A stretch of DNA of 64,000 nt from Pseudomonas rhizosphaerae (GTDB lineage: Bacteria > Pseudomonadota > Gammaproteobacteria > Pseudomonadales > Pseudomonadaceae), in assembly GCF_000761155.1 (NCBI RefSeq), contig NZ_CP009533.1:248001-312000 (forward strand). The letters are read 5' to 3'. The translations under genes and the position numbers were made by a program. Below the pieces are notes generated by a model. That model did not search any database and was not told where the DNA came from. It was given only the letters and a program-made list of their open reading frames with translations. Every line of letters begins with the position of its first letter. Positions within the stretch are counted from its first letter, which is position 1. Below are positions 1-64,000 of the stretch, piece by piece.

Positions 1-15
1 ATGATTGCGCCCGTC

Positions 16-32
16 AGCCCCGCCGGGGCTTT
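16..32 (+). terminator. Short hairpin, possible terminator of an upstream gene
   Basis: A 6-bp perfect stem (AGCCCC at 16-21, GGGGCT at 25-30) with a 3-nt loop is followed only by TT. It may end a gene lying left of the window. The remainder of 1-142 holds no recognised riboswitch or gene; a GGAG element about 8 nt before mgtE is its likely ribosome-binding site. Confidence 0.35.
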
Positions 33-142
33 GGAAAACCTCCATGGACTTACCCAGTAGTTACTCATTGAAGCTGTATACCAATCAAGAATCGACTGAT
101 TGATTCTCCCGGCGTGCCCACTGCTGGGAGTGGAGTTCGCCT

Positions 143-1591
143 ATGTCTGAAGTAGAAGCAAAAAAAACGCAGGAAAGCCTGCAGGATCGCCTGGCCCAGG
201 TCATCGACCTGTTGCAGCGCCAGCGCATCGTCGAAAGCCTGGCTCATCGCCAGGAAGGTCAGCACAACGAGCTGGTCGAAAACCTGGTTCACCGGCAGAA
301 CCTGGTCGAGCTGCAACGCAAGCTCGACGATCTTCACTCCGCCGACGTCGCCTATATCCTCGAAGCCTTGCCCCTGGAAGAACGTCTGACGGTCTGGCAG
401 TTGGTCAAGGCCGAGCGCGATGGCGATATCCTGCTTGAAGTCTCCGATTCGGTGCGTGAAACGCTGCTCGCCGACATGGACGACCACGAAATTCTCGCCG
501 CAGCCAAGGAAATGGACGCCGACGAGCTCGCCGACCTGGCTTCCGAACTGCCGCGCGACGTGGTTCACGAGCTCATGGAAACCCTGGATGCACAGCAGCG
601 CGAGCGCGTGCGTTCGGCCCTGAGCTACGAGGACGAGCAGGTCGGGGCCTTGATGGACTTCGAGATGGTCACCATCCGCGAAGACGTCAGCCTGGAAGTG
701 GTGCTGCGCTACCTGCGCCGACTCAAGGAACTACCTGGCCACACCGACAAGCTGTTCGTGGTCGATTCGGACGGCATTCTCAAGGGTGTACTGCCGATCA
801 AGCGGCTGCTGGTCAACGATCCGGATAAACAGGTGGCCGATGTCATGGCCAGCGATACGGTGAGTTTCCACCCTGACGAAGATGGCTACGAAGCTGCACA
901 GGCGTTCGAGCGTTACGACTTGATCTCGGCCCCCGTGGTCGACAAGCATGGCAAGCTGATTGGCCGTTTGACCATCGACGTGATGGTCGACCTGATTCGT
1001 GAGGAAAGCGAAAGCGAAGCGTTGCGCACGGCCGGTCTGCGCGAAGAAGAAGACATCTTTGCCTCCGTCTGGCGTTCGCTGCGCAACCGCTGGTCGTGGC
1101 TGGCAATCAACCTGATCACTGCCTTCATGGCCTCGCGGGTGATCGGTCTGTTCGAAGGCTCGATCGAAAAACTGGTGGCCTTGGCGGCCTTGATGCCGAT
1201 CGTGGCCGGTATCGGCGGCAACTCCGGCAACCAGACCATCACCATGATCGTACGCGCCATGGCGCTGGACCAGGTCAGCCACGGCAACGGCAATACCAAG
1301 CGGCTGATGCGTAAGGAATTGGGCGTTGCGCTGGTCAACGGCGTGGTCTGGGGTGGTGTGATCGGGGTCGTGGCGTATCTGTTGTACGGCAGCTGGTCGC
1401 TGGGCGTGGTGATGACGGCGGCGATGACCTTGAACCTGCTGCTCGCTGCGTTCATGGGCGTGTCGATCCCCATGGCCCTGGCCCGGTTCGGGCGCGACCC
1501 GGCGATGGGCGCCAGCGTGATGATCACCGCTGTCACCGACAGTGGCGGCTTCTTCATCTTCCTGGGCCTGGCCACGCTGTTCTTGATGTAG
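143..1591 (+). CDS. mgtE: Magnesium transporter MgtE
   Basis: This 482-residue protein is a Mg2+-gated inner-membrane Mg2+ channel. The acidic N-terminal superhelical domain covers about residues 40-155 and is rich in D/E. A pair of CBS domains follows at about 160-285 (ALMDFEMVTI; VADVMASDTVSFHP...LISAPVVD). The membrane domain fills about 310-482 with the pore signature GIGGNSGNQT near residue 355. Length and domain order match the full-length family. In the family, the cytosolic N and CBS domains close the pore when Mg2+ is high. The gene stands alone and converges on the large DUF6543 gene. I am very sure of the family; the transported ion is taken from family knowledge. Confidence 0.96.
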   Translation: MSEVEAKKTQESLQDRLAQVIDLLQRQRIVESLAHRQEGQHNELVENLVHRQNLVELQRKLDDLHSADVAYILEALPLEERLTVWQLVKAERDGDILLEVSDSVRETLLADMDDHEILAAAKEMDADELADLASELPRDVVHELMETLDAQQRERVRSALSYEDEQVGALMDFEMVTIREDVSLEVVLRYLRRLKELPGHTDKLFVVDSDGILKGVLPIKRLLVNDPDKQVADVMASDTVSFHPDEDGYEAAQAFERYDLISAPVVDKHGKLIGRLTIDVMVDLIREESESEALRTAGLREEEDIFASVWRSLRNRWSWLAINLITAFMASRVIGLFEGSIEKLVALAALMPIVAGIGGNSGNQTITMIVRAMALDQVSHGNGNTKRLMRKELGVALVNGVVWGGVIGVVAYLLYGSWSLGVVMTAAMTLNLLLAAFMGVSIPMALARFGRDPAMGASVMITAVTDSGGFFIFLGLATLFLM

Positions 1592-1598
1592 TCCAACA

Positions 1599-1654
1599 CC
1601 CCGTCGCCGGACCGCCGGACCGCCGGACCGCCGGATAGACATCCGGCGACGGGG
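1599..1654. terminator. Inverted repeat with tandem 8-mers in its loop, between convergent genes
   Basis: CCCCGTCGCCGGA (1599-1611) pairs perfectly with TCCGGCGACGGGG (1642-1654). The loop carries head-to-tail copies of the 8-mer CCGCCGGA (about 1612-1635), which can themselves pair with the right arm in alternative registers. It sits between the 3' ends of mgtE and the DUF6543 gene, so it could end transcription from both sides, but no clear T-run follows it on the plus strand. Confidence 0.5.
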
Positions 1655-1681
1655 TAGGACTCTTGTTTTCATCCCTTCGAT

Positions 1682-4600
1682 TTACGCCTGCACCCCCTCG
1701 AAGTGTTTCTTGGCCAACGGCTTGCCGATAGGCCCGCGCCAGATGCGTTGCGCCTCGGGGCCGTGCTCCTTTTGCCAGCGCAAGCCGAGCATGCGTTGCT
1801 CCGGGCGCTTGATGTGCGCCTTGTCGAATTGCTCGAAGGCGGCCCGTTCCCGGCCATAGTGGAAGTGGGCATACCACAGCGAAACGGGCGGCTGGACGCT
1901 GATATCGCGAATCACGTACTCCTGAAGAAAATCGGCTTCGGCGCGTGCGGTACCGATGGGGATGCGATCTCCCACCTTGACGATGTCCACTTGGCGCTGC
2001 TCCAGAAGATAGTCCAGGTACCCTTCGGTTGGCGTCTGGCTGCTCATCGCCTGTCGGATACGCAGGGCTCGACCTTTGGCCCGCAGCTCCTCGGCACGCA
2101 CGCGCAGACGTTGTACCAGCTCATTCGAGGGTTGCTGCTGCTCGATGGCTGCGGCGCGCAATTCCAGTTGTTTGCCCTGGTTGACCATCAGGTCTTGCAG
2201 GTTCGCCGGCGCCTCGCCCGGCACTGCATAACTTTCCACTCGGCGTTCATGGGCAGCGCTGGCATCCAGCCATTTTCGACCTTCGGCGAGCAGTTCGGCC
2301 AGGGGCTGCGAAGGCCCTGGCTGCGGCGCGTCCTGCAGGCGCCATTGGCCGCCTGCGCGTCGGTAGGTTTCAAGCCTGCCGCCGGTGCCTGTAAGGGTGA
2401 ATATCTGCTCGCCGTCTGCCTTGCGGCTTTCCTCGCCGATGAAAAAGTCATGCTCGTGGGTTTCGAACACCCGGCGGGTGGCAGAGCCAGGCTGCTTGGG
2501 CTTGCGGGAGACGCTACTCAGGTGCGGCATGGTTTTGTCCACGTGGTCGATGAGCCGATCCAGGGACTGGATGAGCCGCTCGAACGCCTCGGGGTCGAAG
2601 CGATCCGGGCGGTTGCGTATCCAGGTGTTCAGCTGCTTGCGGTAGTCGACATAGATCTGTCGTGAACTGAGCAGCACGCTTTGCCGGTCGCGCAACCCGG
2701 CCGTGGTCTCCGACAAGCGCAAGTGACTTTCCAGACCGTGGTGAAAGCGGTTGCGCATGGCCTGGGTATCGAGCAGGTGGAACATGTCCGAGATTTTGCT
2801 GACGTCTGCGGTTTCGTGTGCCAACTGAGTCAGGTTCGAGGCGCGGGCAATCTCCAGGTCAGCTGCACCCACAGCGTCCAACACCTCACGCAGGTGGGCA
2901 CGATCGCTGCGCAGGGTGACCCGATCGGCCCACGTTCGTGCGTGCTGCAGGCGCTGCTCCATAAAACCGTATTGCTGATCCAGGGTCAGGCGTGTGCGAC
3001 GCTGTTCGAGCATTTGCGAAAGAGGCAGATCGAACAGCTCGCCGGGCGCGCGGGGCTGGTTGAGCGTTTCGGTCAGCTCGTTGATCCAGCGTCCGGCCAG
3101 TTTGGCCTGGTTGATCCTACGGCCAGCGACGATGTAGGCCACTTCGCTCTGGAACTGCTTGTTACGCCTGAGAAAGTCGCGAGACACATGCACCTCATGT
3201 TCCTGCAGCAGCACGTACAGCGCTTCGGCCCGCTCGATGTCACTGGCGCAGGCCGCTTCGGCACTGGGGCGCCGCTGTGGGTCGGCAGCATGTTCCATGA
3301 TCAACGATTCATTAAGGTTCAACTGCTCGCGCAGTACCTTGTTTCCATGCTCGATACTGCTGGAGAGTTCGAAGTGGCGACGGTACTGGCGATCCACCAG
3401 CCAGCGCGGCAGGCGCTCGCGGATGGCGGCAGGCCAGAGCGGTTGCAGGCCATCGGCGGCGCGATGGCCCAGGTAGCCCAGGACGCCACCGCCGCCGGCC
3501 AGGCCGTCCTTGATCAGCGTGCCATACAGCGCACCGTGGGTTTGCCAGCGCCCGGTCGGATCCAGGGCGATGGGCTGGGCATAGCTCTTGCTGGCGGTGC
3601 CGTGCAGGCGCCAGGTCTGCGGGCTGGAGTGAAGGGTGACACGGTAGGGCTGACCGTCGCGCAGGATGAAATCGCCGTCGGCATGGCGATAGACAGCACG
3701 GTACAGACCCTGGGTGGCCGGTTTCAGCTCGCTCAGGTCCAATGGCAACCTGTATTGATAGCCGGCAAAGGGGTTCGAGCCGCCGGCCATGGCTTGTTTC
3801 GTCGCGACGGGTGCACCTGCGCGCCGTGCCAGCATCGACCACTGGCGACCGCGGGTCAGCAACCCGCCGCCGGGCGCGGACACAGCCCCGGGCACGATAT
3901 CGATGGCCGCATCGATCAGTGCCGCGAGCATGGCTTCGAGCTGGTTCAGCCCTTCACCGAACGCACCGGTGCGCAGTGCGCCGACTGCGGCGTTGGCGGC
4001 TGCCCAGGCGTCATACAAGGCCAGTGCAGTGCCCACGAACGGTAGCATGCCGAACGCCATTTTCAGGTAGTCGAACACATTGCCGTGGGACAGTGCCGCC
4101 TGCTCCAGGTACAGGGCATCGTTGCTGCGGCCACGCCGACGTTGGGCTTCGATGAGTTGACCCATGTACGCATCGAGCAGGTGGCTGGCCATCGAGGTCG
4201 TGGCCGGCCACGGGTGGCCGACGCCGATCAGCCCGTCGAACCGACGCAGCCCTGCCTGCTCGATGCGGGCCTTGTGGCTGGCGGGGCTGCCGCTAATCGC
4301 TCGATTGGCCAGGTAGTCGACCACCTTGCCGTCCAGGGTCAAGTCGAATAGTCCCAGGCGTGCGGCCGCAAGGCTGGGGTATTCGCGCAGGCAGCGATGG
4401 TCGGGAGCGTCCGGCAGGTAGAGCAGGGTCTGGCCGCCGTTGCGGTCGTGAACGAAGGTCACGCCGGACAGGGTGGTGGGGCGGTCGTCGGTATCGCGGC
4501 CGCCGACCATCAGGCGCGCCGGCAGCAACTGCACATCGCGGCCATCCGATTTGAAAGCTGCGGCGTTGCTGGCATCGGTGGCGAGCACTGCCAGGCGGTA

Positions 4601-6973
4601 ACCGCTGGCACTGATCCGGCCTTGGTGCCGGGCGTATTCACTCTGTAGGTGCAACATCAGACGCACGGGTTCGAGCAGGCATTCGCGTTGATGGGCGTTG
4701 GCGTACGGGTGCTGGCTGGCACTGCCGAGAAAGGCCTGGCGAATCTTGTCTTCACAGGCTTGTGCAAGGTTGAGGTCGGTGACTGTTTTGCGCACATAGC
4801 TCAGGTCGATACCGGCCAACACCCGCCCACGTTGTTCGGCGTCGGCGCCGGTTACCTGAACGCGCATGAAGCCCAGGCGCTGCAGCAGGTCGGCATCGAT
4901 ATTGTGCTGGGCCAGGTTGGCGAGCGGCCAAGACGTCCACGTGGGGCCGGCTGTGGCCGTGGTCTGCTGCGGTGTGCCCGGCGCGCCGGAACCGGCCACC
5001 GGGTGTTTGCGCTGGATGAGTCGGTCGGGAATGTCGATCAGTACATCCACCCCATCGGTCAGCTTGAAATCGCTTTGCAGCCGTTGCTGAAGCCGTGCGT
5101 TGGCAAACTGCCCCAGGTCCGGGAGGTCGCGTTCCAGTTGCGAGTTGGAGGCGCGCGCCGCGCGGATGTAATCGCTGATCAACGACTTCAGGCGCTGACG
5201 ATCGTCCATTCCAAGTGCCTTCAACCAACTCGGCGAGCCAGCGGTCAGGCTTTCACTGAAGCCTTCCTGGGCCAGCTGCACGTAGGCCCTGTCGCGCGCG
5301 GCATGAGCGGGCACCAGCAGGTGCTCGTAGGTCTGCGCCGTCAGTTGCTGCAAGCTTTCCAGACGCTCTCGCGAATGGGTGGCCGAGGGCAGACGCTCGA
5401 TGAGTCCGCTGGCCTGTTCCTCGCAAGCGTGCAGTTGACCCTGAAGGCCGTGGTCGAAGAAATCTCCGGTGATGGGGGACAGTTGCAAGGCAACGGTGTC
5501 GGTGTCGGCGCTCAGCCGAAACAGCGTGCGTTTGAGGTGAGCCAGCGATTCGAACGGCTCCAGACCACCGCCTAGCCCTGGCCAATAGGCCAGAACGAAA
5601 CCTTCACCTGCCAGGGCATTCGCCGGCATGAATGCGACCACGCCGTGCAATTGCTGAACCTGAGTCGTGCTGGCGGCGTCGCTCGCGCGGGTGAAGGAAA
5701 GTGACACTGCGCAGGCGATGCCGTGTTCGGCTTTGCGCTTGCTGGCTTGAGGATTCGACAGCATCGCCTGCATCAACTGCACTTGAGGAAGGCTTAACAG
5801 GCCCAGCGCTTCCTGCAGGGCGACTTCGGCGCGCACGCCGTCCAAGCGTGCCTGGTACAGGGCCGAATAGTGCGCATTGGGCAGATATCGCAAGCGATAC
5901 AGATCTTCCAGCTTGTCGGCCGCCAACAGACCGGCTGCAGCCTGTGAAGCGCGCGTCTGGGCATGGGTCAAGGCCGCGAACAGGGCTTTCAGACGCACCC
6001 ACCCAGGGCTGTCGGTGCCTGCCCGCAGGTCGTCTGCGAGCAGGTTCAGCATTGCCTGATGCTGACGCTTGAGTTCGGCCCAGCGATGGCTCTGTGGAAT
6101 GTCCGGACTCAGGCTGCCGAACGCTGCAAAATTGTCGGCGTTTTCTGTCGGCTCAGGCGTCTGGAAGGCGGGCAGGGTGGCGAAGGGCACCTGGCATGGG
6201 GGCTGGCGGGTTGCCGTGGTGGCTGCGCAGGCCTCCTCGCCATTGCAGGGCGTGGATGCGCGCGCGGCTTCCAGGTACCCATGGCGGCAATGGCTCAGCC
6301 ACTGCTTGCAGGCACTGGAAAGTCGTGCGGTTTGGTAGCTCAGTTCGACGGCCGTATCGACGGGCAGCGTTGTGCTTTGAAACACGCCAGAGCGGTTGCG
6401 CAACAGGTCGGTCTGCAACGCCTGGCGATCGGCGAAGGCCCGCAGCGCCGGGTTCTGCGTGGGTAGATAGAGCAGTTGCGCAGCGCTGTCTGCCGTTATG
6501 ACCAAGGCGCCGACTGCCCTCAGCTTGGTACCTTCGCCAGGCTTCAGCGCAACCGTCTCGACCAGGACCGGTTGCGTTTCGCTGTCGCCAGCGCCTTCGA
6601 GCAGCCTCAGCAGCGGCAGCAGTTGGGCGTGGGTCAGTTGGCCATGGTAGTAGGCCAGCTGCGCAGCCGCTTGCAGGTGATCGAGAAACGACTGTTCGGC
6701 TGCAACGCGACGCGAGGCTGACGTGTGCGGCGCACGGCCGTTCCAATAGTTGATCCAGCGCTGTTTGTGCTGCTCTTCGAGCGTCTGTTCGGCCAGTGCA
6801 GCAGGCGGCGGCAGAGGATCGATCGCACGCGGTACTTGCGCCAGCAGCGCCTGCAGGCGTGTACGTGCGCGCTCCCAGAGCAGTGAGCCTTCCTGCACCA
6901 GGTTGTCATGGCGCATCGGGTAGGCACGGTACGGCAGGGGGCGTGAAACGAAGAGGGTATTGGCATCGCTCAT
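1682..6973 (-). CDS. Giant DUF6543 / dermonecrotic-toxin-like protein
   Basis: With the chosen ATG (MSDANTLF) the product is 1763 residues. That start has an AGGAAA element about 11 nt upstream; the open frame extends 47 codons further toward metR, but those codons are Arg-rich and lack an obvious site. The protein resembles the large Pseudomonas proteins grouped as DUF6543 or dermonecrotic toxin domain. Visible features are a long charged helical N-terminal half, one hydrophobic stretch near residues 965-1035 (FGMLPFVGTALALYDAW), and two Y-x-W 'knot' segments typical of the family (GLYRAVYRHADGDFILRDG near 1080; a related GRLETYRRAGGQWRL near 1530). The tail is Arg/Gln-rich and helical. I see no Sec signal peptide, leucine-rich repeats or Rhs/VgrG partner. 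The role as a secreted or contact toxin is inferred from family naming only; no catalytic residues can be pointed to. Confidence 0.7.
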   Translation of the reverse strand: MSDANTLFVSRPLPYRAYPMRHDNLVQEGSLLWERARTRLQALLAQVPRAIDPLPPPAALAEQTLEEQHKQRWINYWNGRAPHTSASRRVAAEQSFLDHLQAAAQLAYYHGQLTHAQLLPLLRLLEGAGDSETQPVLVETVALKPGEGTKLRAVGALVITADSAAQLLYLPTQNPALRAFADRQALQTDLLRNRSGVFQSTTLPVDTAVELSYQTARLSSACKQWLSHCRHGYLEAARASTPCNGEEACAATTATRQPPCQVPFATLPAFQTPEPTENADNFAAFGSLSPDIPQSHRWAELKRQHQAMLNLLADDLRAGTDSPGWVRLKALFAALTHAQTRASQAAAGLLAADKLEDLYRLRYLPNAHYSALYQARLDGVRAEVALQEALGLLSLPQVQLMQAMLSNPQASKRKAEHGIACAVSLSFTRASDAASTTQVQQLHGVVAFMPANALAGEGFVLAYWPGLGGGLEPFESLAHLKRTLFRLSADTDTVALQLSPITGDFFDHGLQGQLHACEEQASGLIERLPSATHSRERLESLQQLTAQTYEHLLVPAHAARDRAYVQLAQEGFSESLTAGSPSWLKALGMDDRQRLKSLISDYIRAARASNSQLERDLPDLGQFANARLQQRLQSDFKLTDGVDVLIDIPDRLIQRKHPVAGSGAPGTPQQTTATAGPTWTSWPLANLAQHNIDADLLQRLGFMRVQVTGADAEQRGRVLAGIDLSYVRKTVTDLNLAQACEDKIRQAFLGSASQHPYANAHQRECLLEPVRLMLHLQSEYARHQGRISASGYRLAVLATDASNAAAFKSDGRDVQLLPARLMVGGRDTDDRPTTLSGVTFVHDRNGGQTLLYLPDAPDHRCLREYPSLAAARLGLFDLTLDGKVVDYLANRAISGSPASHKARIEQAGLRRFDGLIGVGHPWPATTSMASHLLDAYMGQLIEAQRRRGRSNDALYLEQAALSHGNVFDYLKMAFGMLPFVGTALALYDAWAAANAAVGALRTGAFGEGLNQLEAMLAALIDAAIDIVPGAVSAPGGGLLTRGRQWSMLARRAGAPVATKQAMAGGSNPFAGYQYRLPLDLSELKPATQGLYRAVYRHADGDFILRDGQPYRVTLHSSPQTWRLHGTASKSYAQPIALDPTGRWQTHGALYGTLIKDGLAGGGGVLGYLGHRAADGLQPLWPAAIRERLPRWLVDRQYRRHFELSSSIEHGNKVLREQLNLNESLIMEHAADPQRRPSAEAACASDIERAEALYVLLQEHEVHVSRDFLRRNKQFQSEVAYIVAGRRINQAKLAGRWINELTETLNQPRAPGELFDLPLSQMLEQRRTRLTLDQQYGFMEQRLQHARTWADRVTLRSDRAHLREVLDAVGAADLEIARASNLTQLAHETADVSKISDMFHLLDTQAMRNRFHHGLESHLRLSETTAGLRDRQSVLLSSRQIYVDYRKQLNTWIRNRPDRFDPEAFERLIQSLDRLIDHVDKTMPHLSSVSRKPKQPGSATRRVFETHEHDFFIGEESRKADGEQIFTLTGTGGRLETYRRAGGQWRLQDAPQPGPSQPLAELLAEGRKWLDASAAHERRVESYAVPGEAPANLQDLMVNQGKQLELRAAAIEQQQPSNELVQRLRVRAEELRAKGRALRIRQAMSSQTPTEGYLDYLLEQRQVDIVKVGDRIPIGTARAEADFLQEYVIRDISVQPPVSLWYAHFHYGRERAAFEQFDKAHIKRPEQRMLGLRWQKEHGPEAQRIWRGPIGKPLAKKHFEGVQA

Positions 6974-7110
6974 GTAGGCGGTTTCCTGATGTCGAGGCGA
7001 TGACCGAAAGGGTCGTCGCCCGGGCATTACGAACCGTCTGCGAGGGGGCAGGGCGCTACTTAGATAGCGTTTTCGGCCAGCGTTGCGCCTGCCGGACTCA
7101 ACTGCCGGAC

Positions 7111-8040
7111 TCACCGCACTGCGCTGACGCCGTCCAGGGTGGAGAACGAGGTGTCCTTGGCCGTGAGAAGAAAGTCGCGCATGTACGGCGCATCGAGCAT
7201 GTCGGTGCGCACCGCCGCATACAGCGTGGCGAACAGGCCCTTGTCGCCCAGGCGCTTGGCCTTCACATAGCCGCGCGAACTGTATTCGTGCAGCGCCCAG
7301 TGGGGCATGCCGCAGACGCCCCGACCGCTGGCCACCAGTTGCATCATCATCACCGTCAGCTCGGACGTGCGCACCTGCGCCGGCTCGATGTCGGCGGGCT
7401 CGAGGAAACGCGTGAAGATGTCCAGACGATCACGTTCCACCGGGTAGGTGATCAGTGTTTCGCTGGCCAGGTCTTCCGGCACGATAAACGGCTTGCCCGC
7501 CAGCGCATGCTGGTTGGCCACCGCCAGCATGGCTTCGTAGGTGAACAGCGGCACGTAGGTGATGCCTGGCAGCTCCAGGGGGTCGGAGGTCACCACCAGG
7601 TCCAGGTCGCCGCGGGCCAGGGCGGGCAATGGCGCGAAGGCGAAGCCGGAGGCCAGGTCCAGTTCCACTTCCGGCCAGGCATCGCGGAATTGGTCGATGG
7701 TCGGCATCAGCCACTGAAAGCAACTGTGGCATTCGATGGCCATGTGCAGCCTGCCCGCCGTGCCACCGGCCAAACGGGCAATGTCACGCTCGGCGCCGCG
7801 CAGCAGCGGCAACGTGGCATCGGCCAGTTGCAGCAGGCGTAGCCCGGCGCTGGTGAAGCGGATGGGTTTGGTCTTGCGTACGAACAGCTGCAGGCCCAGG
7901 CGCTCCTCCAGTTCCTTGAACTGGTGGGACAGCGCCGACTGGGTCAGGTGCAGGCGCTCGGCGGCTTCCACCAGGCTGTCGGCTTCGCGCAGGGCGTGCA
8001 GGGTTTTCAGGTGGCGGATCTCGAGCACCTTGGTCTCCAT
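7111..8040 (-). CDS. metR: LysR-type regulator of methionine synthesis, MetR
   Basis: The 309-residue protein has an N-terminal winged helix-turn-helix (about 5-65, with the [22 protein letters not shown] core) and a periplasmic-binding-like effector domain. Sequence character and its position divergent from metE identify it as MetR, which in other proteobacteria activates met genes with homocysteine as co-inducer. The start ATG is 94 bp from the metE start. Its stop lies next to the upstream reach of the DUF6543 frame, so the two genes are closely packed on the same strand. Assignment is strong because of the pairing with metE. Confidence 0.93.
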
Positions 8041-8070
8041 GAGTAGAACTTGTGATCAACACGAGAAGAT

Positions 8071-8083
8071 TGAGTTTGTCTCA
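8071..8083. promoter_or_regulatory. Candidate MetR operator
   Basis: TGAG-N5-CTCA is a perfect dyad in the 94-bp metR/metE divergent region, close to the published MetR consensus TGAA-N5-TTCA. It lies 52 bp upstream of the metE start. The match to the consensus is imperfect (G and C in place of A and T), so binding is inferred. Confidence 0.55.
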
Positions 8084-8134
8084 TGTTGCCCTGGTTGTCG
8101 ACAATGGCGCCATTACTTACAAGGAGCTGCACCC

Positions 8135-10444
8135 ATGGCACTGGCCCACACCCTCGGCTTTCCTCGCATCGGCGCCGACCGCGAACTGAAGAAGGCGCTC
8201 GAAGCGTATTGGAAAGGCGACATCGACCAGGCCGCGCTGCGCCAGACCGGCCGCGAGCTGCGTGCCTGCCACTGGCAGTTGCAAGCGCAGGCTGGCATCG
8301 AGCTGCTGCCGGTGGGCGACTTCGCCTGGTATGACCAGATGCTGGCCCATTCGGCCGCGTTCGGCGTAGTGCCCAGCCGCTTCGCAGGTGCCTTGGGCGC
8401 CGACGGCAGGCCTACGCTCGATACGCTGTTCGCCATGGCGCGTGGCGCCGGAGCCTGTTGCGGCGGTGCAGCGGGCGAGACCCGACATGCTCTGGAACTG
8501 ACCAAGTGGTTCGATACCAACTACCACTACCTGGTGCCCGAATTCAGCGCTGACCAGCGTTTCGTGCTCAGTTGGGAGCAGCTGTTCGAAGAGGTCGACG
8601 AAGCCATCGCGCTTGGCCACAAGGTCAAGCCGGTGCTGATCGGGCCGCTGACCTACCTGTGGCTGGGCAAGGCCAAGGGCGCAGCCTTCGACAAGCTCGA
8701 CCTGCTCGAACGACTGCTGCCGGTGTACGGTGAAATCCTTTCGCGCCTGGCCCGGCAAGGGGTGGAGTGGGTGCAGATCGACGAACCGATCCTGGGCCTG
8801 GATTTGCCCCAAGACTGGAAGAATGCGTTCGAGCGCGCCTACCACATTCTCCAGTACTCACCGCTCAAGAAGCTGCTGGCGACCTACTTCGCCAGCCTGG
8901 ACGACAACCTCGGCCTGGCCGCAGGCCTGCCGGTGGACGGCCTGCACGTGGACCTGGTGCGTGCCCCCGAGCAACTGCCGGCAGTGCTCGACCGCCTGCC
9001 CAGCTACAAGGTTCTCTCGCTGGGCGTGGTCAACGGCCGCAACGTCTGGCGCTGTGACCTGGAGGCTGCATTGGAGCAGTTGCAGCAGGCCCGCGCGCGC
9101 TTCGGCGCCAACCTGTGGGTGGCCAGTTCCTGTTCGTTGCTGCACAGCCCGGTCGATGTGCGCCGTGAAGACCGCCTCGATGCCGAACTCAAGAGTTGGC
9201 TGGCCTTCGCCGTGCAGAAGTGCGAAGAAATCGCCGTGCTTGCCCAGGCGCTGAACACGCCCGATGCGCCCCAGGTGCGCCAGGCGCTGGCGCAAAGTCA
9301 GGCGGTGCAAGCCAGCCGCGAACGCTCACCGCGTATTCACAAGCCCGCCGTGCAAGCGCGGCTGGCCGCAGTGTTGCCGGCCGATTGCCAACGTTCGTCG
9401 ACCTTCGCCACGCGCAGCGAAGTGCAGCGCGCTCAGTTGCGTTTGCCGGCATTTCCCACGACTACCATCGGCTCGTTCCCGCAGACCGCGTCGATCCGGC
9501 TGGCCCGGCAGGCTTACAAGGCCGGCAAGCTCTCGGCCAATGATTACACCGATGCGATGCATGTGGAGATTCGCCATGCGATCCAGGTCCAGGAGCGCTT
9601 GGGGCTGGATGTACTGGTGCATGGCGAGGCCGAACGCAACGACATGGTCGAGTACTTTGCCGAGCAGTTGGATGGCTATCTGATCACGCGTTTCGGCTGG
9701 GTACAAAGCTATGGTTCGCGCTGCGTCAAACCGGCAGTCATCTACGGCGACATCAGCCGTGAGCGCGCCATGACCGTGGACTGGATCACCTATGCCCAGC
9801 GGCAGACTGGCAAATGGGTCAAGGGCATGCTGACCGGCCCTGTCACGTTGTTGATGTGGTCGTTCGCCCGCGAGGACTTACCCCGGGAAGTGCAGGCCCG
9901 GCAGTTGGCCCTGGCGGTGCGCGACGAAGTGCAGGACCTGGAGCGCGCGGGTATTCGCATCATCCAGATCGACGAAGCAGCGTTTCGCGAGGGCCTGCCG
10001 CTGCGCCGGGCACAGTGGCCAGCCTACCTGGAATGGGCGGTGCAGGCGTTCAGGCTGTGCGCCAGTGGCGTGGCCGATGCCACGCAGATTCATACGCACA
10101 TGTGCTACAGCGAATTCAACGACGTGATCGAGGCCATCGCCGCCATGGACGCGGATGTCATCACCATCGAGACCTCCCGTTCGGACATGGAGCTGTTGCA
10201 GGCCTTCGAGGCTTTCGAGTACCCGAACGACATCGGTCCGGGGGTGTACGACATCCATTCACCGCGGGTCCCGGACACCGAACAGATGCTGCGCTTGCTG
10301 ACCCTGGCGGCAGCGCGCATCCCGGTCGAACGGTTGTGGGTCAACCCCGACTGTGGGCTCAAGACCCGTGCCTGGCCTGAAACCGAGGCGGCGCTGGTCA
10401 ACATGGTGGCAGCCGCGCGCCAGGCCCGGCAGCGGCTGGCCTGA
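8135..10444 (+). CDS. metE: Cobalamin-independent methionine synthase MetE
   Basis: MetE transfers a methyl group from 5-methyltetrahydropteroyltriglutamate to homocysteine, the last step of methionine synthesis, in the cytosol. The true start is the ATG opening [13 protein letters not shown], with AAGGAG 8 nt before it; the frame stays open upstream but that part is metR antisense. The product has 769 residues, the usual size. The N-terminal half is the folate-binding barrel copy and the C-terminal half the zinc barrel, with TTIGSFPQT, the HMCYSEFND segment (His and Cys ligands), [10 protein letters not shown] and the NPDCGLKTR segment (Cys ligand). It is probably activated by the divergent MetR. 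Confidence 0.98.
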
Positions 10445-10459
10445 CACTGAACCAAGGAC

Positions 10460-10511
10460 CGTACAGCGGAGTTCATCAAACGGTCACAGAAGTGTGGCAG
10501 CGCGCTGTACG
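10460..10511. repeat. Long-range inverted repeat downstream of metE
   Basis: CGTACAGCG (10460-10468) and CGCTGTACG (10503-10511) are perfect 9-bp arms separated by 34 nt, followed by AAAA. They could form a weak hairpin after metE or be an operator for the following hydrolase; no T-run makes it a standard terminator. Confidence 0.35.
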
Positions 10512-10562
10512 AAAAGTCATCAGACTTGCGCCTCAATGGGGTTCTGCGTTCTGGTGTAAGTC

Positions 10563-11555
10563 ATGCGTCTATTGGTGTTCCTGGCCGCGCTGCTGTGCGG
10601 TCAGTGGGTTTTTGCAGCTGCGCGCTGCGATGTCGATGTTCCGCTTCAACACGCTCAACTGGCTCAGGTCAGCCTGGCCTATCAAAGTATCGGACGCACC
10701 CAGGACCCAGCACTGCTGCTGGTAATGGGGCTGGGTGGCCAGTTGATCGATTGGCCCGACGAAGTGGTCAGCGCTCTGTGCGAGCAGGGTTTTCGGGTGA
10801 TTCGCTACGACAATCGCGATGTCGGCCTGTCGACCTGGTCGCAGCCGCCGCCGGCGGTTAACCTGACCATCGAGGTGCTGCGCTACAAGCTGGGTTTTGC
10901 CGTATCGGCGCCCTACAGCCTGACCGACATGGCCGACGATGCGTTGGGCTTGATGGACACGCTGCAGGTGCAGCGCTTCCATGTGCTGGGTGCGAGCATG
11001 GGCGGGATGATTGCTCAGCACCTGGCCGATCGTGCGCCCCAGCGGGTTCAGAGCCTGACGCTGATCATGTCCAGCTCCGGTGCACCGGGCTTGCCCGAGC
11101 CGCGTCCAGCGTTGCTTCAGCTGCTGGCCAAGCGCAGCGCGCCGAGCCGGGAGTTGGCGCTGCAGCAGCAGGCTGACTTGCTGGCAGCGTTGGGGAGCCC
11201 GCAGGTCGCCGACGATCGCGCCGAGTTGCTGCACCAGGCGCAGGTGTCCTACGACCGTGCGTTCAATCCGCAAGGGGGGCAGCGGCAGATCCTGGCGATC
11301 CTGGCCGAGCCCAGCCGGGTGGCCTTGCTCAACCGCCTGCGGGTGCCGACGCTGGTGGTGCATGGCACGGCCGATCCGCTGCTGCCGGTGATGCATGGGG
11401 TGCATCTGGCGGCGCATATCAAGGGCAGCCAGTTGCGGCTGATACCGGGGTTGGCGCATCGCTTCCAGGAGGCCTTCAAGGCGCCGCTGTTGGGGGCGGT
11501 ACTGCCGTACCTGGCGCAGCAGCGGCAGCGGGAAGGGGTGTTGGCGGGGTTGTAA
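10563..11555 (+). CDS. Exported alpha/beta-fold hydrolase
   Basis: This 330-residue protein begins with a likely Sec signal peptide (MRLLVFLAALLCGQWVFAAA). The alpha/beta hydrolase fold shows the oxyanion-side motif MGLGG (about 57), the nucleophile elbow GASMGG near residues 143-148, an acid in HGTADPLL (about 270) and a catalytic His in GLAHRFQEAF (about 300). It resembles the pimeloyl-ACP methyl ester esterase-like and aclacinomycin-esterase-like hydrolases, but the substrate cannot be read from the sequence. The signal peptide predicts a periplasmic location. It stands alone, followed by a REP pair. Confidence 0.88.
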   Translation: MRLLVFLAALLCGQWVFAAARCDVDVPLQHAQLAQVSLAYQSIGRTQDPALLLVMGLGGQLIDWPDEVVSALCEQGFRVIRYDNRDVGLSTWSQPPPAVNLTIEVLRYKLGFAVSAPYSLTDMADDALGLMDTLQVQRFHVLGASMGGMIAQHLADRAPQRVQSLTLIMSSSGAPGLPEPRPALLQLLAKRSAPSRELALQQQADLLAALGSPQVADDRAELLHQAQVSYDRAFNPQGGQRQILAILAEPSRVALLNRLRVPTLVVHGTADPLLPVMHGVHLAAHIKGSQLRLIPGLAHRFQEAFKAPLLGAVLPYLAQQRQREGVLAGL

Positions 11556-11576
11556 CGGGTTTTGGGGTGTCAGGTA

Positions 11577-11662
11577 GGGCCTCTTCGCGGGCAGAGACCC
11601 GCTCCCACAAGTAAAGGCTCACTAGGTCTCTGTGGGAGCGGGTCTCTGCCCGCGAAGAGGCC
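11577..11662. repeat. Pair of inverted REP elements
   Basis: The arms 11577-11609 and 11631-11662 are near-perfect inverted copies (GGGCCTCTTCGCGGGCAG with CTGCCCGCGAAGAGGCCC, both extending to CTCCCACA/TGTGGGAG) around a 21-nt spacer. This is the Pseudomonas extragenic palindrome type. It separates the convergent hydrolase and aauR genes. A related pair lies at 18394-18474. Confidence 0.9.
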
Positions 11663-11681
11663 CGCAAGCCAACCCCATATA

Positions 11682-12997
<1,316 letters not shown>

Positions 12998-13001
<4 letters not shown>

Positions 13002-14902
13002 GGCGACTCGCTGGGCGACGCTGCCGCAAGCGGCAGGCTGAGAATGAAAGTGGTGCCACCGTCGGCCGGGTGCTCGACGGCCAGGTTGCCACCGGCGGCG
13101 GCCGCCAGGCTGGCCGACAGGGTCAGGCCAAGGCCCAGGCCGTGATCGCCGGGCTTGGTGGTGAAGAACGGTTCGAACAGGTGCTTGCGGGTCTCGACAT
13201 CGATGCCGTGGCCGTTGTCGCGCACGCGCAGGGCGTAGCGCTCACCCTCCATGCGGCCGTCCAGCCACAGCGTCGGTTCCGATGCGCCGGCGGTGGCATC
13301 CAGCGCGTTGCCGATCAGGTTGACCAGAATCTGCTCGAGACGGGTCTGGTCGATGGCCAGTTGCAGCTCGGCGCAGGTGCGTTGCACGCTCAGGTGGCTG
13401 GCCTCGATGCGGCTGGCCAGCACCTGCAGCGCACCGTCCAGGGCCTTGCCCAGGCTGGCCTGACCCTTGTCGTCGCCACGCCGAGCGAAGGAGCGCAGGC
13501 TGGCGGTGATACGCCCCATGCGGTCGATCAGTTCATTCATGGTGCTCAGGTTGGTGCTGGCCGTGTCCAGCGCACCGCGCTCCAGAAAGCGCACGGTGTT
13601 GCCCGACAGGGTGCGCAGCGCTGCCAGCGGCTGGTTGAGCTCGTGGGCGATGCTGGTCGACATCTGCCCGATGGCGGCCAGCTTGCCTGCCTGGACCAGC
13701 TCGTCCTGCGCCTTGCGCAGGGTTTCCTCGGCCTGGCGGCGCTCCCGAATCTGGCCCTTGAGGCGTTCGTTGCTGGCACGCAGGTCCTGGGTGCGCTCGG
13801 CGATGCGCCGTTCCAGATGGCTGTTGGCCTGTTCCAGGGCTTCACGGGCGGCCAGGCGGGTGGCCAGGACCTTGCGCCGTTCGTTCCAGGCGATCAGCAG
13901 AAATGCCAGCAAGGCAAAGGCCACGGCCACCAGCACGCCCTGGACGATGGCTTCGTGCCGCAGTTCCTGCATGGACGTCAACAGGGTGAAGCGCCAGGGC
14001 GTGTCGGCCAGGCGCCGCGACTGCGACAGGTAGGTGACGTTGATGTCCTTGCCCGGCTTGTCGGTGTGGGTGGCGAAGGTGAGCAGCTCCACGCCGTCGG
14101 CCAGGCGCTGACGGGCCAGGGGTTCGAGCTCGTTGAGCGGCCACCAGTAATACTGCAGGCTGCGCGCCAGGCGTTCCTTGATTTCCGGGGTCAGCGGGCG
14201 CACCGATTTCAACCGCCGCGCCGGATCGCTGGAAAGGATGATGATGCCGTTCTCGTCGCTGACGAAGGCCTCCAGGCGCGCTTTCTGCCAGCGTTCCTCG
14301 AGGGCCTCCAGGCGCACCTTGATCACGGCCACGCCGATCAACTTGCCGTGTTCTTCCAGGCCATGGGCGAGGAAGTAGCCTGGCTCGCCGGTGGTGCTGC
14401 CGATGCCGTAGAAACGGCCGGGCTGGCCGCGGATCGCTGCCTGGAAGTAACCGCGAAAAGACAGGTCTTCGCCGAGAAAACTGTCGGCATCGCGCCAGTT
14501 GCTGGTGGCCTGCACGCGGCCGGTGGTGTCGAGCACATAGATGGCGCGGCTGCGGCTGCGCCGGTTCAGGCCTTCCAGGTAGTCGTTGACCGCTTGGCGA
14601 TGTTCGCCGTCGGGGTCGTTGAGCAGGGTCGAGACGCTGTCTTCGAGCTCCAGCAGGCTGGGCAGGTAGGTGTACTTGGTGATTTCGCTTTCGACCGCAC
14701 GCGCGTGCAGTTCGAGCTGCCGCTCGCCGTTCTCGGACAGGGCACGAATACTGTTGTGCTCGCTGACCAGAAAGCCCACGTAGCCCAGGCCCAGCGTCAA
14801 CAGCAGGATCAATGGCGGCAGGAACAGTTGGCGAATCAGGCGGGGCTTCACGATCAGGTCAGGCTTTGTGGCGGGCAGGCATTTCATCACAGTCGCCTTC
14901 AA
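12998..14902 (-). CDS. aauS: Sensor histidine kinase AauS
   Basis: The 634-residue membrane kinase has TM1 at about 25-47 (LFLPPLILLLTLGLGYVGFL), a periplasmic dCache-type sensor of roughly 270 residues, TM2 near 322-340 (VAVAFALLAFLLIAW), a coiled-coil linker, the H-box SIAHELNQPLAAL (His near 417) and an HATPase domain with NLIGNALDA and GLGLGLTL motifs. The DctB-like build and the neighbouring aat genes support sensing of glutamate or aspartate and phosphorylation of AauR. It starts 48 bp after aatP stops, with a strong hairpin between. Confidence 0.92.
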
Positions 14903-14912
14903 GCAGCCAGCG

Positions 14913-14942
14913 TCCCGCGCCCGACAGTGCGGGCGCGGGACG
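14913..14942 (-). terminator. Hairpin between aatP and aauS
   Basis: A perfect 12-bp, very GC-rich stem (GTCCCGCGCCCG 14913-14924; CGGGCGCGGGAC 14931-14942) with a 6-nt loop fills the aatP-aauS gap. There is no T-run, so partial termination or protection of the aat mRNA 3' end is more likely than a full stop. Confidence 0.6.
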
Positions 14943-14950
14943 GCCGGTCA

Positions 14951-15685
14951 TCAGTGCTGCAGGATCTTGGCGAGGAATTGCTGGGCGCGGTCGGAGCGCG
15001 CGCTGACATCGCCGAAGAACTCTTCCTTGGGGCAGTCTTCGACGATCTGTCCCTGGTCCATGAAGATCACCCGGTTGGCAACCTTGCGCGCGAAGCCCAT
15101 CTCGTGGGTCACGCACATCATGGTCATGCCTTCGTGGGCCAGTTGCACCATCACGTCGAGCACTTCGTTGACCATTTCCGGGTCGAGCGCCGAAGTCGGC
15201 TCGTCGAACAGCATGACTACCGGATCCATCGCCAGCGCACGGGCGATCGCCACACGCTGCTGCTGGCCACCGGACAGTTGGCCGGGGTGCTTGTGCGCGT
15301 GGGCCGACAAGCCGACGCGTTCGAGCAGTTGCAGGCCCTTTTTCGTGGCTTCTTCCTTGCTGCGGCCCAGCACCTTGATCTGCGCGATAGTCAGGTTTTC
15401 GGTGATGGTCAGGTGCGGAAACAGCTCGAAATGCTGGAACACCATGCCCACTCGCGAGCGCAGCTTGGGCAGGTTGGTCTTGGGGTCGGCAATGGAGGTG
15501 CCGTCGACCACGATGTCGCCCTTCTGGAAAGGCTCCAGGGCATTCACGCACTTGATCAGGGTCGACTTGCCCGAACCCGAGGGCCCGCACACCACGACCA
15601 CTTCGCCTTTCTTGACCTCGGTGCTGCAATCGGTGAGCACCTGGAAGTCGCCATACCACTTGTTGATGTTCTTGATGGAGATCAT
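14951..15685 (-). CDS. aatP: Acidic amino acid ABC transporter ATPase AatP
   Basis: The 244-residue polar amino acid ABC ATPase starts at [12 protein letters not shown]; the ATG overlaps the aatM stop by 4 bp. Walker [10 protein letters not shown] is at about 33-41, the signature [15 protein letters not shown] follows at about 135-150, Walker B is [15 protein letters not shown] and the H-loop is CVTHEMGFA. It energises the AatQM permease. Gene order J-Q-M-P equals the P. putida aat operon (gltIJKL-like) for glutamate/aspartate. Confidence 0.95.
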
Positions 15686-16350
15686 ACGGCTAACCTTTTT
15701 TGCAGACGCTTGACCAGAAGGGAGGCGCTGAAACTGATGACGAAGTACACCACGCCGGCGAAGATCAGGAACTCGTTGGCCCGACCGATGATGTCGCCGC
15801 TGGCACGCGCCGAGTTGAGGAAGTCCACCAGGCCGACGGTGTAGACCAGCGAGGTGTCCTGGAACAGGATGATGCTTTGCTGCAGCAGCAGCGGGGTCAT
15901 CTTGCGGAACGCCTGGGGCAGGATGATCAGGCGCATGGTCTGGCCGTAGTTCATGCCCAGGGCTTGCGCGGCGCCCATCTGGCCCTTGGAAATGGACTGC
16001 ACGCCGGCGCGCACGATTTCGCAGAAGTACGCCGCCTCGAACATCATGAAGGCCACCAGGCACGAGGTGAAGGCGCCCACGGGGGTGTCTTCGCCGGTGA
16101 TCCAGCGCAGCACGAAGGGCACCGCCAGGTAGAACCAGGTGATCACCAGCAGCAACGGGATGGAACGGAAGTAGTTGACGTAGGCACCGGCGAAGCGCGA
16201 CAGCAGCTTGTTCGACGACAGGCGCATCAGCGCCAGCACGGTGCCCAGCGCGATGCCGCCGATGACGCCCAGCACCATCAGCTGCAGGGTCATGACCATG
16301 CCGTTCCACATGCCCGGCAGGGCCGGAACGATTCCACTGAAGTCCATCAT
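15682..16350 (-). CDS. aatM: Acidic amino acid ABC permease AatM
   Basis: The 222-residue inner-membrane permease of the HisM/GltK class has several hydrophobic helices and the EAA loop ([26 protein letters not shown]) that contacts the ATPase. ATGA overlaps of 4 bp join it to aatQ upstream and aatP downstream, indicating coupled translation. Substrate assignment comes from the operon. Confidence 0.94.
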
Positions 16351-17093
16351 TTACCTCCCAGGGAGATCAGCCCAGGCACGGCGAGCTTGCGCTCGAACAT
16401 GCGCATCAACAGCATCAGGCTCATGTTCAGGGTGAAGTAGATCAGCGTGGCCAGGGTGAACGCCTCGAACAGATTGGCCGAGAACTCCGCGGTCTGCTTG
16501 GTTTGCGCCAGCAGCTCCATCAGGCCGATCAACGAGGCCACCGACGAGTTCTTGAACACGTTGAGGAACTCGGAGGTGAGCGGCGGAATGATGATGCGGT
16601 AGGCCTGGGGCAGCAGCACGTTCCAGTAGATCTGCGACAGGCTGAAACCCATCGCCCGGGCGGCCGATTCCTGGCCGCGCGGCAGTGCCTGGATACCGGT
16701 ACGCACCTGCTCGCAGACCCGTGCGGCGGTGAACAGGCCCAGGCAGACCACCACGCTCAGGAACGCCGAGGTGGTCGGATTGAGGTCCTGCTTGTACCAC
16801 TCCTGCATCCCTTCGGGCAGCAGGTCGGGTACCAGGAAATACCAGATGAACAGCTGCACCAGCAGCGGCACATTGCGGAACAGCTCGACGTAGCAGGTCG
16901 CGATACCCGAGACCCAGCGGCTCGGTACGGTGCGCATGACACCCAGCACGGAGCCCAGCAGCAGGGCGATGATCCAGGCGACCACGGCAATGGCGATGGT
17001 CCAGCCCAGGCCGGAGATGTACCAATCCAGGTAGATCTCGCTGCCGACGCCAGTGGACTTGAAGAAGACGCTCCAGTCCCAGTTGTAATTCAT
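16347..17093 (-). CDS. aatQ: Acidic amino acid ABC permease AatQ
   Basis: The 248-residue permease pairs with AatM. It has an extended N-terminal region ahead of the first helix ([22 protein letters not shown]) and the EAA loop [25 protein letters not shown]. Polar amino acid permeases of the GltJ class share this layout. A strong hairpin lies just upstream, between it and aatJ, so it is probably made at lower levels than the binding protein. Confidence 0.94.
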
Positions 17094-17129
17094 GGGGAAT
17101 ACCCCTCGGAAATTGATTCACGGGCACAG

Positions 17130-17167
17130 GTTTTCACTCGAACGCCGGCTGGCGTTCGAGTGAAAAC
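17130..17167 (-). terminator. Perfect 17-bp hairpin between aatJ and aatQ
   Basis: GTTTTCACTCGAACGCC (17130-17146) and its exact complement (17151-17167) enclose a GGCT tetraloop. Such hairpins after binding-protein genes usually stabilise the upstream mRNA or end part of the transcripts, giving more binding protein than permease. The minus-strand arm ends in AAAAC rather than a T-run. Confidence 0.75.
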
Positions 17168-17177
17168 AGGGTGGTGC

Positions 17178-18095
17178 TTACGACTTCTTGTCGGGAGCCG
17201 GCTTGTCGTTGGGGTTGGCGATCAGTGCCTTGAGCTCGTCGCTCATGGGGAAGCCCAGGTTAAGGCCCTTTGGCGGGATTGGCTGGTTGAACCACTTGTC
17301 GTAGATGCCGTTGATGTCGCCGGAGGCATAGGTGGCCTTGATGGCGTCGTCGACCGCTTTCTTGAACGGCTCGTCGCCCTTGCGCACCATGCAGCCATAG
17401 ATTTCATAGGACTGCGGGGTGCCAGTGACTTCCCAGTCGGTCGGCTTCTTGGCCTTGGCCATTTCGCCGGCGAGCAGGGCGTCGTCCATCATGAACGCCA
17501 CAGCGCGGCCCGACTCGAGCATCTGGAACGACTCGCCGTGGTCCTTGGCCGAAACGATGTTCATGCCCATCTGCTTGTCGGCGTTCATCGACTTGAGGAT
17601 GCGCTCGGAGGTGGTGCCGGCGGTGGTGACGACGTTCTTGCCTTTCAGGTCGTCGAAATCCTTGTAGGACGAATCTTTCTTGCTCAGCAGACGGGTGCCG
17701 ATCTCGAAGATGCCAACGGAAAAGTCGACTTGCTGGGCGCGTTCGGCGTTGTTGGTGGTGGAGCCGCATTCCAGGTCGATGGTGCCGTTCTGCACCAGTG
17801 GGATACGGGTCTGCGAGGTCACCAGGTTGTATTTCACCTTCAGGTCGGGCATGTCGAGGTCCTTTTTCAGGGCCTCGACCACCTTGAGCTGGATGTCGTG
17901 CGAGTAGCCGACCGGCTTGCCGGACGCATCGGCGATGTACGAGAAGGGGATGGAGGCGTCACGGTGACCGAGGGTGATGGTGCCCGAATCCTTGATTTTC
18001 TTCAGGGTGCCGGTGAGTTCGGCGGCCAATGCTGGAGTACTGATCAGCGCGGCGGCAATGGCGGCGCTCAGGAGTTTTGGAACGATACGCATCAT
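17178..18095 (-). CDS. aatJ: Periplasmic glutamate/aspartate-binding protein AatJ
   Basis: The 305-residue solute-binding protein (SBP family 3, GltI-like) has a Sec signal peptide (RIVPKLLSAAIAAALISTPALA, cut before AELTG). The family signature GTITLGHRDASIPFSYI and the ECGSTTNNAERAQQVDFS segment typical of glutamate/aspartate binders are present. Two adjacent ATGs exist; the GAGGA element is better spaced for the second (18092). The gene heads the aat operon behind a sigma54 promoter and AauR site. Confidence 0.94.
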   Translation of the reverse strand: MMRIVPKLLSAAIAAALISTPALAAELTGTLKKIKDSGTITLGHRDASIPFSYIADASGKPVGYSHDIQLKVVEALKKDLDMPDLKVKYNLVTSQTRIPLVQNGTIDLECGSTTNNAERAQQVDFSVGIFEIGTRLLSKKDSSYKDFDDLKGKNVVTTAGTTSERILKSMNADKQMGMNIVSAKDHGESFQMLESGRAVAFMMDDALLAGEMAKAKKPTDWEVTGTPQSYEIYGCMVRKGDEPFKKAVDDAIKATYASGDINGIYDKWFNQPIPPKGLNLGFPMSDELKALIANPNDKPAPDKKS

Positions 18096-18192
18096 GAATC
18101 CTCGACTTTGTTTTTTTTATCGAGCCCGCAGGCCCTCGGGGTACGGCGAAGTCCGGAGGCTGGGTAAGCGCCGGTTTCGTTGAAGAGTGTAG

Positions 18193-18208
18193 AGCATGAG
18201 TCGTGCCA
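18193..18208 (-). promoter_or_regulatory. Sigma54 (-24/-12) promoter of aatJ
   Basis: Read on the minus strand the element is TGGCACG-ACTC-ATGCT, one base from the sigma54 consensus TGGCACG-N4-TTGCT, with correct GG/GC spacing. Transcription would start near 18181, about 85 nt before aatJ. It fits an NtrC-class activator (AauR) encoded in the same locus. Confidence 0.8.
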
Positions 18209-18285
18209 AGGCGGGGGAAGTGGCTAACAGGCAGGCTGGCTGGGGCGGCCGGGCAGAGAGTAGGGCATCAGGGTTGAGAGTCTCG

Positions 18286-18299
18286 TTCGGAAATCCGAA
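18286..18299. promoter_or_regulatory. AauR binding site
   Basis: TTCGG-AAAT-CCGAA is an exact match to the palindrome TTCGG-N4-CCGAA reported for AauR in P. putida. It lies about 80-90 bp upstream of the aatJ -24 element, the usual enhancer distance for a sigma54 activator. Confidence 0.8.
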
Positions 18300-18340
18300 T
18301 ATCCAAGGGCGCCATGGACGGATTTCCGAGTCGCTGCAAG

Positions 18341-18474
18341 CATTCGCAGGCAGAGCGCTCGCCGCCCGCCCAGCTCCCACAGGTGAGACATAAGCATTCG
18401 CGGGCAGAGCCCGCTCCCACAGGGATAGCGGTGCCCGCGGTCCTTGTGGGAGCGGGCTCTGCCCGCGAAGAGGC
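18341..18474. repeat. REP pair plus a degenerate REP arm
   Basis: 18394-18421 and 18445-18474 form an inverted REP pair of the same type as at 11577 (GCGGGCAGAGCCCGCTCCCACA and its complement). A decayed arm precedes it at 18341-18383. The pair lies between gudD and the aat promoter. Apart from the AauR site, the promoter and these repeats, 18209-18494 holds nothing recognisable. Confidence 0.85.
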
Positions 18475-18494
18475 TTTTAGATCAGCCCCAAAAC

Positions 18495-19769
18495 TCAAAA
18501 CCTCGGCTTCACCGCCTTCCAATCAGGCTTATACCTAGCCATCTGCCGCACGTCGTCCCGTGAACGAATCCCGCAGCGCAGGAACTGCTCGTGCAGCATG
18601 CCCAACTGGTCGCGATCCAGCTCCAGACCCAACCCAGGGGTGGTGTTGATCTTCACGCAGCCATTAACGATCGGCAGCTTGCCGCCCTTGATCACTTCTT
18701 CGTCCGGCTCTTGCCACGGATAGTGGGTATCACAGGCGTAATCCAGGTTCGGCACCGACGCCGCCACATGGGCCATGGCCATCAGGCTGATGCCCAGGTG
18801 CGAGTTCGAGTGCATGGACACGCCCAGCCCCCAGGTCTGGCACATGCTCGCCAGCACCTGGGTGTCACGCAGACCGCCCCAGTAATGGTGATCGGCGAGC
18901 ACGATCTGCACACTGTTGCGCTCGACGCTGCGGCGGAATTCGGCAAAATCGGTCACCACCATGTTGGTCGCCAGGGGCAGCCCGGTGCGCTTGTGCAGCT
19001 GGGCCATGTCGTCCAGGCCGGGGCAGGGGTCCTCGTAGTACTGCAGGCTGTCTCCCAGCAACTCGGCCATCCTGATCGACGTCTCCAGCGACCAGTTGCC
19101 GTTGGGGTCGATGCGCAGGGGATGGTCGGGAAAGGCCTTCTTCAGCGCCAGAATGCAGGCCACTTCACGCTCGGGTTCCAGGGTCCCGGCCTTGAGCTTG
19201 ATGCTCTTGAAACCGTACTGCTCGATCATGCGCCGGGCCTGGCCGACGATCTGCTCCTCGTTCAACGCCTCGCCCCAGTTGTCTGCAGCGTAGGGCGACT
19301 CGACGTGCTCGGCGTACTTGAAGAACAGGTAGGCGCTGAAAGGCACTTCATCGCGCACCGCACCGCCGAGCAGGTCGATCAGTGGCCGATTCAGCGACCG
19401 CGCCTGAAGATCGAGCAGCGCCACTTCGAAAGCCGAGTAGGCATTGGTAACGGCTTTGCTGGCATGGGAGCCGGGCGCCAGTTCGGCGCCGCTCACGTTG
19501 GCCGGCTTGTGCCGGGCCACCGTGCTGGCGACGATCTGGCGCAAGCCGTTCAGGTTGAACGGGTCCAGGCCCGGCAATTGGTCCTTGATGGCCATCTGGA
19601 TGGCCAGGGCCGGGGCATCGCCGTAGCTTTCGCCCAGGCCGACGTAGCCGTTGTCGCTCTCCACTTCGATGATCGAGCGCAAGGCATAGGGTTCGTGGAT
19701 GCCGCTGGCATTGAGCAGTGGCGGGTCGCGGAAGGCGATGGGGGTGACGGTGACACGTTTGATCTTCAC
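18495..19769 (-). CDS. gudD: Glucarate dehydratase-type enolase superfamily enzyme
   Basis: With a GTG start (GGAG 8 nt upstream) the product has 424 residues; the frame is open further upstream but that part is not family-like. The N-terminal capping domain is followed by the barrel with the SIKLKAG Lys-x-Lys base (about 205), metal ligands in RIDPNGNW, YYEDPCPG and ATNMVVTDF, and the His/Asn segment MHSNSHLGIS typical of glucarate dehydratases. It would convert D-glucarate to 5-dehydro-4-deoxy-D-glucarate. The adjoining MFS permease and LysR regulator support sugar-diacid use. A galactarate or related specificity cannot be excluded. Confidence 0.85.
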   Translation of the reverse strand: MKIKRVTVTPIAFRDPPLLNASGIHEPYALRSIIEVESDNGYVGLGESYGDAPALAIQMAIKDQLPGLDPFNLNGLRQIVASTVARHKPANVSGAELAPGSHASKAVTNAYSAFEVALLDLQARSLNRPLIDLLGGAVRDEVPFSAYLFFKYAEHVESPYAADNWGEALNEEQIVGQARRMIEQYGFKSIKLKAGTLEPEREVACILALKKAFPDHPLRIDPNGNWSLETSIRMAELLGDSLQYYEDPCPGLDDMAQLHKRTGLPLATNMVVTDFAEFRRSVERNSVQIVLADHHYWGGLRDTQVLASMCQTWGLGVSMHSNSHLGISLMAMAHVAASVPNLDYACDTHYPWQEPDEEVIKGGKLPIVNGCVKINTTPGLGLELDRDQLGMLHEQFLRCGIRSRDDVRQMARYKPDWKAVKPRF

Positions 19770-19790
19770 AGGCGTTCTCCTCGGTATGCA

Positions 19791-19808
19791 GGCCCGCCGC
19801 AGCGGGCC
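19791..19808 (-). repeat. Hairpin between gudP and gudD
   Basis: A perfect 7-bp stem (GGCCCGC 19791-19797; GCGGGCC 19802-19808) with a 4-nt loop sits in the 61-bp gap. With no T-run it is more likely an mRNA stability or processing element inside the gudP-gudD transcript. Confidence 0.4.
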
Positions 19809-19830
19809 GTTCCTTGTGGGGGCGCGGCGG

Positions 19831-21168
19831 TCAGTGCGCGGCGGCGGGTTGCAGTGGCTTGTCATCGGGCTTGTGCCCGCGCGGCCGGGTACGGGCGAAG
19901 AACACCACGATTGCGGCCAGCACCGAGGTGGCGGCCAGACCGTACAGGCCGCCCTGGATCGAGCCGGTCTTCTCTTCCAAAAAGCCGAACACGGTGGGCG
20001 CGACGAAGCCGCCCAGGTTGCCCACCGAATTGATCAGCGCCAGCACGGCGGCGGCGATCCGGGCGTCCAGATAGGCCTGGGGGATGGGCCAGAACAGGGC
20101 CGAGGCTGCCTTGAAACCCACCGCGGCAAAACAGATCGCGACGAAGGCGAACACCGGCCCGCCGTAGGTCGACATGAACATGCCAGCGGCTGCGATCAGC
20201 AGCGTCGTCGCCACCCATGCCTGCTGATGCTTGAAGCGCGCAGCCAGTGCGGCGAAGCCATACATGGCGGCAATCGAGATGATCCAGGGAATGGAGTTGA
20301 ACAGACCCACTTCGAAGTCGGACACGTTGCCCATCTTCTTGATCATGCTCGGCAGCCAGAACGTAGCGCCGTAGATGGTCAGCGCCACCGAAAAGAAGAT
20401 GAAGCAGAACACCAGGATCTGCGTGTCGGCGAGCAGCTTGAAGATCGATGGCTTGACCACGTGCTCGGCTTCGCGGGCACGCTGCTCCTCGGCGATTACC
20501 CCGCTCAGGGTCGTCTGCTCGGCAGGGGTGAGCCACTTGGCCTCATGGATGTGCGATTGCAGCCAGTAGTAGACGAACCCGCACAGCGCCACCGAGGCGC
20601 CGCCTTCGATCAGGAACATCCACTGCCAGCCATGCAGGCCCAGCCCGGTCACGCTCAGCAGGGCGCCGGTGATCGGGCCGGAGATGATCGAGGCGATCGC
20701 CGAGCCACTGAGGAAGATCGCCATGGCCTTGCCGCGTTCGCTGGCCGGCAACCACTGGGTAAAGTAGTAGAGCACGCCGGGATAGAAGCCCGCCTCGGTG
20801 ACCCCGAGCAGGAAGCGCATGACGTAGAAGCTGGTTTCACCCTGGACGAACGCCATGCCCATGGCCACCAGGCCCCAGGTGAACATGATCCGGGTCAACC
20901 AGGCGCGCGCGCCGAAGCGCTGCAGAAGCATGTTGGAAGGCACTTCGAACAGCGCATAGCCGACGAAGAACAGCCCTGCACCCAAACCGTAGGCCGCCGC
21001 GCCAATGCCCAGGTCGGTTTCCATGTGGGTACGGACGAAACCGATGTTCACCCGGTCAATGTAATTGACGATGAACATCACGACGAAGAGTGGCAGCACA
21101 TGCCGTTTGACCTTGGCCACCGCGCTGGCAAGCACGCTGGGGTCGATGGCACCGGATTGAACGTTCAA
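19831..21168 (-). CDS. gudP: MFS sugar-acid permease (anion:cation symporter family), probable glucarate transporter
   Basis: The 445-residue, 12-helix transporter belongs to the ACS branch of the MFS (VNYIDRVNIGFV near residue 35, MRFLLGVTEAGFYPGVLYYFTQWLP near 115). It appears to start with TTG behind a CGGAG element. It lies upstream of gudD on the same strand, so uptake of glucarate or galactarate is likely. Substrate is inferred from the neighbourhood. Confidence 0.85.
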   Translation of the reverse strand: MNVQSGAIDPSVLASAVAKVKRHVLPLFVVMFIVNYIDRVNIGFVRTHMETDLGIGAAAYGLGAGLFFVGYALFEVPSNMLLQRFGARAWLTRIMFTWGLVAMGMAFVQGETSFYVMRFLLGVTEAGFYPGVLYYFTQWLPASERGKAMAIFLSGSAIASIISGPITGALLSVTGLGLHGWQWMFLIEGGASVALCGFVYYWLQSHIHEAKWLTPAEQTTLSGVIAEEQRAREAEHVVKPSIFKLLADTQILVFCFIFFSVALTIYGATFWLPSMIKKMGNVSDFEVGLFNSIPWIISIAAMYGFAALAARFKHQQAWVATTLLIAAAGMFMSTYGGPVFAFVAICFAAVGFKAASALFWPIPQAYLDARIAAAVLALINSVGNLGGFVAPTVFGFLEEKTGSIQGGLYGLAATSVLAAIVVFFARTRPRGHKPDDKPLQPAAAH

Positions 21169-21207
21169 GGGCGACTCCGATCGTTATTTTTTTAGGAGGG
21201 CTCGATC

Positions 21208-21252
21208 ATGAACTTGGGGTATTGTTTCAGTCCAATTCAAGTTGGCACTTGA
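21208..21252 (+). CDS. Possible 14-codon leader ORF upstream of the LysR gene
   Basis: A full AGGAGG (21194-21199) lies 8 nt before an ATG that opens MNLGYCFSPIQVGT, stopping at 21252, 20 nt before the LysR start. The Shine-Dalgarno match is better than that of the regulator itself. It may be chance in a short divergent region; no conservation can be checked here. Confidence 0.3.
   Translation: MNLGYCFSPIQVGT
21237..21252. promoter_or_regulatory. Candidate LysR-type operator
   Basis: TCAAG-N6-CTTGA is a perfect dyad in the 104-bp region between the divergent gudP and LysR starts. Such palindromes commonly serve LysR-type proteins that repress themselves and activate the divergent gene. Confidence 0.5.
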
Positions 21253-21272
21253 TTGATACCGAGGTTGAATCA

Positions 21273-22184
21273 ATGTTCGAACTCAGTCAGCTCCGTTGCT
21301 TCACTACCGTGGCCACCGAGCTCAACTTTCGACGGGCCGCCGAGCGGCTCAACATGACCCAGCCGCCGCTGAGTCGGCAGATTCAGTTGCTGGAGCATCA
21401 GCTGGGCGTGGAGCTGTTCACCCGCAGCACGCGCAGCGTGGCGTTGACCGCAGCGGGACGGGCCTTTTTCGTCGAAGCGCAGAACCTGCTGGAACGCGCG
21501 CAGCAAGCCGCGCTTTCTGCGCGGCGTTTCGCCGATGGCGACATCGGCTCGGTGAACATCGCTTTCGTCGGCAGCGCGGTGTACGAATTCCTGCCCAAGG
21601 TCATCGCCGAAGCGCGGCTCAAGCAACCGCAGGTGAAAATCGACCTGTCGGAGATGAACACCTACCAGCAGCACGAGGCCTTGCGTGCCCGGCGTATCGA
21701 TCTGGGCATCGCCCGCGCGCCGTTGCTCGACAGCGGTTACCTGACCGAATGCCTGGTGCGCGAGCCGTTCGTGCTGGCAACGCCGGCCACCCATCGGCTG
21801 GCCAATGCAGCCCAGGTACGTGTGCAGGATCTGGACGGCGAACCCTTCCTGATGTACTCGCACGCCGCCTATCCACCGTTCAACGAATTGCTCACCGGCA
21901 TGCTGCGTTCGGCTCAGGTGACCCCGCAATACGTGCAGTGGCTGGGGTCGTCGCTGACCATCCTGGCGCTGGTCAACGCTGGCATGGGGGTGGCGTTGGT
22001 GCCGCGCTGCGCCACCAGCGTGGTCTTCAAGAATGTGGTGTTCCGCGATATCGATCTGGGGGGGGGTGTGCAGAGCGAACTGCACTTGATCTGGCGCGAG
22101 AGCAATGACAATCCGGCGTTCGCCATGCTGCTTGAGGCAATCAAGGGCGCGGCACGGGACGGCTGGGGTGGGGAAGAAAGTTGA
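21273..22184 (+). CDS. LysR-type regulator, probable regulator of the glucarate genes
   Basis: The 303-residue protein starts at MFELSQLRCF with GAGG 8 nt upstream; an in-frame upstream extension to 21222 lacks a good site. The N-terminal winged helix (NFRRAAERLNMTQPPLSRQIQLLEHQLGVELF) is of the CatR/BenM-like group, followed by a substrate-binding domain. Divergent placement beside gudP-gudD suggests it controls them in response to glucarate or a catabolite. The effector is not deducible. Confidence 0.88.
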   Translation: MFELSQLRCFTTVATELNFRRAAERLNMTQPPLSRQIQLLEHQLGVELFTRSTRSVALTAAGRAFFVEAQNLLERAQQAALSARRFADGDIGSVNIAFVGSAVYEFLPKVIAEARLKQPQVKIDLSEMNTYQQHEALRARRIDLGIARAPLLDSGYLTECLVREPFVLATPATHRLANAAQVRVQDLDGEPFLMYSHAAYPPFNELLTGMLRSAQVTPQYVQWLGSSLTILALVNAGMGVALVPRCATSVVFKNVVFRDIDLGGGVQSELHLIWRESNDNPAFAMLLEAIKGAARDGWGGEES

Positions 22185-22211
22185 TCGAAAATTGATCAGT
22201 ATCGGCAAAGC

Positions 22212-22370
22212 CTTGCGGGCCGTGGCTCACGGCGTGTTCTCCCAAGCTTATCCACAGGCAGGTGCACGTCGAATGTGTACAACCCATTGAAACCGCTCGT
22301 TTTTTGAGCAACGGTCGGAGACGCTTGCGGGCCGTGGTCTGCAGGGTATTGCACCCAGCTTATGCACAGG
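22212..22370. repeat. Two copies of a 112-bp spaced repeat with DnaA-box-like cores
   Basis: CTTGCGGGCCGTGG recurs at 22212 (overlapping start) and 22324, and AGCTTATNCACAGGC recurs at 22245 and 22357, both with exactly 112-bp spacing. TTATCCACA (22248-22256) and TTATGCACA (22360-22368) fit the DnaA box consensus TTATNCACA. The spacer has a GCTC-T(6)-GAGC-like arm. Together with 22371-22414 this accounts for the gene-free stretch after the LysR gene. Confidence 0.6.
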
Positions 22371-22414
22371 CTCATGCAAGCTTTTCTGGGATAACCGCAA
22401 AAGTGCCGATGACT

Positions 22415-22440
22415 CTCCCAAGTGCAGGCACACTTGGGAG
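22415..22440. terminator. Hairpin downstream of the DUF2897 gene
   Basis: A perfect 10-bp stem (CTCCCAAGTG 22415-22424; CACTTGGGAG 22431-22440) with a 6-nt loop follows the minus-strand DUF2897 stop by 12 bp. There is no strong T-run, so efficiency is uncertain. Confidence 0.5.
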
Positions 22441-22452
22441 GTCCAATGCCCA

Positions 22453-22620
22453 TCAGCGGTTGCGTGCGTCCTTGGCATCCATTTCGGCATTGCGCTCGTG
22501 CACCTTCTTGAGCTGCTCATCGGTCAATGGCAGCTTCTGGGCGCTCTGCTTGAGCACCATCAATCCACCGACGATCGAGCCGATGGCCACCAACAAGATC
22601 AACCAGGCATACCAGGGCAT
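22453..22620 (-). CDS. DUF2897 small membrane protein
   Basis: This 55-residue protein opens with [20 protein letters not shown], one N-terminal transmembrane helix, and continues with a charged amphipathic tail ([18 protein letters not shown]). That is the DUF2897 pattern. GAGGAG 7 nt before the ATG supports translation. It is divergent from pyrF. Function is unknown; the build suggests an inner-membrane anchored small protein with a cytosolic tail. Confidence 0.85.
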
Positions 22621-22826
22621 GGGACACTCCTCGAAGGGTGCGCCGAAAATGCGCGGCGCTTGTGATTGTTGGAGCGACAGGGTGTCGCAGTGGTTCCATC
22701 ATAGCCTGTTACGGCCAAGCCGAGTCGCCGCTTCACGTCACTGCAGGTGAGCGTGGGCGACGCCCGCGGCCCGGCAAAATCCGCTACAATGCGCGCCGAT
22801 TTCGACCCGCCTTCAGAGAGCCCGCC

Positions 22827-23528
22827 ATGTCCGCCTGCCAGACTCCCATCATCGTCGCCCTGGATTACCCGACCCGCGAGGCGGCCCTGAAGTTGGCCGA
22901 TCAGCTGGATCCCAAACTGTGCCGGGTCAAGGTAGGCAAGGAGCTGTTCACCAGCAGCGCGTCGGGCATCGTCGAAACCTTGAACGCCAAGGGCTTCGAA
23001 GTGTTCCTGGATCTGAAATTCCACGACATCCCCAACACCACCGCCATGGCCGTCAAGGCGGCCGCGGAGATGGGCGTCTGGATGGTCAACGTGCATTGTT
23101 CCGGTGGCCTGCGCATGATGGCGGCCTGCCGCGAGGTGCTGGAGCAACGCTCCGGTGCCAAGCCGCTGTTGATCGGGGTGACCGTGCTGACCAGCATGGA
23201 GCGCGAAGACCTCGCCGCCATCGGCCTGGACATCGAGCCGCAGGAGCAAGTGCTGCGCCTCGCGGCCCTGGCGCAAAAGGCCGGTATGGACGGCCTGGTC
23301 TGTTCGGCACTCGAAGCGCAGGCGTTGAAGGCAGCCCATCCAGCCCTGCAACTGGTTACGCCCGGCATTCGCCCGGCGGGTAGTGCCCAGGACGACCAAC
23401 GCCGTATCCTCACCCCACGCCAGGCGCTGGATGCCGGGTCCGACTACCTGGTGATCGGCCGTCCGATCAGCCAGGCCGCCGACCCTGCCCAGGCGCTGGC
23501 CGATGTGGTGGCACAGATCAACGCCTGA
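22827..23528 (+). CDS. pyrF: Orotidine 5'-phosphate decarboxylase PyrF
   Basis: PyrF decarboxylates OMP to UMP, the last step of pyrimidine synthesis. The 233-residue barrel has the expected [27 protein letters not shown] (catalytic Lys/Asp cluster near 60-70) and TPGIRPAG phosphate-binding loop. The start [15 protein letters not shown] was chosen by family length; an upstream open stretch is not family-like. A TACAAT -10-like hexamer lies at 22785. Its TGA abuts the stop of the convergent SDR gene with no bases between. Confidence 0.97.
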
Positions 23529-24293
23529 TCAGGCCTGCTTGGGCTGACCGTTGGACGCGTGCAGCCCGCCGTCGACCGGCAGGTTCACGCCGTTGACGAA
23601 ACGCGCATCGTGGCTGGCGAGGAAGGCAATCACGTCCGCCACTTCTTCGGCCTCGGCCGCGCGGCCCATGGGAATGCGCTCGGCGAATTTGTCCATCAGG
23701 GCCTTATCCTCGGCCATGCCGGCGGTCAATTCGCTCTTGGTCAGGGCAGGGCATACAGCGTTCACTCGTACGCCTTGGCCGCCGTATTCAAGGGCCAGGG
23801 AGCGGGTGAAGTTACTGACCGCGCCCTTCGCAGCGTTGTAGAAACTCATGCCCCAGTCGCCACCCAGGCCTGACACCGACGACACGTTGATGATGCTGCC
23901 GCCACTCTTGAGCAGATGCGGCATGGCGGCGCGGCAACCGTAGAAGACGCCGTCGACGTCGATCGACATCACGCTGCGCCAGTCCTCGAGCGAGGCCTCG
24001 GTCAGGGCACCCGACGGCGCCACGCCAGCATTGTTGACCAATATATCCAACTGGCCGAAATGCTCGACGGCGCTTTTGACCAACTGCTGTACGTCGTCCC
24101 ATTTCGACACGTCACCGGTGGCGACCAAGCTCTGGCCGGGCTTGATGCCCTTGGCCACCGCTTCGAGCTTGTCACGGGTGCGCCCCACCAGCACGACGCG
24201 CGCGCCTTCCTTGGCGAAGCGCAGCGCCGTGGCGGCGCCAATCCCGGAGCCTGCGCCGGTGACGATCACGACTTTGTCCTGGAAACGATTCAT
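23529..24293 (-). CDS. Classical short-chain dehydrogenase/reductase
   Basis: The 254-residue protein has the NAD(P) motif TGAGSGIG (about 12-19), NNAGVAPSG (about 88), and the catalytic Ser and Tyr-x-x-x-Lys in SVSGLGGD...FYNAAKG. An Arg after the second strand (GRTRDK) hints at NADP(H). An AGAGGA element precedes the MNRFQDK start. It lies tail-to-tail with pyrF. Substrate is not recognisable. Confidence 0.9.
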   Translation of the reverse strand: MNRFQDKVVIVTGAGSGIGAATALRFAKEGARVVLVGRTRDKLEAVAKGIKPGQSLVATGDVSKWDDVQQLVKSAVEHFGQLDILVNNAGVAPSGALTEASLEDWRSVMSIDVDGVFYGCRAAMPHLLKSGGSIINVSSVSGLGGDWGMSFYNAAKGAVSNFTRSLALEYGGQGVRVNAVCPALTKSELTAGMAEDKALMDKFAERIPMGRAAEAEEVADVIAFLASHDARFVNGVNLPVDGGLHASNGQPKQA

Positions 24294-24389
24294 GCCTGTG
24301 TCCTCTGTGAAGTGGAAGTACAGGTGTGAAAGCGCTGCCACGGGTGGGGTTCAGTCGGGTTGATGACAATCGTTTAATGAACGTGCGGC

Positions 24390-25583
24390 TCAGGCCTTGC
24401 GCGCATTGAGGATGAGCAGCGTCAGTACGCCGGCGATGATGCCCCAGAACGCCGAGCCCACCGAGAACAGCGTCAGGCCCGAAGCGGTGACCATGAACGT
24501 GACCAGTGCCGCTTCGCGCTCCTTGGGCTCGCTCATGGCCTGGGTCAGGCCGTTGATGATCGATCCGAACAATGCCAGTGCGGCAATCGACAGTACCAGC
24601 TCCTTGGGCAGTGCAGCGAACAGCGCCGCCAGCGTTGCGCCGAACGTGCCGGCAATGGCGTAGAACACCCCGCACCACACGGCCGCGGTGTAGCGCTTGC
24701 TGGGGTCTTCATGGGCCTGCGGGCCGGTGCAGATCGCTGCGCTGATGGCGGCCAGGTTGACGCCGTGAGAACCGAACGGCGCCATCAACAGCGAGGCGAT
24801 GCCGGTCACCGAGATCAGCGGCGAGGCGGCCACCTGGTAGCCATCGGCGCGCAGTACGGCGATACCCGGCATGTTTTGCGAAGTCATGGCGACCACGAAC
24901 AGGGGAATGCCGATGCTGATGGTCGCGGCCAGGGAGAAGGAAGGCGTGGTCCACTGAGGTTGGGCCACCTGCAGGCTGAAATGGCTGAAGTCGAGCAGGC
25001 CGAGCAGCCCGGACACCAGCGTACCGATGACCAGTGCCGCCAGTACCGCATAGCGTGGCGACAGCCGTTTCACGATCAGGTAGGTGAAGAACATGCACAG
25101 CACCAGGGCGGTACGGTGTTGCGCAGCGATGAAGATTTCGCTGCCGATCTTGAACAGGATGCCCGCCAGCAGCGCGGCCGCCAGCGAGGCGGGCAAGCGC
25201 TTGAGCAACCGCTCGAAACTGCCAGTCAGGCCGCAGATCGTGACCAGCACAGCGCAGGTAATGAACGCGCCGATGGCCTCGGCATAACTGACGCCGCCCA
25301 GGCTGGTGATCAGCAAGGCTGCGCCCGGCGTCGACCAGGCCACCGTGATCGGCGTGCGGTAGCGCAGGGAGAGGCCGATGCTGCACACCGCCATGCCGAT
25401 CGACAGCGCCCAGATCCAGGAGGATATCTGCGCGGTGGTCAACCCTGCGGCCTGGCCGGCCTGGAACATCAGGACCAGGGAGCTGGTGTAGCCGGTCATC
25501 ATGGCGATGAAGCCGGCCACTACGGCAGAAGGCGCGGTATCGGCCAACGGGCGCAGCGGGGCAGAGGTGATGGGGTTAGGCAT
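24390..25583 (-). CDS. BenE-family benzoate/H+ symporter-like permease
   Basis: The 397-residue, roughly 12-helix protein matches the BenE family (MMTGYTSSLVLMFQAGQAAG near the N terminus; VNLAAISAAICTGPQAHEDP around 280). The MPNPITSAPL start was chosen over an upstream TTG. BenE relatives move benzoate or other aromatic acids with protons, but no ben or cat gene is adjacent, so the substrate is open. It follows the SDR gene region on the same strand at a 96-bp distance, with its own transcription likely. Confidence 0.85.
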   Translation of the reverse strand: MPNPITSAPLRPLADTAPSAVVAGFIAMMTGYTSSLVLMFQAGQAAGLTTAQISSWIWALSIGMAVCSIGLSLRYRTPITVAWSTPGAALLITSLGGVSYAEAIGAFITCAVLVTICGLTGSFERLLKRLPASLAAALLAGILFKIGSEIFIAAQHRTALVLCMFFTYLIVKRLSPRYAVLAALVIGTLVSGLLGLLDFSHFSLQVAQPQWTTPSFSLAATISIGIPLFVVAMTSQNMPGIAVLRADGYQVAASPLISVTGIASLLMAPFGSHGVNLAAISAAICTGPQAHEDPSKRYTAAVWCGVFYAIAGTFGATLAALFAALPKELVLSIAALALFGSIINGLTQAMSEPKEREAALVTFMVTASGLTLFSVGSAFWGIIAGVLTLLILNARKA

Positions 25584-25692
25584 GGCGGTCGGGTCCTTGT
25601 CCTGAACAGCGTCGGTCAAGGGTAAGCCAAGGCGTGCGGCCAGAAGCGGTACAGCGGCGCGATCAATCGACGATACAGCTGGGCGATGGCGA

Positions 25693-26064
25693 TCAGGCGG
25701 CCGCGAAGCGCTCGTTCAGGTAATTGATGATGACCTTGGAGTCGTACATCCAGGTGACCTTGCCAGCTTCCTCGATACGCAGGCACGGGACCTTGATCTT
25801 GCCACCTTCGGCCAGCAGGGTTTCCCGAGCCACGGCATCGTTCTTGGCATCGCGCAGGCTCGCCGGCACGTTGAGCTTGTGCAGCGTGCGGCGGGTCTTG
25901 ACGCAGAACGGGCAGGCATGGAACTGGTAGAGCGTCAGGCCAGTGGCCGCGCGGTCGACCTCGGCCTGCGCCTCGGCGCTGCGCTTGCGACGCGGTGGCC
26001 GCGTGAGCAGGTCGCCCGCCACGATCACCTGGCCCAGTCCGATACGCAAGGCTTTCATCAACAT
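25693..26064 (-). CDS. Glutaredoxin-like / GST N-terminal domain protein
   Basis: The 123-residue protein has an N-terminal basic extension (about 1-40) and a thioredoxin fold with LYQFHACPFCVKTRRTL, giving a CPFC redox pair near residues 52-55. The cis-Pro loop KVPCL and the C-terminal DSKVIINYLNERF helix are of the GST N-terminal type. GAGGA precedes the start. It probably handles glutathione-linked thiol exchange in the cytosol. It lies just downstream of folE on the same strand with a 28-bp gap, so co-transcription is likely. Confidence 0.85.
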   Translation of the reverse strand: MLMKALRIGLGQVIVAGDLLTRPPRRKRSAEAQAEVDRAATGLTLYQFHACPFCVKTRRTLHKLNVPASLRDAKNDAVARETLLAEGGKIKVPCLRIEEAGKVTWMYDSKVIINYLNERFAAA

Positions 26065-26092
26065 GTGGCAGTCCTCGAGATTGGGGTACGGC

Positions 26093-26638
26093 TTATTTGA
26101 TCAGGCTGAGAAACTCGCTGCGGGTCGCCGCGTTGTCACGGAACTCGCCCAGCATCACCGAGGTGATCATCGAGGAATTCTGCTTTTCGACACCGCGCAT
26201 CATCATGCACATGTGCTTGGCTTCGATGACCACCGCGACACCCAGCGCGCCGGTGACCTGCTGCACTGCATCGGCGATCTGCCGGCCCAGGTTCTCCTGG
26301 ATCTGCAGGCGGCGGGCGTACATGTCGACGATCCGCGCGACCTTGGACAGCCCCAGCACCTTGCCATTAGGGATATAGGCGACATGGGCGCGCCCTATGA
26401 ACGGCAACAGGTGATGCTCGCACAACGAATACAGCTCGATATCCCGGACCATCACCATCTCGCTCGCATCGGAGCTGAACAGGGCTCCGTTGGTGACCTC
26501 GTCGAGAGTCTGCTCGTACCCGCGGCAAAGGTACTTCATGGCTTTGGCAGCGCGTTTGGGCGTGTCGAGCAGGCCTTCGCGGGTAACGTCCTCGCCCAGC
26601 TGGCCAAGGATCTCGGTGTAGTTCTGTTCCAGGGACAT
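26093..26638 (-). CDS. folE: GTP cyclohydrolase I FolE
   Basis: FolE converts GTP to 7,8-dihydroneopterin triphosphate for folate synthesis. The 181-residue protein shows the zinc-site segments [18 protein letters not shown] and [11 protein letters not shown] plus the family's [13 protein letters not shown]-terminal region. The ATG opening MSLEQNY is preferred to a TTG two codons upstream. It sits between the Smr gene and the glutaredoxin-like gene on the same strand. Pseudomonas often has more than one FolE copy; which one this is cannot be told here. Confidence 0.95.
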
Positions 26639-26710
26639 GATCAAACCTGTGGGGAAATATTTCGCAGACGCGAAGGGTACGGCTCCGCTCGCACGGGTGC
26701 AAGCGGGGCG

Positions 26711-27268
26711 TTATTCGTCACGCCCTTCGAGCATGGTGCGCTTGAGCATCACGTAAACCGCGCCGGCGCCGCCGTGGCGGGGCTGGCAGGAGGTGAAGCC
26801 GAGCACCTGCGGGTGCTGGCGAAGCCAGGTGTTGACGTGGCTCTTGATCATCGGCCGCTTGCCGTCCAGGCGCACGGCCTTGCCGTGGGTCACGCGTACG
26901 CAGCGGATTTCGAAACGGGTGGCTTCGGCGAGGAATGCCCAGAGGGTTTCGCGAGCCTTTTCCACGGTCATGCCGTGCAGGTCCAGGCTGCCTTCGAAGG
27001 GAATCTGGCCGACCTTGAGCTTGCGCATCTGGCTTTCCTGCACACCATCGCGGGCCCAGTGCAGGTCGTCCTCGGGGCCGACGTCGATGACGAACTGATC
27101 GGACAGGCCATCGACGGTAGTGGTGCGGTTCCCGACGGTCGCTGCCTGGCGCAGCGCCTGCAACTTGGCCTTGTCGGCCTTGGGCTTGCCGGTGTCGGCG
27201 CGGTCGTGCCGAATGGGCTTGACGCCGCGCATCTGGTCCTTGAACAAGGAAAATTCGTCGTCTTGCAT
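26711..27268 (-). CDS. Smr-domain DNA endonuclease-like protein
   Basis: The 185-residue protein starts at MQDDEFSLF (GGAG upstream). Its C-terminal Smr domain has the LDLHGMTVEKA motif (about 100), VTHGKA and the terminal HGGAGAVYVML segment. The N-terminal part is charged and resembles the SmrA/SmrB group (YdaL-like). Family members are endonucleases, some acting on stalled or collided ribosomes; the exact role here is unknown. It is upstream of folE on the same strand with 72 bp between. Confidence 0.9.
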   Translation of the reverse strand: MQDDEFSLFKDQMRGVKPIRHDRADTGKPKADKAKLQALRQAATVGNRTTTVDGLSDQFVIDVGPEDDLHWARDGVQESQMRKLKVGQIPFEGSLDLHGMTVEKARETLWAFLAEATRFEIRCVRVTHGKAVRLDGKRPMIKSHVNTWLRQHPQVLGFTSCQPRHGGAGAVYVMLKRTMLEGRDE

Positions 27269-27304
27269 GAAGGTCTCCACCACGGGAGCGCTAGTCTACG
27301 CGAC

Positions 27305-27625
27305 TCAATCGTGCTTTTTCATCAGGTGCGGGGCCAGATCGAGTTCACGGCTGCGGCGCATCCCGCGGCGACTGCGACGCCAGCACCACAGGCCCAGATA
27401 AAGTACCAATACCCCTGCGCCAGCCAGTATGGCAGCGCCGGTGGCGGTGGTGTCCAGCCCGGCGACCTGCGGTGGATGCCCCAGCAGAGTGGCGATGCCG
27501 GCCATGGCCAAGAGCAGGCCAAGGGTCAGCAGCACGGCGCCCAGCGCCGCGCCCAGGCGGTAACGCCAACCACCAGGGCCACGTTTTCTGAGCCTGCGCG
27601 CATTGAAACCCTGGGATGACTTCAT
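27305..27625 (-). CDS. Small two-helix membrane protein
   Basis: The 106-residue protein has a basic N terminus (NARRLRKRGPGGWRYRLG), two hydrophobic helices (GAVLLTLGLLLAMAGIATLLG and GAAILAGAGVLVLYLGLWCW) and a basic Arg-rich tail. The positive-inside rule predicts both termini in the cytosol. I do not recognise a named family. It is 36 bp upstream of the Smr gene on the same strand. Confidence 0.7.
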   Translation of the reverse strand: MKSSQGFNARRLRKRGPGGWRYRLGAALGAVLLTLGLLLAMAGIATLLGHPPQVAGLDTTATGAAILAGAGVLVLYLGLWCWRRSRRGMRRSRELDLAPHLMKKHD

Positions 27626-27658
27626 TGAATCCTCGATGGCGATCGGGCCGGCTGGGGG

Positions 27659-28249
27659 TCAGAGCAAGTCGCCGGTCATGGCGACCGCCGCGAAGTTGTC
27701 GCGCATGATGGCCATTTCGGCTTCCTGCACCTTGGCTGCCGCCAGCACACCGTCGCCCTGGGGCAGATCACGGGTCGCGCAGGCATCGGCTACCAGGGTA
27801 CAGCGATAACCGTAGTCCTTGGAGGCGCGCACGGTGGTGCTGACGCTGGAATGGCTCATGAAGCCGCAGACGATCAGGTCCAGGTGGCCGTAGCTCTGCA
27901 GCAGCTCATGCAGCCCGGTGTTGTTGAAGGCGTTGGGCATGCGCTTTTCCACCACCGCTTCGTCGCCCTGGGGTTCGAAACCTTCGATGAACTCGCCACG
28001 CCGGCCCTGGGGGTCGAACAGCCCGCCGACAGTACCCAGATGGCGAATGTGCACCACCGGACGCTTGGCTGCGCGCGCCGCCGCCATCAGCTTGGCGATG
28101 TTGGCCAGCGCCTCGTCCATGCCCGACAGGGCCAGGTCGCCACTGAGGTATTCCTTCTGTGCATCGATGATGATCAGGCTGGCGTTGGCGATCCGCGTGG
28201 GCGGGAAACCGCGGCCGCTGAGTTGGAACATCGTCTTTGGAACGGACAT
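27659..28249 (-). CDS. Isochorismatase-like hydrolase with Ser at the nucleophile position
   Basis: The 196-residue protein has the isochorismatase/cysteine hydrolase fold: catalytic Asp in LIIIDAQKEY, Lys in EKRMPNAF and the cis-peptide loop. The nucleophile loop reads GFMSHSSVSTTVRA where related hydrolases have GFMTHMCV, so Ser135 stands where the catalytic Cys is expected. AGGAG precedes the ATG. The fold assignment is firm; hydrolase activity is questionable. It is divergent from prmB. Confidence 0.85.
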   Translation of the reverse strand: MSVPKTMFQLSGRGFPPTRIANASLIIIDAQKEYLSGDLALSGMDEALANIAKLMAAARAAKRPVVHIRHLGTVGGLFDPQGRRGEFIEGFEPQGDEAVVEKRMPNAFNNTGLHELLQSYGHLDLIVCGFMSHSSVSTTVRASKDYGYRCTLVADACATRDLPQGDGVLAAAKVQEAEMAIMRDNFAAVAMTGDLL

Positions 28250-28386
28250 CGGGGGCTCCTTTGGCTAGGGCTTTTGCCGCATTGTCCTCTGCTCGAGCCG
28301 TTCTGTGAATCGGATTGAGCGAACATGGCAAAAATCGCCCACGGCCCTCTGTTAATATCCGTGCTTGATTCGACCGAGGAGCTTTT

Positions 28387-29295
28387 GTGATCACTTCCCG
28401 CTTGCGCACCGTGCGCGACCACATCCGTTGGGCCGTCAGCCGTTTTCATGGCGAAGAACTGTTCTTCGGCCACGGTACCGATAACGCCTGGGACGAGGCC
28501 CGCCTGCTGGTGCTGGGCGCGTTGAACCTGCCCTACGAAATTGCCGACAGCTACCTGGATTGCCGCCTCGAAGACGACGAGATCGTGCGCGTACAGCACT
28601 TGCTCAAGCGGCGCATGGAAGAGCGCGTGCCGGCGGCCTACCTGATCGGTGAGGCGTGGTTCTGTGGCATGTCGTTCATCGTCGACGCACGGGTACTGGT
28701 GCCCCGTTCACCCATTGGCGAGTTGATCGAGAACGGCTTCGAGCCGTGGCTGAGCCAGCCGCCGGCGCGGATCCTCGACTTGTGCACCGGTTCGGGCTGC
28801 ATCGGCATCGCCTGCGCCGACGTTTTCCCGGAAGCCGAAGTCATCCTGGCAGACCTGTCTTTCGAGGCGCTCGAGGTGGCCAATCAGAACATCGAGCGGC
28901 ATGGCCAGGAAGAACGGGTCTATACCGTGCAGGGCGATGGCTTTGAAGGCTTGCCGGGGCAGCGGTTCGACCTGATCGTGTCCAATCCACCGTATGTCGA
29001 TGCCGAAGATTTTGCCGACATGCCGGCTGAATACCAGCACGAGCCCGAGTTGGGCCTGGCCTGCGGTGACGACGGCTTGAACCTAGTGCGACGCATGCTC
29101 GCCGAGGCGGCGGATCACCTGAACGACAAGGGCCTGCTGATCGTCGAGGTCGGCAACAGCCAGGTGCACGTCGAGGCGCTCTATCCGGAAGTGGATTTCG
29201 CCTGGTTGGAGTTCCAGCGCGGTGGGCATGGCGTGTTCATGCTCAGCGCCGAGCAGTGCCGCGAGCACCAGGCGCTGTTCGTTTCGCGCATCTGA
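28387..29295 (+). CDS. prmB: Ribosomal protein L3 glutamine methyltransferase PrmB
   Basis: The 302-residue SAM enzyme methylates the Gln side chain of L3. It starts with GTG behind GAGGAG. The SAM motif is [15 protein letters not shown] (about 137) and the catalytic SNPPYVD motif follows near 200, typical of N5-glutamine methyltransferases. The [15 protein letters not shown] segment and the location upstream of aroC, as in other gammaproteobacteria, distinguish PrmB from PrmC. Confidence 0.94.
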
Positions 29296-29325
29296 TCACG
29301 TTCGCTTACGTCACCGCGGCTGATG

Positions 29326-30108
29326 CTAGCGGTGGGTGGCGATCCATATCAGCAGCGCGGCCTGGAATACGGCGAACGCAATCAGGCAGGCGATGGTGAA
29401 GCGCAGGCCGCCTTCATCGCGGGAAAACTTGCCGATCCGCTCTTGCTGGGTGTGCAGTTTCAACTCCATCTCCTGCAACTGCTGTTCGGCCAGTTGCAGC
29501 ATCTCGCTGGCCGCCAGCACCTCGACCACCTGGACCTTTTCCGGGTTCCAGGTGCTCAGCAACTGGCTGACGGCAATGGGATGATACTGGCCCTTGAGGC
29601 GTTGCACGTCGGCGTATTCGACGTTCAGGCCCTGGGTGCGAAGGGCATGGTCGCGGCCATCCAGGCCAGCCGGTTGCAGGGCTTCCTTGCTCGACAGCGT
29701 TGCGCCTTGCAGTGTGTAGTGCGGCCAGTGATGCTGCAGCCACGCGGTGGCCTGGGCCATGACGAAACGGCCCAGGCCGCGATTGACCGGCTCCAGTTGC
29801 AGGCCCGTTTCACTGCCCAGGCTGACCTGTCGCAGGTGATGGTCGACCCACACGTCCAGCCGGTTCTGCTCCTTGCGCACGCGCTGGCCGGGCAGCTGGA
29901 TGTCCAGCCGCAACAGGCTCAAGGCAGGGTCGTGGCGCTCGGCCAGGCCGAACTGCACGAAACGCAAGGGCCGCGGCCCGGTGGCCCGGTCGGCGGGCAG
30001 GGGCGCCAGACGCAGCATCTTGAACTGCTCGGTAGTGACTTCGGCCCACGGCCGCGGCACTTCTTCGGGTTCATCGATGGCGGCGAGTGGCGGGTCTTGT
30101 TCGGTCAT
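29326..30108 (-). CDS. Conserved hypothetical protein with C-terminal membrane anchor
   Basis: The 260-residue protein starts at MTEQDPPLAA behind AGAGGA. It is largely soluble with an acidic start, a coiled-coil region near 205-235 (MLQLAEQQLQEMELKLHTQQERI) and one C-terminal transmembrane helix (TIACLIAFAVFQAALLIWIA), so it is tail-anchored with its bulk in the cytosol. I do not recognise a named family. It faces prmB and lies downstream of the following hydrolase gene on the same strand. Confidence 0.75.
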   Translation of the reverse strand: MTEQDPPLAAIDEPEEVPRPWAEVTTEQFKMLRLAPLPADRATGPRPLRFVQFGLAERHDPALSLLRLDIQLPGQRVRKEQNRLDVWVDHHLRQVSLGSETGLQLEPVNRGLGRFVMAQATAWLQHHWPHYTLQGATLSSKEALQPAGLDGRDHALRTQGLNVEYADVQRLKGQYHPIAVSQLLSTWNPEKVQVVEVLAASEMLQLAEQQLQEMELKLHTQQERIGKFSRDEGGLRFTIACLIAFAVFQAALLIWIATHR

Positions 30109-30180
30109 GGCGCGATCCTCTTCACGCACTTGTATCGGCCACCTCGACCCGCTCTTGAATGCGCACCGCGCAGACGCTCT

Positions 30181-31146
30181 CTACAGGCCCTTTATGAAGG
30201 GCACCACGACACGCCCCAGCTCCGCCGCCAGCGGACGGTTGTGGTCGCGATAGGACTTGAGCTGTGACGGCAGGTCCATCGGCACGATGCGCAGCACATG
30301 GTTCATGCCGGGAATGATCGCCAGCTGTGCATCGGGCTTGGCGCGCTGCAGTGCCTGTGCGTCACCGACGCCTACCTGGATGTCGTGGCTGCCCTGCACG
30401 ATCAACGCCGGGACTTTCAATGCTGCGAAGGCCTGGGCAGGGTCCTGGCGCAGCAGCGAAATCAGGTAGGGCTGCACGCTCGGGCGAAACAGCACTTGCA
30501 GGGGCTGGGGCACGTCGGGGTCGTACTGTCCGGCTTCCAGGCGCTCGATCAGCTGATAACTGCGCGGTTGCAGTTTGGCCGGCAGGCGCTCGCCGATCTG
30601 CTCGCGCAGCACTTCGCCCAAGGGGCGACCGCTGCCCGACAGCGATACCACAGCGTTGGCACCGGCGCGCTGGGCCGCCAGGGTGGCGATCAGCGCGCCT
30701 TCGCTGTGGCCCAGAATGATCAGCGGGCCGAAACGCGGGTCGCGTTTGAGTTGCGCGCTCCAGGCCACCGCATCGTCGACGTAGCCCGCCACGCTCAGAT
30801 CGCGCTCGTCGGGGGTGGCCTTGCGGCCGGTGGCAACGCCGCGCTTGTCGTAGCGCACGCTGGCAATGTTGTTCTGCGCCAGCAGTAGCGCGAGCTTTTT
30901 CAGGCTGTCGTTACGGCCTGCCTCGGGGTTGTTGCCGTCCCGGTCGGTAGGCCCGGAGCCGGAAATCATCAGCACCACCGGTACCGGCCGGTCGGCGCGT
31001 GGAACCAGCTGCGAGCCGTACAAGGTGCCCTGGGCGGTCTGCAGTTCGATGGGGCGTCTGGCGATGTCGGGCGTGGCGGCCAGTGCAGCGGCGCTGCCGG
31101 CGAACAGGAACAGGGCAACTAATCGGAACGTCGTGCGCAACATCAT
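30181..31146 (-). CDS. Exported alpha/beta hydrolase (esterase-type)
   Basis: The 321-residue protein carries a signal peptide (LRTTFRLVALFLFAGSAAALA). The hydrolase fold has an oxyanion segment LMISGSGPTDRDG (about 58-70), nucleophile elbow LGHSEGA near residue 145, an acid in IVQGSHDIQVG and a His in PGMNHVL. It belongs to the group of alpha/beta hydrolases seen with serine aminopeptidase-like S33 domains. The substrate is unknown and the location is probably periplasmic. It is divergent from aroC. Confidence 0.87.
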   Translation of the reverse strand: MMLRTTFRLVALFLFAGSAAALAATPDIARRPIELQTAQGTLYGSQLVPRADRPVPVVLMISGSGPTDRDGNNPEAGRNDSLKKLALLLAQNNIASVRYDKRGVATGRKATPDERDLSVAGYVDDAVAWSAQLKRDPRFGPLIILGHSEGALIATLAAQRAGANAVVSLSGSGRPLGEVLREQIGERLPAKLQPRSYQLIERLEAGQYDPDVPQPLQVLFRPSVQPYLISLLRQDPAQAFAALKVPALIVQGSHDIQVGVGDAQALQRAKPDAQLAIIPGMNHVLRIVPMDLPSQLKSYRDHNRPLAAELGRVVVPFIKGL

Positions 31147-31273
31147 CGAGCCACTATGCAGGGAAGTGCGATTTGGACTGGGACGCGCGGGTAAGGTTCA
31201 GGGATGAACTGGCCGTCGACCCTGCGTATACTGGCGCCCTGTCTGATTCGGTTGATTTCGCGGAGCGCCCTGC

Positions 31274-32365
31274 ATGTCCGGCAATACCTACGGCAAGCTG
31301 TTCACTGTCACCACCGCTGGCGAAAGCCATGGCCCGGCGTTGGTCGCCATCGTCGACGGCTGCCCGCCAGGCCTTGCGATTTCCCTGGACGACTTGCAGC
31401 GCGACCTGGATCGACGCAAGCCGGGCACCAGTCGGCACACCACCCAGCGCCAGGAGCCGGACGAAGTCGAGATCCTCTCCGGCGTGTTCGAAGGGCGTAC
31501 CACCGGTACCTCCATCGGCCTGCTGATCCGCAACACCGATCAGAAGTCCAAGGATTACTCGGCAATCAAGGACCTGTTCCGCCCGGCCCACGCGGACTAC
31601 ACCTACCATCACAAGTACGGCGAGCGCGACTACCGCGGCGGCGGCCGCAGCTCGGCCCGCGAGACGGCCATGCGCGTGGCCGCCGGGGCGATTGCCAAGA
31701 AGTACCTGGCCACCCAGGGCATCCTGATTCGCGGCTACATGAGTCAGCTGGGCCCGATCCAGATTCCCTTCAAGAGCTGGGACGGCGTGGAAGACAACGC
31801 CTTTTTCAGCCCCGACCCGGACAAGGTCCCGGAACTGGAGGCCTACATGGACCAGCTGCGCCGTGACCAGGACTCGGTCGGCGCGAAGATCACCGTGGTC
31901 GCCGAAGGCGTCATGCCGGGCCTGGGCGAACCCATCTTCGACCGCCTGGACGCCGACCTGGCGCACGCCTTGATGAGCATCAACGCGGTCAAGGGCGTGG
32001 AGATCGGCGCCGGTTTCGCCAGCGTCGCCCAGCGCGGCACCGAGCACCGCGACGAGCTGACGCCGGAAGGGTTTCTCAGCAATCACGCCGGCGGCGTGCT
32101 GGGCGGCATTTCCTCGGGGCAGCCGATCGTTGCCCACCTGGCCCTCAAGCCCACGTCGAGCATCACCACCCCGGGTCGCTCGATCGATGTCCATGGCCAG
32201 CCGGCCGACATCATCACCAAGGGCCGCCATGATCCATGCGTGGGTATCCGCGCCACGCCCATTGCAGAAGCGATGATGGCCATCGTGCTGATGGACCACC
32301 TGCTGCGCCATCGCGGGCAGAACGCCGACGTCAAGGTCGACACCCCGGTGCTGGGCCAGCTTTGA
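31274..32365 (+). CDS. aroC: Chorismate synthase AroC
   Basis: AroC makes chorismate from EPSP with reduced FMN, the last shikimate step. The 363-residue protein shows the family signatures [18 protein letters not shown] (about 17-34) and [18 protein letters not shown] (about 122-140), and the late [13 protein letters not shown] segment. Length is standard. The MFS gene follows directly, its ATG 5 bp past the aroC stop, so the two are probably co-transcribed. Confidence 0.98.
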
Positions 32366-32370
32366 GCACG

Positions 32371-33549
32371 ATGTCGCCGCCAGCGGAACACACCGTTCCG
32401 TACTGGCGGCTGTCCACTTTCTACCTGTTCTATTTCGCCTTGCTGGGCTCGACCGCGCCGTTCCTGGCGCTGTACTTCCACCATTTGGGTTTCGACAGCG
32501 CGCGCATCGGCGAACTGGTGGCGATTCCCATGCTGATGCGCTGCGTGGCGCCCAACCTGTGGGGCTGGCTGGGCGACTACACCGGTCGACGGCTGGCCAT
32601 CGTGCGCATCGGTGCGCTGTGTACGCTGGCCAGTTTCTCGCTGATCCTGCTGGACACCAGCTACGCCTGGCTGGCGCTGGTCATGGCCTTGCATGCCTTC
32701 TTCTGGCACGCCGTGCTGCCTCAGTTCGAAACCCTGACCCTGGCCCATCTGCAAGGCCAGACGGCGCGCTACAGCCAGATCCGCCTGTGGGGCTCGATCG
32801 GTTTCATTCTGGCCGTGGTGGGCCTGGGTCGAGTGTTCGAGAGCCTCAGCCTGGATGCTTATCCCTACACCCTGCTGGCGATCATGGCCGGGATCGTCGC
32901 GGCGAGTGCCTGGGTCCCGGATGCGCCCGTCGGCGAAGGCACACGTCGTACGCCGGGGGACGGCTTCATGAAGCAATTGATTCGCCCCGGTGTATTGGCA
33001 TTCTACGGCTGCGTGGGGCTCATGCAGCTCAGTCACGGCCCGTACTATACGTTCCTGACCCTGCACCTTGAACAGTTGGGATACAGCCGCGCAGTGATCG
33101 GCATGCTGTGGGCGGTGGGGGTGGTGGCCGAGGTGTTGATGTTCCTGGCCATGAGCCGGATCCTGACGCGCGTTTCCCTGCGCCGGGTGCTGGTCGCCAG
33201 TTTTCTCCTGGCCGCGGTGCGCTGGCTGCTCCTGGGCAGTTTCGCCGAGCACCTGTGGCTGCTGGTACTCGCCCAACTGATGCATGCCGCCACGTTCGGC
33301 AGCTTCCATGCCGCTGCGATCCATTTCGTGCAGCGCAGCTTCGGTGCCCATCAACAAGGTCAGGGGCAAGCCCTGTATGCAGCGCTGGCCGGTGTCGGCG
33401 GCGCCCTGGGTGCTCTGTACTCCGGTTACCTGTGGCAACCGCTGGGCGCCGCGGGCACCTTCGCCCTGGCCAGCCTTGCCGCGTTCGCTGCAGCCCTGAT
33501 CATGCTCAGGCGCACACCCCATGACCCTGCGCCCGTGGCCAGCCACTGA
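32371..33549 (+). CDS. MFS permease, HcaT/3-phenylpropionate-transporter-like
   Basis: The 392-residue transporter has about 12 helices and the HcaT-type N-terminal pattern (FYLFYFALLGSTAPFLALYF, then WGWLGDYTGRR in loop 2-3). An in-frame TTG overlapping the aroC stop at 32362 is an alternative start. It follows aroC closely, an arrangement that reflects shared transcription rather than shared pathway. Substrate is unknown. Confidence 0.85.
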   Translation: MSPPAEHTVPYWRLSTFYLFYFALLGSTAPFLALYFHHLGFDSARIGELVAIPMLMRCVAPNLWGWLGDYTGRRLAIVRIGALCTLASFSLILLDTSYAWLALVMALHAFFWHAVLPQFETLTLAHLQGQTARYSQIRLWGSIGFILAVVGLGRVFESLSLDAYPYTLLAIMAGIVAASAWVPDAPVGEGTRRTPGDGFMKQLIRPGVLAFYGCVGLMQLSHGPYYTFLTLHLEQLGYSRAVIGMLWAVGVVAEVLMFLAMSRILTRVSLRRVLVASFLLAAVRWLLLGSFAEHLWLLVLAQLMHAATFGSFHAAAIHFVQRSFGAHQQGQGQALYAALAGVGGALGALYSGYLWQPLGAAGTFALASLAAFAAALIMLRRTPHDPAPVASH

Positions 33550-33569
33550 GACCCACTCGAGGAATTTGC

Positions 33570-34115
33570 ATGACCCGCCTTACCGTCTACCACTGCAGCA
33601 CGCCGGATATTCCCAACAAGGTGCTGAGCCACCTCGAAGACATCGCCGCGACCCTGGGCGAGCTGGCCATTGGTTTCGAACGTGCCGAGGCGACGTTGCC
33701 CGTGTCGTTCGAGATGAGCGCGGAGGAGGTGATGACGACCTGCCAGGGCGAAGTGGATGCCTGGATGGCCAAGGGCGGCTACGAGAGCGTGGACGTGCTC
33801 AGCATTGACGAGGATCACGGGCAGCAGACCTCTACCCGGAGCCAATGGCTGCGCGAGCACCGTGTTGCCGGAAAATGGGTGCTATGCGTCGTGGCCGGAC
33901 GCGTTCAATTGAGTCTGCATGCCGGTGACTATGTGTACGCAGTGCTATGCGAGCGCGATGACCGAATCACGGTGCCAGCAGGCATGGCTTACTGGCTGGA
34001 CATGAGTGATCGTCCGCGGTTGGTAGCGCTGCGTGTGCTGCCCGATCCAGACGGCTGGCGCCCCGAGTATGTAGAGCAGCCTGTGCACGACCGGTTTCAA
34101 GGATTCGATGACTGA
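33570..34115 (+). CDS. Acireductone-dioxygenase-like cupin lacking metal ligands
   Basis: The 181-residue protein aligns along its whole length with acireductone dioxygenase (MtnD/ARD): TPDIPNKVLSHLEDIAATL at the N terminus, the DYVYAVLCERDD strand and the DPDGW segment near the end. In ARD the metal is held by H96, H98, E102 and H140. The matching positions here are H97, V99, W103 and Y141, so three of four ligands are gone. No other methionine-salvage gene is nearby. It starts 20 bp after the MFS stop and ends at a good terminator. It is probably not an ARD enzyme; a binding or regulatory role is possible. Confidence 0.85.
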   Translation: MTRLTVYHCSTPDIPNKVLSHLEDIAATLGELAIGFERAEATLPVSFEMSAEEVMTTCQGEVDAWMAKGGYESVDVLSIDEDHGQQTSTRSQWLREHRVAGKWVLCVVAGRVQLSLHAGDYVYAVLCERDDRITVPAGMAYWLDMSDRPRLVALRVLPDPDGWRPEYVEQPVHDRFQGFDD

Positions 34116-34135
34116 TTTCGGCCTTTCACCAGACG

Positions 34136-34176
34136 AAAAAAAACCCGATACCAGGATGCGCCAGGTATCGGGTTTT
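34136..34176. terminator. Bidirectional intrinsic terminator
   Basis: AAACCCGATACC (34141-34152) pairs with GGTATCGGGTTT (34164-34175). The stem is preceded by an A-run on the plus strand and followed by TTTT, so it can serve the ARD-like gene rightward and the DUF3509 gene leftward. Confidence 0.85.
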
Positions 34177-34285
34177 GCAAGGACAGAGCATTAGAAACAG
34201 AGGTAGAGCAACAACGTAGGTGGATCAATTCAGGTGGATCAATTTGGGCCAAGCACCGCTTGCCAGGCAAATCAGCGCAGGCTGA

Positions 34286-34564
34286 TCAGGCCGAGTGATA
34301 GGTCGGCAGCGCGAAGCGGTTCTGGCTCTGCAGCATGTTGATTGCTGGCAGCTGGCTGGCTTCACCGGCCAGGTCGCGACGGATGGCGCTAATGACCCAA
34401 GTCAGTTGTTCAGGGGTGTGCAACTGGGCGTAAGAAATCGAGCGTTTGATCTGCTTGCCGTCGGTATCGCGCAGGGTCAGCAAAACGGCGCCATCAGGAC
34501 GCGGTTGAGTGGTCACTTCGTACTCGGAGAAGACGGAAACGAATTTTTCGTGGAGGAAGTTCAT
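34286..34564 (-). CDS. DUF3509 family protein
   Basis: The 92-residue soluble protein opens with MNFLHEKFVSVFSEYEVTTQPRPDG and contains LLTLRDTDGKQIKRSISYAQL, matching the small Pseudomonas family DUF3509. AGGAG precedes the ATG. A sigma54-type promoter lies 29-55 nt upstream and the shared terminator at 34136 lies beyond its stop. Function is unknown; the promoter suggests control by nitrogen, carbon or another NtrC-class activator. Confidence 0.85.
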   Translation of the reverse strand: MNFLHEKFVSVFSEYEVTTQPRPDGAVLLTLRDTDGKQIKRSISYAQLHTPEQLTWVISAIRRDLAGEASQLPAINMLQSQNRFALPTYHSA

Positions 34565-34602
34565 GTGCAGCTCCTAGCAAGTTGGCGGGCATGTCTAGGT
34601 AG

Positions 34603-34619
34603 TTGCAGCGAGTGTGCCA
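34603..34619 (-). promoter_or_regulatory. Candidate sigma54 promoter of the DUF3509 gene
   Basis: On the minus strand the sequence is TGGCAC-ACTCG-CTGCAA, differing from TGGCAC-N5-TTGCA at one base, with the GG and GC elements correctly spaced. The start of transcription would be near 34593, leaving a leader of about 29 nt that holds the AGGAG site. Confidence 0.65.
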
Positions 34620-34922
34620 AGTTCTGGTAAAAATAAAACCCTTTTAAATCAGTAGCTTGAAAATATAGCCAATTTTGGCTTCCGTGCAATTTGCATGAAT
34701 GCTCTTCGGGCATGCTGCATTTTGCGCGGCGGAGCAGGGCGGGCGGTGGCTCGCCGGAAGGGAAACGCAGGCGCGAGAAGGATTTTTTCCCGCAGCACTA
34801 CTGTCTATGACCACAAATCGCCAATAAATTCCTGCCTCGTGGGCGATAGCCAAGCTCTGTTGCAGGCTGAAGTCCGAGCGGGAAGACTGCCTACCGTGAA
34901 CCCATTGCCAGGAGGTTTTGCC
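34620..34922. other. Gene-free region before the ankyrin gene
   Basis: No gene is seen here. It starts with an A+T-rich stretch (34628-34690) unlike the surrounding DNA, containing the perfect palindrome AGCCAA-TT-TTGGCT (34667-34680). This could hold an upstream activator site for the leftward sigma54 promoter or the promoter of the ankyrin gene. Confidence 0.5.
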
Positions 34923-35444
34923 ATGACCCAACCCGAAGCGCGTCAGATGAACGACGAAGAAGCTGCACAGTTTGCAGAGCAAGTGTTCGACGTCGCCCGC
35001 AACGGTGACGCGCAGATGCTCGAGCGTCTGCTCGAGAAGGGCCTGCCGCCCAATCTGCGCAATCACAACGGCGACACCTTGCTGATGCTCTCGACCTACC
35101 ATGGTCATCTGGACGCTGCGCGCGTGTTGCTGCAATACAAGGCTGATCCGTTGATCGCCAATGACAAGAACCAGCTGCCCATGGCGGGCGCCGCCTTCAA
35201 GGGAAACCTGCCCATGGTGCAGCTGCTCATAGAGGAAGGGGCTCCGGTCGACGGCGCGTCGGCTGACGGGCGCACTGCCTTGATGATGGCGGCCATGTTC
35301 AACCGGACCGAAATGGTCGACTACCTGCTGGCCCAGGGCGCCGACCCGGCTGCGGTGGATGCGCAAGGCATCAACGCCCTCGGTGCGGCTCGCGCCATGG
35401 GTGCCACGCTGACCATCGAGCAGTTGCAGAAGCTGGCAGGCTGA
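34923..35444 (+). CDS. Ankyrin-repeat protein
   Basis: The 173-residue protein starts at MTQPEARQM with a full AGGAGG 8 nt upstream. Four ankyrin repeats run from about residue 35 to 165 (NHNGDTLLMLSTYHGHLDAARVLL; DKNQLPMAGAAFKGNLPMVQLL; DGRTALMMAAMFNRTEMVDYLL). There is no signal peptide, so it is cytosolic. It resembles small Pseudomonas AnkB-like proteins, but no catalase gene is next to it. It probably acts by protein binding. Confidence 0.88.
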   Translation: MTQPEARQMNDEEAAQFAEQVFDVARNGDAQMLERLLEKGLPPNLRNHNGDTLLMLSTYHGHLDAARVLLQYKADPLIANDKNQLPMAGAAFKGNLPMVQLLIEEGAPVDGASADGRTALMMAAMFNRTEMVDYLLAQGADPAAVDAQGINALGAARAMGATLTIEQLQKLAG

Positions 35445-35507
35445 TACCCGCCTGGCCGATTTGCCTATATCCTTGCGGCCTTTTTCCAGCGTCGCAGGGG
35501 TTGCCTC

Positions 35508-36038
35508 ATGAAACAGTCACTTGTCGAACTCATCGGTAACATCAGTTCCGGCTGCATGCGCCAAGAAGACATCGATCGCGTTGCCGATGAGGCGGCCCAG
35601 GCCTACGCCGATCCCCAGGCGTTCCTAGTGGCCAATCCGGACATCAATTACGACGACAGCTTTCCCATCCCGCTTGGCGAATGGATCGTGGTGGGCAGCC
35701 TGCCCGACACGGTGATTTTCCAGGCCGACACCTACCCCGAGCTGCTGCAGCAGATCATCGATTCGTTCGGGCCCGACGTTACCTTCAACATCAAGCCCAA
35801 GCAGTTGAGCAAGGTCGACGCATTGACCGCGCTCAATCGTATCCAGGTGCAACTGGCTGCCATGAGCAAGGACGAGGGCGGGTATGTGCTGTTCGATTTC
35901 AGCCAGCCACTGGACGATGAGTTGCAGATGGTGCTGGTGTACGGCAAGGACGCGGATCGGGTGGCGGCATTGGGCGCCGAGTTGCACATCACCGCCGTAC
36001 CCGCCCTGGAGGCATTGCGCGTGGCCTTGCACGTCTGA
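35508..36038 (+). CDS. Conserved protein of unknown function
   Basis: The 176-residue acidic soluble protein has no signal peptide or membrane helix. Recognisable features are a helical start (LVELIGNISSGCMRQEDIDRVADEAAQAY), mixed alpha/beta segments and a C-terminal part with strand-like VLFDFSQPLDDELQMVLVYG. I do not recognise the family. It follows the ankyrin gene by 63 bp on the same strand and may share its transcript. Confidence 0.75.
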   Translation: MKQSLVELIGNISSGCMRQEDIDRVADEAAQAYADPQAFLVANPDINYDDSFPIPLGEWIVVGSLPDTVIFQADTYPELLQQIIDSFGPDVTFNIKPKQLSKVDALTALNRIQVQLAAMSKDEGGYVLFDFSQPLDDELQMVLVYGKDADRVAALGAELHITAVPALEALRVALHV

Positions 36039-36128
36039 ACGCAGGCTTGACCTTTCATTCGCCGACCACGGAACCCCTGCGACACGCCGCTATCCTAGTT
36101 GATGCATGCCATCCACAAGGAGTATCAC

Positions 36129-36320
36129 ATGGGTTCCACTTTCAATAGCCTGATCGGCCTGATCATCCTCGCGCTGGACATCTGGGCGGTCATCAACGTC
36201 ATCAAGAGTGGTGCCTCGACCGGGGCCAAGGTCCTGTGGGTACTGCTGATCATCCTGCTGCCGGTACTGGGCCTGATCATCTGGGCCATTGCCGGTCCAC
36301 GCGGCAACGTGCGGGTCTGA
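36129..36320 (+). CDS. Small membrane protein with PLD-nuclease N-terminal-type domain
   Basis: The 63-residue protein has two transmembrane helices (LIGLIILALDIWAVINVI and AKVLWVLLIILLPVLGLIIWAIAG) ending in the short GPRG tail. This is the PLDc_N pattern, a two-helix unit found alone or ahead of cardiolipin synthase domains. AAGGAG sits 8 nt before the ATG. Function of the stand-alone unit is not established. Confidence 0.85.
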   Translation: MGSTFNSLIGLIILALDIWAVINVIKSGASTGAKVLWVLLIILLPVLGLIIWAIAGPRGNVRV

Positions 36321-36326
36321 ATCAAA

Positions 36327-36355
36327 CAGGTCGAACCTGCAACGGGTTCGACCTG
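36327..36355. terminator. Hairpin after the PLDc_N-like gene
   Basis: CAGGTCGAACC (36327-36337) pairs with GGTTCGACCTG (36345-36355) with a 7-nt loop, 6 bp past the stop codon. There is no T-run on either side, so it may act as an mRNA end or a weak terminator. Confidence 0.5.
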
Positions 36356-36519
36356 TCCGCCCTGGCGACGTATCATCCCCGGCCCGACCGCCGTTTCGCG
36401 GCCGATGCGTAGACTCTGAACGGAATTTTCACCTGTCTTCACGGACAATCCGCGCCCAGAATTAACCTTCGCACCCTTAACAGACCTCAACGACAGACCT
36501 CAACGGACCTTTCCCACAC

Positions 36520-38619
36520 ATGGCTACTCCGGACGCCTTGAGTCAAAAGCAGGCCGCGCGCGGCATGCTGCAACCGACCGTCAAATCGCACCTGGCTTAT
36601 ACGCTGCTCAGCGGCCTGGCAATCATGCTGATGCTCAGCGGGTTGCGCCTGGCATTGCTGATGTACAACCGCGAGATGATCGGCGATACGCCTACCAGCA
36701 CCTTCGTCGAAGCCTTCGCCAATGGCTTGCGCTTCGACCTGCGCCTGGTGGTGTACCTGCTGATTCCGTTGCTGCTGGCAGTACTCAGCGCGCGCGTCAT
36801 GCGCTGGCGCGGGCTGTTCCGGGCGTGGCTGACGGTGGTATCCAGCGTGGTGCTGCTGTGTGGCTTGATGGAAATGGACTTCTACCGCGAGTTTCACCAG
36901 CGCCTCAATGGCCTGGTGTTCCAGTACGTGAAGGAAGACCCCAAGACCGTGCTGAGCATGATCTGGTACGGCTACCCGGTAGTGCGCTACCTGCTGGCCT
37001 GGGTCTTCGTGACCTGGCTGCTGAGCCTGGTGTTCAAGGGCTTCGACCGGCTGACCCGTCCGCGTGTCGCCACGGCGGCCGGTGTCGGCAAGCCAGTGGC
37101 GCCGTGGTATGCGCGGGTAGGTGTGTTCGTGGTCATTCTGCTGATCGCAGTGGTCGCCGCGCGCGGCACCCTGCGTCAGGGTCCGCCGCTGCGCTGGGGC
37201 GACGCGTACACCACCGATTCGAACTTCGCCAACCAGTTGGGCCTCAACGGCTCGCTGACGCTGATCGCCGCCGCGAAAAGCCGGATGTCCGAAGACCGCG
37301 ACAATATCTGGAAGGCGACCCTGCCGCAGGACGAGGCGCAAAGCGCCGTGCGCAATATGCTGCTGACGCCCCATGACACCCTGGTCGACAGCGACACCGC
37401 TGCGGTTCGGCGCAACTTCCAGCCGCCTCAGGCCAATACCCTGCCGATCAAGAACGTCGTGGTGATCCTGATGGAGAGCTTCGCCGGTCATTCGGTGGGG
37501 GCATTGGGCGCCGAAGGCAGCATCACGCCGTACTTCGACAAGCTGGCCCAGGAAGGCCTGCTGTTCGACCACTTCTTCTCCAGTGGTACCCACACCCACC
37601 AGGGCATGTTCGCCACCATGGGTTGCTTCCCCAACCTGCCGGGCTTCGAATACCTGATGCAGACCCCCGAAGGCAGCCACAAGCTTTCCGGCCTGCCGGA
37701 GATGCTCAGCGCCGCGCGGGGCTACGACGACGTCTATGTCTACAACGGTGACTTCGCCTGGGACAACCAGTCCGGGTTCTTCAGCAACCAGGGCATGACC
37801 ACGTTCATCGGCCGTAACGATTTCGTCAATCCGGTGTTTTCGGATCCGACCTGGGGTGTGTCCGACCAGGACATGTTCGACCGTGGCAACGAAGAACTGG
37901 CCAAGCGCGGCGCCGCCGGCAAGCCGTTCTACGCACTGCTGCAGACCCTGTCCAACCATGTGCCCTACGCCTTGCCGGCCAACCTGCCGGTGGACAAGGT
38001 CACCGGGCGCGGCAGCCTGGACCTGCACCTGACCGCCATGCGTTACTCGGACTGGGCCCTGGGCCAGTTCTTCGAGAAGGCGCGCAAGGAGCCGTACTTC
38101 AAGGAAACCCTGTTCATCGTGCTGGGCGACCATGGCTTCGGTAATCAGAAGCAGATCACCGAGATGGACCTGGGCCGCTTCAACGTGCCGCTGTTGCTGG
38201 TCGGTCCCGGTATTCAGGAGAAGTTCGGCAAGGTCAACCACACCGTCGGCTCGCAGCCTGACGTGGTACCGACCATCATGGGCCGCCTGGGCGGCGCCAG
38301 CCAGCACCAGTGCTGGGGGCGCGACCTGCTCAACCTGCCTGCCGGCGACCCCGGTTTCGCCGTGATCAAGCCGTCGGGCAGCGAGCAGACCGTGGCGATC
38401 ATCAAGGGTGACCGTATTCTGGTCGAGCCGCGGGACATGGACACCCGTCTGTATCGCTATCAGCTGGGCCGCGAGTTCGATGCACAGTTGATCCCCGATA
38501 CCGACGCCAACGCCGCCGACGTACCGCAATTGCGCGCCAAGCTGGACTCGTTCATCCAGACGGCGACCAAGAGCCTGCTCGACAACACTGCCGGTGCAGT
38601 GGAGAGCAAGCAGGAGTAA
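36520..38619 (+). CDS. LTA-synthase-family membrane sulfatase / phosphoglycerol transferase-like
   Basis: The 699-residue protein has about five N-terminal transmembrane helices (25-50, 82-97, 105-118, 155-175, 205-222) and a periplasmic alkaline-phosphatase-fold domain from about 305 to 620. Metal and catalytic residues are visible: Glu in ILMESFAGHS, the nucleophilic Thr in SSGTHTHQGMFAT (about 357) and the Asp-His pair in IVLGDHGFGN. This is the LtaS/OpgB layout. Gram-negative members transfer phosphoglycerol or related groups to periplasmic glucans or lipids; which acceptor applies here is not clear. It is monocistronic with a clear terminator. Confidence 0.88.
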   Translation: MATPDALSQKQAARGMLQPTVKSHLAYTLLSGLAIMLMLSGLRLALLMYNREMIGDTPTSTFVEAFANGLRFDLRLVVYLLIPLLLAVLSARVMRWRGLFRAWLTVVSSVVLLCGLMEMDFYREFHQRLNGLVFQYVKEDPKTVLSMIWYGYPVVRYLLAWVFVTWLLSLVFKGFDRLTRPRVATAAGVGKPVAPWYARVGVFVVILLIAVVAARGTLRQGPPLRWGDAYTTDSNFANQLGLNGSLTLIAAAKSRMSEDRDNIWKATLPQDEAQSAVRNMLLTPHDTLVDSDTAAVRRNFQPPQANTLPIKNVVVILMESFAGHSVGALGAEGSITPYFDKLAQEGLLFDHFFSSGTHTHQGMFATMGCFPNLPGFEYLMQTPEGSHKLSGLPEMLSAARGYDDVYVYNGDFAWDNQSGFFSNQGMTTFIGRNDFVNPVFSDPTWGVSDQDMFDRGNEELAKRGAAGKPFYALLQTLSNHVPYALPANLPVDKVTGRGSLDLHLTAMRYSDWALGQFFEKARKEPYFKETLFIVLGDHGFGNQKQITEMDLGRFNVPLLLVGPGIQEKFGKVNHTVGSQPDVVPTIMGRLGGASQHQCWGRDLLNLPAGDPGFAVIKPSGSEQTVAIIKGDRILVEPRDMDTRLYRYQLGREFDAQLIPDTDANAADVPQLRAKLDSFIQTATKSLLDNTAGAVESKQE

Positions 38620-38634
38620 GTCACTACCGATCGG

Positions 38635-38660
38635 TAAAAAGGCCCTGCGGGGCCTTTTTA
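38635..38660 (+). terminator. Intrinsic terminator of the sulfatase gene
   Basis: AAAAAGGCCC and GGGGCCTTTTT form a hairpin with a 4-nt loop (arms 38636-38645 and 38650-38659), ending in five T. It begins 16 bp past the stop codon. Confidence 0.88.
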
Positions 38661-38752
38661 CATGGGGGGATCGGGCTCGTCCCGGTCCGGCTTGGGCCGT
38701 CCACTGTCTGGAACGAATCCCTGCCGTTGCGAGTCAACGTTGTGTGAGCGTA

Positions 38753-38772
38753 TCAGGCAGATTCCTGCCTGA
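38753..38772 (+). repeat. Leader hairpin before the 78-aa gene
   Basis: TCAGGCAG-ATTC-CTGCCTGA is an 8-bp perfect dyad ending 7 bp before the GAGGAG ribosome-binding site (38780). It could be an operator or a structure in the 5' leader. Confidence 0.45.
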
Positions 38773-38796
38773 ATTCCGTCGAGGAGATGTACACCG

Positions 38797-39033
38797 ATGA
38801 AAGAGTGGAAAATCAGCTTCTTCAACAAGGACGGCGTGCAGGACAGCATGACGATCAGTGCTGATACCTGTCCGTCGATAGAAGAAGCAGCGACCCTGGT
38901 TCGCTCCAAGCTGTATCCGGTTGCAGCCGAGCTGGATGAAGTCAATCTTCCCGATACCGTCGCCTCGCCGGTCGCCAAGACGCTCAAGTCGCAGCACAGC
39001 GTGGAAATTACGGCCATTACCGAAGTCGCGTGA
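38797..39033 (+). CDS. Conserved small protein of unknown function
   Basis: The 78-residue soluble protein (MKEWKISFFNKDGVQDSMTI...) has alternating strand and helix segments and no signal or membrane helix. A GAGGAG element 11 nt upstream supports it. The size and the paired beta-strand starts suggest a small alpha/beta domain. I do not recognise a family. A 7-bp GC-rich hairpin (39046-39068) follows and may end the transcript. Confidence 0.75.
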   Translation: MKEWKISFFNKDGVQDSMTISADTCPSIEEAATLVRSKLYPVAAELDEVNLPDTVASPVAKTLKSQHSVEITAITEVA

Positions 39034-39252
39034 ATTTCAGCTGATCCGGGCCATTGGCACAGGCCCGGCCTTCGCGTTACTCTGCGGTCAAGGTCTTCGC
39101 GGATCTTGCTGCTCGTTCCCATACCCTGCGTCATGCCACACGCTCGATTCCAGCTGCTGCGTCACCGACGTCGCACCGCACTCATTCCTTGTCCGAGGAG
39201 GTTCTGGAAGTACTGAAAGTCTATCCGTCGTTATTGCTGAGGGAGACGATTC

Positions 39253-39594
39253 ATGAGCACAGCCTATCAAGAAGACATCAGCAGCAATGTATTACGTCGC
39301 ATGAAAGAGGGCGGTTTCGACTTTGCCCGCATCCACCCCATCGAGTTCTACGCGGTCTTTCCCGATGAAGACCGGGCGCGCACGGCTGCCGGCAAGTTTC
39401 GCGGCGAGTCGCTCAACGCTCAGATCAGCGAGCGCGACGACGGTGCCTGGCACCTGGAGTTGAGCAAGCTGATGTACGCCACCCACGGTGGCATCGGTGA
39501 ATTCGAGCAGGATTTCGAAGCCGTCGTCGAGCCGCTGGGTGGTGAAATCGAGGGCTGGGGCGTGAAGCACGAAATGAGCCGCCCTGAGGCCTGA
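39253..39594 (+). CDS. RraB-like ribonuclease E inhibitor domain protein
   Basis: The 113-residue acidic protein matches the RraB (RNase E regulator B) fold: helical N terminus (EDISSNVLRRMKEGGFDFARIHPIEFYAVFP), then DEDRARTAAGKFRG and the WHLELSKLMYATHGGIGEFEQDF segment. Family members bind RNase E and change mRNA decay; others of this size have no tested role. GAGGGAGA precedes the ATG. A T-tailed terminator follows. Confidence 0.82.
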   Translation: MSTAYQEDISSNVLRRMKEGGFDFARIHPIEFYAVFPDEDRARTAAGKFRGESLNAQISERDDGAWHLELSKLMYATHGGIGEFEQDFEAVVEPLGGEIEGWGVKHEMSRPEA

Positions 39595-39602
39595 ACCCAG
39601 GT

Positions 39603-39629
39603 GAACCACGGTAGCCCCGTGGTTCTTTT
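39603..39629 (+). terminator. Intrinsic terminator of the RraB-like gene
   Basis: GAACCACG (39603-39610) and CGTGGTTC (39618-39625) with a 7-nt loop are followed by TTTT. Confidence 0.85.
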
Positions 39630-39648
39630 GCCGACCCTTGTCGAAGGC

Positions 39649-39676
39649 AAAAAAAAGCCGCCCACTAAGGGGCGGC
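39649..39676 (-). terminator. Minus-strand intrinsic terminator with no gene feeding it
   Basis: On the minus strand GCCGCCC...GGGCGGC (arms 39657-39663 and 39670-39676) is followed by eight T (39649-39656). The T-tract exists only in the leftward direction, yet the nearest genes to the right are read rightward. It may end a small RNA. Confidence 0.75.
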
Positions 39677-39728
39677 GAATGGGAATTCGGAAAATCGAGA
39701 TGGGCGCCAAGCTTCCGCCGGTACCGCT
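39649..39728 (-). ncRNA. Candidate small RNA of about 80 nt
   Basis: A GATAAT -10 (39735-39740, minus strand) with a weak TTCAAT -35 at 17 bp (39758-39763) would start a transcript near 39728 that ends at the T-tailed hairpin at 39649. No ORF with a ribosome-binding site fits it. This is a prediction from the terminator and one good -10 only. Confidence 0.35.
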
Positions 39729-39773
39729 GAAAGAATTATCAACGAACGCCGCAAGCTATTGAATTCAACCCTG

Positions 39774-39790
39774 TCTATGCTGGTCATAGA
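39774..39790. promoter_or_regulatory. Inverted repeat upstream of the ATP-grasp operon
   Basis: TCTATG-N5-CATAGA is a perfect 6-bp dyad about 180 bp before the ATP-grasp start, flanked by an A+T-rich patch (TTGAATTCAA at 39759). It could be an operator for the operon or for the candidate leftward RNA. I see no other feature from 39791 to 39970 besides the AAGGAG site at 39958-39963. Confidence 0.4.
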
Positions 39791-39970
39791 GACAAGCCGC
39801 TTGAACAATCCGCTTCGCAATGAAGCGTATGTCATCGGTGTTCGGACATTGCCGCACAAGAACGGTGCACGGTTCCCGACAGGGAATCCCAAGCACTTGA
39901 TTTAATGGCACATATGCCGATGGCACGGGCCTTGCGAAGGCTCTTGGGTCCGGGTGACAAGGAGTACGGC

Positions 39971-41380
39971 ATGAGCCGCACCTATTATGATGAAATGTAC
40001 GATGCCGACGGCCAGGTTCGCCCGCATTACCGGGAGTTCGCCCGTTGGTTGGCCGACACGCCGCAGGAACTCCTTGCCCAGCGTCGACGCGAGGCCGATT
40101 TGCTGTTTCATCGCGCCGGTATCACATTCACCCTGTACGGCGACGAGCAGGGCACCGAACGGCTGATTCCCTTCGATACCATTCCGCGCAGCATTCCTGC
40201 CAGCGAATGGCGGATCGTGGAACGCGGCTGCATCCAGCGCGTCAAGGCGCTGAACATGTTTCTGGCGGACCTGTACCACGACCAGCGCATCATCAAGGCC
40301 GGCATCATTCCCGCCGAGCAGGTATTGGCCAACGAGCAGTATCAGCTGGCCATGCAGGGGCTGGACTTGCACCGCGACATCTACTCGCACATTTCCGGGG
40401 TCGACCTGGTGCGCGACGGTGACGGCACCTATTACGTACTCGAAGACAACCTGCGCACCCCCAGTGGCGTGAGCTACATGCTCGAAGACCGCAAGATGAT
40501 GATGCGGTTGTTTCCCGAGCTGTTCGCGGCACAGCGCATTGCGCCTGTGGACCACTACCCCAATCTGCTGCTCGACACCCTGAAAAGCTCGAGTGCCATC
40601 GACAATCCCAGTGTGGTCGTACTGACGCCGGGCCGCTTCAACAGTGCATTCTTCGAACACGCCTTCCTGGCGCGCGAGATGGGCGTGGAGTTGGTGGAAG
40701 GGGCGGACCTGTTCGTCCGTGACGACAAGGTGTTCATGCGCACCACCGACGGACCCAAGCCGGTGGACGTGATCTACCGCCGCCTGGACGACGCCTTCCT
40801 CGATCCCCTGGCCTTCAACCCCGACTCCATGCTGGGCGTCCCCGGCCTGCTGGCTGCGTATCGCTCCGGCAACGTGGTACTGGCCAATGCCATCGGCACC
40901 GGCGTGGCCGACGACAAGTCGGTCTACCCGTTCGTTACCGACATGATCCGCTTCTACCTCGACGAAGAGCCCATCCTCAAGAACGTGCCGACCTGGCAGT
41001 GCCGCAAGCCATCGGAGTTGTCCCATGTGCTGGCCAACCTGCCCGATCTGGTGGTCAAGGAAACCCAGGGTTCGGGTGGCTATGGCATGTTGGTGGGCCC
41101 GTGCGCGAGTGCCGCAGAGATCGAAAATTTCCGGGCGCGCCTCAAAGCCCGACCCCATGCCTACATCGCCCAACCCACGCTGTCGCTGTCGACCTGCCCG
41201 ACGTTCGTCGAGAACGGCATAGCGCCCCGTCATATCGATCTTCGTCCCTTTGTCCTGGCCGGTCGCGAAACCCGCGTGGTGCCCGGCGGCCTGACCCGCG
41301 TCGCCTTGCGTGAAGGCTCGCTGGTGGTGAATTCGTCGCAGGGCGGCGGGACCAAAGACACCTGGGTGGTCGAGGATTAA
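39971..41380 (+). CDS. Circularly permuted ATP-grasp protein
   Basis: The 469-residue protein (start MSRTYYDEMYDADG with AAGGAG 7 nt upstream) belongs to the circularly permuted ATP-grasp type 2 family. Diagnostic parts are RIVERGCIQRVKALNMFL (about 75), the YVLEDNLRTPSGVSYMLEDR block (about 155), VVVLTPGRFNSAFFEHAFLA and the VVKETQGSGGYGMLVGP glycine-rich loop (about 360). It is followed at 12 bp by the alpha-E gene and then by a transglutaminase, a conserved trio proposed from comparative genomics to form a peptide ligase/peptidase system. The substrate is unknown. Confidence 0.92.
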   Translation: MSRTYYDEMYDADGQVRPHYREFARWLADTPQELLAQRRREADLLFHRAGITFTLYGDEQGTERLIPFDTIPRSIPASEWRIVERGCIQRVKALNMFLADLYHDQRIIKAGIIPAEQVLANEQYQLAMQGLDLHRDIYSHISGVDLVRDGDGTYYVLEDNLRTPSGVSYMLEDRKMMMRLFPELFAAQRIAPVDHYPNLLLDTLKSSSAIDNPSVVVLTPGRFNSAFFEHAFLAREMGVELVEGADLFVRDDKVFMRTTDGPKPVDVIYRRLDDAFLDPLAFNPDSMLGVPGLLAAYRSGNVVLANAIGTGVADDKSVYPFVTDMIRFYLDEEPILKNVPTWQCRKPSELSHVLANLPDLVVKETQGSGGYGMLVGPCASAAEIENFRARLKARPHAYIAQPTLSLSTCPTFVENGIAPRHIDLRPFVLAGRETRVVPGGLTRVALREGSLVVNSSQGGGTKDTWVVED

Positions 41381-41392
41381 GGATGCCTGCCA

Positions 41393-42343
41393 ATGCTAAG
41401 TAGAACTGCCTCTGATCTGTATTGGATGTCACGCTATCTGGAGCGCGTGGAGAATCTGGCGCGCATGCTCGATGTGAGTTATTCACTGTCGCTGATGCCG
41501 CAGGATGGCCGGGGTGACGGGCTGGACGAGATCGCCATGCCGCTGTTGATCACCGGCACCCTGGAAGATTACCTCGAGCGTCACGGCCAGTTGCACGCCG
41601 AGCGCCTGTTGCACTTCTTCGCCCTGGACCCGGCCAATCCGGCCAGCATCTACAGTTGCCTGGGCGCGGCACGTGCCAGTGCCCATGCAGTGCGTGGACG
41701 CATCACCGCCGACATGTGGGAAAACATCAACTCCACCTGGCTCGAGATCCGTGGCATTGCCGAGCAGGGTGTGGGTCGCTACGGCATGAGCCGATTCTGC
41801 GACTGGGTCAAGGAACGCGCCCACCTGTTCCGCGGGGCCACCTACGGCACCCTGATGCGCAACGACGCGTTCCGGTTCATCCGCCTGGGTACCTTCATCG
41901 AGCGCGCCGACAACACCCTGCGCCTGCTCGATGCACGCTACGAAATGCTCGGCGAAGATGCCTATTCGGTCGACGACAGCTCGGCTCGGGGGTACTACCA
42001 GTGGAGTGCGCTGTTGCGCGCGCTGTCGAGTTTCGAGGCCTATACCGAAATCTACCGCGACGCGCCGGCGGCCAAGCCGGTAGCCGAGCTGTTGCTGCTG
42101 CGTGCCGACGTACCTCGCTCGCTGCGCGCCTGTACCGAAGAGATCAACCAGATCCTCGCAGACCTGCCTGGGGCCAACGGCCGTCCGGCCCAGCGCCTGG
42201 CGGCCGAGCTGGACGCGCGCCTGCGCTACACCGGCATCGACGAAATCCTCGACGAAGGCCTGCATGAGTGGTTGAACGAACAGATCCCACTGGTGCGCCA
42301 GCTGGGCAATGCGATCCACACTGCCTATCTGGAGGCTGTATGA
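41393..42343 (+). CDS. Alpha-E domain protein
   Basis: The 316-residue, almost all-helical protein matches the alpha-E family, with the N-terminal SRTASDLYWMSRYLERVENLARMLDV signature and the repeated glutamate-containing helices (FIRLGTFIERADNTLRLLDARYE). It is the constant partner of the circularly permuted ATP-grasp. Its stop overlaps the transglutaminase start (ATGA), indicating coupled translation. No catalytic role is known. Confidence 0.92.
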   Translation: MLSRTASDLYWMSRYLERVENLARMLDVSYSLSLMPQDGRGDGLDEIAMPLLITGTLEDYLERHGQLHAERLLHFFALDPANPASIYSCLGAARASAHAVRGRITADMWENINSTWLEIRGIAEQGVGRYGMSRFCDWVKERAHLFRGATYGTLMRNDAFRFIRLGTFIERADNTLRLLDARYEMLGEDAYSVDDSSARGYYQWSALLRALSSFEAYTEIYRDAPAAKPVAELLLLRADVPRSLRACTEEINQILADLPGANGRPAQRLAAELDARLRYTGIDEILDEGLHEWLNEQIPLVRQLGNAIHTAYLEAV

Positions 42344-43173
42344 GGCTAAACATCAGTCACGAAACTGCCTATCACTACGATGATGAGGTACGTGCCAGCA
42401 TCCAGTACCTGCGCCTCACGCCCCACGACAGCGAGCGCCAGCGCATCTTGAGTTGGCAACTGGACCTGCCGCGCCCGGTGCGGGCCCAGCTCGACCCGTT
42501 CGGCAACATCCTGCACGTGCTGACCTTGGACGACCCCCATGATGCGATCATCATCGGTGCACGGGGTCAGGTGGAGATCGACGAAACCCGCGAGGCCGAG
42601 CACGAAGCGCAGTCCCCGCTGCCGTTCCTGCGTTTTACTCGCCTGACCGAAGCCGACGAGGCATTGCGGGCCTTTGCAGCCGAGCAGTGCCATGCGCGGC
42701 GCGACCGCAACGGTTTGATCGACCTGATGCAGGGCCTGCATCAGCGCATCACCTACACCACCGGCGCCACCGCTGTAGACACCAGTGCTGCCCAGGCTTT
42801 CGCCAGCGGCGCAGGGGTCTGCCAGGACCACACCCATGCTTTCCTGGCCTGTGCCCGTAGCCTGGGTGTGCCCGCACGCTATGTGTCCGGCTACCTGTTC
42901 ACCGAGGATACCGAGCACATGGCTAGTCATGCCTGGGCCGAAGCCTGGCTCGACGACGCCTGGTACAGCTTCGACGTGACCAATCAGCTGGCGCGTCCGG
43001 AGCGTCATTTGAAGCTGGCGATCGGCCTGGACTACCTCGATGCCTGCCCGGTCCGCGGCATGCGTCGCGGCGGTGGGTTCGAGCAGATGCACGCCAAGGT
43101 GCTGGTTGCGCCGAGCGCGCCCGTGGTCACCGTGGCGACTGCTCCACAGTCGCAGCGGCAAACCCAGGGCTAG
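42340..43173 (+). CDS. Transglutaminase-like cysteine protease family protein
   Basis: The 277-residue protein starts at MRLNISHETAYHYDDEV, the N-terminal bacterial transglutaminase-like domain. The core has the catalytic triad Cys in GAGVCQDHTHAF (about 165), His in ASHAWAEAWL (about 202) and Asp in FDVTNQ (about 217). Such proteins cleave or transfer amide bonds. It ends the ATP-grasp/alpha-E operon; in this setting it may process the product of the ATP-grasp ligase. No signal peptide is present. Confidence 0.92.
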   Translation: MRLNISHETAYHYDDEVRASIQYLRLTPHDSERQRILSWQLDLPRPVRAQLDPFGNILHVLTLDDPHDAIIIGARGQVEIDETREAEHEAQSPLPFLRFTRLTEADEALRAFAAEQCHARRDRNGLIDLMQGLHQRITYTTGATAVDTSAAQAFASGAGVCQDHTHAFLACARSLGVPARYVSGYLFTEDTEHMASHAWAEAWLDDAWYSFDVTNQLARPERHLKLAIGLDYLDACPVRGMRRGGGFEQMHAKVLVAPSAPVVTVATAPQSQRQTQG

Positions 43174-43244
43174 CCCTGCAAGACAGCCTGGAGCAGGGCG
43201 GGGGTGGCAAACTCATGAACCACCCGACCCTTCGTCTGCCTTTC

Positions 43245-43340
43245 TCAGCTGACCAGCCTGCCCAGATTGGGCAGGATGAGTACCAGCGTCATGGTGAACA
43301 CGATGAGTCCGGCCTGGCGGATTTTTGGATGTTTGAACAT
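43245..43340 (-). CDS. Possible 31-aa single-helix membrane peptide
   Basis: The frame reads MFKHPKIRQAGLIVFTMTLV then LILPNLGRLVS: a basic start followed by one hydrophobic helix. An AGGCGG element lies 7 nt before the ATG. The perfect 7-bp dyad CCTGCCC-AGATT-GGGCAGG (43257-43275) lies inside its 3' end. Such short peptides are easily missed; conservation has not been tested. Confidence 0.4.
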   Translation of the reverse strand: MFKHPKIRQAGLIVFTMTLVLILPNLGRLVS

Positions 43341-43715
43341 GGCGAACCGCCTATGAGTTATGTTCTTCCTGGCGCCAACGCATGCCACAACCTGGGTTGA
43401 GCTTGACGAAAAGGTGCACCCCCACGACTCGATGTGCCCATTTGGCTGCATCAATAGTCATGCTTTTACCTTAGAGCCCTCGAACCACGTGCCTTAGAAC
43501 ACTTTGCTGCGGTGCGACATGCTTTTTCGATCAGGTTCGACTAAGGAACTCTTCTGCAAAATTCGAACATGCCGAGCTAGACGCTCAAGTAGCAGAATGC
43601 AAGGCGAGACCTGCAATCTACCGTTCATCGGCCAAATTCGCCGCAGCTTTACTTGCCAGCGAGACCGCTTAACGGGCAGGCTTGTCACCTGCGTTCCTTG
43701 TCCATCGAGTAACCT
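43341..43715. other. Gene-free region before the amidotransferase
   Basis: This 375-bp stretch has lower GC than its surroundings and no frame with a convincing ribosome-binding site. I see no repeat pair or recognised RNA. It probably holds the promoter of the amidotransferase gene and of the leftward 31-aa frame. Confidence 0.5.
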
Positions 43716-44441
43716 ATGACCCTCAACATCTGCATCCTGGAAACCGACGTCCTGCGGCCTGAATTGGTCGAGCAATACCACGGCTATGGACGCATGTTCG
43801 AAAGGCTGTTTGCCAGCCAACCGATTCCGGCCCAATTCACCGTATTCAACGTGATGAACGGTGAATACCCACCGGTCGATGCTCGCTATGACGCGTACCT
43901 GGTGACCGGCAGCAAGGCCGATTCGTTTGCCACCGATCCGTGGATCGAAACATTGAAGGCGTTTCTGCTGGAACGCTATGAGCGTGGCGACAAACTGCTC
44001 GGCATCTGCTTCGGTCATCAGTTGCTGGCGCTGTTGCTCGGCGGCAAGGCCGAGCGTGCTACCCAAGGCTGGGGCGTGGGCACCCATGAATACAGCCTGG
44101 CCAGGCGTGCACCCTGGATGACTCCGGAAATCGAGACACTGACCCTGCTCATCAGTCACCAGGACCAGGTCACTTCACTGCCGCCGGACGCGTCGGTGGT
44201 GGCATCGAGTGAATTCTGCCCGTTCGCGGCCTACCAGATCGGCGACCAGGTGCTGTGCTTCCAGGGTCACCCGGAGTTCATCCACGACTACTCCCGGGCC
44301 CTGCTCGACATTCGTCAGCAGCACCTCGGCGAGCCGGTGTACCGGCAAGCCATTGCCAGCCTCGAGCATGATCACCACGGCATCACCGTGGCCGAGTGGA
44401 TGATGCGCTTCGTGGCGCAAGGCGCCCGGCCCGCTGAATGA
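43716..44441 (+). CDS. Class I glutamine amidotransferase-like protein
   Basis: The 241-residue GMP-synthase-like GATase fold has the nucleophile Cys in LLGICFGHQLLA (about 98), His and Glu in CFQGHPEF (about 185) and the oxyanion-side VTGSKADSF loop. Stand-alone proteins of this type hydrolyse gamma-glutamyl amides or act with unknown partners. No synthase partner domain is adjacent. The catalytic residues seem intact. It is convergent with the CorA-type gene. Confidence 0.88.
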   Translation: MTLNICILETDVLRPELVEQYHGYGRMFERLFASQPIPAQFTVFNVMNGEYPPVDARYDAYLVTGSKADSFATDPWIETLKAFLLERYERGDKLLGICFGHQLLALLLGGKAERATQGWGVGTHEYSLARRAPWMTPEIETLTLLISHQDQVTSLPPDASVVASSEFCPFAAYQIGDQVLCFQGHPEFIHDYSRALLDIRQQHLGEPVYRQAIASLEHDHHGITVAEWMMRFVAQGARPAE

Positions 44442-44445
44442 AGGA

Positions 44446-44465
44446 AGCCGTTGGCGACAACGGCT
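44446..44465. terminator. Hairpin between convergent genes
   Basis: AGCCGTT-GGCGAC-AACGGCT forms a 7-bp stem 4 bp past the amidotransferase stop. There is no T-run; a bidirectional weak terminator is possible. Confidence 0.4.
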
Positions 44466-44477
44466 CACTGCGCGCGG

Positions 44478-45449
44478 CTATAGCCAGCCCGCGCGTTTGA
44501 AACCGATGAACAAGCCGCTGCAGCCCGAGATGATGACACCCAGCACGATGTAGTAGCCGTAGTGCCAGCTCAACTCAGGCATGTTCTCGAAGTTCATCCC
44601 GTAGATGCCGGCAATGGCCGTGGGAAACGCCAGGATCGCTGCCCAGGCGGCGAATTTGCGCTGGGTGAGGCTCTGCCGCGACGATTCCAGCAGCAGACCG
44701 ATCTCGATGGTCTGCGTGGCGATGTCGCTCATGGTGCCCAGGTCTTCCATCTGCCGGTTCACGTGAATCTGCACGTCACGGAAGTAGGGGCGCATGTTCT
44801 TGTCGATGAACGGAAAGTCCAGCCGTTGCAGGTCCTCGCTGATCTCGACCATGGGAGCCACGTAGCGGCGCATGCGCAGCAGCTCGCGACGCAGACCGTG
44901 CAGGTGCTGGATGTCGGCTTCATTGAGCGAGCCACCGAGCACCCGACGTTCCAGCGATTCAATCTCGCCGTGGATGGTCTCGCTGACCGGCTGATAGTTC
45001 TCGGTGACGAAGTCGAGCAGTGCGTAGAGGACGAAATCCTCACCGTGATCCAGCAACAAAGGCCGGGCCTCGCAACGTTTGCGTACCGAGGCGTAGGAGG
45101 CCGAATGGCCATTGCGACAGGTGATGATGTAGCCGCGCCCGGCAAAGATATGGGTCTCGACGAACTCTACCTTGTCGCCCTGGCGGATGGGCGAGTAGGT
45201 CACGATGAACAGTGCATCGCCAAAGGTTTCCAGCTTGGGCCGGCTGTGCACTTCCAGGGCGTCTTCGATGGCCAGTTCGTGCAGGTCGAACTGCTTCTGC
45301 AATTGCGCCATCTGCTCGGCACTGGGCTGCTCCAGGCCGATCCACACGAAATGCCCCGGACGCCGCGCCCACTGCGCGCCTTCGTCGAGGCTGATATCGG
45401 TAATCTTCTTGCCCGCACTGTATACGGCGGCGGCGACCACTCGGCCCAT
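44478..45449 (-). CDS. CorA-family divalent metal transporter
   Basis: The 323-residue protein (start MGRVVAAAVY; a GTG three codons upstream is an alternative) has a large cytosolic N-terminal domain and two C-terminal helices. The selectivity motif YGMNFENMPEL comes between them, and the tail ends with FIGFKRAGWL. CorA/ZntB members form pentamers moving Mg2+, Co2+ or Zn2+. Which metal applies here cannot be told, and mgtE at the left end may handle Mg2+ too. Confidence 0.9.
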   Translation of the reverse strand: MGRVVAAAVYSAGKKITDISLDEGAQWARRPGHFVWIGLEQPSAEQMAQLQKQFDLHELAIEDALEVHSRPKLETFGDALFIVTYSPIRQGDKVEFVETHIFAGRGYIITCRNGHSASYASVRKRCEARPLLLDHGEDFVLYALLDFVTENYQPVSETIHGEIESLERRVLGGSLNEADIQHLHGLRRELLRMRRYVAPMVEISEDLQRLDFPFIDKNMRPYFRDVQIHVNRQMEDLGTMSDIATQTIEIGLLLESSRQSLTQRKFAAWAAILAFPTAIAGIYGMNFENMPELSWHYGYYIVLGVIISGCSGLFIGFKRAGWL

Positions 45450-45611
45450 GATGTTCACTTCTTCGATTGGCGGGGCGGCCCGGTATGGGCCTGCTGTGGA
45501 TAGGAGTGTTCAGGCGCGGCGCAGTTCGGGGGCCGGAGCATTGATTGCGTGCCGCATCGGTATACGCCGGCACGGCGGTCGTCCGGCGCTTGTCGCAGGC
45601 CCAGGCAGCAG

Positions 45612-46301
45612 TCAGAAACCCTGGTCTTGATCGAGCAGGATGGCTTCGTCCAACGTCTGCAGAAACGCTGCCCGAGCCTTGAGCTTGGTTCTCGCGTGGG
45701 CTTTCATGTTCAGCTTCTGCAACCGTTGCGCTGCGGCAAGTGCGGCTGCCTGCAACTGCTCGGGCGCTACCACCTGATCAAGGAAACCGGCCTGCAATGC
45801 CCCGGCCGGGTCGAACATTTCCGCGCCGATCACCGAGCGCTCGAAGGCCGCGCGCCCCAGGCGATCGCGCGCCAGCTCGATACCGGCATGGTGCATGGTC
45901 ATGCCGATCTGCACCTCGTTCAAACCGATGTGGAACGGCCCTTCGACTCCAATCCGGTAATCGGCCGACAGCAGCAGGAAAGCACCCTTGGCCACCGCGT
46001 GCCCCGGGCACGCCACGATGACCGGGAATGGGTGACTCAACAGCCGGCGGGCGAGGGTGGAGCCCTGGGTGACCAGGCTGATGGCGTTCTGCGGGCTCGA
46101 GGTCATGACCTTGAGGTCGTAACCTGCCGAGAGAATGCCGGGCTGGCCGGTGATGATCACCACCGCACGCGCCTGCACGGCCTGGTCCAAGGCCTCGTTG
46201 AACGCCGCGATGACCTCGGGCGAGATGGCATTCACCTTGCCGTTGTTCAGGGTCAAGGTGGCAATGCCGCCTTCGAATTGGTAGTCGATCAGCTCGCTCA
46301 T
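45612..46301 (-). CDS. Crotonase / enoyl-CoA hydratase-isomerase family protein
   Basis: The 229-residue protein starts at MSELIDYQFEGG behind AAGGA; the frame is open further upstream through the tRNA promoter region and that part is not coding. The crotonase oxyanion loops are SAGYDLKVM (about 60) and ACPGHAVAKGAFLLL (about 98), and GPFHIGLNEVQIGM follows. The usual catalytic Glu pair is not clear at both positions, so hydratase, isomerase or hydrolase activity is open. It lies beside tRNA-Ser in the opposite orientation. Confidence 0.87.
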   Translation of the reverse strand: MSELIDYQFEGGIATLTLNNGKVNAISPEVIAAFNEALDQAVQARAVVIITGQPGILSAGYDLKVMTSSPQNAISLVTQGSTLARRLLSHPFPVIVACPGHAVAKGAFLLLSADYRIGVEGPFHIGLNEVQIGMTMHHAGIELARDRLGRAAFERSVIGAEMFDPAGALQAGFLDQVVAPEQLQAAALAAAQRLQKLNMKAHARTKLKARAAFLQTLDEAILLDQDQGF

Positions 46302-46446
46302 GCGGTATTCCTTGTCATGTTGTGGCGCCGACGTTACCCAGCCTTGTCGGCCGGGTAAAGCGCCGTGACTGACTGCCCAGTCACGCCAGCCCCTGCAAAG
46401 AAATCCGCGGCTTTGCTTAAGCGCATGAAAATCTTGCAAAAAAGCT

Positions 46447-46475
46447 TTGCCATCAGCAACGCTTTCGACTACATT
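46447..46475 (+). promoter_or_regulatory. Sigma70 promoter of tRNA-Ser
   Basis: TTGCCA (46447-46452) and TACATT (46470-46475) are separated by 17 bp. The following AGCGCGCC is a GC-rich discriminator, as expected for a stringently controlled stable RNA promoter. Confidence 0.75.
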
Positions 46476-46513
46476 AGCGCGCCTCGACAGACCGAACAGG
46501 TTTGCCGAGAAAC

Positions 46514-46603
46514 GGTGAAGTGTCCGAGTGGCTGAAGGAGCACGCCTGGAAAGTGTGTATACAGGAAACTGTATCAAGGGTTCGAATCCCTTCTTCACCG
46601 CCA
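46514..46603 (+). tRNA. tRNA-Ser (anticodon GGA)
   Basis: The 90-nt type II tRNA has acceptor arms GGTGAAG and CTTCACC with discriminator G and encoded CCA. The anticodon stem-loop CACGC-CTGGAAA-GTGTG places GGA at 46548-46550, reading UCC/UCU. The long variable arm (TATACAGGAAACTGTATC) and T loop GGTTCGAATCC are typical of serine tRNAs. A terminator follows directly. Confidence 0.97.
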
Positions 46604-46616
46604 TATTCGATACGTC

Positions 46617-46653
46617 AAAAACCCCCGGAGCGCTTAGCGTTTCGGGGGTTTTT
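46617..46653 (+). terminator. Intrinsic terminator of tRNA-Ser
   Basis: AAAAACCCCCG (46617-46627) pairs with CGGGGGTTTTT (46643-46653) and ends in five T, 13 bp past the tRNA. It can work in both directions, so it may also end leftward readthrough from the methyltransferase gene. Confidence 0.9.
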
Positions 46654-46744
46654 GGTTTCCAGGGAAATGATTCAGGTCATTCCCAGGGCGAAGAACGCAG
46701 AACCAAGACCGCTACGACTGCGGCCCCGTTGAACCCACGCATCA

Positions 46745-47500
46745 TCACTGCGGTTTGCGAAACCTCAGTGTCATTCGATCGCTCTCGCCGATAGCCTGGT
46801 ATTTCTCGACCTCACCTGACATGAGCAACGGCGGGAGGGACCATATTCCCTTGGGGTGATCCTTCGTGTCCCTGGGATTGGCATTGATCTCGCTCTTGGC
46901 CTCGAGAACGAAACCGGCACGCTCTGCTAGCTCGATTACGTACGCTTGCGTCACATAGCCCGTGGTGCGCATGCTGTGCATGTCAGCATGTTCTGGAGCC
47001 CTGTGTTCCTCGACGCCTAAAACGCCCCCGGGTTTGACCGCCTTGAAGAACGCGGCGAAATACTCATGCTCCTGGCCCGCCATTATCCAGTTGTGCACGT
47101 TACGAAAGGTCATCGCCAAGTCTGCCTTCCCAGCAGGTGCCACACTGATTTCTCTCGGCGGGTTGATATGCCGAACGATCACCCTGCTGAAAGTTTCAGG
47201 TTCGTTGACCTGCCGATCCTCGAACATCTCCAGAATCACGGGCATGTACGACTCCACGCCATCGGGTGAGAAATGCGCCGCATACAGGCGGCCATTTTCG
47301 GCCAGATAGGGCGCCAGAATCTCTGTGTACCACCCTCTGCCCGGGAGTATTTCCAGCACGGTCATGTCGGGTTGCAGGCCGAAAAACTCCAGCGTTTCGA
47401 GCGGATGGCGTGCGGCATTACGGGCAATGTTGTCTGGGCTTCGGTGGCTACCAATGACCAGCGACTCAAGCGTAGTACACGGCATAGAACGTATTTCCAT
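46745..47500 (-). CDS. Class I SAM-dependent methyltransferase-like protein
   Basis: The 251-residue protein has methyltransferase motif I in MTVLEILPGRGWYTEILAPYL (about 46-66), a conserved DLAMTFRNVHNWI segment (about 130) and KPGGVLGVEEHRAPEHAD (about 160). Close relatives are often exported, but here no signal peptide is seen. The ribosome-binding site is weak and an internal ATG (47485) is an alternative start. It is divergent from the HxlR regulator across a region with nested palindromes, so it is probably under that regulator's control. Substrate unknown. Confidence 0.8.
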   Translation of the reverse strand: MEIRSMPCTTLESLVIGSHRSPDNIARNAARHPLETLEFFGLQPDMTVLEILPGRGWYTEILAPYLAENGRLYAAHFSPDGVESYMPVILEMFEDRQVNEPETFSRVIVRHINPPREISVAPAGKADLAMTFRNVHNWIMAGQEHEYFAAFFKAVKPGGVLGVEEHRAPEHADMHSMRTTGYVTQAYVIELAERAGFVLEAKSEINANPRDTKDHPKGIWSLPPLLMSGEVEKYQAIGESDRMTLRFRKPQ

Positions 47501-47502
47501 CT

Positions 47503-47552
47503 GATTTAGTTGTTTGACAGTACTAATACTAGTAGCATCAAAGGACTAAATC
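47503..47552. promoter_or_regulatory. Nested coaxial palindromes, candidate HxlR operator
   Basis: The outer arms GATTTAGT (47503-47510) and ACTAAATC (47545-47552) and the inner dyad TACTA-ATAC-TAGTA (47521-47534) share one exact symmetry axis at 47527.5. This fills the 56-bp space between the divergent methyltransferase and HxlR starts. A TTGACA hexamer (47514-47519) is embedded in it. Confidence 0.75.
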
Positions 47553-47556
47553 AAGC

Positions 47557-48099
47557 ATGGTTCCTCCTGTGAAACTGAAATCCTTCGAGCAGTTCAACTG
47601 CTCCCTTGCGCAAACCTTGTCGGTGATCGGCGAGCACTGGACGCTGCTGATCATCAGGGATGCGTTTTTTGGTCTTACCCGTTTCGATCAGTTTTACAAG
47701 AGCCTGGGCATCTCACGCAATGTCCTGACCCTCAGATTGAAAAAGCTGGTAGAGGAGGGCGTTCTGCACAAGTCAGAGGGTCCAGGCCATCCGGAATACC
47801 GGCTTTCGGAGAAAGGATTGGCACTGCAGCCCATCCTCGTTGCCATGACGCAATGGGGTGAGCATCACATGCCACACCCCGAAGGTGAGCGAATTGTTTT
47901 CACGGATCTGCAGAACGGCAGACGCATCAGGCCCGTGTCCATTTGCGCAGATGACGGCCGCGTGCTCGGCCCCAGCGATCTGCGAACCCAGTTTGGCCCT
48001 GGGGTATGGAATGGCGAGTCTGCCCCCCGTCAACCCGACACGCTGACAGCCGTCTTGAGTGGCTTGATCGGCACAGGCAGCGACAGCTCAGAACATTGA
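47557..48099 (+). CDS. HxlR-family transcriptional regulator
   Basis: The 180-residue protein has the HxlR winged helix in its first 110 residues (CSLAQTLSVIGEHWTLLIIRDAFFG; FDQFYKSLGISRNVLTLRLKKLVEEGVL), followed by a C-terminal extension of about 70 residues. HxlR proteins are dimeric regulators that usually control a divergent gene and often respond to reactive electrophiles or oxidants. Neighbours are a methyltransferase (divergent) and an SDR (downstream). Confidence 0.92.
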   Translation: MVPPVKLKSFEQFNCSLAQTLSVIGEHWTLLIIRDAFFGLTRFDQFYKSLGISRNVLTLRLKKLVEEGVLHKSEGPGHPEYRLSEKGLALQPILVAMTQWGEHHMPHPEGERIVFTDLQNGRRIRPVSICADDGRVLGPSDLRTQFGPGVWNGESAPRQPDTLTAVLSGLIGTGSDSSEH

Positions 48100-48136
48100 C
48101 CACACCTATTTCACGTCCCTGTAAAAGGAGCTACCC

Positions 48137-48835
48137 ATGAGCAATTCAAACAAGCCATTGGCCCTGGTGACCGGAGTGGGTCCGGGTACAGGAGCGGCAA
48201 TTGCCCGACGCTTCGCCGAGTCGGGTTATCGCGTGGCCATGTTGGCCAGAGATGCGCAGAGGCTGGCCCAGCTGGAACGCGAGATTCCCAATTCCATCGC
48301 GGTCCCTTGCGATGTGGCTAATCATGAGGACCTGGCGAGCGCGATCCAGCGGATCGGCAACCCCGAGGTGGTGATCCACAATGCCGTAGGCGGGGCTTTC
48401 GGTACATTCACCGAAGTCGATGCAGACATCTTGCAGCGTAACTTCGAGATCAACACCATGGCGCTGTTTCACCTGGCACGACTGACGACACCTGCCATGA
48501 TCGAGGCAGGTAAAGGTGCTCTGATCGTCACCGGCAATACCTCTGCGCTGCGGGGCAAAGCAGCCTTCGCAGGTTTTGCGCCAACCAAGGCCGCCCAACG
48601 CATTCTGGCAGAGTCCTTGGCCAGGGACCTGGGGCCCAAGGGCATCCATGTCGCCTACCTGATCATCGACGCCGTGATCGATGTGCCTTGGCAGCGCGAG
48701 CTGCGTCCCGAAGCTGCGGATGATTTCTTTATCTCCCCGACATCAATCGCCGGTGAAGTCCATCACTTGGCACATCAACCCAGGGATGCATGGTCGTTCC
48801 TGGCGGAGGTAAGGCCCTTCCACGAGCCTTGGTAA
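48137..48835 (+). CDS. Atypical short-chain dehydrogenase-like protein
   Basis: The 232-residue Rossmann protein has the cofactor loop TGVGPGTGAAIA (about 11-22), HNAVGGAFG in place of NNAG, and TGNTSALRG with the catalytic Ser (about 134). The active-site Tyr is replaced: the Tyr-x-x-x-Lys motif reads F147-A-P-T-K151. It starts 37 bp after the HxlR gene behind AAGGAG, so both are likely one transcript. Oxidoreductase activity may be altered or lost, though related SDR-like proteins share this change. Confidence 0.88.
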   Translation: MSNSNKPLALVTGVGPGTGAAIARRFAESGYRVAMLARDAQRLAQLEREIPNSIAVPCDVANHEDLASAIQRIGNPEVVIHNAVGGAFGTFTEVDADILQRNFEINTMALFHLARLTTPAMIEAGKGALIVTGNTSALRGKAAFAGFAPTKAAQRILAESLARDLGPKGIHVAYLIIDAVIDVPWQRELRPEAADDFFISPTSIAGEVHHLAHQPRDAWSFLAEVRPFHEPW

Positions 48836-48848
48836 CCGTCGCTCGCCA

Positions 48849-49814
48849 CTAGCTCGCCTTGGATGCCACGATCCGAGGCGTCTGCGCTCGTGTGACGAGC
48901 CCGATACCCGCGGACACGAGCACCAGCGCTGCCAGATTTTTCCACTCGAAAATGCTCTCGCCTAGGAACAGTGCCGACAGTGCGGCGCCGAACACCGGCA
49001 CCAGAAAAGCGAACACGCTGACCCTGCCGACCGGGTTGTATTTGAGCAGCAGGCTCCACAGCGTGAACGCCACCGCTGACAACAGGGCCAGATAGGCGAG
49101 CAGTAGGGCGGATGCCGGTGTCATCTGACCCAGAGTGCCACCCGTGGCGTAGCCGCCCATGAGCAAGGCCATGCCGCCGATAGCCAGTTGCCAACCGGTC
49201 ATCACCATCGCATCCATGCGGTGGGAGACGTATTTGCCATAGATGGACGCGGCCGACACTACGAACGCGGCAATCACAATGAAGCCCTCACCGTGCAGGG
49301 ACGGCAAGGCATCGAGTGGGCCCGCGCCGGCGTTGACTGTCAACACACCGGCAAAGCCGAGCAGGCAGCCCACACTTTTGCGCGTGGACAGTTTGTCGTT
49401 CTGGTAGACGAAGTGTGCCAGCAGCACGCTGAAAAAGGTGGTGGTCGCATTCAGAATCGAGGCGCGGACGCCCGTCGTGAACGCCAGGCCAATGTAGAAG
49501 AACACGTATTGCAGGCCGGTTTGCATGACACCCAGCAGGGCCACCTGGCCAAACGTGTGCCGGCTCAAGCGCAAGACCGGCTTGCCCATGATGGCGGCGA
49601 GCAGCAACACGCACAGGCCGGCCAGCAAGAAACGATAGCCTGCAAAAATGAGCTTGGACGACACGTCGTGCGGGGCGATCTGGAGCATTTCATACCCGTT
49701 CTTGATCGCCGGGTAAGAGCTGCCCCACAGGGCACAGCACAGAGTGGCTAGAAGCAGTACGATTTTAGGGTCGGATAGAAACTGCGACACGTTGCGCGCG
49801 GCGGGTGCGTTCAT
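48849..49814 (-). CDS. EamA/DMT-family transporter
   Basis: The 321-residue protein (start MNAPAARNVSQFL) has ten hydrophobic helices in two EamA repeats (ALWGSSYPAIKNGYEM near 30 and a second half from about 170). A GTG four codons upstream is an alternative start. The ATG overlaps the TGA of a short upstream frame (ATGA). These transporters export metabolites such as amino acids; the substrate here is unknown. It is convergent with the SDR gene. Confidence 0.87.
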   Translation of the reverse strand: MNAPAARNVSQFLSDPKIVLLLATLCCALWGSSYPAIKNGYEMLQIAPHDVSSKLIFAGYRFLLAGLCVLLLAAIMGKPVLRLSRHTFGQVALLGVMQTGLQYVFFYIGLAFTTGVRASILNATTTFFSVLLAHFVYQNDKLSTRKSVGCLLGFAGVLTVNAGAGPLDALPSLHGEGFIVIAAFVVSAASIYGKYVSHRMDAMVMTGWQLAIGGMALLMGGYATGGTLGQMTPASALLLAYLALLSAVAFTLWSLLLKYNPVGRVSVFAFLVPVFGAALSALFLGESIFEWKNLAALVLVSAGIGLVTRAQTPRIVASKAS

Positions 49815-49993
49815 GGGGTGACCCACGATTCGACGACGGACAAAGTGTTTTCATCGCGCAAAACACACGGGCCACTGGCGCGTTTGCGTTCAATCGGGAA
49901 GGTTTCGGGGCAGGCAGGCAGTGACGAGTCCATCTGGGCGATCTCCATGATCTTATTTTTCTGGATGTGCAGTAATACCCTCTGATAAGACAT
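49811..49993 (-). CDS. Short frame coupled to the EamA gene
   Basis: A 60-codon frame (MSYQRVLLHIQKNKIMEIAQ...) ends in a TGA that overlaps the EamA ATG. No clear ribosome-binding site precedes either possible start (49993 or 49948). It could be a small coupled leader or a remnant of a displaced gene. No family is recognised. Confidence 0.25.
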   Translation of the reverse strand: MSYQRVLLHIQKNKIMEIAQMDSSLPACPETFPIERKRASGPCVLRDENTLSVVESWVTP

Positions 49994-50140
49994 CGTACAA
50001 GTAGGTCGACGTTCGTATGCCTGATGACAGTGCGCGCAGATGTCCCGGAATAAAAAAACCAGGTCTACAGACTTGCGGCCCGAGGATCTGGTTTATGTCG
50101 GCTTTTATCGACAATCCGTATCTTGCGTAAGGTTATGCGC
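49994..50140. other. Gene-free stretch between the EamA and higA genes
   Basis: No convincing gene is seen. A short A-run followed by AAACCAG (50057 area) has a matching CTGGTTT about 23 nt later, a possible hairpin. The GC content is lower than in flanking genes. Confidence 0.4.
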
Positions 50141-50162
50141 AAAACGCCCACACTCGGCGGGC
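50141..50162 (-). terminator. Intrinsic terminator of higBA
   Basis: On the minus strand GCCC...GGGC (arms 50159-50162 and 50146-50149) is followed by GTTTT. It lies 14 bp past the higA stop. The stem is short, so confidence is moderate. Confidence 0.45.
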
Positions 50163-50175
50163 ATTGAGTTCGCGC

Positions 50176-50475
50176 TCAGGCAACCAGGCGATGTACCGCA
50201 GCGGCGATCTCATCTCCGTGCTCTTGCTCTGCCTTGCGTAGCTCGTACGCTGTTTGTAGGTTGAGCCAGAACTCTGGAGTTGTATCCAGGCAGATGGCCA
50301 ATCGCAGAGCCATGTCAGCAGAAACGCCGCCGCGCTCAAGTAAAATGTTATTTACGGTGGGCGTGGAGACATTCAAAGCACGGGCCAAGGCAGCAGCGCT
50401 AAAGCCCATCTCGCTCTGGAAGTCCTCGCGAAGAACCTCGCCAGGATGTACCGGACGCATGCCATTCTTGAACAT
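50176..50475 (-). CDS. higA: HigA-type antitoxin
   Basis: The 99-residue XRE protein has the HigA N-terminal signature RPVHPGEVLREDFQ and a helix-turn-helix (SAAALARALNVSTPTVNNILLERGG), then LAICLDTTPEFWLNLQTAYELR. HigA neutralises HigB and represses the operon. It starts 8 bp after the toxin stop, the reversed toxin-first order usual for higBA. Confidence 0.93.
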   Translation of the reverse strand: MFKNGMRPVHPGEVLREDFQSEMGFSAAALARALNVSTPTVNNILLERGGVSADMALRLAICLDTTPEFWLNLQTAYELRKAEQEHGDEIAAAVHRLVA

Positions 50476-50483
50476 GATGCACC

Positions 50484-50762
50484 TCAGTGATAATCGACAA
50501 TTTCAACGTTTTCGGGGCCGCTTTCGGTCCATGTGAAACAGACTCGCCATTGCATGTTGATACTAATGCTGTGCTGTCCCCGTCTGTCATCCTCTAGGGA
50601 GTGAAGTCGATTTCCAGGCGGTGACCGCAAGTCTCGAAGCTCGTTTGCTGCATCCAGTGCAGCCAGTTTTCGCTCTGCGACTTGCTTGATGTCGGGCCAG
50701 CGCCTGGTTCTGCCAGTGGTAAAAAGCGCTTCCGTGTCGGCACATGCAAAGCTTCGGATCAT
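50484..50762 (-). CDS. higB: HigB-type toxin (RelE/ParE superfamily)
   Basis: The 92-residue toxin opens with MIRSFACADTEALFTTGRTR and continues with LRDLRSPPGNRLHSLEDDRRGQ and SISINMQWRVCFTW, the HigB/RelE fold. HigB toxins are ribosome-dependent mRNA endonucleases. It is co-transcribed with higA from a promoter carrying a dyad operator. The module lies in an accessory-looking block next to tRNA-Ser. Confidence 0.93.
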   Translation of the reverse strand: MIRSFACADTEALFTTGRTRRWPDIKQVAERKLAALDAANELRDLRSPPGNRLHSLEDDRRGQHSISINMQWRVCFTWTESGPENVEIVDYH

Positions 50763-50772
50763 GGCTTGAATG

Positions 50773-50791
50773 CTTAACGTTATTCGTTAAG
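50773..50791. promoter_or_regulatory. higBA operator
   Basis: CTTAACG-TTATT-CGTTAAG is a perfect 7-bp dyad 11 bp upstream of the higB start codon, the expected place for autorepression by HigA. Confidence 0.75.
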
Positions 50792-50854
50792 GTTGAGTGT
50801 ACGCCCTTCACCGTTATATTCAAGTGATCGTTGGCTGCACAGGTGCGGCCCGGA

Positions 50855-51490
50855 TCAATTCGCCTTGGAGGCGGTCAGCGCCGAGTAGCTGTTCATCAGG
50901 TTGCGGTAGTTGGGGATGCGCTGGGACAGCAGGTTGCCCAGGCCTTCAATGTCGTTGCGCCAGTCGCGGTGCAGCTCGCACGCCACCGAGAACCAGTTCA
51001 TCAGCTGTGCGCCTGCCGCGCTCATGCGGGCCCAGGCGGCCTGTTGCACGGTGGTATTGAAAGTACCGGAGGCATCGGTGACCACGAATACATCGAACCC
51101 TTCCGCCAGCGCCGACAGGGTCGGGAATGCGACGCACACATCGGTGACCACGCCGGCGATGATGATCTGCTTGCGGCCGGTGGCCCTGATCGCCTTGACG
51201 AAATCTTCGTTGTCCCACGCGTTGATCTGGCCGGGGCGGGCAATGTAGGGCGCGTCGGGGAACATCTCCTTGAGCTCCGGTACCAGGGGGCCGTTGGGGC
51301 CTTGCTCGAAGCTGGTGGTGAGGATGGTGGGCAGCTCGAAGAATTTGGCCAGATCAGCCAGGGCCAACACATTGTTCTTGAACTCGTTGGGCGAGAAGTC
51401 CTGCACCAACGAAATCAGGCCGGTTTGATGATCGACCAGCAGTACGATGGCGTCGTCTTTGTTCAGGCGATTGTAGGTGGCGTTGGTCAT
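50855..51490 (-). CDS. YcaC-type isochorismatase-family hydrolase
   Basis: The 211-residue protein shows an intact cysteine-hydrolase triad: Asp in VLLVDHQTGLISLVQ, Lys in the NEDFVKAIRATGRK area and Cys in AGVVTDVCVAFPT (about 117). The sequence follows the YcaC group, octameric hydrolases of unknown substrate common in Pseudomonas. It is divergent from the chemoreceptor gene. Confidence 0.9.
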   Translation of the reverse strand: MTNATYNRLNKDDAIVLLVDHQTGLISLVQDFSPNEFKNNVLALADLAKFFELPTILTTSFEQGPNGPLVPELKEMFPDAPYIARPGQINAWDNEDFVKAIRATGRKQIIIAGVVTDVCVAFPTLSALAEGFDVFVVTDASGTFNTTVQQAAWARMSAAGAQLMNWFSVACELHRDWRNDIEGLGNLLSQRIPNYRNLMNSYSALTASKAN

Positions 51491-51701
51491 GGGAAAATCC
51501 TTTTGAGCTGAGGGTTTGGGATTCGGTTGTCGTTCAACCGGAGCTCAGATTAATTCCTGCATGGGATGCGATAAATACGCTCGAATAGCCTTTTCCGTCT
51601 CTCTGAAGTTGACAATTGTAGTCTGCGATCAAACGTTCCAAGCGGTTTGTCGATCACTCATGGCGATCACCTTGAAATCCGCTACCTAATGGGTTTGCCA
51701 C

Positions 51702-51728
51702 TCATGCAAAAGTGTTCCGCGCCGATAC
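51702..51728 (+). promoter_or_regulatory. Candidate FliA (sigma28) promoter of the chemoreceptor gene
   Basis: TCAT at 51702-51705, a 15-bp spacer and GCCGATAC at 51721-51728 resemble the flagellar class promoter TAAA/TCAA-N15-GCCGATAA. It ends 45 bp before the chemoreceptor start. Chemoreceptor genes are usual FliA targets. Confidence 0.6.
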
Positions 51729-51773
51729 AAGTCAACAAGATTAACAATCCTCCACATCGCGGATGCACCCATC

Positions 51774-53756
51774 ATGCTGCAGACCATTCAAGCTCGTTAT
51801 ACCGCTACATTCGTAGGCTTTGTTCTGCTGGTCGCCGTGTTGACTGCGGTTGGAATCAGTTACTTCATCACACCCAGCCTGACGAGCACCGATGAACGCA
51901 AACTGGTTACCGAAGCGGGCGAAATCAGTGCCGTCATCAAGGGCGAGTTGGCACGGGTGCAGGCGCAGCAGCGTGTGATCACCGAAACGGTTCCGCAACT
52001 GGACAGCGACAGTATCGACCGCCTGCTACCGAGCATGGTCAATCAGTACGCAGAGCTGAAGGTATTCGGCGGCGGGATCTGGCCCCTGCCGAACAAGCGT
52101 ACCGAGGGTCGGGCCAAGCACAGTACGTTTTATCATCGCGATGCCAGCGGCAAGCTCATCGTCAATACGCACTGGAATTCGCCGGAGTCGCAGAACTACT
52201 TCGAGCAGTCCTGGTACCTGGGCGGCCTCAAGGCTCCGGCGGGGCAGTGCAACTGGGCCGCAGCGTATCAAGACGACGCCAGCCCCGAGCCGCGCACCAA
52301 CTGCGCCATGGCCATCACCAAGGATGGCGCCGCCTATGGCGTGGCCACCATCGATGTGACCCTGGGTTTCTTCAATGACCTGATTGCCCAGAAAGAGCGC
52401 GAGATCAACGCCGAGTTGATGATCGTCGAAAGCGACGGCAAGGTGCTGAGCAACCAACCGGAAATTCCAGGCAACAACGTACTCAAGAATCTCAGCGATC
52501 TGGCCGGCCAGTATCCCTTCGCTGCCGCATTGCAGGGTTTGCTGAAAACCCCCGGTGGCATGCGCTCGACGTTCATCGGCAGCAGTGGCAAGGAGTACAC
52601 CCTGTTCCTTCTGCCCGTGGAAGGCACGCCATGGAAGATGGCGGTAGCGCAGCCCACCGAGGTGCTGACGGCGCAGAGCAGCCATGTGCTCAAGACCTTG
52701 GCGATGCTGCAGATCCCGATGGTGATCATCATGCTGCTGGTGATCGTCTTTGCCCTCAGGCAGCTGATGAATCGCTTGGCAGTGCTCAAGAGCAACATCG
52801 ATACGTTGTCGGCCGGTGATGCCGACCTGACCAAGCGCATCGTGATCCGCGCCGAAGACGAAGTGGGCGCGGTAGGCCATTCCATCAACCGCTTCATCGT
52901 TTACCTGCAGAAGATGATCAGTGAAGTGTCGGACTCCTCTTCGCTGATCGCCGAGGGTATCGAGCAGTTGCGCGGACAATCCCGTGGCACCAACAGCATT
53001 CTCACGCGCCATGCGAGTGAAACCGATCAAGCGGTGACAGCGATCACCGAGATGAGCTCTACCGCTGATGACGTCGCCCGCAATGCGGCGCAAACGGCGA
53101 GCATGACCCAGGTGGCGAGTGAGAAGGCGCGGCATTCCAAAGTGGTGGTCGAAGACGCTTCAAGCAGTGTCCGCGAACTGATTTCAGAAGTTGAACTGGC
53201 AACCAGCAAGGTCCGGGCAATGGAACACGATGCCCAGCGCATCAACTCCGTGCTCGGCGTGATCGGTGATATTGCCGGGCAGACCAATCTACTGGCGCTC
53301 AACGCTGCAATCGAAGCGGCGCGTGCAGGCGAGCAAGGCCGTGGCTTTGCGGTGGTGGCCGATGAAGTCAGGGCACTGGCCGGACGTACCCAGACCAGTA
53401 CCTCGGAAATCAATGAAATGCTGACGCGCCTGCAGCAGGGCGTGAGTGCGGCAGTCGTGGCGATGGAGAATACCAAGGAACGTTGCCAGGCCACGGTCGA
53501 CAAGACCTCCAGGGTGAACGAAGGCCTGGATGGCATGACCGAGTCGGTGGTGCGCATCAACGATTTGAGCACCCAGATCGCCACTGCGGCTGAAGAGCAA
53601 AGTGCAGTCAGCGAAGAGATCAACCGCAACATGGTCGCGGTGCGGCAAATAGTCGACGAGCTGGTTGCCGGTGGTGCTCAGAGTGAGAAAAGTACATCGG
53701 CGCTCGCGACGTCCAACGACAATCTGATAGCGGTCGTGAGACGTTTCAAGGTGTGA
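51774..53756 (+). CDS. Methyl-accepting chemotaxis protein
   Basis: The 660-residue receptor has TM1 at about 10-32, a dCache-type periplasmic sensor (about 33-310, including [11 protein letters not shown] and [16 protein letters not shown]), TM2 at about 318-340 ([18 protein letters not shown]), HAMP (about 341-395) and a cytoplasmic helical bundle whose hairpin tip [22 protein letters not shown] lies near 505-525. No C-terminal pentapeptide tether is seen. The ligand is unknown; the sensor resembles those for amino or organic acids. A FliA-type promoter precedes it. Confidence 0.95.
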
Positions 53757-53800
53757 AGGGCAGAGCTGTTGCCATCGGCGGCACGCCCGTCGGCAATGAG

Positions 53801-55366
53801 CTAAGGCACCAGGCAGGTGGCGTATGCGTTGCCTGCCTGGGCACTGAGCAGCTCGTTCGCTTCGACGCGGTTCCGGCCTCGGTTCTTGGCACGGTAAAGA
53901 AGACGATCCGCTTCTTTCAGAGCGGCGGTGTAGGCGTCTTGTTTCGGTGCATTGATCGCCACCACGCCCAAGCTGACCGTGACATTGCCCAGCGGACTGG
54001 CTGAATGCTCTATGCAGGCATCGACGATCGACTGCCTGACCTTTTCGGCCACGCTCAGCGCGCCGGCGAAATCCGTTTCAGGCAACAGAATCACAAACTC
54101 TTCACCGCCATAGCGCGCCGCAAGGTCACCCGCCCGATGCACGGCGGCGCCGATCAGGCCGGCCACCTGCACAAGGCAGTCATCGCCGCGGATGTGCCCG
54201 TATTGATCGTTGTACTGCTTGAACCAATCGATGTCCAACAAGATGATCGCAAGCGTCGAGCGATTCCGACTGGCGCGTCCCCATTCCTGTTGCACGGCAA
54301 CGTCGAAGCGGCGTCGATTCGCCAGCTGCGTCAAGCTGTCAGTCTGCGCGATGATCTCCAGCGCATCCTGGGCGTTCTGCAATTCGCTTTCCGCCGTGAT
54401 CAGTTGCTGGATCTGCTTGTACAACAAGACGCTCAACGCTATCAGCGCCAGGCAGATCAAGCCAAGCAAGCCCATCGACCGATAGGCGTAGGCCCACCAC
54501 GGAGCGAGTACGTGTTGGGAAGACACACCGGCCGCTGCGACCATCGGCAGGCCGGCGACGCGTCGGTAGGCATAGATTCTTTCCACCGAATCCACCACGG
54601 ACCTGGTCACGGCGATGCCGCTGTCGCTCTGGGGAAGATAGTGCGAAAAGATCTCGCCTTTGGCGAGATTGGTGGTCATCAACGCGGTCAAGCTGGGACG
54701 TCGAGCCAGCAGATCACCGTTGTTCAGCGCCAGGAAAATTACGCCTTGATCGTCCACGTCCATGCGTTCGAAGAAGGTTTGAAAGTAGGCGACAGGCACA
54801 GTGGCCAACACCACGCCGGCAAACGTGCCGTCGGCATTGTTGATGCGTCGGCTGATGGGGATGACCATATCCCCTGTGAGGCGACTTTTCACGATGGAGC
54901 CGATATGAATGGATCGGTCGACGTTGTCACGGTGATAGATGAAATAAGGGCGGTCGCCGTTGTTGTTCGTCCGCAGCCCTTGCGAGAAGGAATTGACTAC
55001 CCAGTTGCCTTGGGCGTCGAAGATGAACAGCCCCTGGATCGCTTCGACATTCGTCACGTTTTGCGCCATCAGCGTTGCCAACCGAATGCGCTCGCCTGCG
55101 GCAAGACCGTCGTGCTCAACGCGCTCCACAAGGTCACGCAAGGTATTGTCAGCCTGCCGGACGGTATCCTGCGCTTGCTGTTCCGCGGCACGAACGATGT
55201 TGGACACCGCCACTTTCGCAGTCGCCAGCCGTTCCTCCCTGGACAAGCTCATCTGCCAGGCAGTAGCCAGAATCAACGATAGGCAGACCAGCGCAATAAA
55301 GCCCATCAAGGCTTTTTTCAGCGACGACGGCGAAAGTCTGGCTGGAGTGAAGTGACGTAGTTTCAT
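53801..55366 (-). CDS. Membrane diguanylate cyclase with dCache sensor
   Basis: The 521-residue protein (start MKLRHFTPARLS; no strong ribosome-binding site) has TM1 near 17-36, a periplasmic dCache domain (about 45-285), TM2 near 290-312 (MGLLGLICLALIALSVLLY) and a C-terminal GGDEF domain with ARYGGEEFVILLPE. An I-site RAGD precedes GGEEF by five residues, so product inhibition is expected. It makes cyclic di-GMP. It converges on the chemoreceptor gene and follows the GGDEF-EAL gene by 64 bp on the same strand. Confidence 0.94.
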   Translation of the reverse strand: MKLRHFTPARLSPSSLKKALMGFIALVCLSLILATAWQMSLSREERLATAKVAVSNIVRAAEQQAQDTVRQADNTLRDLVERVEHDGLAAGERIRLATLMAQNVTNVEAIQGLFIFDAQGNWVVNSFSQGLRTNNNGDRPYFIYHRDNVDRSIHIGSIVKSRLTGDMVIPISRRINNADGTFAGVVLATVPVAYFQTFFERMDVDDQGVIFLALNNGDLLARRPSLTALMTTNLAKGEIFSHYLPQSDSGIAVTRSVVDSVERIYAYRRVAGLPMVAAAGVSSQHVLAPWWAYAYRSMGLLGLICLALIALSVLLYKQIQQLITAESELQNAQDALEIIAQTDSLTQLANRRRFDVAVQQEWGRASRNRSTLAIILLDIDWFKQYNDQYGHIRGDDCLVQVAGLIGAAVHRAGDLAARYGGEEFVILLPETDFAGALSVAEKVRQSIVDACIEHSASPLGNVTVSLGVVAINAPKQDAYTAALKEADRLLYRAKNRGRNRVEANELLSAQAGNAYATCLVP

Positions 55367-55430
55367 AAAGGCGTCATAGGATTGTCGGCAAAACTGACAG
55401 ATGCAGTTTTCGTACCGACCCCCGGGCCAG

Positions 55431-57062
55431 TTACGCTCTAAGTGGGCCGTTAACGCCATCCGCCCCTATCAATGCCGTGATCTGTGCAACGGGTAGGGCT
55501 CGTCCGAACAGATAGCCTTGGGCGAAATCGCACTCATGTTTGACCAGCCACTCAGCCAGTTGCTCATGCTCCACGCCTTCGGCTGTGATCTGCATGTGCA
55601 AACTTTTGCCCAGGGCCAGGACGGCTTTGACCATGTCGCTTTGGTTCTTCAGGGAAGTGTCGAAGAAGGACCTGTCGATCTTGATTTTATCGATGGCCAA
55701 CTGAGTAAGGTGGTACAGGCCCGAATAACCCGTGCCGAAATCGTCCAGAGCGACACCTACACCCATCTCACGCAGCCGTTCGAGGTTCATTCGGGCACTT
55801 CCCATATTGGCGATGAGTGCATTCTCGGTGACTTCGACTTCCAGCTGAGCCAACGGAAAGTTGCCTTGCCGCGTGATCTGCTCCAGCCATTGCGGAAACT
55901 CGCTGCTTTCGATCATCGAGGACGTCACGTTAATCGCCAAGGTCAAGGCGCGTGGCCATTCTCGCGCTTGCGCAAAGGCTTGAATCAAAAGGCTCTCGGT
56001 CAATGGTTTGATCAAACCGAGCTCTTCGGTCAGCGGTATGAAATCCTGCGGCATGATGATGCCGCGTTCAGGGTGTATCCACCGAGCCAGGAGTTCGAAC
56101 CCCGCCAGGCGTTGATCGGGCAGGCTGACAATGGGCTGGTAGAATGGCTGGATCTGTTGCTTCTCTATGGCTTGGCGCAGCTCTTGCTCGAATCGCATCT
56201 GCTCGCGTTGCGCTTCTTCGAAGCTGGCTTCATAGAAGTGGAACACAGCGCGGCCGCTTTTCTTTCCTCGGTACATCGCTCCGTCGGCTCTCTGCAGCAA
56301 CGTCTCGGCGGCCGTACCGTCCTGCGGTGAAACAGCGATACCCAACGTCGCGCCCAAGGCCAAGCCTGGCAGCTCGGTGATTCCACTAGCGATCTTGGCA
56401 AGAATATTTTCTGCCAGCGTCGCCAGCTCGTGGCGGGAAAAATTACCCGTCACCGCCAGGGCGAATTCATCCCCTCCCAATCGTGCTACAGCTGCGTGCC
56501 AGCCACTGGTGACTTCACGCAGGCAATCGGCGACTGCACAGATGGCACTGTCACCCGCAGCATGACCATAGGTGTCATTGATGACTTTGAACCTGTCCAG
56601 GTCTATGAGAAACACTGCCGTTTCCTTGCCAGGCTGCTCCAGCCGTCCCGCGAGTTGCTCGTGAAAGACGCGACGGTTCAGGAGGCCCGAAAGCGGGTCG
56701 TGGCGAGCCAGCGAATCACTGTAGGCCTGGGCCTGCACCAGGTTGTTGTAGCTCAAGTGCAGGCGGGCAATCAGGCGCTTGAGGAGAACGAAGGGCATGA
56801 CCATCGCGAACACGGCAAACCCGGTTGAAGTCAGAACGAAGCGCCAGCGCTCGCTGGTTTCGAAATCCCCGTCGTAGGGCAGGTTGAGGACCCACATGAC
56901 AGTGGCTTCAAGCTTGAACTCCCATGCCACTGCCAGGAAGAAAATGGACAGCAGGTAGAAAGCGAGCAGGGCGTAGAGGTTGCTCCGCTCAAGATGCGGC
57001 GTGGGGATGACTGACATGGGTGCGCTCGTAGGGCAGGGTGGCCATGTGAGGTTATCGGTCAT
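55431..57062 (-). CDS. GGDEF-EAL bifunctional cyclic di-GMP protein
   Basis: The 543-residue protein (start uncertain; 57017 is an alternative) has two N-terminal helices (about 28-48 and 78-95), then a GGDEF domain with RLGGDEFALAV and an EAL domain. The EAL motif reads ELL (GFELLARW), keeping the metal-binding Glu; DDFGTGYSGL, TENALI, KIDRSF and AEGVEHEQ are intact. Both synthesis and breakdown are possible, with phosphodiesterase residues well preserved. It probably acts with the next gene, a cyclase. Confidence 0.93.
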   Translation of the reverse strand: MTDNLTWPPCPTSAPMSVIPTPHLERSNLYALLAFYLLSIFFLAVAWEFKLEATVMWVLNLPYDGDFETSERWRFVLTSTGFAVFAMVMPFVLLKRLIARLHLSYNNLVQAQAYSDSLARHDPLSGLLNRRVFHEQLAGRLEQPGKETAVFLIDLDRFKVINDTYGHAAGDSAICAVADCLREVTSGWHAAVARLGGDEFALAVTGNFSRHELATLAENILAKIASGITELPGLALGATLGIAVSPQDGTAAETLLQRADGAMYRGKKSGRAVFHFYEASFEEAQREQMRFEQELRQAIEKQQIQPFYQPIVSLPDQRLAGFELLARWIHPERGIIMPQDFIPLTEELGLIKPLTESLLIQAFAQAREWPRALTLAINVTSSMIESSEFPQWLEQITRQGNFPLAQLEVEVTENALIANMGSARMNLERLREMGVGVALDDFGTGYSGLYHLTQLAIDKIKIDRSFFDTSLKNQSDMVKAVLALGKSLHMQITAEGVEHEQLAEWLVKHECDFAQGYLFGRALPVAQITALIGADGVNGPLRA

Positions 57063-57247
57063 TCAAAGCAAGTCTTGACCCGATTTCGACCGATCTGTTG
57101 CCGGGCTGCACTCACAGCTCATCTGGCAACACACCTTGGTTTGCGGCATGCACATACCTACGGGCTTGAAAGACGAACGTTGTAAAAGCCTCTTCTTGCG
57201 GAAACCTCATGTAATAAACGTTAAGGCGCAGACGTCTCTTCCCGCTC

Positions 57248-57263
57248 ATTGTTGTACAACAAT
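57248..57263. promoter_or_regulatory. Perfect 16-bp palindrome over the -35 of the KaiC operon
   Basis: ATTGTTGTACAACAAT is a perfect palindrome in the region between the divergent GGDEF-EAL gene and the KaiC-like operon. It contains the TTGTAC -35 hexamer (57252-57257) of the rightward promoter. A repressor or quorum-type regulator could bind it. Confidence 0.65.
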
Positions 57264-57280
57264 AGGCAGATTCGTATACA
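57252..57280 (+). promoter_or_regulatory. Sigma70 promoter of the KaiC-like operon
   Basis: TTGTAC (57252-57257), a 17-bp spacer and TATACA (57275-57280) predict a start near 57287 and a leader of about 80 nt. In the leader AATTCTG (57307) and CAGAATT (57354) can pair around the only purine-rich element, and no ribosome-binding site sits just before the ATG. The rest of 57063-57247 shows no gene I would support. Confidence 0.6.
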
Positions 57281-57367
57281 TGAAAGTGTAGCCTGTATAA
57301 GAACTTAATTCTGCCGGGGAGCTTTGAAAGGTGTACCCTCAGTTCACATTTATCAGAATTTACCCTC

Positions 57368-57802
57368 ATGTCACCTGAAAGCGGAGCGAGCCAAAAAATC
57401 GCAGCAGCCCTGGCGTATCGGGTAGGTAGCCTCGTTGACCGCTCTCAAGTCGCTAGTGCGATTATCTCCATGTTCGAAGATATAAATGCCGCCCTTACGC
57501 CCATCATCGGACCCAAAGGCGTTGCTGCCTTATATCGGCGAAGTCTGTTTCTTTGCATGTCAACACATCCGATATATGCAGATAGATATAAAGGGCTCGC
57601 GGTAGCCATGAATTTGACTGAATTTCGCTCCATTTTAAGCGAGCAGGAAAAAACCGATGCAGTCTGTTTTAGCGAGCAATTGCTGAAAACATTCTATGAG
57701 CTCCTCGCCACCCTGATCGGACGATCACTCGCTGCACGATTGCTACTGGACGTGTGGGGAAACTTTCTTAGCGGCTCAGTTTCGCAGGACACACCACAAT
57801 GA
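57368..57802 (+). CDS. Unknown 144-aa helical protein, first gene of the KaiC operon
   Basis: The protein is mostly helical, with no signal peptide, and contains HPIYADRYKGLAVAMNL, then LLKTFYELLATLIGRSLAARLL and the tail WGNFLSGSVSQDTPQ. I do not recognise a family. There is no clear Shine-Dalgarno before the ATG and no better start upstream. Its TGA overlaps the KaiC-like start (ATGA), so the two are translated together, suggesting a partner or regulator of the ATPase. Codon use is less GC-rich in the first half than in the neighbours. Confidence 0.75.
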   Translation: MSPESGASQKIAAALAYRVGSLVDRSQVASAIISMFEDINAALTPIIGPKGVAALYRRSLFLCMSTHPIYADRYKGLAVAMNLTEFRSILSEQEKTDAVCFSEQLLKTFYELLATLIGRSLAARLLLDVWGNFLSGSVSQDTPQ

Positions 57803-59280
57803 GTACCAAAGTAACCATCAACCGCCTGAAGACCGGCGTGCCAGGCTTTGATGAAATCCTCGGAGGGGGGCTGCCCGAGTTTTCGTTCAACTTGATCGCG
57901 GGTCCACCCGGATGCGGGAAAACCACACTTGCCCATCAAATGATGTTTGCCTTGGCAACGCCTGAACGTCCGGCCATTTTCTTCACGGTGCTGGGTGAGC
58001 CACCGCTCAAAATGTTGCGCTATCAGCAACAGTTCGACTTCTTTGACGAAAGCGCCGTCAATACTTCGATTCGCTACGTGAACCTTGCAGACGATACGCT
58101 GGCCGGGGATCTGGACGAAGTGCTTCGGCGCATTGTCAGCGAAGTGGAAACCCATGCGCCCGCGTTGGTGTTCGTGGACTCGTTCCGATCCGTGGTGTTG
58201 GCCAGCGAAACTGAATGCAACCCCAACAATAACTTGCCGCAGTTCGTGCAACAGCTGGGCATGTTGATGACCACCTGGCAGGCAACGACATTCCTTCTGG
58301 GCGAGTACTTCAACGAGCTCGACAGCAACCCCATCTTTACCGTTGCAGACGGATTGATCTGGCTTCGACAAAGCGTGCAGCGCAACTCGATGGTGCGCAA
58401 GATGGAAATCATGAAGATGCGCGGGCAACCGACGCTGCCGGGGTTGCATACCTTCCGGATCGCGGAAAGCGGCGTCACTGTATTTCCGCCTGCGTCCGTG
58501 GGCACTCAGCAAAGTGATGAGCTGTTTCACGGTGCGCCCTCGCAACGGTTGAGCATGGGCGTGACCCACTTGGACGACATGCTCGGGGGAGGGCTCCCGC
58601 AGGGATATTCGCTGTTGATTGCAGGGCCTTCGGGCTCAGGAAAGAGTCTGCTGGCCGCCGCGTTTCTCGAGGAAGGCGCGCGGTGTGGCGAGAAGGGCGT
58701 GATAGCCGTTTTCGAACAAAGGCCAAACCACTTGCGCAGCCTGGAGCTGACCCGATTGATCAAAAACGATCAGGTGGGTGTGGTCGACAGGCGTGTGCCG
58801 GATCTGTCCATCGACGAAATCGTGCAGCAGTTGTTCAGCGAGATCCAGAGACTGGGCGCGACCCGCGTCGTGATCGACTCGTTGTCAGGTTTCGAGCTGG
58901 CGGTTGCACCCGCGTTTCGCGAGGATTTTCGGGAGTCCTTGTCCCGCATGGTGAGTGCTCTCACCGGAACGGGAGTGACCGTGCTCATGACGTCCGAGCT
59001 GGAAGACCGTTACAACGATCTGCGCTTCAGCCCTTACGGAACGGCGTTTCTAACCGATGCGATCATTGTGCAACGTTATATAGAAGTCGACAGTCGCCTG
59101 CAGCGCATCATGGCGGTCGTCAAAGTACGGGCAAGCGCGCATTCCGATGAGCTACGGATGTATCGCATCGATGATAACGGCGTGCAAATTGGCGGCAGGG
59201 TTCAAGGTCAGGAGGGACTGCTCGGTGGTCGACCGACTCGGCGTTATTCGATGTCACATTCTGGAGAAGATATCTCATGA
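57799..59280 (+). CDS. KaiC-like double-domain RecA-superfamily ATPase
   Basis: The 493-residue protein carries two KaiC-type ATPase domains. The first has Walker A GPPGCGKTT at about 35-43 and Walker B ALVFVDSFRS; the second has Walker A GPSGSGKS at about 276-283 and Walker B RVVIDSLSG. Each opens with the typical GVPGFDEILGGGLPE or GVTHLDDMLGGGLPQ. The Glu pair after strand 2 of each KaiC domain is reduced to one Glu here (VLGEPPL; AVFEQRP). There is no kaiB or kaiA beside it, so it is not a cyanobacterial-type clock by gene content. It lies between the 144-aa protein and a histidine kinase gene and probably signals to the kinase. Confidence 0.92.
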   Translation: MSTKVTINRLKTGVPGFDEILGGGLPEFSFNLIAGPPGCGKTTLAHQMMFALATPERPAIFFTVLGEPPLKMLRYQQQFDFFDESAVNTSIRYVNLADDTLAGDLDEVLRRIVSEVETHAPALVFVDSFRSVVLASETECNPNNNLPQFVQQLGMLMTTWQATTFLLGEYFNELDSNPIFTVADGLIWLRQSVQRNSMVRKMEIMKMRGQPTLPGLHTFRIAESGVTVFPPASVGTQQSDELFHGAPSQRLSMGVTHLDDMLGGGLPQGYSLLIAGPSGSGKSLLAAAFLEEGARCGEKGVIAVFEQRPNHLRSLELTRLIKNDQVGVVDRRVPDLSIDEIVQQLFSEIQRLGATRVVIDSLSGFELAVAPAFREDFRESLSRMVSALTGTGVTVLMTSELEDRYNDLRFSPYGTAFLTDAIIVQRYIEVDSRLQRIMAVVKVRASAHSDELRMYRIDDNGVQIGGRVQGQEGLLGGRPTRRYSMSHSGEDIS

Positions 59281-59289
59281 GAGGCCTTG

Positions 59290-60315
59290 GTGAATGACTC
59301 GAATGACACAAACGAGCGTGACGACAAGGAGGATGCTCACAGGCTGACTCCGACGGACCACAAGAAAAAGCGCCATGTTCTTGCCCACTTGGCCGCCCTG
59401 CAACGAGAGCTGCTCGAGGCTGAAACGGCGGCGGGCAATGGCGTACACATACAGCTGCTGGTCGAAGCCAATCAACGGCTCATACGCGCCGCTTTGGTTA
59501 CGCCCGATCTTCCGTCGGAATTCGAACCGATGACGCTCCGAAGCTTGCATCAAGAGATGCAGGAAGCCAACGAGCACCTGGTACTCGCTGCGCTGCGCGC
59601 GCAAAAGCTCCAGGCCGATGCCGAAAAATCACTGTCGCAACAGAAGAATGCGCTGGCTTCGGTGGTCCACGAAATGCGCAACCCGCTGACGCCGATCACT
59701 TTGCTCGCCCAGCGCATGCGCCAGACACCCAGTGACAATGTTCCGCAGATGTGTACGCTGATTGAAGGTCAGGTCAAGCATCTTTCGCGGATGATTGAAG
59801 ACTTGCTGGACATCTCCCGTGTGAGTACGGGCAAGTTGAGTTTGAATCGCACACCAGTAGATATCGTTTCCGTCCTCGCGGATGCAGTAGCCAATTGCGC
59901 ATCTTTGGTGTCGTCGAAAAAGTTGGAATTTGAAGTTTCGATTCCGCCGGGTGTGGTCATGGTAAGCGGTGACAAGGTTCGCATCATGCAGATCTTCACC
60001 AATATCATAACCAACGCCGCGAAATACACGCCCCGAAACGGCACGGTGACACTGAGCTGCATCGAGGCTGAAAAGTATCTCAGCGTCATTATCTCGGACA
60101 ATGGCATCGGCATACCTGCAAGCATACTTCCGCGCATATTCGATCCTTACGTCCAGGACGTCGAAGCCATCGGTTTCGATGGCTCGGGCTTGGGCATCGG
60201 GCTCACCGTAGTCAGGGAACTGGTGGATGCACACGGCGCCAGTATCGTTGCGCACAGTGAGGGTGCCGGGTTGGGTAGCCAGTTCACGGTTACATTCCCC
60301 GTAATCGAGGGATAA
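59290..60315 (+). CDS. Soluble histidine kinase of the KaiC operon
   Basis: With a GTG start (GAGAGG 5 nt upstream; TTG at 59287 is an alternative) the product has 341 residues. The N-terminal 115 residues are charged and helical with coiled-coil character (HLAALQRELLEAETAAGNG; LHQEMQEANEHLVL). HisKA follows with SVVHEMRNPLTPIT (His127), then HATPase with NIITNAAKYT, SDNGIGIPA and GSGLGIGLTVV. No membrane helix, PAS or KaiB-like domain is present, unlike SasA. It begins 9 bp after the KaiC-like gene; a response regulator is not encoded here. Confidence 0.92.
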   Translation: MNDSNDTNERDDKEDAHRLTPTDHKKKRHVLAHLAALQRELLEAETAAGNGVHIQLLVEANQRLIRAALVTPDLPSEFEPMTLRSLHQEMQEANEHLVLAALRAQKLQADAEKSLSQQKNALASVVHEMRNPLTPITLLAQRMRQTPSDNVPQMCTLIEGQVKHLSRMIEDLLDISRVSTGKLSLNRTPVDIVSVLADAVANCASLVSSKKLEFEVSIPPGVVMVSGDKVRIMQIFTNIITNAAKYTPRNGTVTLSCIEAEKYLSVIISDNGIGIPASILPRIFDPYVQDVEAIGFDGSGLGIGLTVVRELVDAHGASIVAHSEGAGLGSQFTVTFPVIEG

Positions 60316-60383
60316 AGCCTTTCAGCTATCTGCGTGTGCACCAGGCGCAGCCAGCTTGTTATGTCCGAGATCGGATCAGCCCA

Positions 60384-62594
<2,211 letters not shown>

Positions 62595-62610
62595 CAGCGC
62601 CGTGCTCCGC

Positions 62611-63609
62611 TCATTCAGGCACGTCTTGCGCATTGACGACCTTGGCCAATCGCACCACGGTCACGCCCGGGCCCAAGTGACGCAACGAGGGTTGAACCAG
62701 CACGCAGTTGTCGTAAGGCGTGACAATGGCCCGATCGCCGTCTGTCGCGATCACCGTGCCTGCTCTTTCGATCAACTCAAGGCCACGAAAATCGTCGCTG
62801 AAGCTGAAGTCCATGGTACTGGCTACCACGGCGTTGGTGACCTGCAAAAACCGCTGCTGTGTTGGCTGTAGAGGCGTCAGGAACGTGGCGACGTCGGTTT
62901 CCTCGACGGCGCCGGTGACCATCAAGAAGCGCGCGGCGATATCGCGCGCCACACGTTCGCTGCGCCGGGAAAAATGCTGGCCGGTTTCAATGAGCAACGC
63001 GTTTTTATGCGGCGTGGCATCACCGAAGCCTTGGTAATCGCGCATGCGCTTGCCGTTGGGGTGGCCGCCGTCGACGATGACCACCTCGGGCACGCCCAGC
63101 GCAGCGGCGAATTCCAGCCCTTTGCGACGCGCGCCGCTCATCATCACCGGCGGCGCTTCTTCGTGCATCGAATGGATGTCCAACAGAAGATCGACGCTGT
63201 CGATCACCGGCCGCAACGCGCGCGCCCGGTTCAGTTCGATGGATTCCTCGGCGCCCTCGAGCCGTTCGACCTGCCACACCCGGTTCATGTCTTCTTCGAC
63301 ATAGCGGGTGGCATCGATGTCCTGGGGATCGAAGCGTTCATAGGCTTCGACGTTACCGAACGCCAGCGTCAGACGGCCCTGGCGTGGTTTTATTCCTGCT
63401 TGCAACAGGGCATCCACGGTAATTGCACCACTGACTTCGTTGCCATGCGTCAGGGCCATGATCATTACATGGGGGCCTGGCTGGCCGCTGTCGAAAGTGT
63501 GCACATAGTCGATGCCATGGGTACCGGCCTGCCAGCGACTGATATCGGGGAATTCAACTTCCACTGGATAGGGCTGCAGCGTGGCACGGACTTGATCTAG
63601 GGTCTTCAT
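62611..63609 (-). CDS. M14-type zinc deacylase (succinylglutamate desuccinylase/aspartoacylase family)
   Basis: The 332-residue protein starts at MKTLDQVRATLQP behind GGAG. Zinc ligands are in LTHGNEVSG (His and Glu, about 57-60) and LLLDIHSMHE (His, about 147). Substrate-binding Asn-Arg in EDMNRVW and a late catalytic Glu in LLIETGQHF are present. Members remove acyl groups from N-acyl amino acids. The adjacent MHS-type permease on the same strand suggests a transport-and-hydrolysis unit; the substrate is unknown. Confidence 0.88.
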   Translation of the reverse strand: MKTLDQVRATLQPYPVEVEFPDISRWQAGTHGIDYVHTFDSGQPGPHVMIMALTHGNEVSGAITVDALLQAGIKPRQGRLTLAFGNVEAYERFDPQDIDATRYVEEDMNRVWQVERLEGAEESIELNRARALRPVIDSVDLLLDIHSMHEEAPPVMMSGARRKGLEFAAALGVPEVVIVDGGHPNGKRMRDYQGFGDATPHKNALLIETGQHFSRRSERVARDIAARFLMVTGAVEETDVATFLTPLQPTQQRFLQVTNAVVASTMDFSFSDDFRGLELIERAGTVIATDGDRAIVTPYDNCVLVQPSLRHLGPGVTVVRLAKVVNAQDVPE

Positions 63610-63687
63610 GGAAATCTCCAACGATAAAACATTACTTGGCTGGCCTATGGGATGGCTGGCGTATTTTTATATCGGGTCAAGTGCGGT

Positions 63688-64000
63688 TCACTGTGCCGGG
63701 GCACGGCGCATGCGACGACCCAGGACGATAACTGCGACGACACTGATCAGCGCCGTACTGGTCACATAAAAGCTGGGCGCCAGTTTGCTGCCCGTGATTT
63801 CAATCAGCCAGGTCACGATCAAAGGCGCAAAGCCGCCGAACAAAGTGACCGAAAAGTTGTAACTGAGCGCCAGACCGGTACCGCGAATACGCGTGGGGAA
63901 AATGTCCGCCAGCATGGCCGGAATAGGTCCAAGGCATGCGGCAATCAAGATCCCTACGATGGCTTGCACCCACAGCAAGGTGGTGACCGTGGGGTAGGCA
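63688..64000 (-). CDS. MFS permease, metabolite:H+ symporter type (partial)
   Basis: Only the C-terminal 100 or so residues are in the window; the gene continues past the right edge. IPAMLADIFPTRIRGTGLALSYN is the loop signature of the MHS (citrate/ProP-like) MFS group, followed by two helices and the basic tail GRRMRRAP. It is upstream of the M14 deacylase on the same strand with 78 bp between, so the two may form an operon. Confidence 0.88.
   Translation of the reverse strand, partial: AYPTVTTLLWVQAIVGILIAACLGPIPAMLADIFPTRIRGTGLALSYNFSVTLFGGFAPLIVTWLIEITGSKLAPSFYVTSTALISVVAVIVLGRRMRRAPAQ

Follow-up and report, generated by a model that had tools for sequence, protein, structure and literature searches.

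A KaiC-family ATPase operon of Pseudomonas rhizosphaerae with a putative helical partner and an exchangeable third gene

In the stretch of 64,000 nucleotides of Pseudomonas rhizosphaerae DNA analysed here (the window), a gene for a 144-residue protein (p144), a KaiC-family ATPase gene and a histidine kinase (HK) gene form a tight operon, which is a real unit. With moderate confidence we read its products as a KaiC signalling core that works without KaiB and whose output can be exchanged; the contacts, the ATPase activity, the direction of the signal and the receiver are those that we infer. Soil bacteria would then possess a conserved three-gene switch around a clock-type ATPase without the usual clock partner or phosphorylation sites. 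An earlier note on this DNA had proposed such a device, with the c-di-GMP genes beside it as a possible output; the conserved unit is confirmed, a KaiB-free device fits the data, and the neighbours as output are not supported. The roles of KaiC beyond the cyanobacterial clock are a long-standing question, and the operon lends itself to their study: it has a single ATPase that lacks the clock phosphosites and a single dedicated partner, and the activities of its outputs (autophosphorylation, c-di-GMP synthesis) can be assayed directly.

The three genes as a conserved unit

The features referred to below are the following.

57330..57340, + strand: upstream element GGTGTACCCTC, 38 nt 5' of the p144 start; GGTGTA conserved in relatives
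57368..57802, + strand: p144, ORF with ATG start, 144 aa, predicted all-helical, unnamed family
57799..59280, + strand: two-domain KaiC-family ATPase, ORF, 493 aa; PF06745 at 9.3e-66
57901..57927, + strand: Walker A of CI, GPPGCGKTT, residues 35-43; core G, K and T invariant in 102/102
58624..58650, + strand: Walker A of CII, GPSGSGKSL, residues 276-284; core G and K invariant in 102/102, S or T at 283
59044..59049, + strand: A416-F417, aligned to the clock phosphosites S431/T432 (alignment to solved KaiC chains)
59290..60315, + strand: soluble HK, GTG start, 341 aa; HisKA ~59641-59829, HATPase_c ~59968-60303
59290..59499, + strand: helical N module of the HK, homologous by sequence to the pre-GGDEF part of the long form (GGDEF-HK)
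59500..59526, + strand: seam, residues 71-79, where relatives hold GGDEF (alignment; helix break in a low-confidence model)

The ORF calls confirmed the translational linkage described earlier: p144 and KaiC overlap by 4 bases (ATGA), and 9 bp separate the KaiC stop from the GTG of the HK, for which TTG at 59287 is an alternative start. The 120 bp from 57248 to p144, with which the earlier note had begun the operon, are upstream DNA and nothing else. GGTGTA lies 38-42 nt 5' of the p144 start at 79 of 87 loci with an HK as third gene, compared with 1.94 in letter shuffles. As an exact pattern, GGTGTACCMTC has one occurrence in the genome and its reversed control has five, so no regulon was seen and a regulon of this element was rejected. 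A scan of 57050-60420 for sigma-70-type promoters found none.

Among the matches listed from the 348 genomes searched within the genus, each of the 77 close KaiC genes lay within 1.5 kb of p144, and 78 of 79 p144 genes lay near such a KaiC. At the named loci KaiC followed p144 in 80/80, and an HK match lay behind KaiC in 75/80. The three genes are thus conserved as a unit across Pseudomonas, and are not found apart in most genomes, the outcome that had been named as speaking against their linkage. The remaining neighbours of the operon change from locus to locus. Such shifting neighbours, a patchy distribution (64/348 genomes), up to four copies and copies on Caballeronia plasmids would also suit a selfish or regulatory cassette, whose genes travel together while their products do not form one device. 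Against this reading, which we regard as quite unlikely, stand the 4-base p144/KaiC overlap, kept at 99 of 110 distinct loci, and the retention of one N module before different outputs described below.

Searches beyond the genus found matches in 9/369 genomes at class level (own genome included) and in 4/398 genomes of the wider phylum (own genome and one congener included). The two weakest class matches (L161, L162) showed no KaiC and probably arose by chance. Of the two new phylum matches, L187 has a p144-like ORF and an HK-like ORF 1.5 kb further on, and L188 showed nothing clear. The p144 and KaiC distance matrices correlated with r 0.90, and the partial r of 0.18 was reached by 11 of 500 permutations; as this signal holds little beyond linkage, co-evolution was dropped as proof of a p144-KaiC interaction.

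The KaiC ATPase and its putative partner p144

PF06745 matches the ATPase in two stretches (9.3e-66), and P-loops and Walker B are all present, as expected of a two-domain KaiC. Both P-loops, already recognised as intact Walker A motifs in the earlier note, are conserved in all 102 full-length family members on which the KaiC residue counts are based. The solved structures nearest to the window KaiC are clock KaiCs. Its scores nevertheless miss the NCBIfam cut-offs for clock KaiC (TIGR02655, 142.1 bits vs 546.25; PRK09302.1, 225.8 vs 408), and the positions of the clock KaiC phosphosites S431/T432 are occupied by Ala and Phe in 102/102 members. The protein thus carries no phosphorylatable residue where the autokinase clock KaiCs have theirs. 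S431 and T432 are named as phosphosites in the accessible text of PMC3164672.

A search with PF07689 at E 0.1 found no KaiB in the whole 4.685-Mb genome and was positive for the Synechococcus elongatus control; by this search the genome does not encode a KaiBC or KaiABC system. Nor was the KaiB-like N-terminal domain of a SasA-type kinase found: PF07689 has no match in the genome, Pfam has none ahead of HisKA, and the HK model, of low confidence at the N terminus, contains nothing but helices before residue 188. With KaiB absent and the clock phosphosites lost, the proposal of a device free of KaiA and KaiB fits these data.

A KaiC that has two domains and retains both ATP sites could in principle drive a true timer, an hourglass or clock with the HK as its reader, and an hourglass was indeed proposed for KaiC-HK pairs with phosphorylatable sites (PMC3164672). 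The A/F phosphosites in 102/102 members, the missing KaiB (PF07689, whole genome) and the scores far under the clock-KaiC cut-offs make a timer very improbable; a cited study of Pseudomonas KaiCs, moreover, reportedly saw no evidence of a circadian role (PMC11832031).

p144 was modelled as helical throughout (pLDDT 84.6). It has no match in Pfam or NCBIfam even at E 1, in line with its earlier description as a helical unknown, and a comparison of its fold, made with the KaiA-like four-helix domain in view, gave no clear match of any kind among the families listed. The protein is fast-evolving. One fusion protein of one genome has the p144 domain N-terminal to GGDEF; a family search around that genome (3 genomes) found no second fusion.

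Fast evolution is common for effectors, and p144 could be an effector or adaptor controlled by KaiC instead of an input, with the HK feeding into KaiC as the sensor and KaiC plus p144 acting as output. The HK is variable too, and since neither Pfam nor its model revealed a sensory domain in it, a sensor must be located somewhere. We consider this arrangement unlikely: in the fusion p144 stands where an input domain usually does, and in the third gene it is the catalytic output that varies and the N module that stays. To an anti-phage defence module, for which the patchy distribution, the small fast-evolving partner and weak PADLOC matches of KaiC (mad8, 8.5e-12) could be cited, we give hardly any credence. 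The PADLOC matches are limited to the P-loop surroundings in KaiC and to the ATPase part in the HK, p144 has none, 50,697 phage records contained no KaiC match at E 1e-20, and Pfam recognised no nuclease or toxin domain in the unit.

The third gene and its link to c-di-GMP

The window HK matches HisKA (4.7e-13) and HATPase_c (1.1e-24), and contains the sequence HEMRNP, which bears out the soluble histidine kinase of the earlier note; the N terminus, read there as a coiled coil, is helical in a low-confidence model. N-terminal of HisKA there is no Pfam match. Like p144, the HK is variable; orthologues from 23 picked relatives are 43-53% identical.

Across the 110 distinct loci the third gene is an HK in 87, a GGDEF-HK in 11, a GGDEF protein in 3 and a GGDEF-EAL protein in 1; none was recognised in 8, of which 5 lie away from contig ends. 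Two GGDEF forms (L142, L168) have SGDEF in place of GGDEF. The same N module is retained ahead of these differing catalytic outputs. A profile of 13 pre-GGDEF N termini matched 78/78 HK N termini, compared with 0/780 shuffled and 0/78 reversed sequences, which indicates, at the level of sequence, that the N modules of the HK and GGDEF forms are homologous. As an output, the third gene is exchangeable. Since the N terminus of the window HK is homologous to the pre-GGDEF part, and relatives have GGDEF at its helix break, this HK is probably a GGDEF-less derivative of a GGDEF-HK, a direction of evolution that we infer. Several points count against our main reading. The window N module scored 24.7 bits against the profile (E 1.1e-6), the lowest of the 78, and its model is poor; the tree is rooted on a single very long branch; and the loci that lack a recognised third gene, the SGDEF forms and the restriction of the p144-GGDEF fusion to one genome weigh in the same direction.

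The c-di-GMP output suggested earlier survives in altered form. For the GGDEF-EAL gene adjacent to the operon, 56 other genomes contained a single close relative (77%, in G023), located far from the pobA-like gene of G023. As neighbours differ between loci and this gene is rare, the adjacent c-di-GMP genes were rejected as members of the unit. The KaiC family appears instead to be tied to c-di-GMP by the GGDEF domain in some close relatives of its kinase, within or replacing the kinase in sister operons, and by the p144-GGDEF fusion. In relatives with GGDEF-HK or GGDEF only, control of the enzyme by the KaiC ring via the N module could be read as c-di-GMP.

Known KaiC systems and a proposed mechanism

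KaiC-HK operons without KaiB were described in 2011 for Ramlibacter (Rta_04330/Rta_04340) and a 'black' KaiC group (PMC3164672). There, as in the window, a KaiC gene is followed by an HK gene without KaiB. The Ramlibacter KaiC is phosphorylatable, whereas the window KaiC is not, so that the window shares the gene order of this second context of PMC3164672 and lacks its phosphorylatable KaiC. The third, 'black' group, with poor phosphosites (AF type included) and HK, receiver or GGDEF/EAL genes nearby, fits the window KaiC better. For the N domain of the Ramlibacter HK, comparisons were drawn with receiver, SasA and KaiB domains, whereas the window module is predicted to be helical and is common to GGDEF proteins; p144 does not figure in the accessible account of these operons.

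Like cyanobacterial KaiABC-SasA, the operon combines a KaiC of two domains with a soluble kinase that is the putative reader; it differs in the A/F phosphosites, the extra partner p144 and the KaiB/SasA-type domain, which was not found. KaiC-like proteins of environmental Pseudomonas are reportedly linked to stress resistance and biofilm (Terrettaz 2023). They come from the same genus, and a link to c-di-GMP would suit the biofilm phenotype; their subfamily may or may not match that of the window KaiC. KaiC control of c-di-GMP, if true, would connect to this reported phenotype. In BcsE (PMC7439463), which acts in c-di-GMP signalling, a RecA-like domain that was modelled on KaiC is coupled to a module derived from GGDEF; unlike the window operon, BcsE is a single chain whose ATP site is degenerate, and it serves as an analogy only. 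A literature search of titles, abstract starts and passages returned no description of p144 or of a KaiC operon with GGDEF-HK, and a prior account in Terrettaz 2023 or Makarova 2017 is possible. Within the literature thus covered, KaiC-HK operons without KaiB are already known, and p144 and the modular output appear to be new.

In the mechanism that we propose, the KaiC ring would bind and hydrolyse ATP in both domains, the cyanobacterial Ser/Thr phosphorylation cycle being presumably impossible for it. p144, whose translation would be coupled to that of KaiC, would bind the ring and tune its nucleotide state or conformation on some input. The third protein would read the state of KaiC with its helical N module and relay it through a coiled coil to its catalytic part. 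In relatives this output would be a diguanylate cyclase of the GGDEF type, either by itself or in tandem with a kinase. In the window, where the HK most likely descended from a GGDEF-HK after GGDEF loss, HisKA/HATPase_c would phosphorylate a separate receiver. More tentatively, p144 may found a new sensor-domain family that drives a KaiC ring or, in a fusion, acts directly on a diguanylate cyclase; p144-KaiC may be a phosphorylation-free ATP-state switch, its output swapped in evolution among c-di-GMP synthesis, turnover and phosphorelay via a helical docking module, and the window HK a cyclase-kinase minus its cyclase.

The candidate receiver is a single-domain receiver encoded behind a second KaiC of the genome, at ~1.65 Mb. 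KaiC2 was not seen in 40 stretches (L034-L073). In L058 a KaiC2-type receiver gene follows a GGDEF-HK directly, and six named loci have one in the vicinity of the operon; the receiver link thus comes from few loci.

Layout and conservation of the operon

The three-gene operon is real and conserved. It encodes a 144-aa helical protein (p144), a 493-aa two-domain ATPase (KaiC) and a 341-aa soluble histidine kinase (HK), arranged as follows:

57330-57340, GGTGTA element upstream of p144
57368-57802, p144, first gene of the operon
57799-59280, KaiC, in ATGA overlap with p144
59290 (GTG) to 60315, HK, starting 9 bp past KaiC

The tight linkage described in the earlier note was thus borne out; position 57248, where that note placed the start of the unit, is upstream DNA outside the p144 reading frame. 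Pfam recognised two PF06745 stretches in KaiC, and HisKA and HATPase_c in HK; p144 had no family match in Pfam or NCBIfam.

Across Pseudomonas the genes were found together, not apart. p144 was present in 64 of 348 genomes of the genus and lay within 1.5 kb of all 77 listed KaiC matches of at least 72% identity (up to four candidates scored per genome; pieces of broken copies included). Conversely, 78 of 79 p144 matches were paired with such a KaiC, and the sole unpaired one, in genome G190, adjoins an internally deleted KaiC. Among the KaiC matches listed, the next after this set had 33% identity or less. A scan of named genomes gave 87 confirmed stretches, of which the best 80 were analysed as loci (among them, by the names in their records, Pseudomonas, Stutzerimonas, Caballeronia, Lysobacter, Luteimonas, Aquabacterium and one betaproteobacterial MAG). 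A KaiC-family sequence directly followed p144 in all 80, with an HK match behind KaiC in 75 (exceptions L096, L137, L148, L150 and L152). Pooling of our overlapping fetched sets reduced 125 loci with p144 and KaiC to 110 distinct pairs (L164, found by KaiC only, was left out), and the two genes overlapped by exactly 4 bases in 99 of these.

No conserved neighbour outside the three genes was found in 41 wide stretches: the next cluster common to most, c3, was made up of frames running antisense to KaiC and HK, and every remaining cluster occurred in at most six. The operon is mobile. Its distribution is patchy, with as many as four copies per genome, and two Caballeronia strains account for three plasmid records with p144 (L184, L185, L186). 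Two of these records carry KaiC and then a 'diguanylate cyclase' behind p144, the third listing no gene at the KaiC place.

In 79 of 87 HK-type loci, versus 1.94 in letter shuffles, p144 is preceded by the GGTGTA element at a distance of 38-42 nt; the same holds for 3/13 GGDEF-type and 3/8 other loci. Common descent explains part of this conservation. The GGTGTA element is possibly part of a promoter or operator; a longer pattern of it occurs once in the P. rhizosphaerae genome.

Several copies are damaged. KaiC is shortened, in part by internal deletions, in L051/L085, L057, L058, L150 and L127; in L057 and L058 it is reduced to a 189-aa open frame retaining both protein ends, and L127 matches well to one KaiC domain only. 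KaiC (L032, L101) or p144 (L066, L149) is frame-broken with the rest of the operon intact. IS genes lie close to p144 on two of the Caballeronia plasmids.

The KaiC subfamily and p144

The reported absence of KaiB held for the complete genome (4.685 Mb in a single contig), where the family gave no match at E 0.1 and a Synechococcus elongatus control was positive. Two further two-domain KaiCs are encoded at 1.65 Mb (KaiC2) and 2.27 Mb. The stop of the latter (L178:4418-7932) overlaps the start of a same-strand 677-aa gene, which looks like a candidate multi-domain sensor protein.

The solved proteins closest in sequence to the window KaiC are clock KaiCs; its score falls far under the NCBIfam clock-KaiC cut-offs. 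Core P-loop residues, in agreement with the two intact Walker A motifs noted earlier, the two Walker B aspartates, and a single acidic residue in each domain (E67 and E306) are invariant in all 102 full-length members, the window included. Since the S431 and T432 positions, placed by alignment through solved KaiC chains, hold Ala and Phe in 102/102, members of this subfamily are unlikely to run the canonical KaiC phosphorylation cycle. A conformational cycle driven by ATP is possible; judged by its sequence, the window KaiC is not a clock.

The AlphaFold2 model of p144 (pLDDT 84.6, pTM 0.79) is all-helical, as had been predicted, with helices at 3-19, 25-66, 68-77, 83-91, 95-117 and 119-130. 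The family has two conserved stretches, alike, around LTPIIGxxGVAALYRRSL and LLxTLIGxSLxxRLL, and no search library returned a convincing match. Window p144 is 32-66% identical to relatives of the first alignment, their KaiCs mostly about 80-90%; mean distances over 75 HK-type operons were 0.29 for p144, 0.10 for KaiC, 0.32 for the HK N part and 0.31 for the HK core. In a distant gammaproteobacterial member (L163), a p144 domain stands N-terminal of GGDEF in a single 364-aa protein (1.3e-11 with the first p144 profile, which excludes it; BLASTP 2e-8, single comparison), and no KaiC was seen beside it.

The third gene as a proposed exchangeable output

The third gene of the operon is swappable and is read here as its output. 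Classified by motif, with Pfam agreeing for eleven proteins including the window HK, the 110 distinct loci comprise 87 HK, 11 GGDEF-HK (a longer form that includes a GGDEF domain), three GGDEF (L068, L142, L168), one GGDEF-EAL (L165) and eight with none recognised. Of these eight, L096, L113 (with a partial HK match) and L150 are at contig ends; L038, L042, L047, L064 and L148 are not. Two proteins counted as HK, L166 and L167, are longer, and Pfam shows L166 to be a receiver-containing hybrid. L142 also has a kinase match 0.9 kb after KaiC. L142 and L168 read SGDEF in place of GGDEF, so their cyclase may be inactive.

An alignment of 85 HK, 11 GGDEF-HK and 3 GGDEF proteins shows the GGDEF domain cleanly inserted where two copies of a helix motif of the EANxxLVLxALxAQ type meet. 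A profile of 13 pre-GGDEF N termini detected all 78 extractable HK N termini (median 63.5 bits), the window HK being lowest (24.7 bits, E 1.1e-6), and 0/780 shuffled and 0/78 reversed controls at E 1e-3. In the HK model, helices stop at residue 69 and restart at 80, matching the insertion point (residues 71-79), with low confidence there. The Aquabacterium HK (L145) retains a few residues resembling a GGDEF start, without the domain.

In a KaiC tree of 34 rows, whose root depends on one very long branch, outer branches hold most GGDEF forms and at least five third-gene changes are needed. Pseudomonas HK-only operons fall in one 16-row group (SH-aLRT 90, not starred), together with a single GGDEF-HK (L060) and four rows in which no third gene was recognised; L145 and L164 are HK-only, yet outside it. 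Of the two directions, a loss of GGDEF on the lineage leading to the window is favoured, though unproven.

The earlier note had offered neighbouring cyclic di-GMP genes as a possible output:

53801-55459, dCache-GGDEF gene, reading away from the operon
55431-57062, GGDEF-EAL gene, reading away from the operon

We excluded these from the unit because GGDEF-EAL is rare and the neighbours are not conserved; GGDEF-EAL has one close relative (77%) among 56 other genomes, with further matches at 47% or less, and that relative does not adjoin the pobA-like gene in its genome. The link to c-di-GMP itself stood, made directly by the third genes of relatives; contacts among p144, KaiC and HK and the direction of signalling are proposals.

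Known systems and further signalling links

PMC3164672 (2011) groups KaiCs by context into those with kaiB, those that lack kaiB but have a specific HK behind them, and a third, mixed group, to which the window operon fits, with poor phosphosites (an AF type among them) and with receivers, HKs or GGDEF/EAL proteins nearby. According to PMC11832031, a study of Pseudomonas KaiCs saw no evidence of circadian function. We read the operon as a KaiB-free KaiC signalling unit of partly known kind. The accessible portions of the literature searched held no description of p144 or the GGDEF-HK form, and on that basis p144 appears to be a previously undescribed, dedicated partner of KaiC.

KaiC2 and the single-domain receiver gene that follows it lie at L179:6218-8032; the receiver is our best guess for a candidate target of HK. 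With flanks of at most about 8 kb viewed on each side, a pair of this type lies near the operon in six of the best 80 loci, upstream on the other strand in four and downstream in two (L100, L108, L110, L116, L124, L153); chance would give well under one in 80 (simple proportion, 16 kb in about 6 Mb), only an estimate because the species are related. KaiC2 was absent from the 40 stretches L034-L073. In G249 and G321, a KaiC match of about 30% identity lies ~300-350 bp from p144. A KaiC2-type receiver (85%) stands directly behind GGDEF-HK in L058, and is split across two matches in L057. L108, L116 and L153 also carry a PAS-GGDEF gene. L108 and L116 encode a short PAS protein (by Pfam), which we take to resemble a short LOV photoreceptor, with matches in L043, L057 and L058.

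The operon copies of L064 and L067 have on one side a gene for a hybrid kinase of the PAS-HisKA-HATPase-receiver-LuxR type (Pfam for L064). On the other side is an exceptionally long reading frame, 2755 and 2155 aa up to the stretch end, presumably a cyclic glucan synthase relative.
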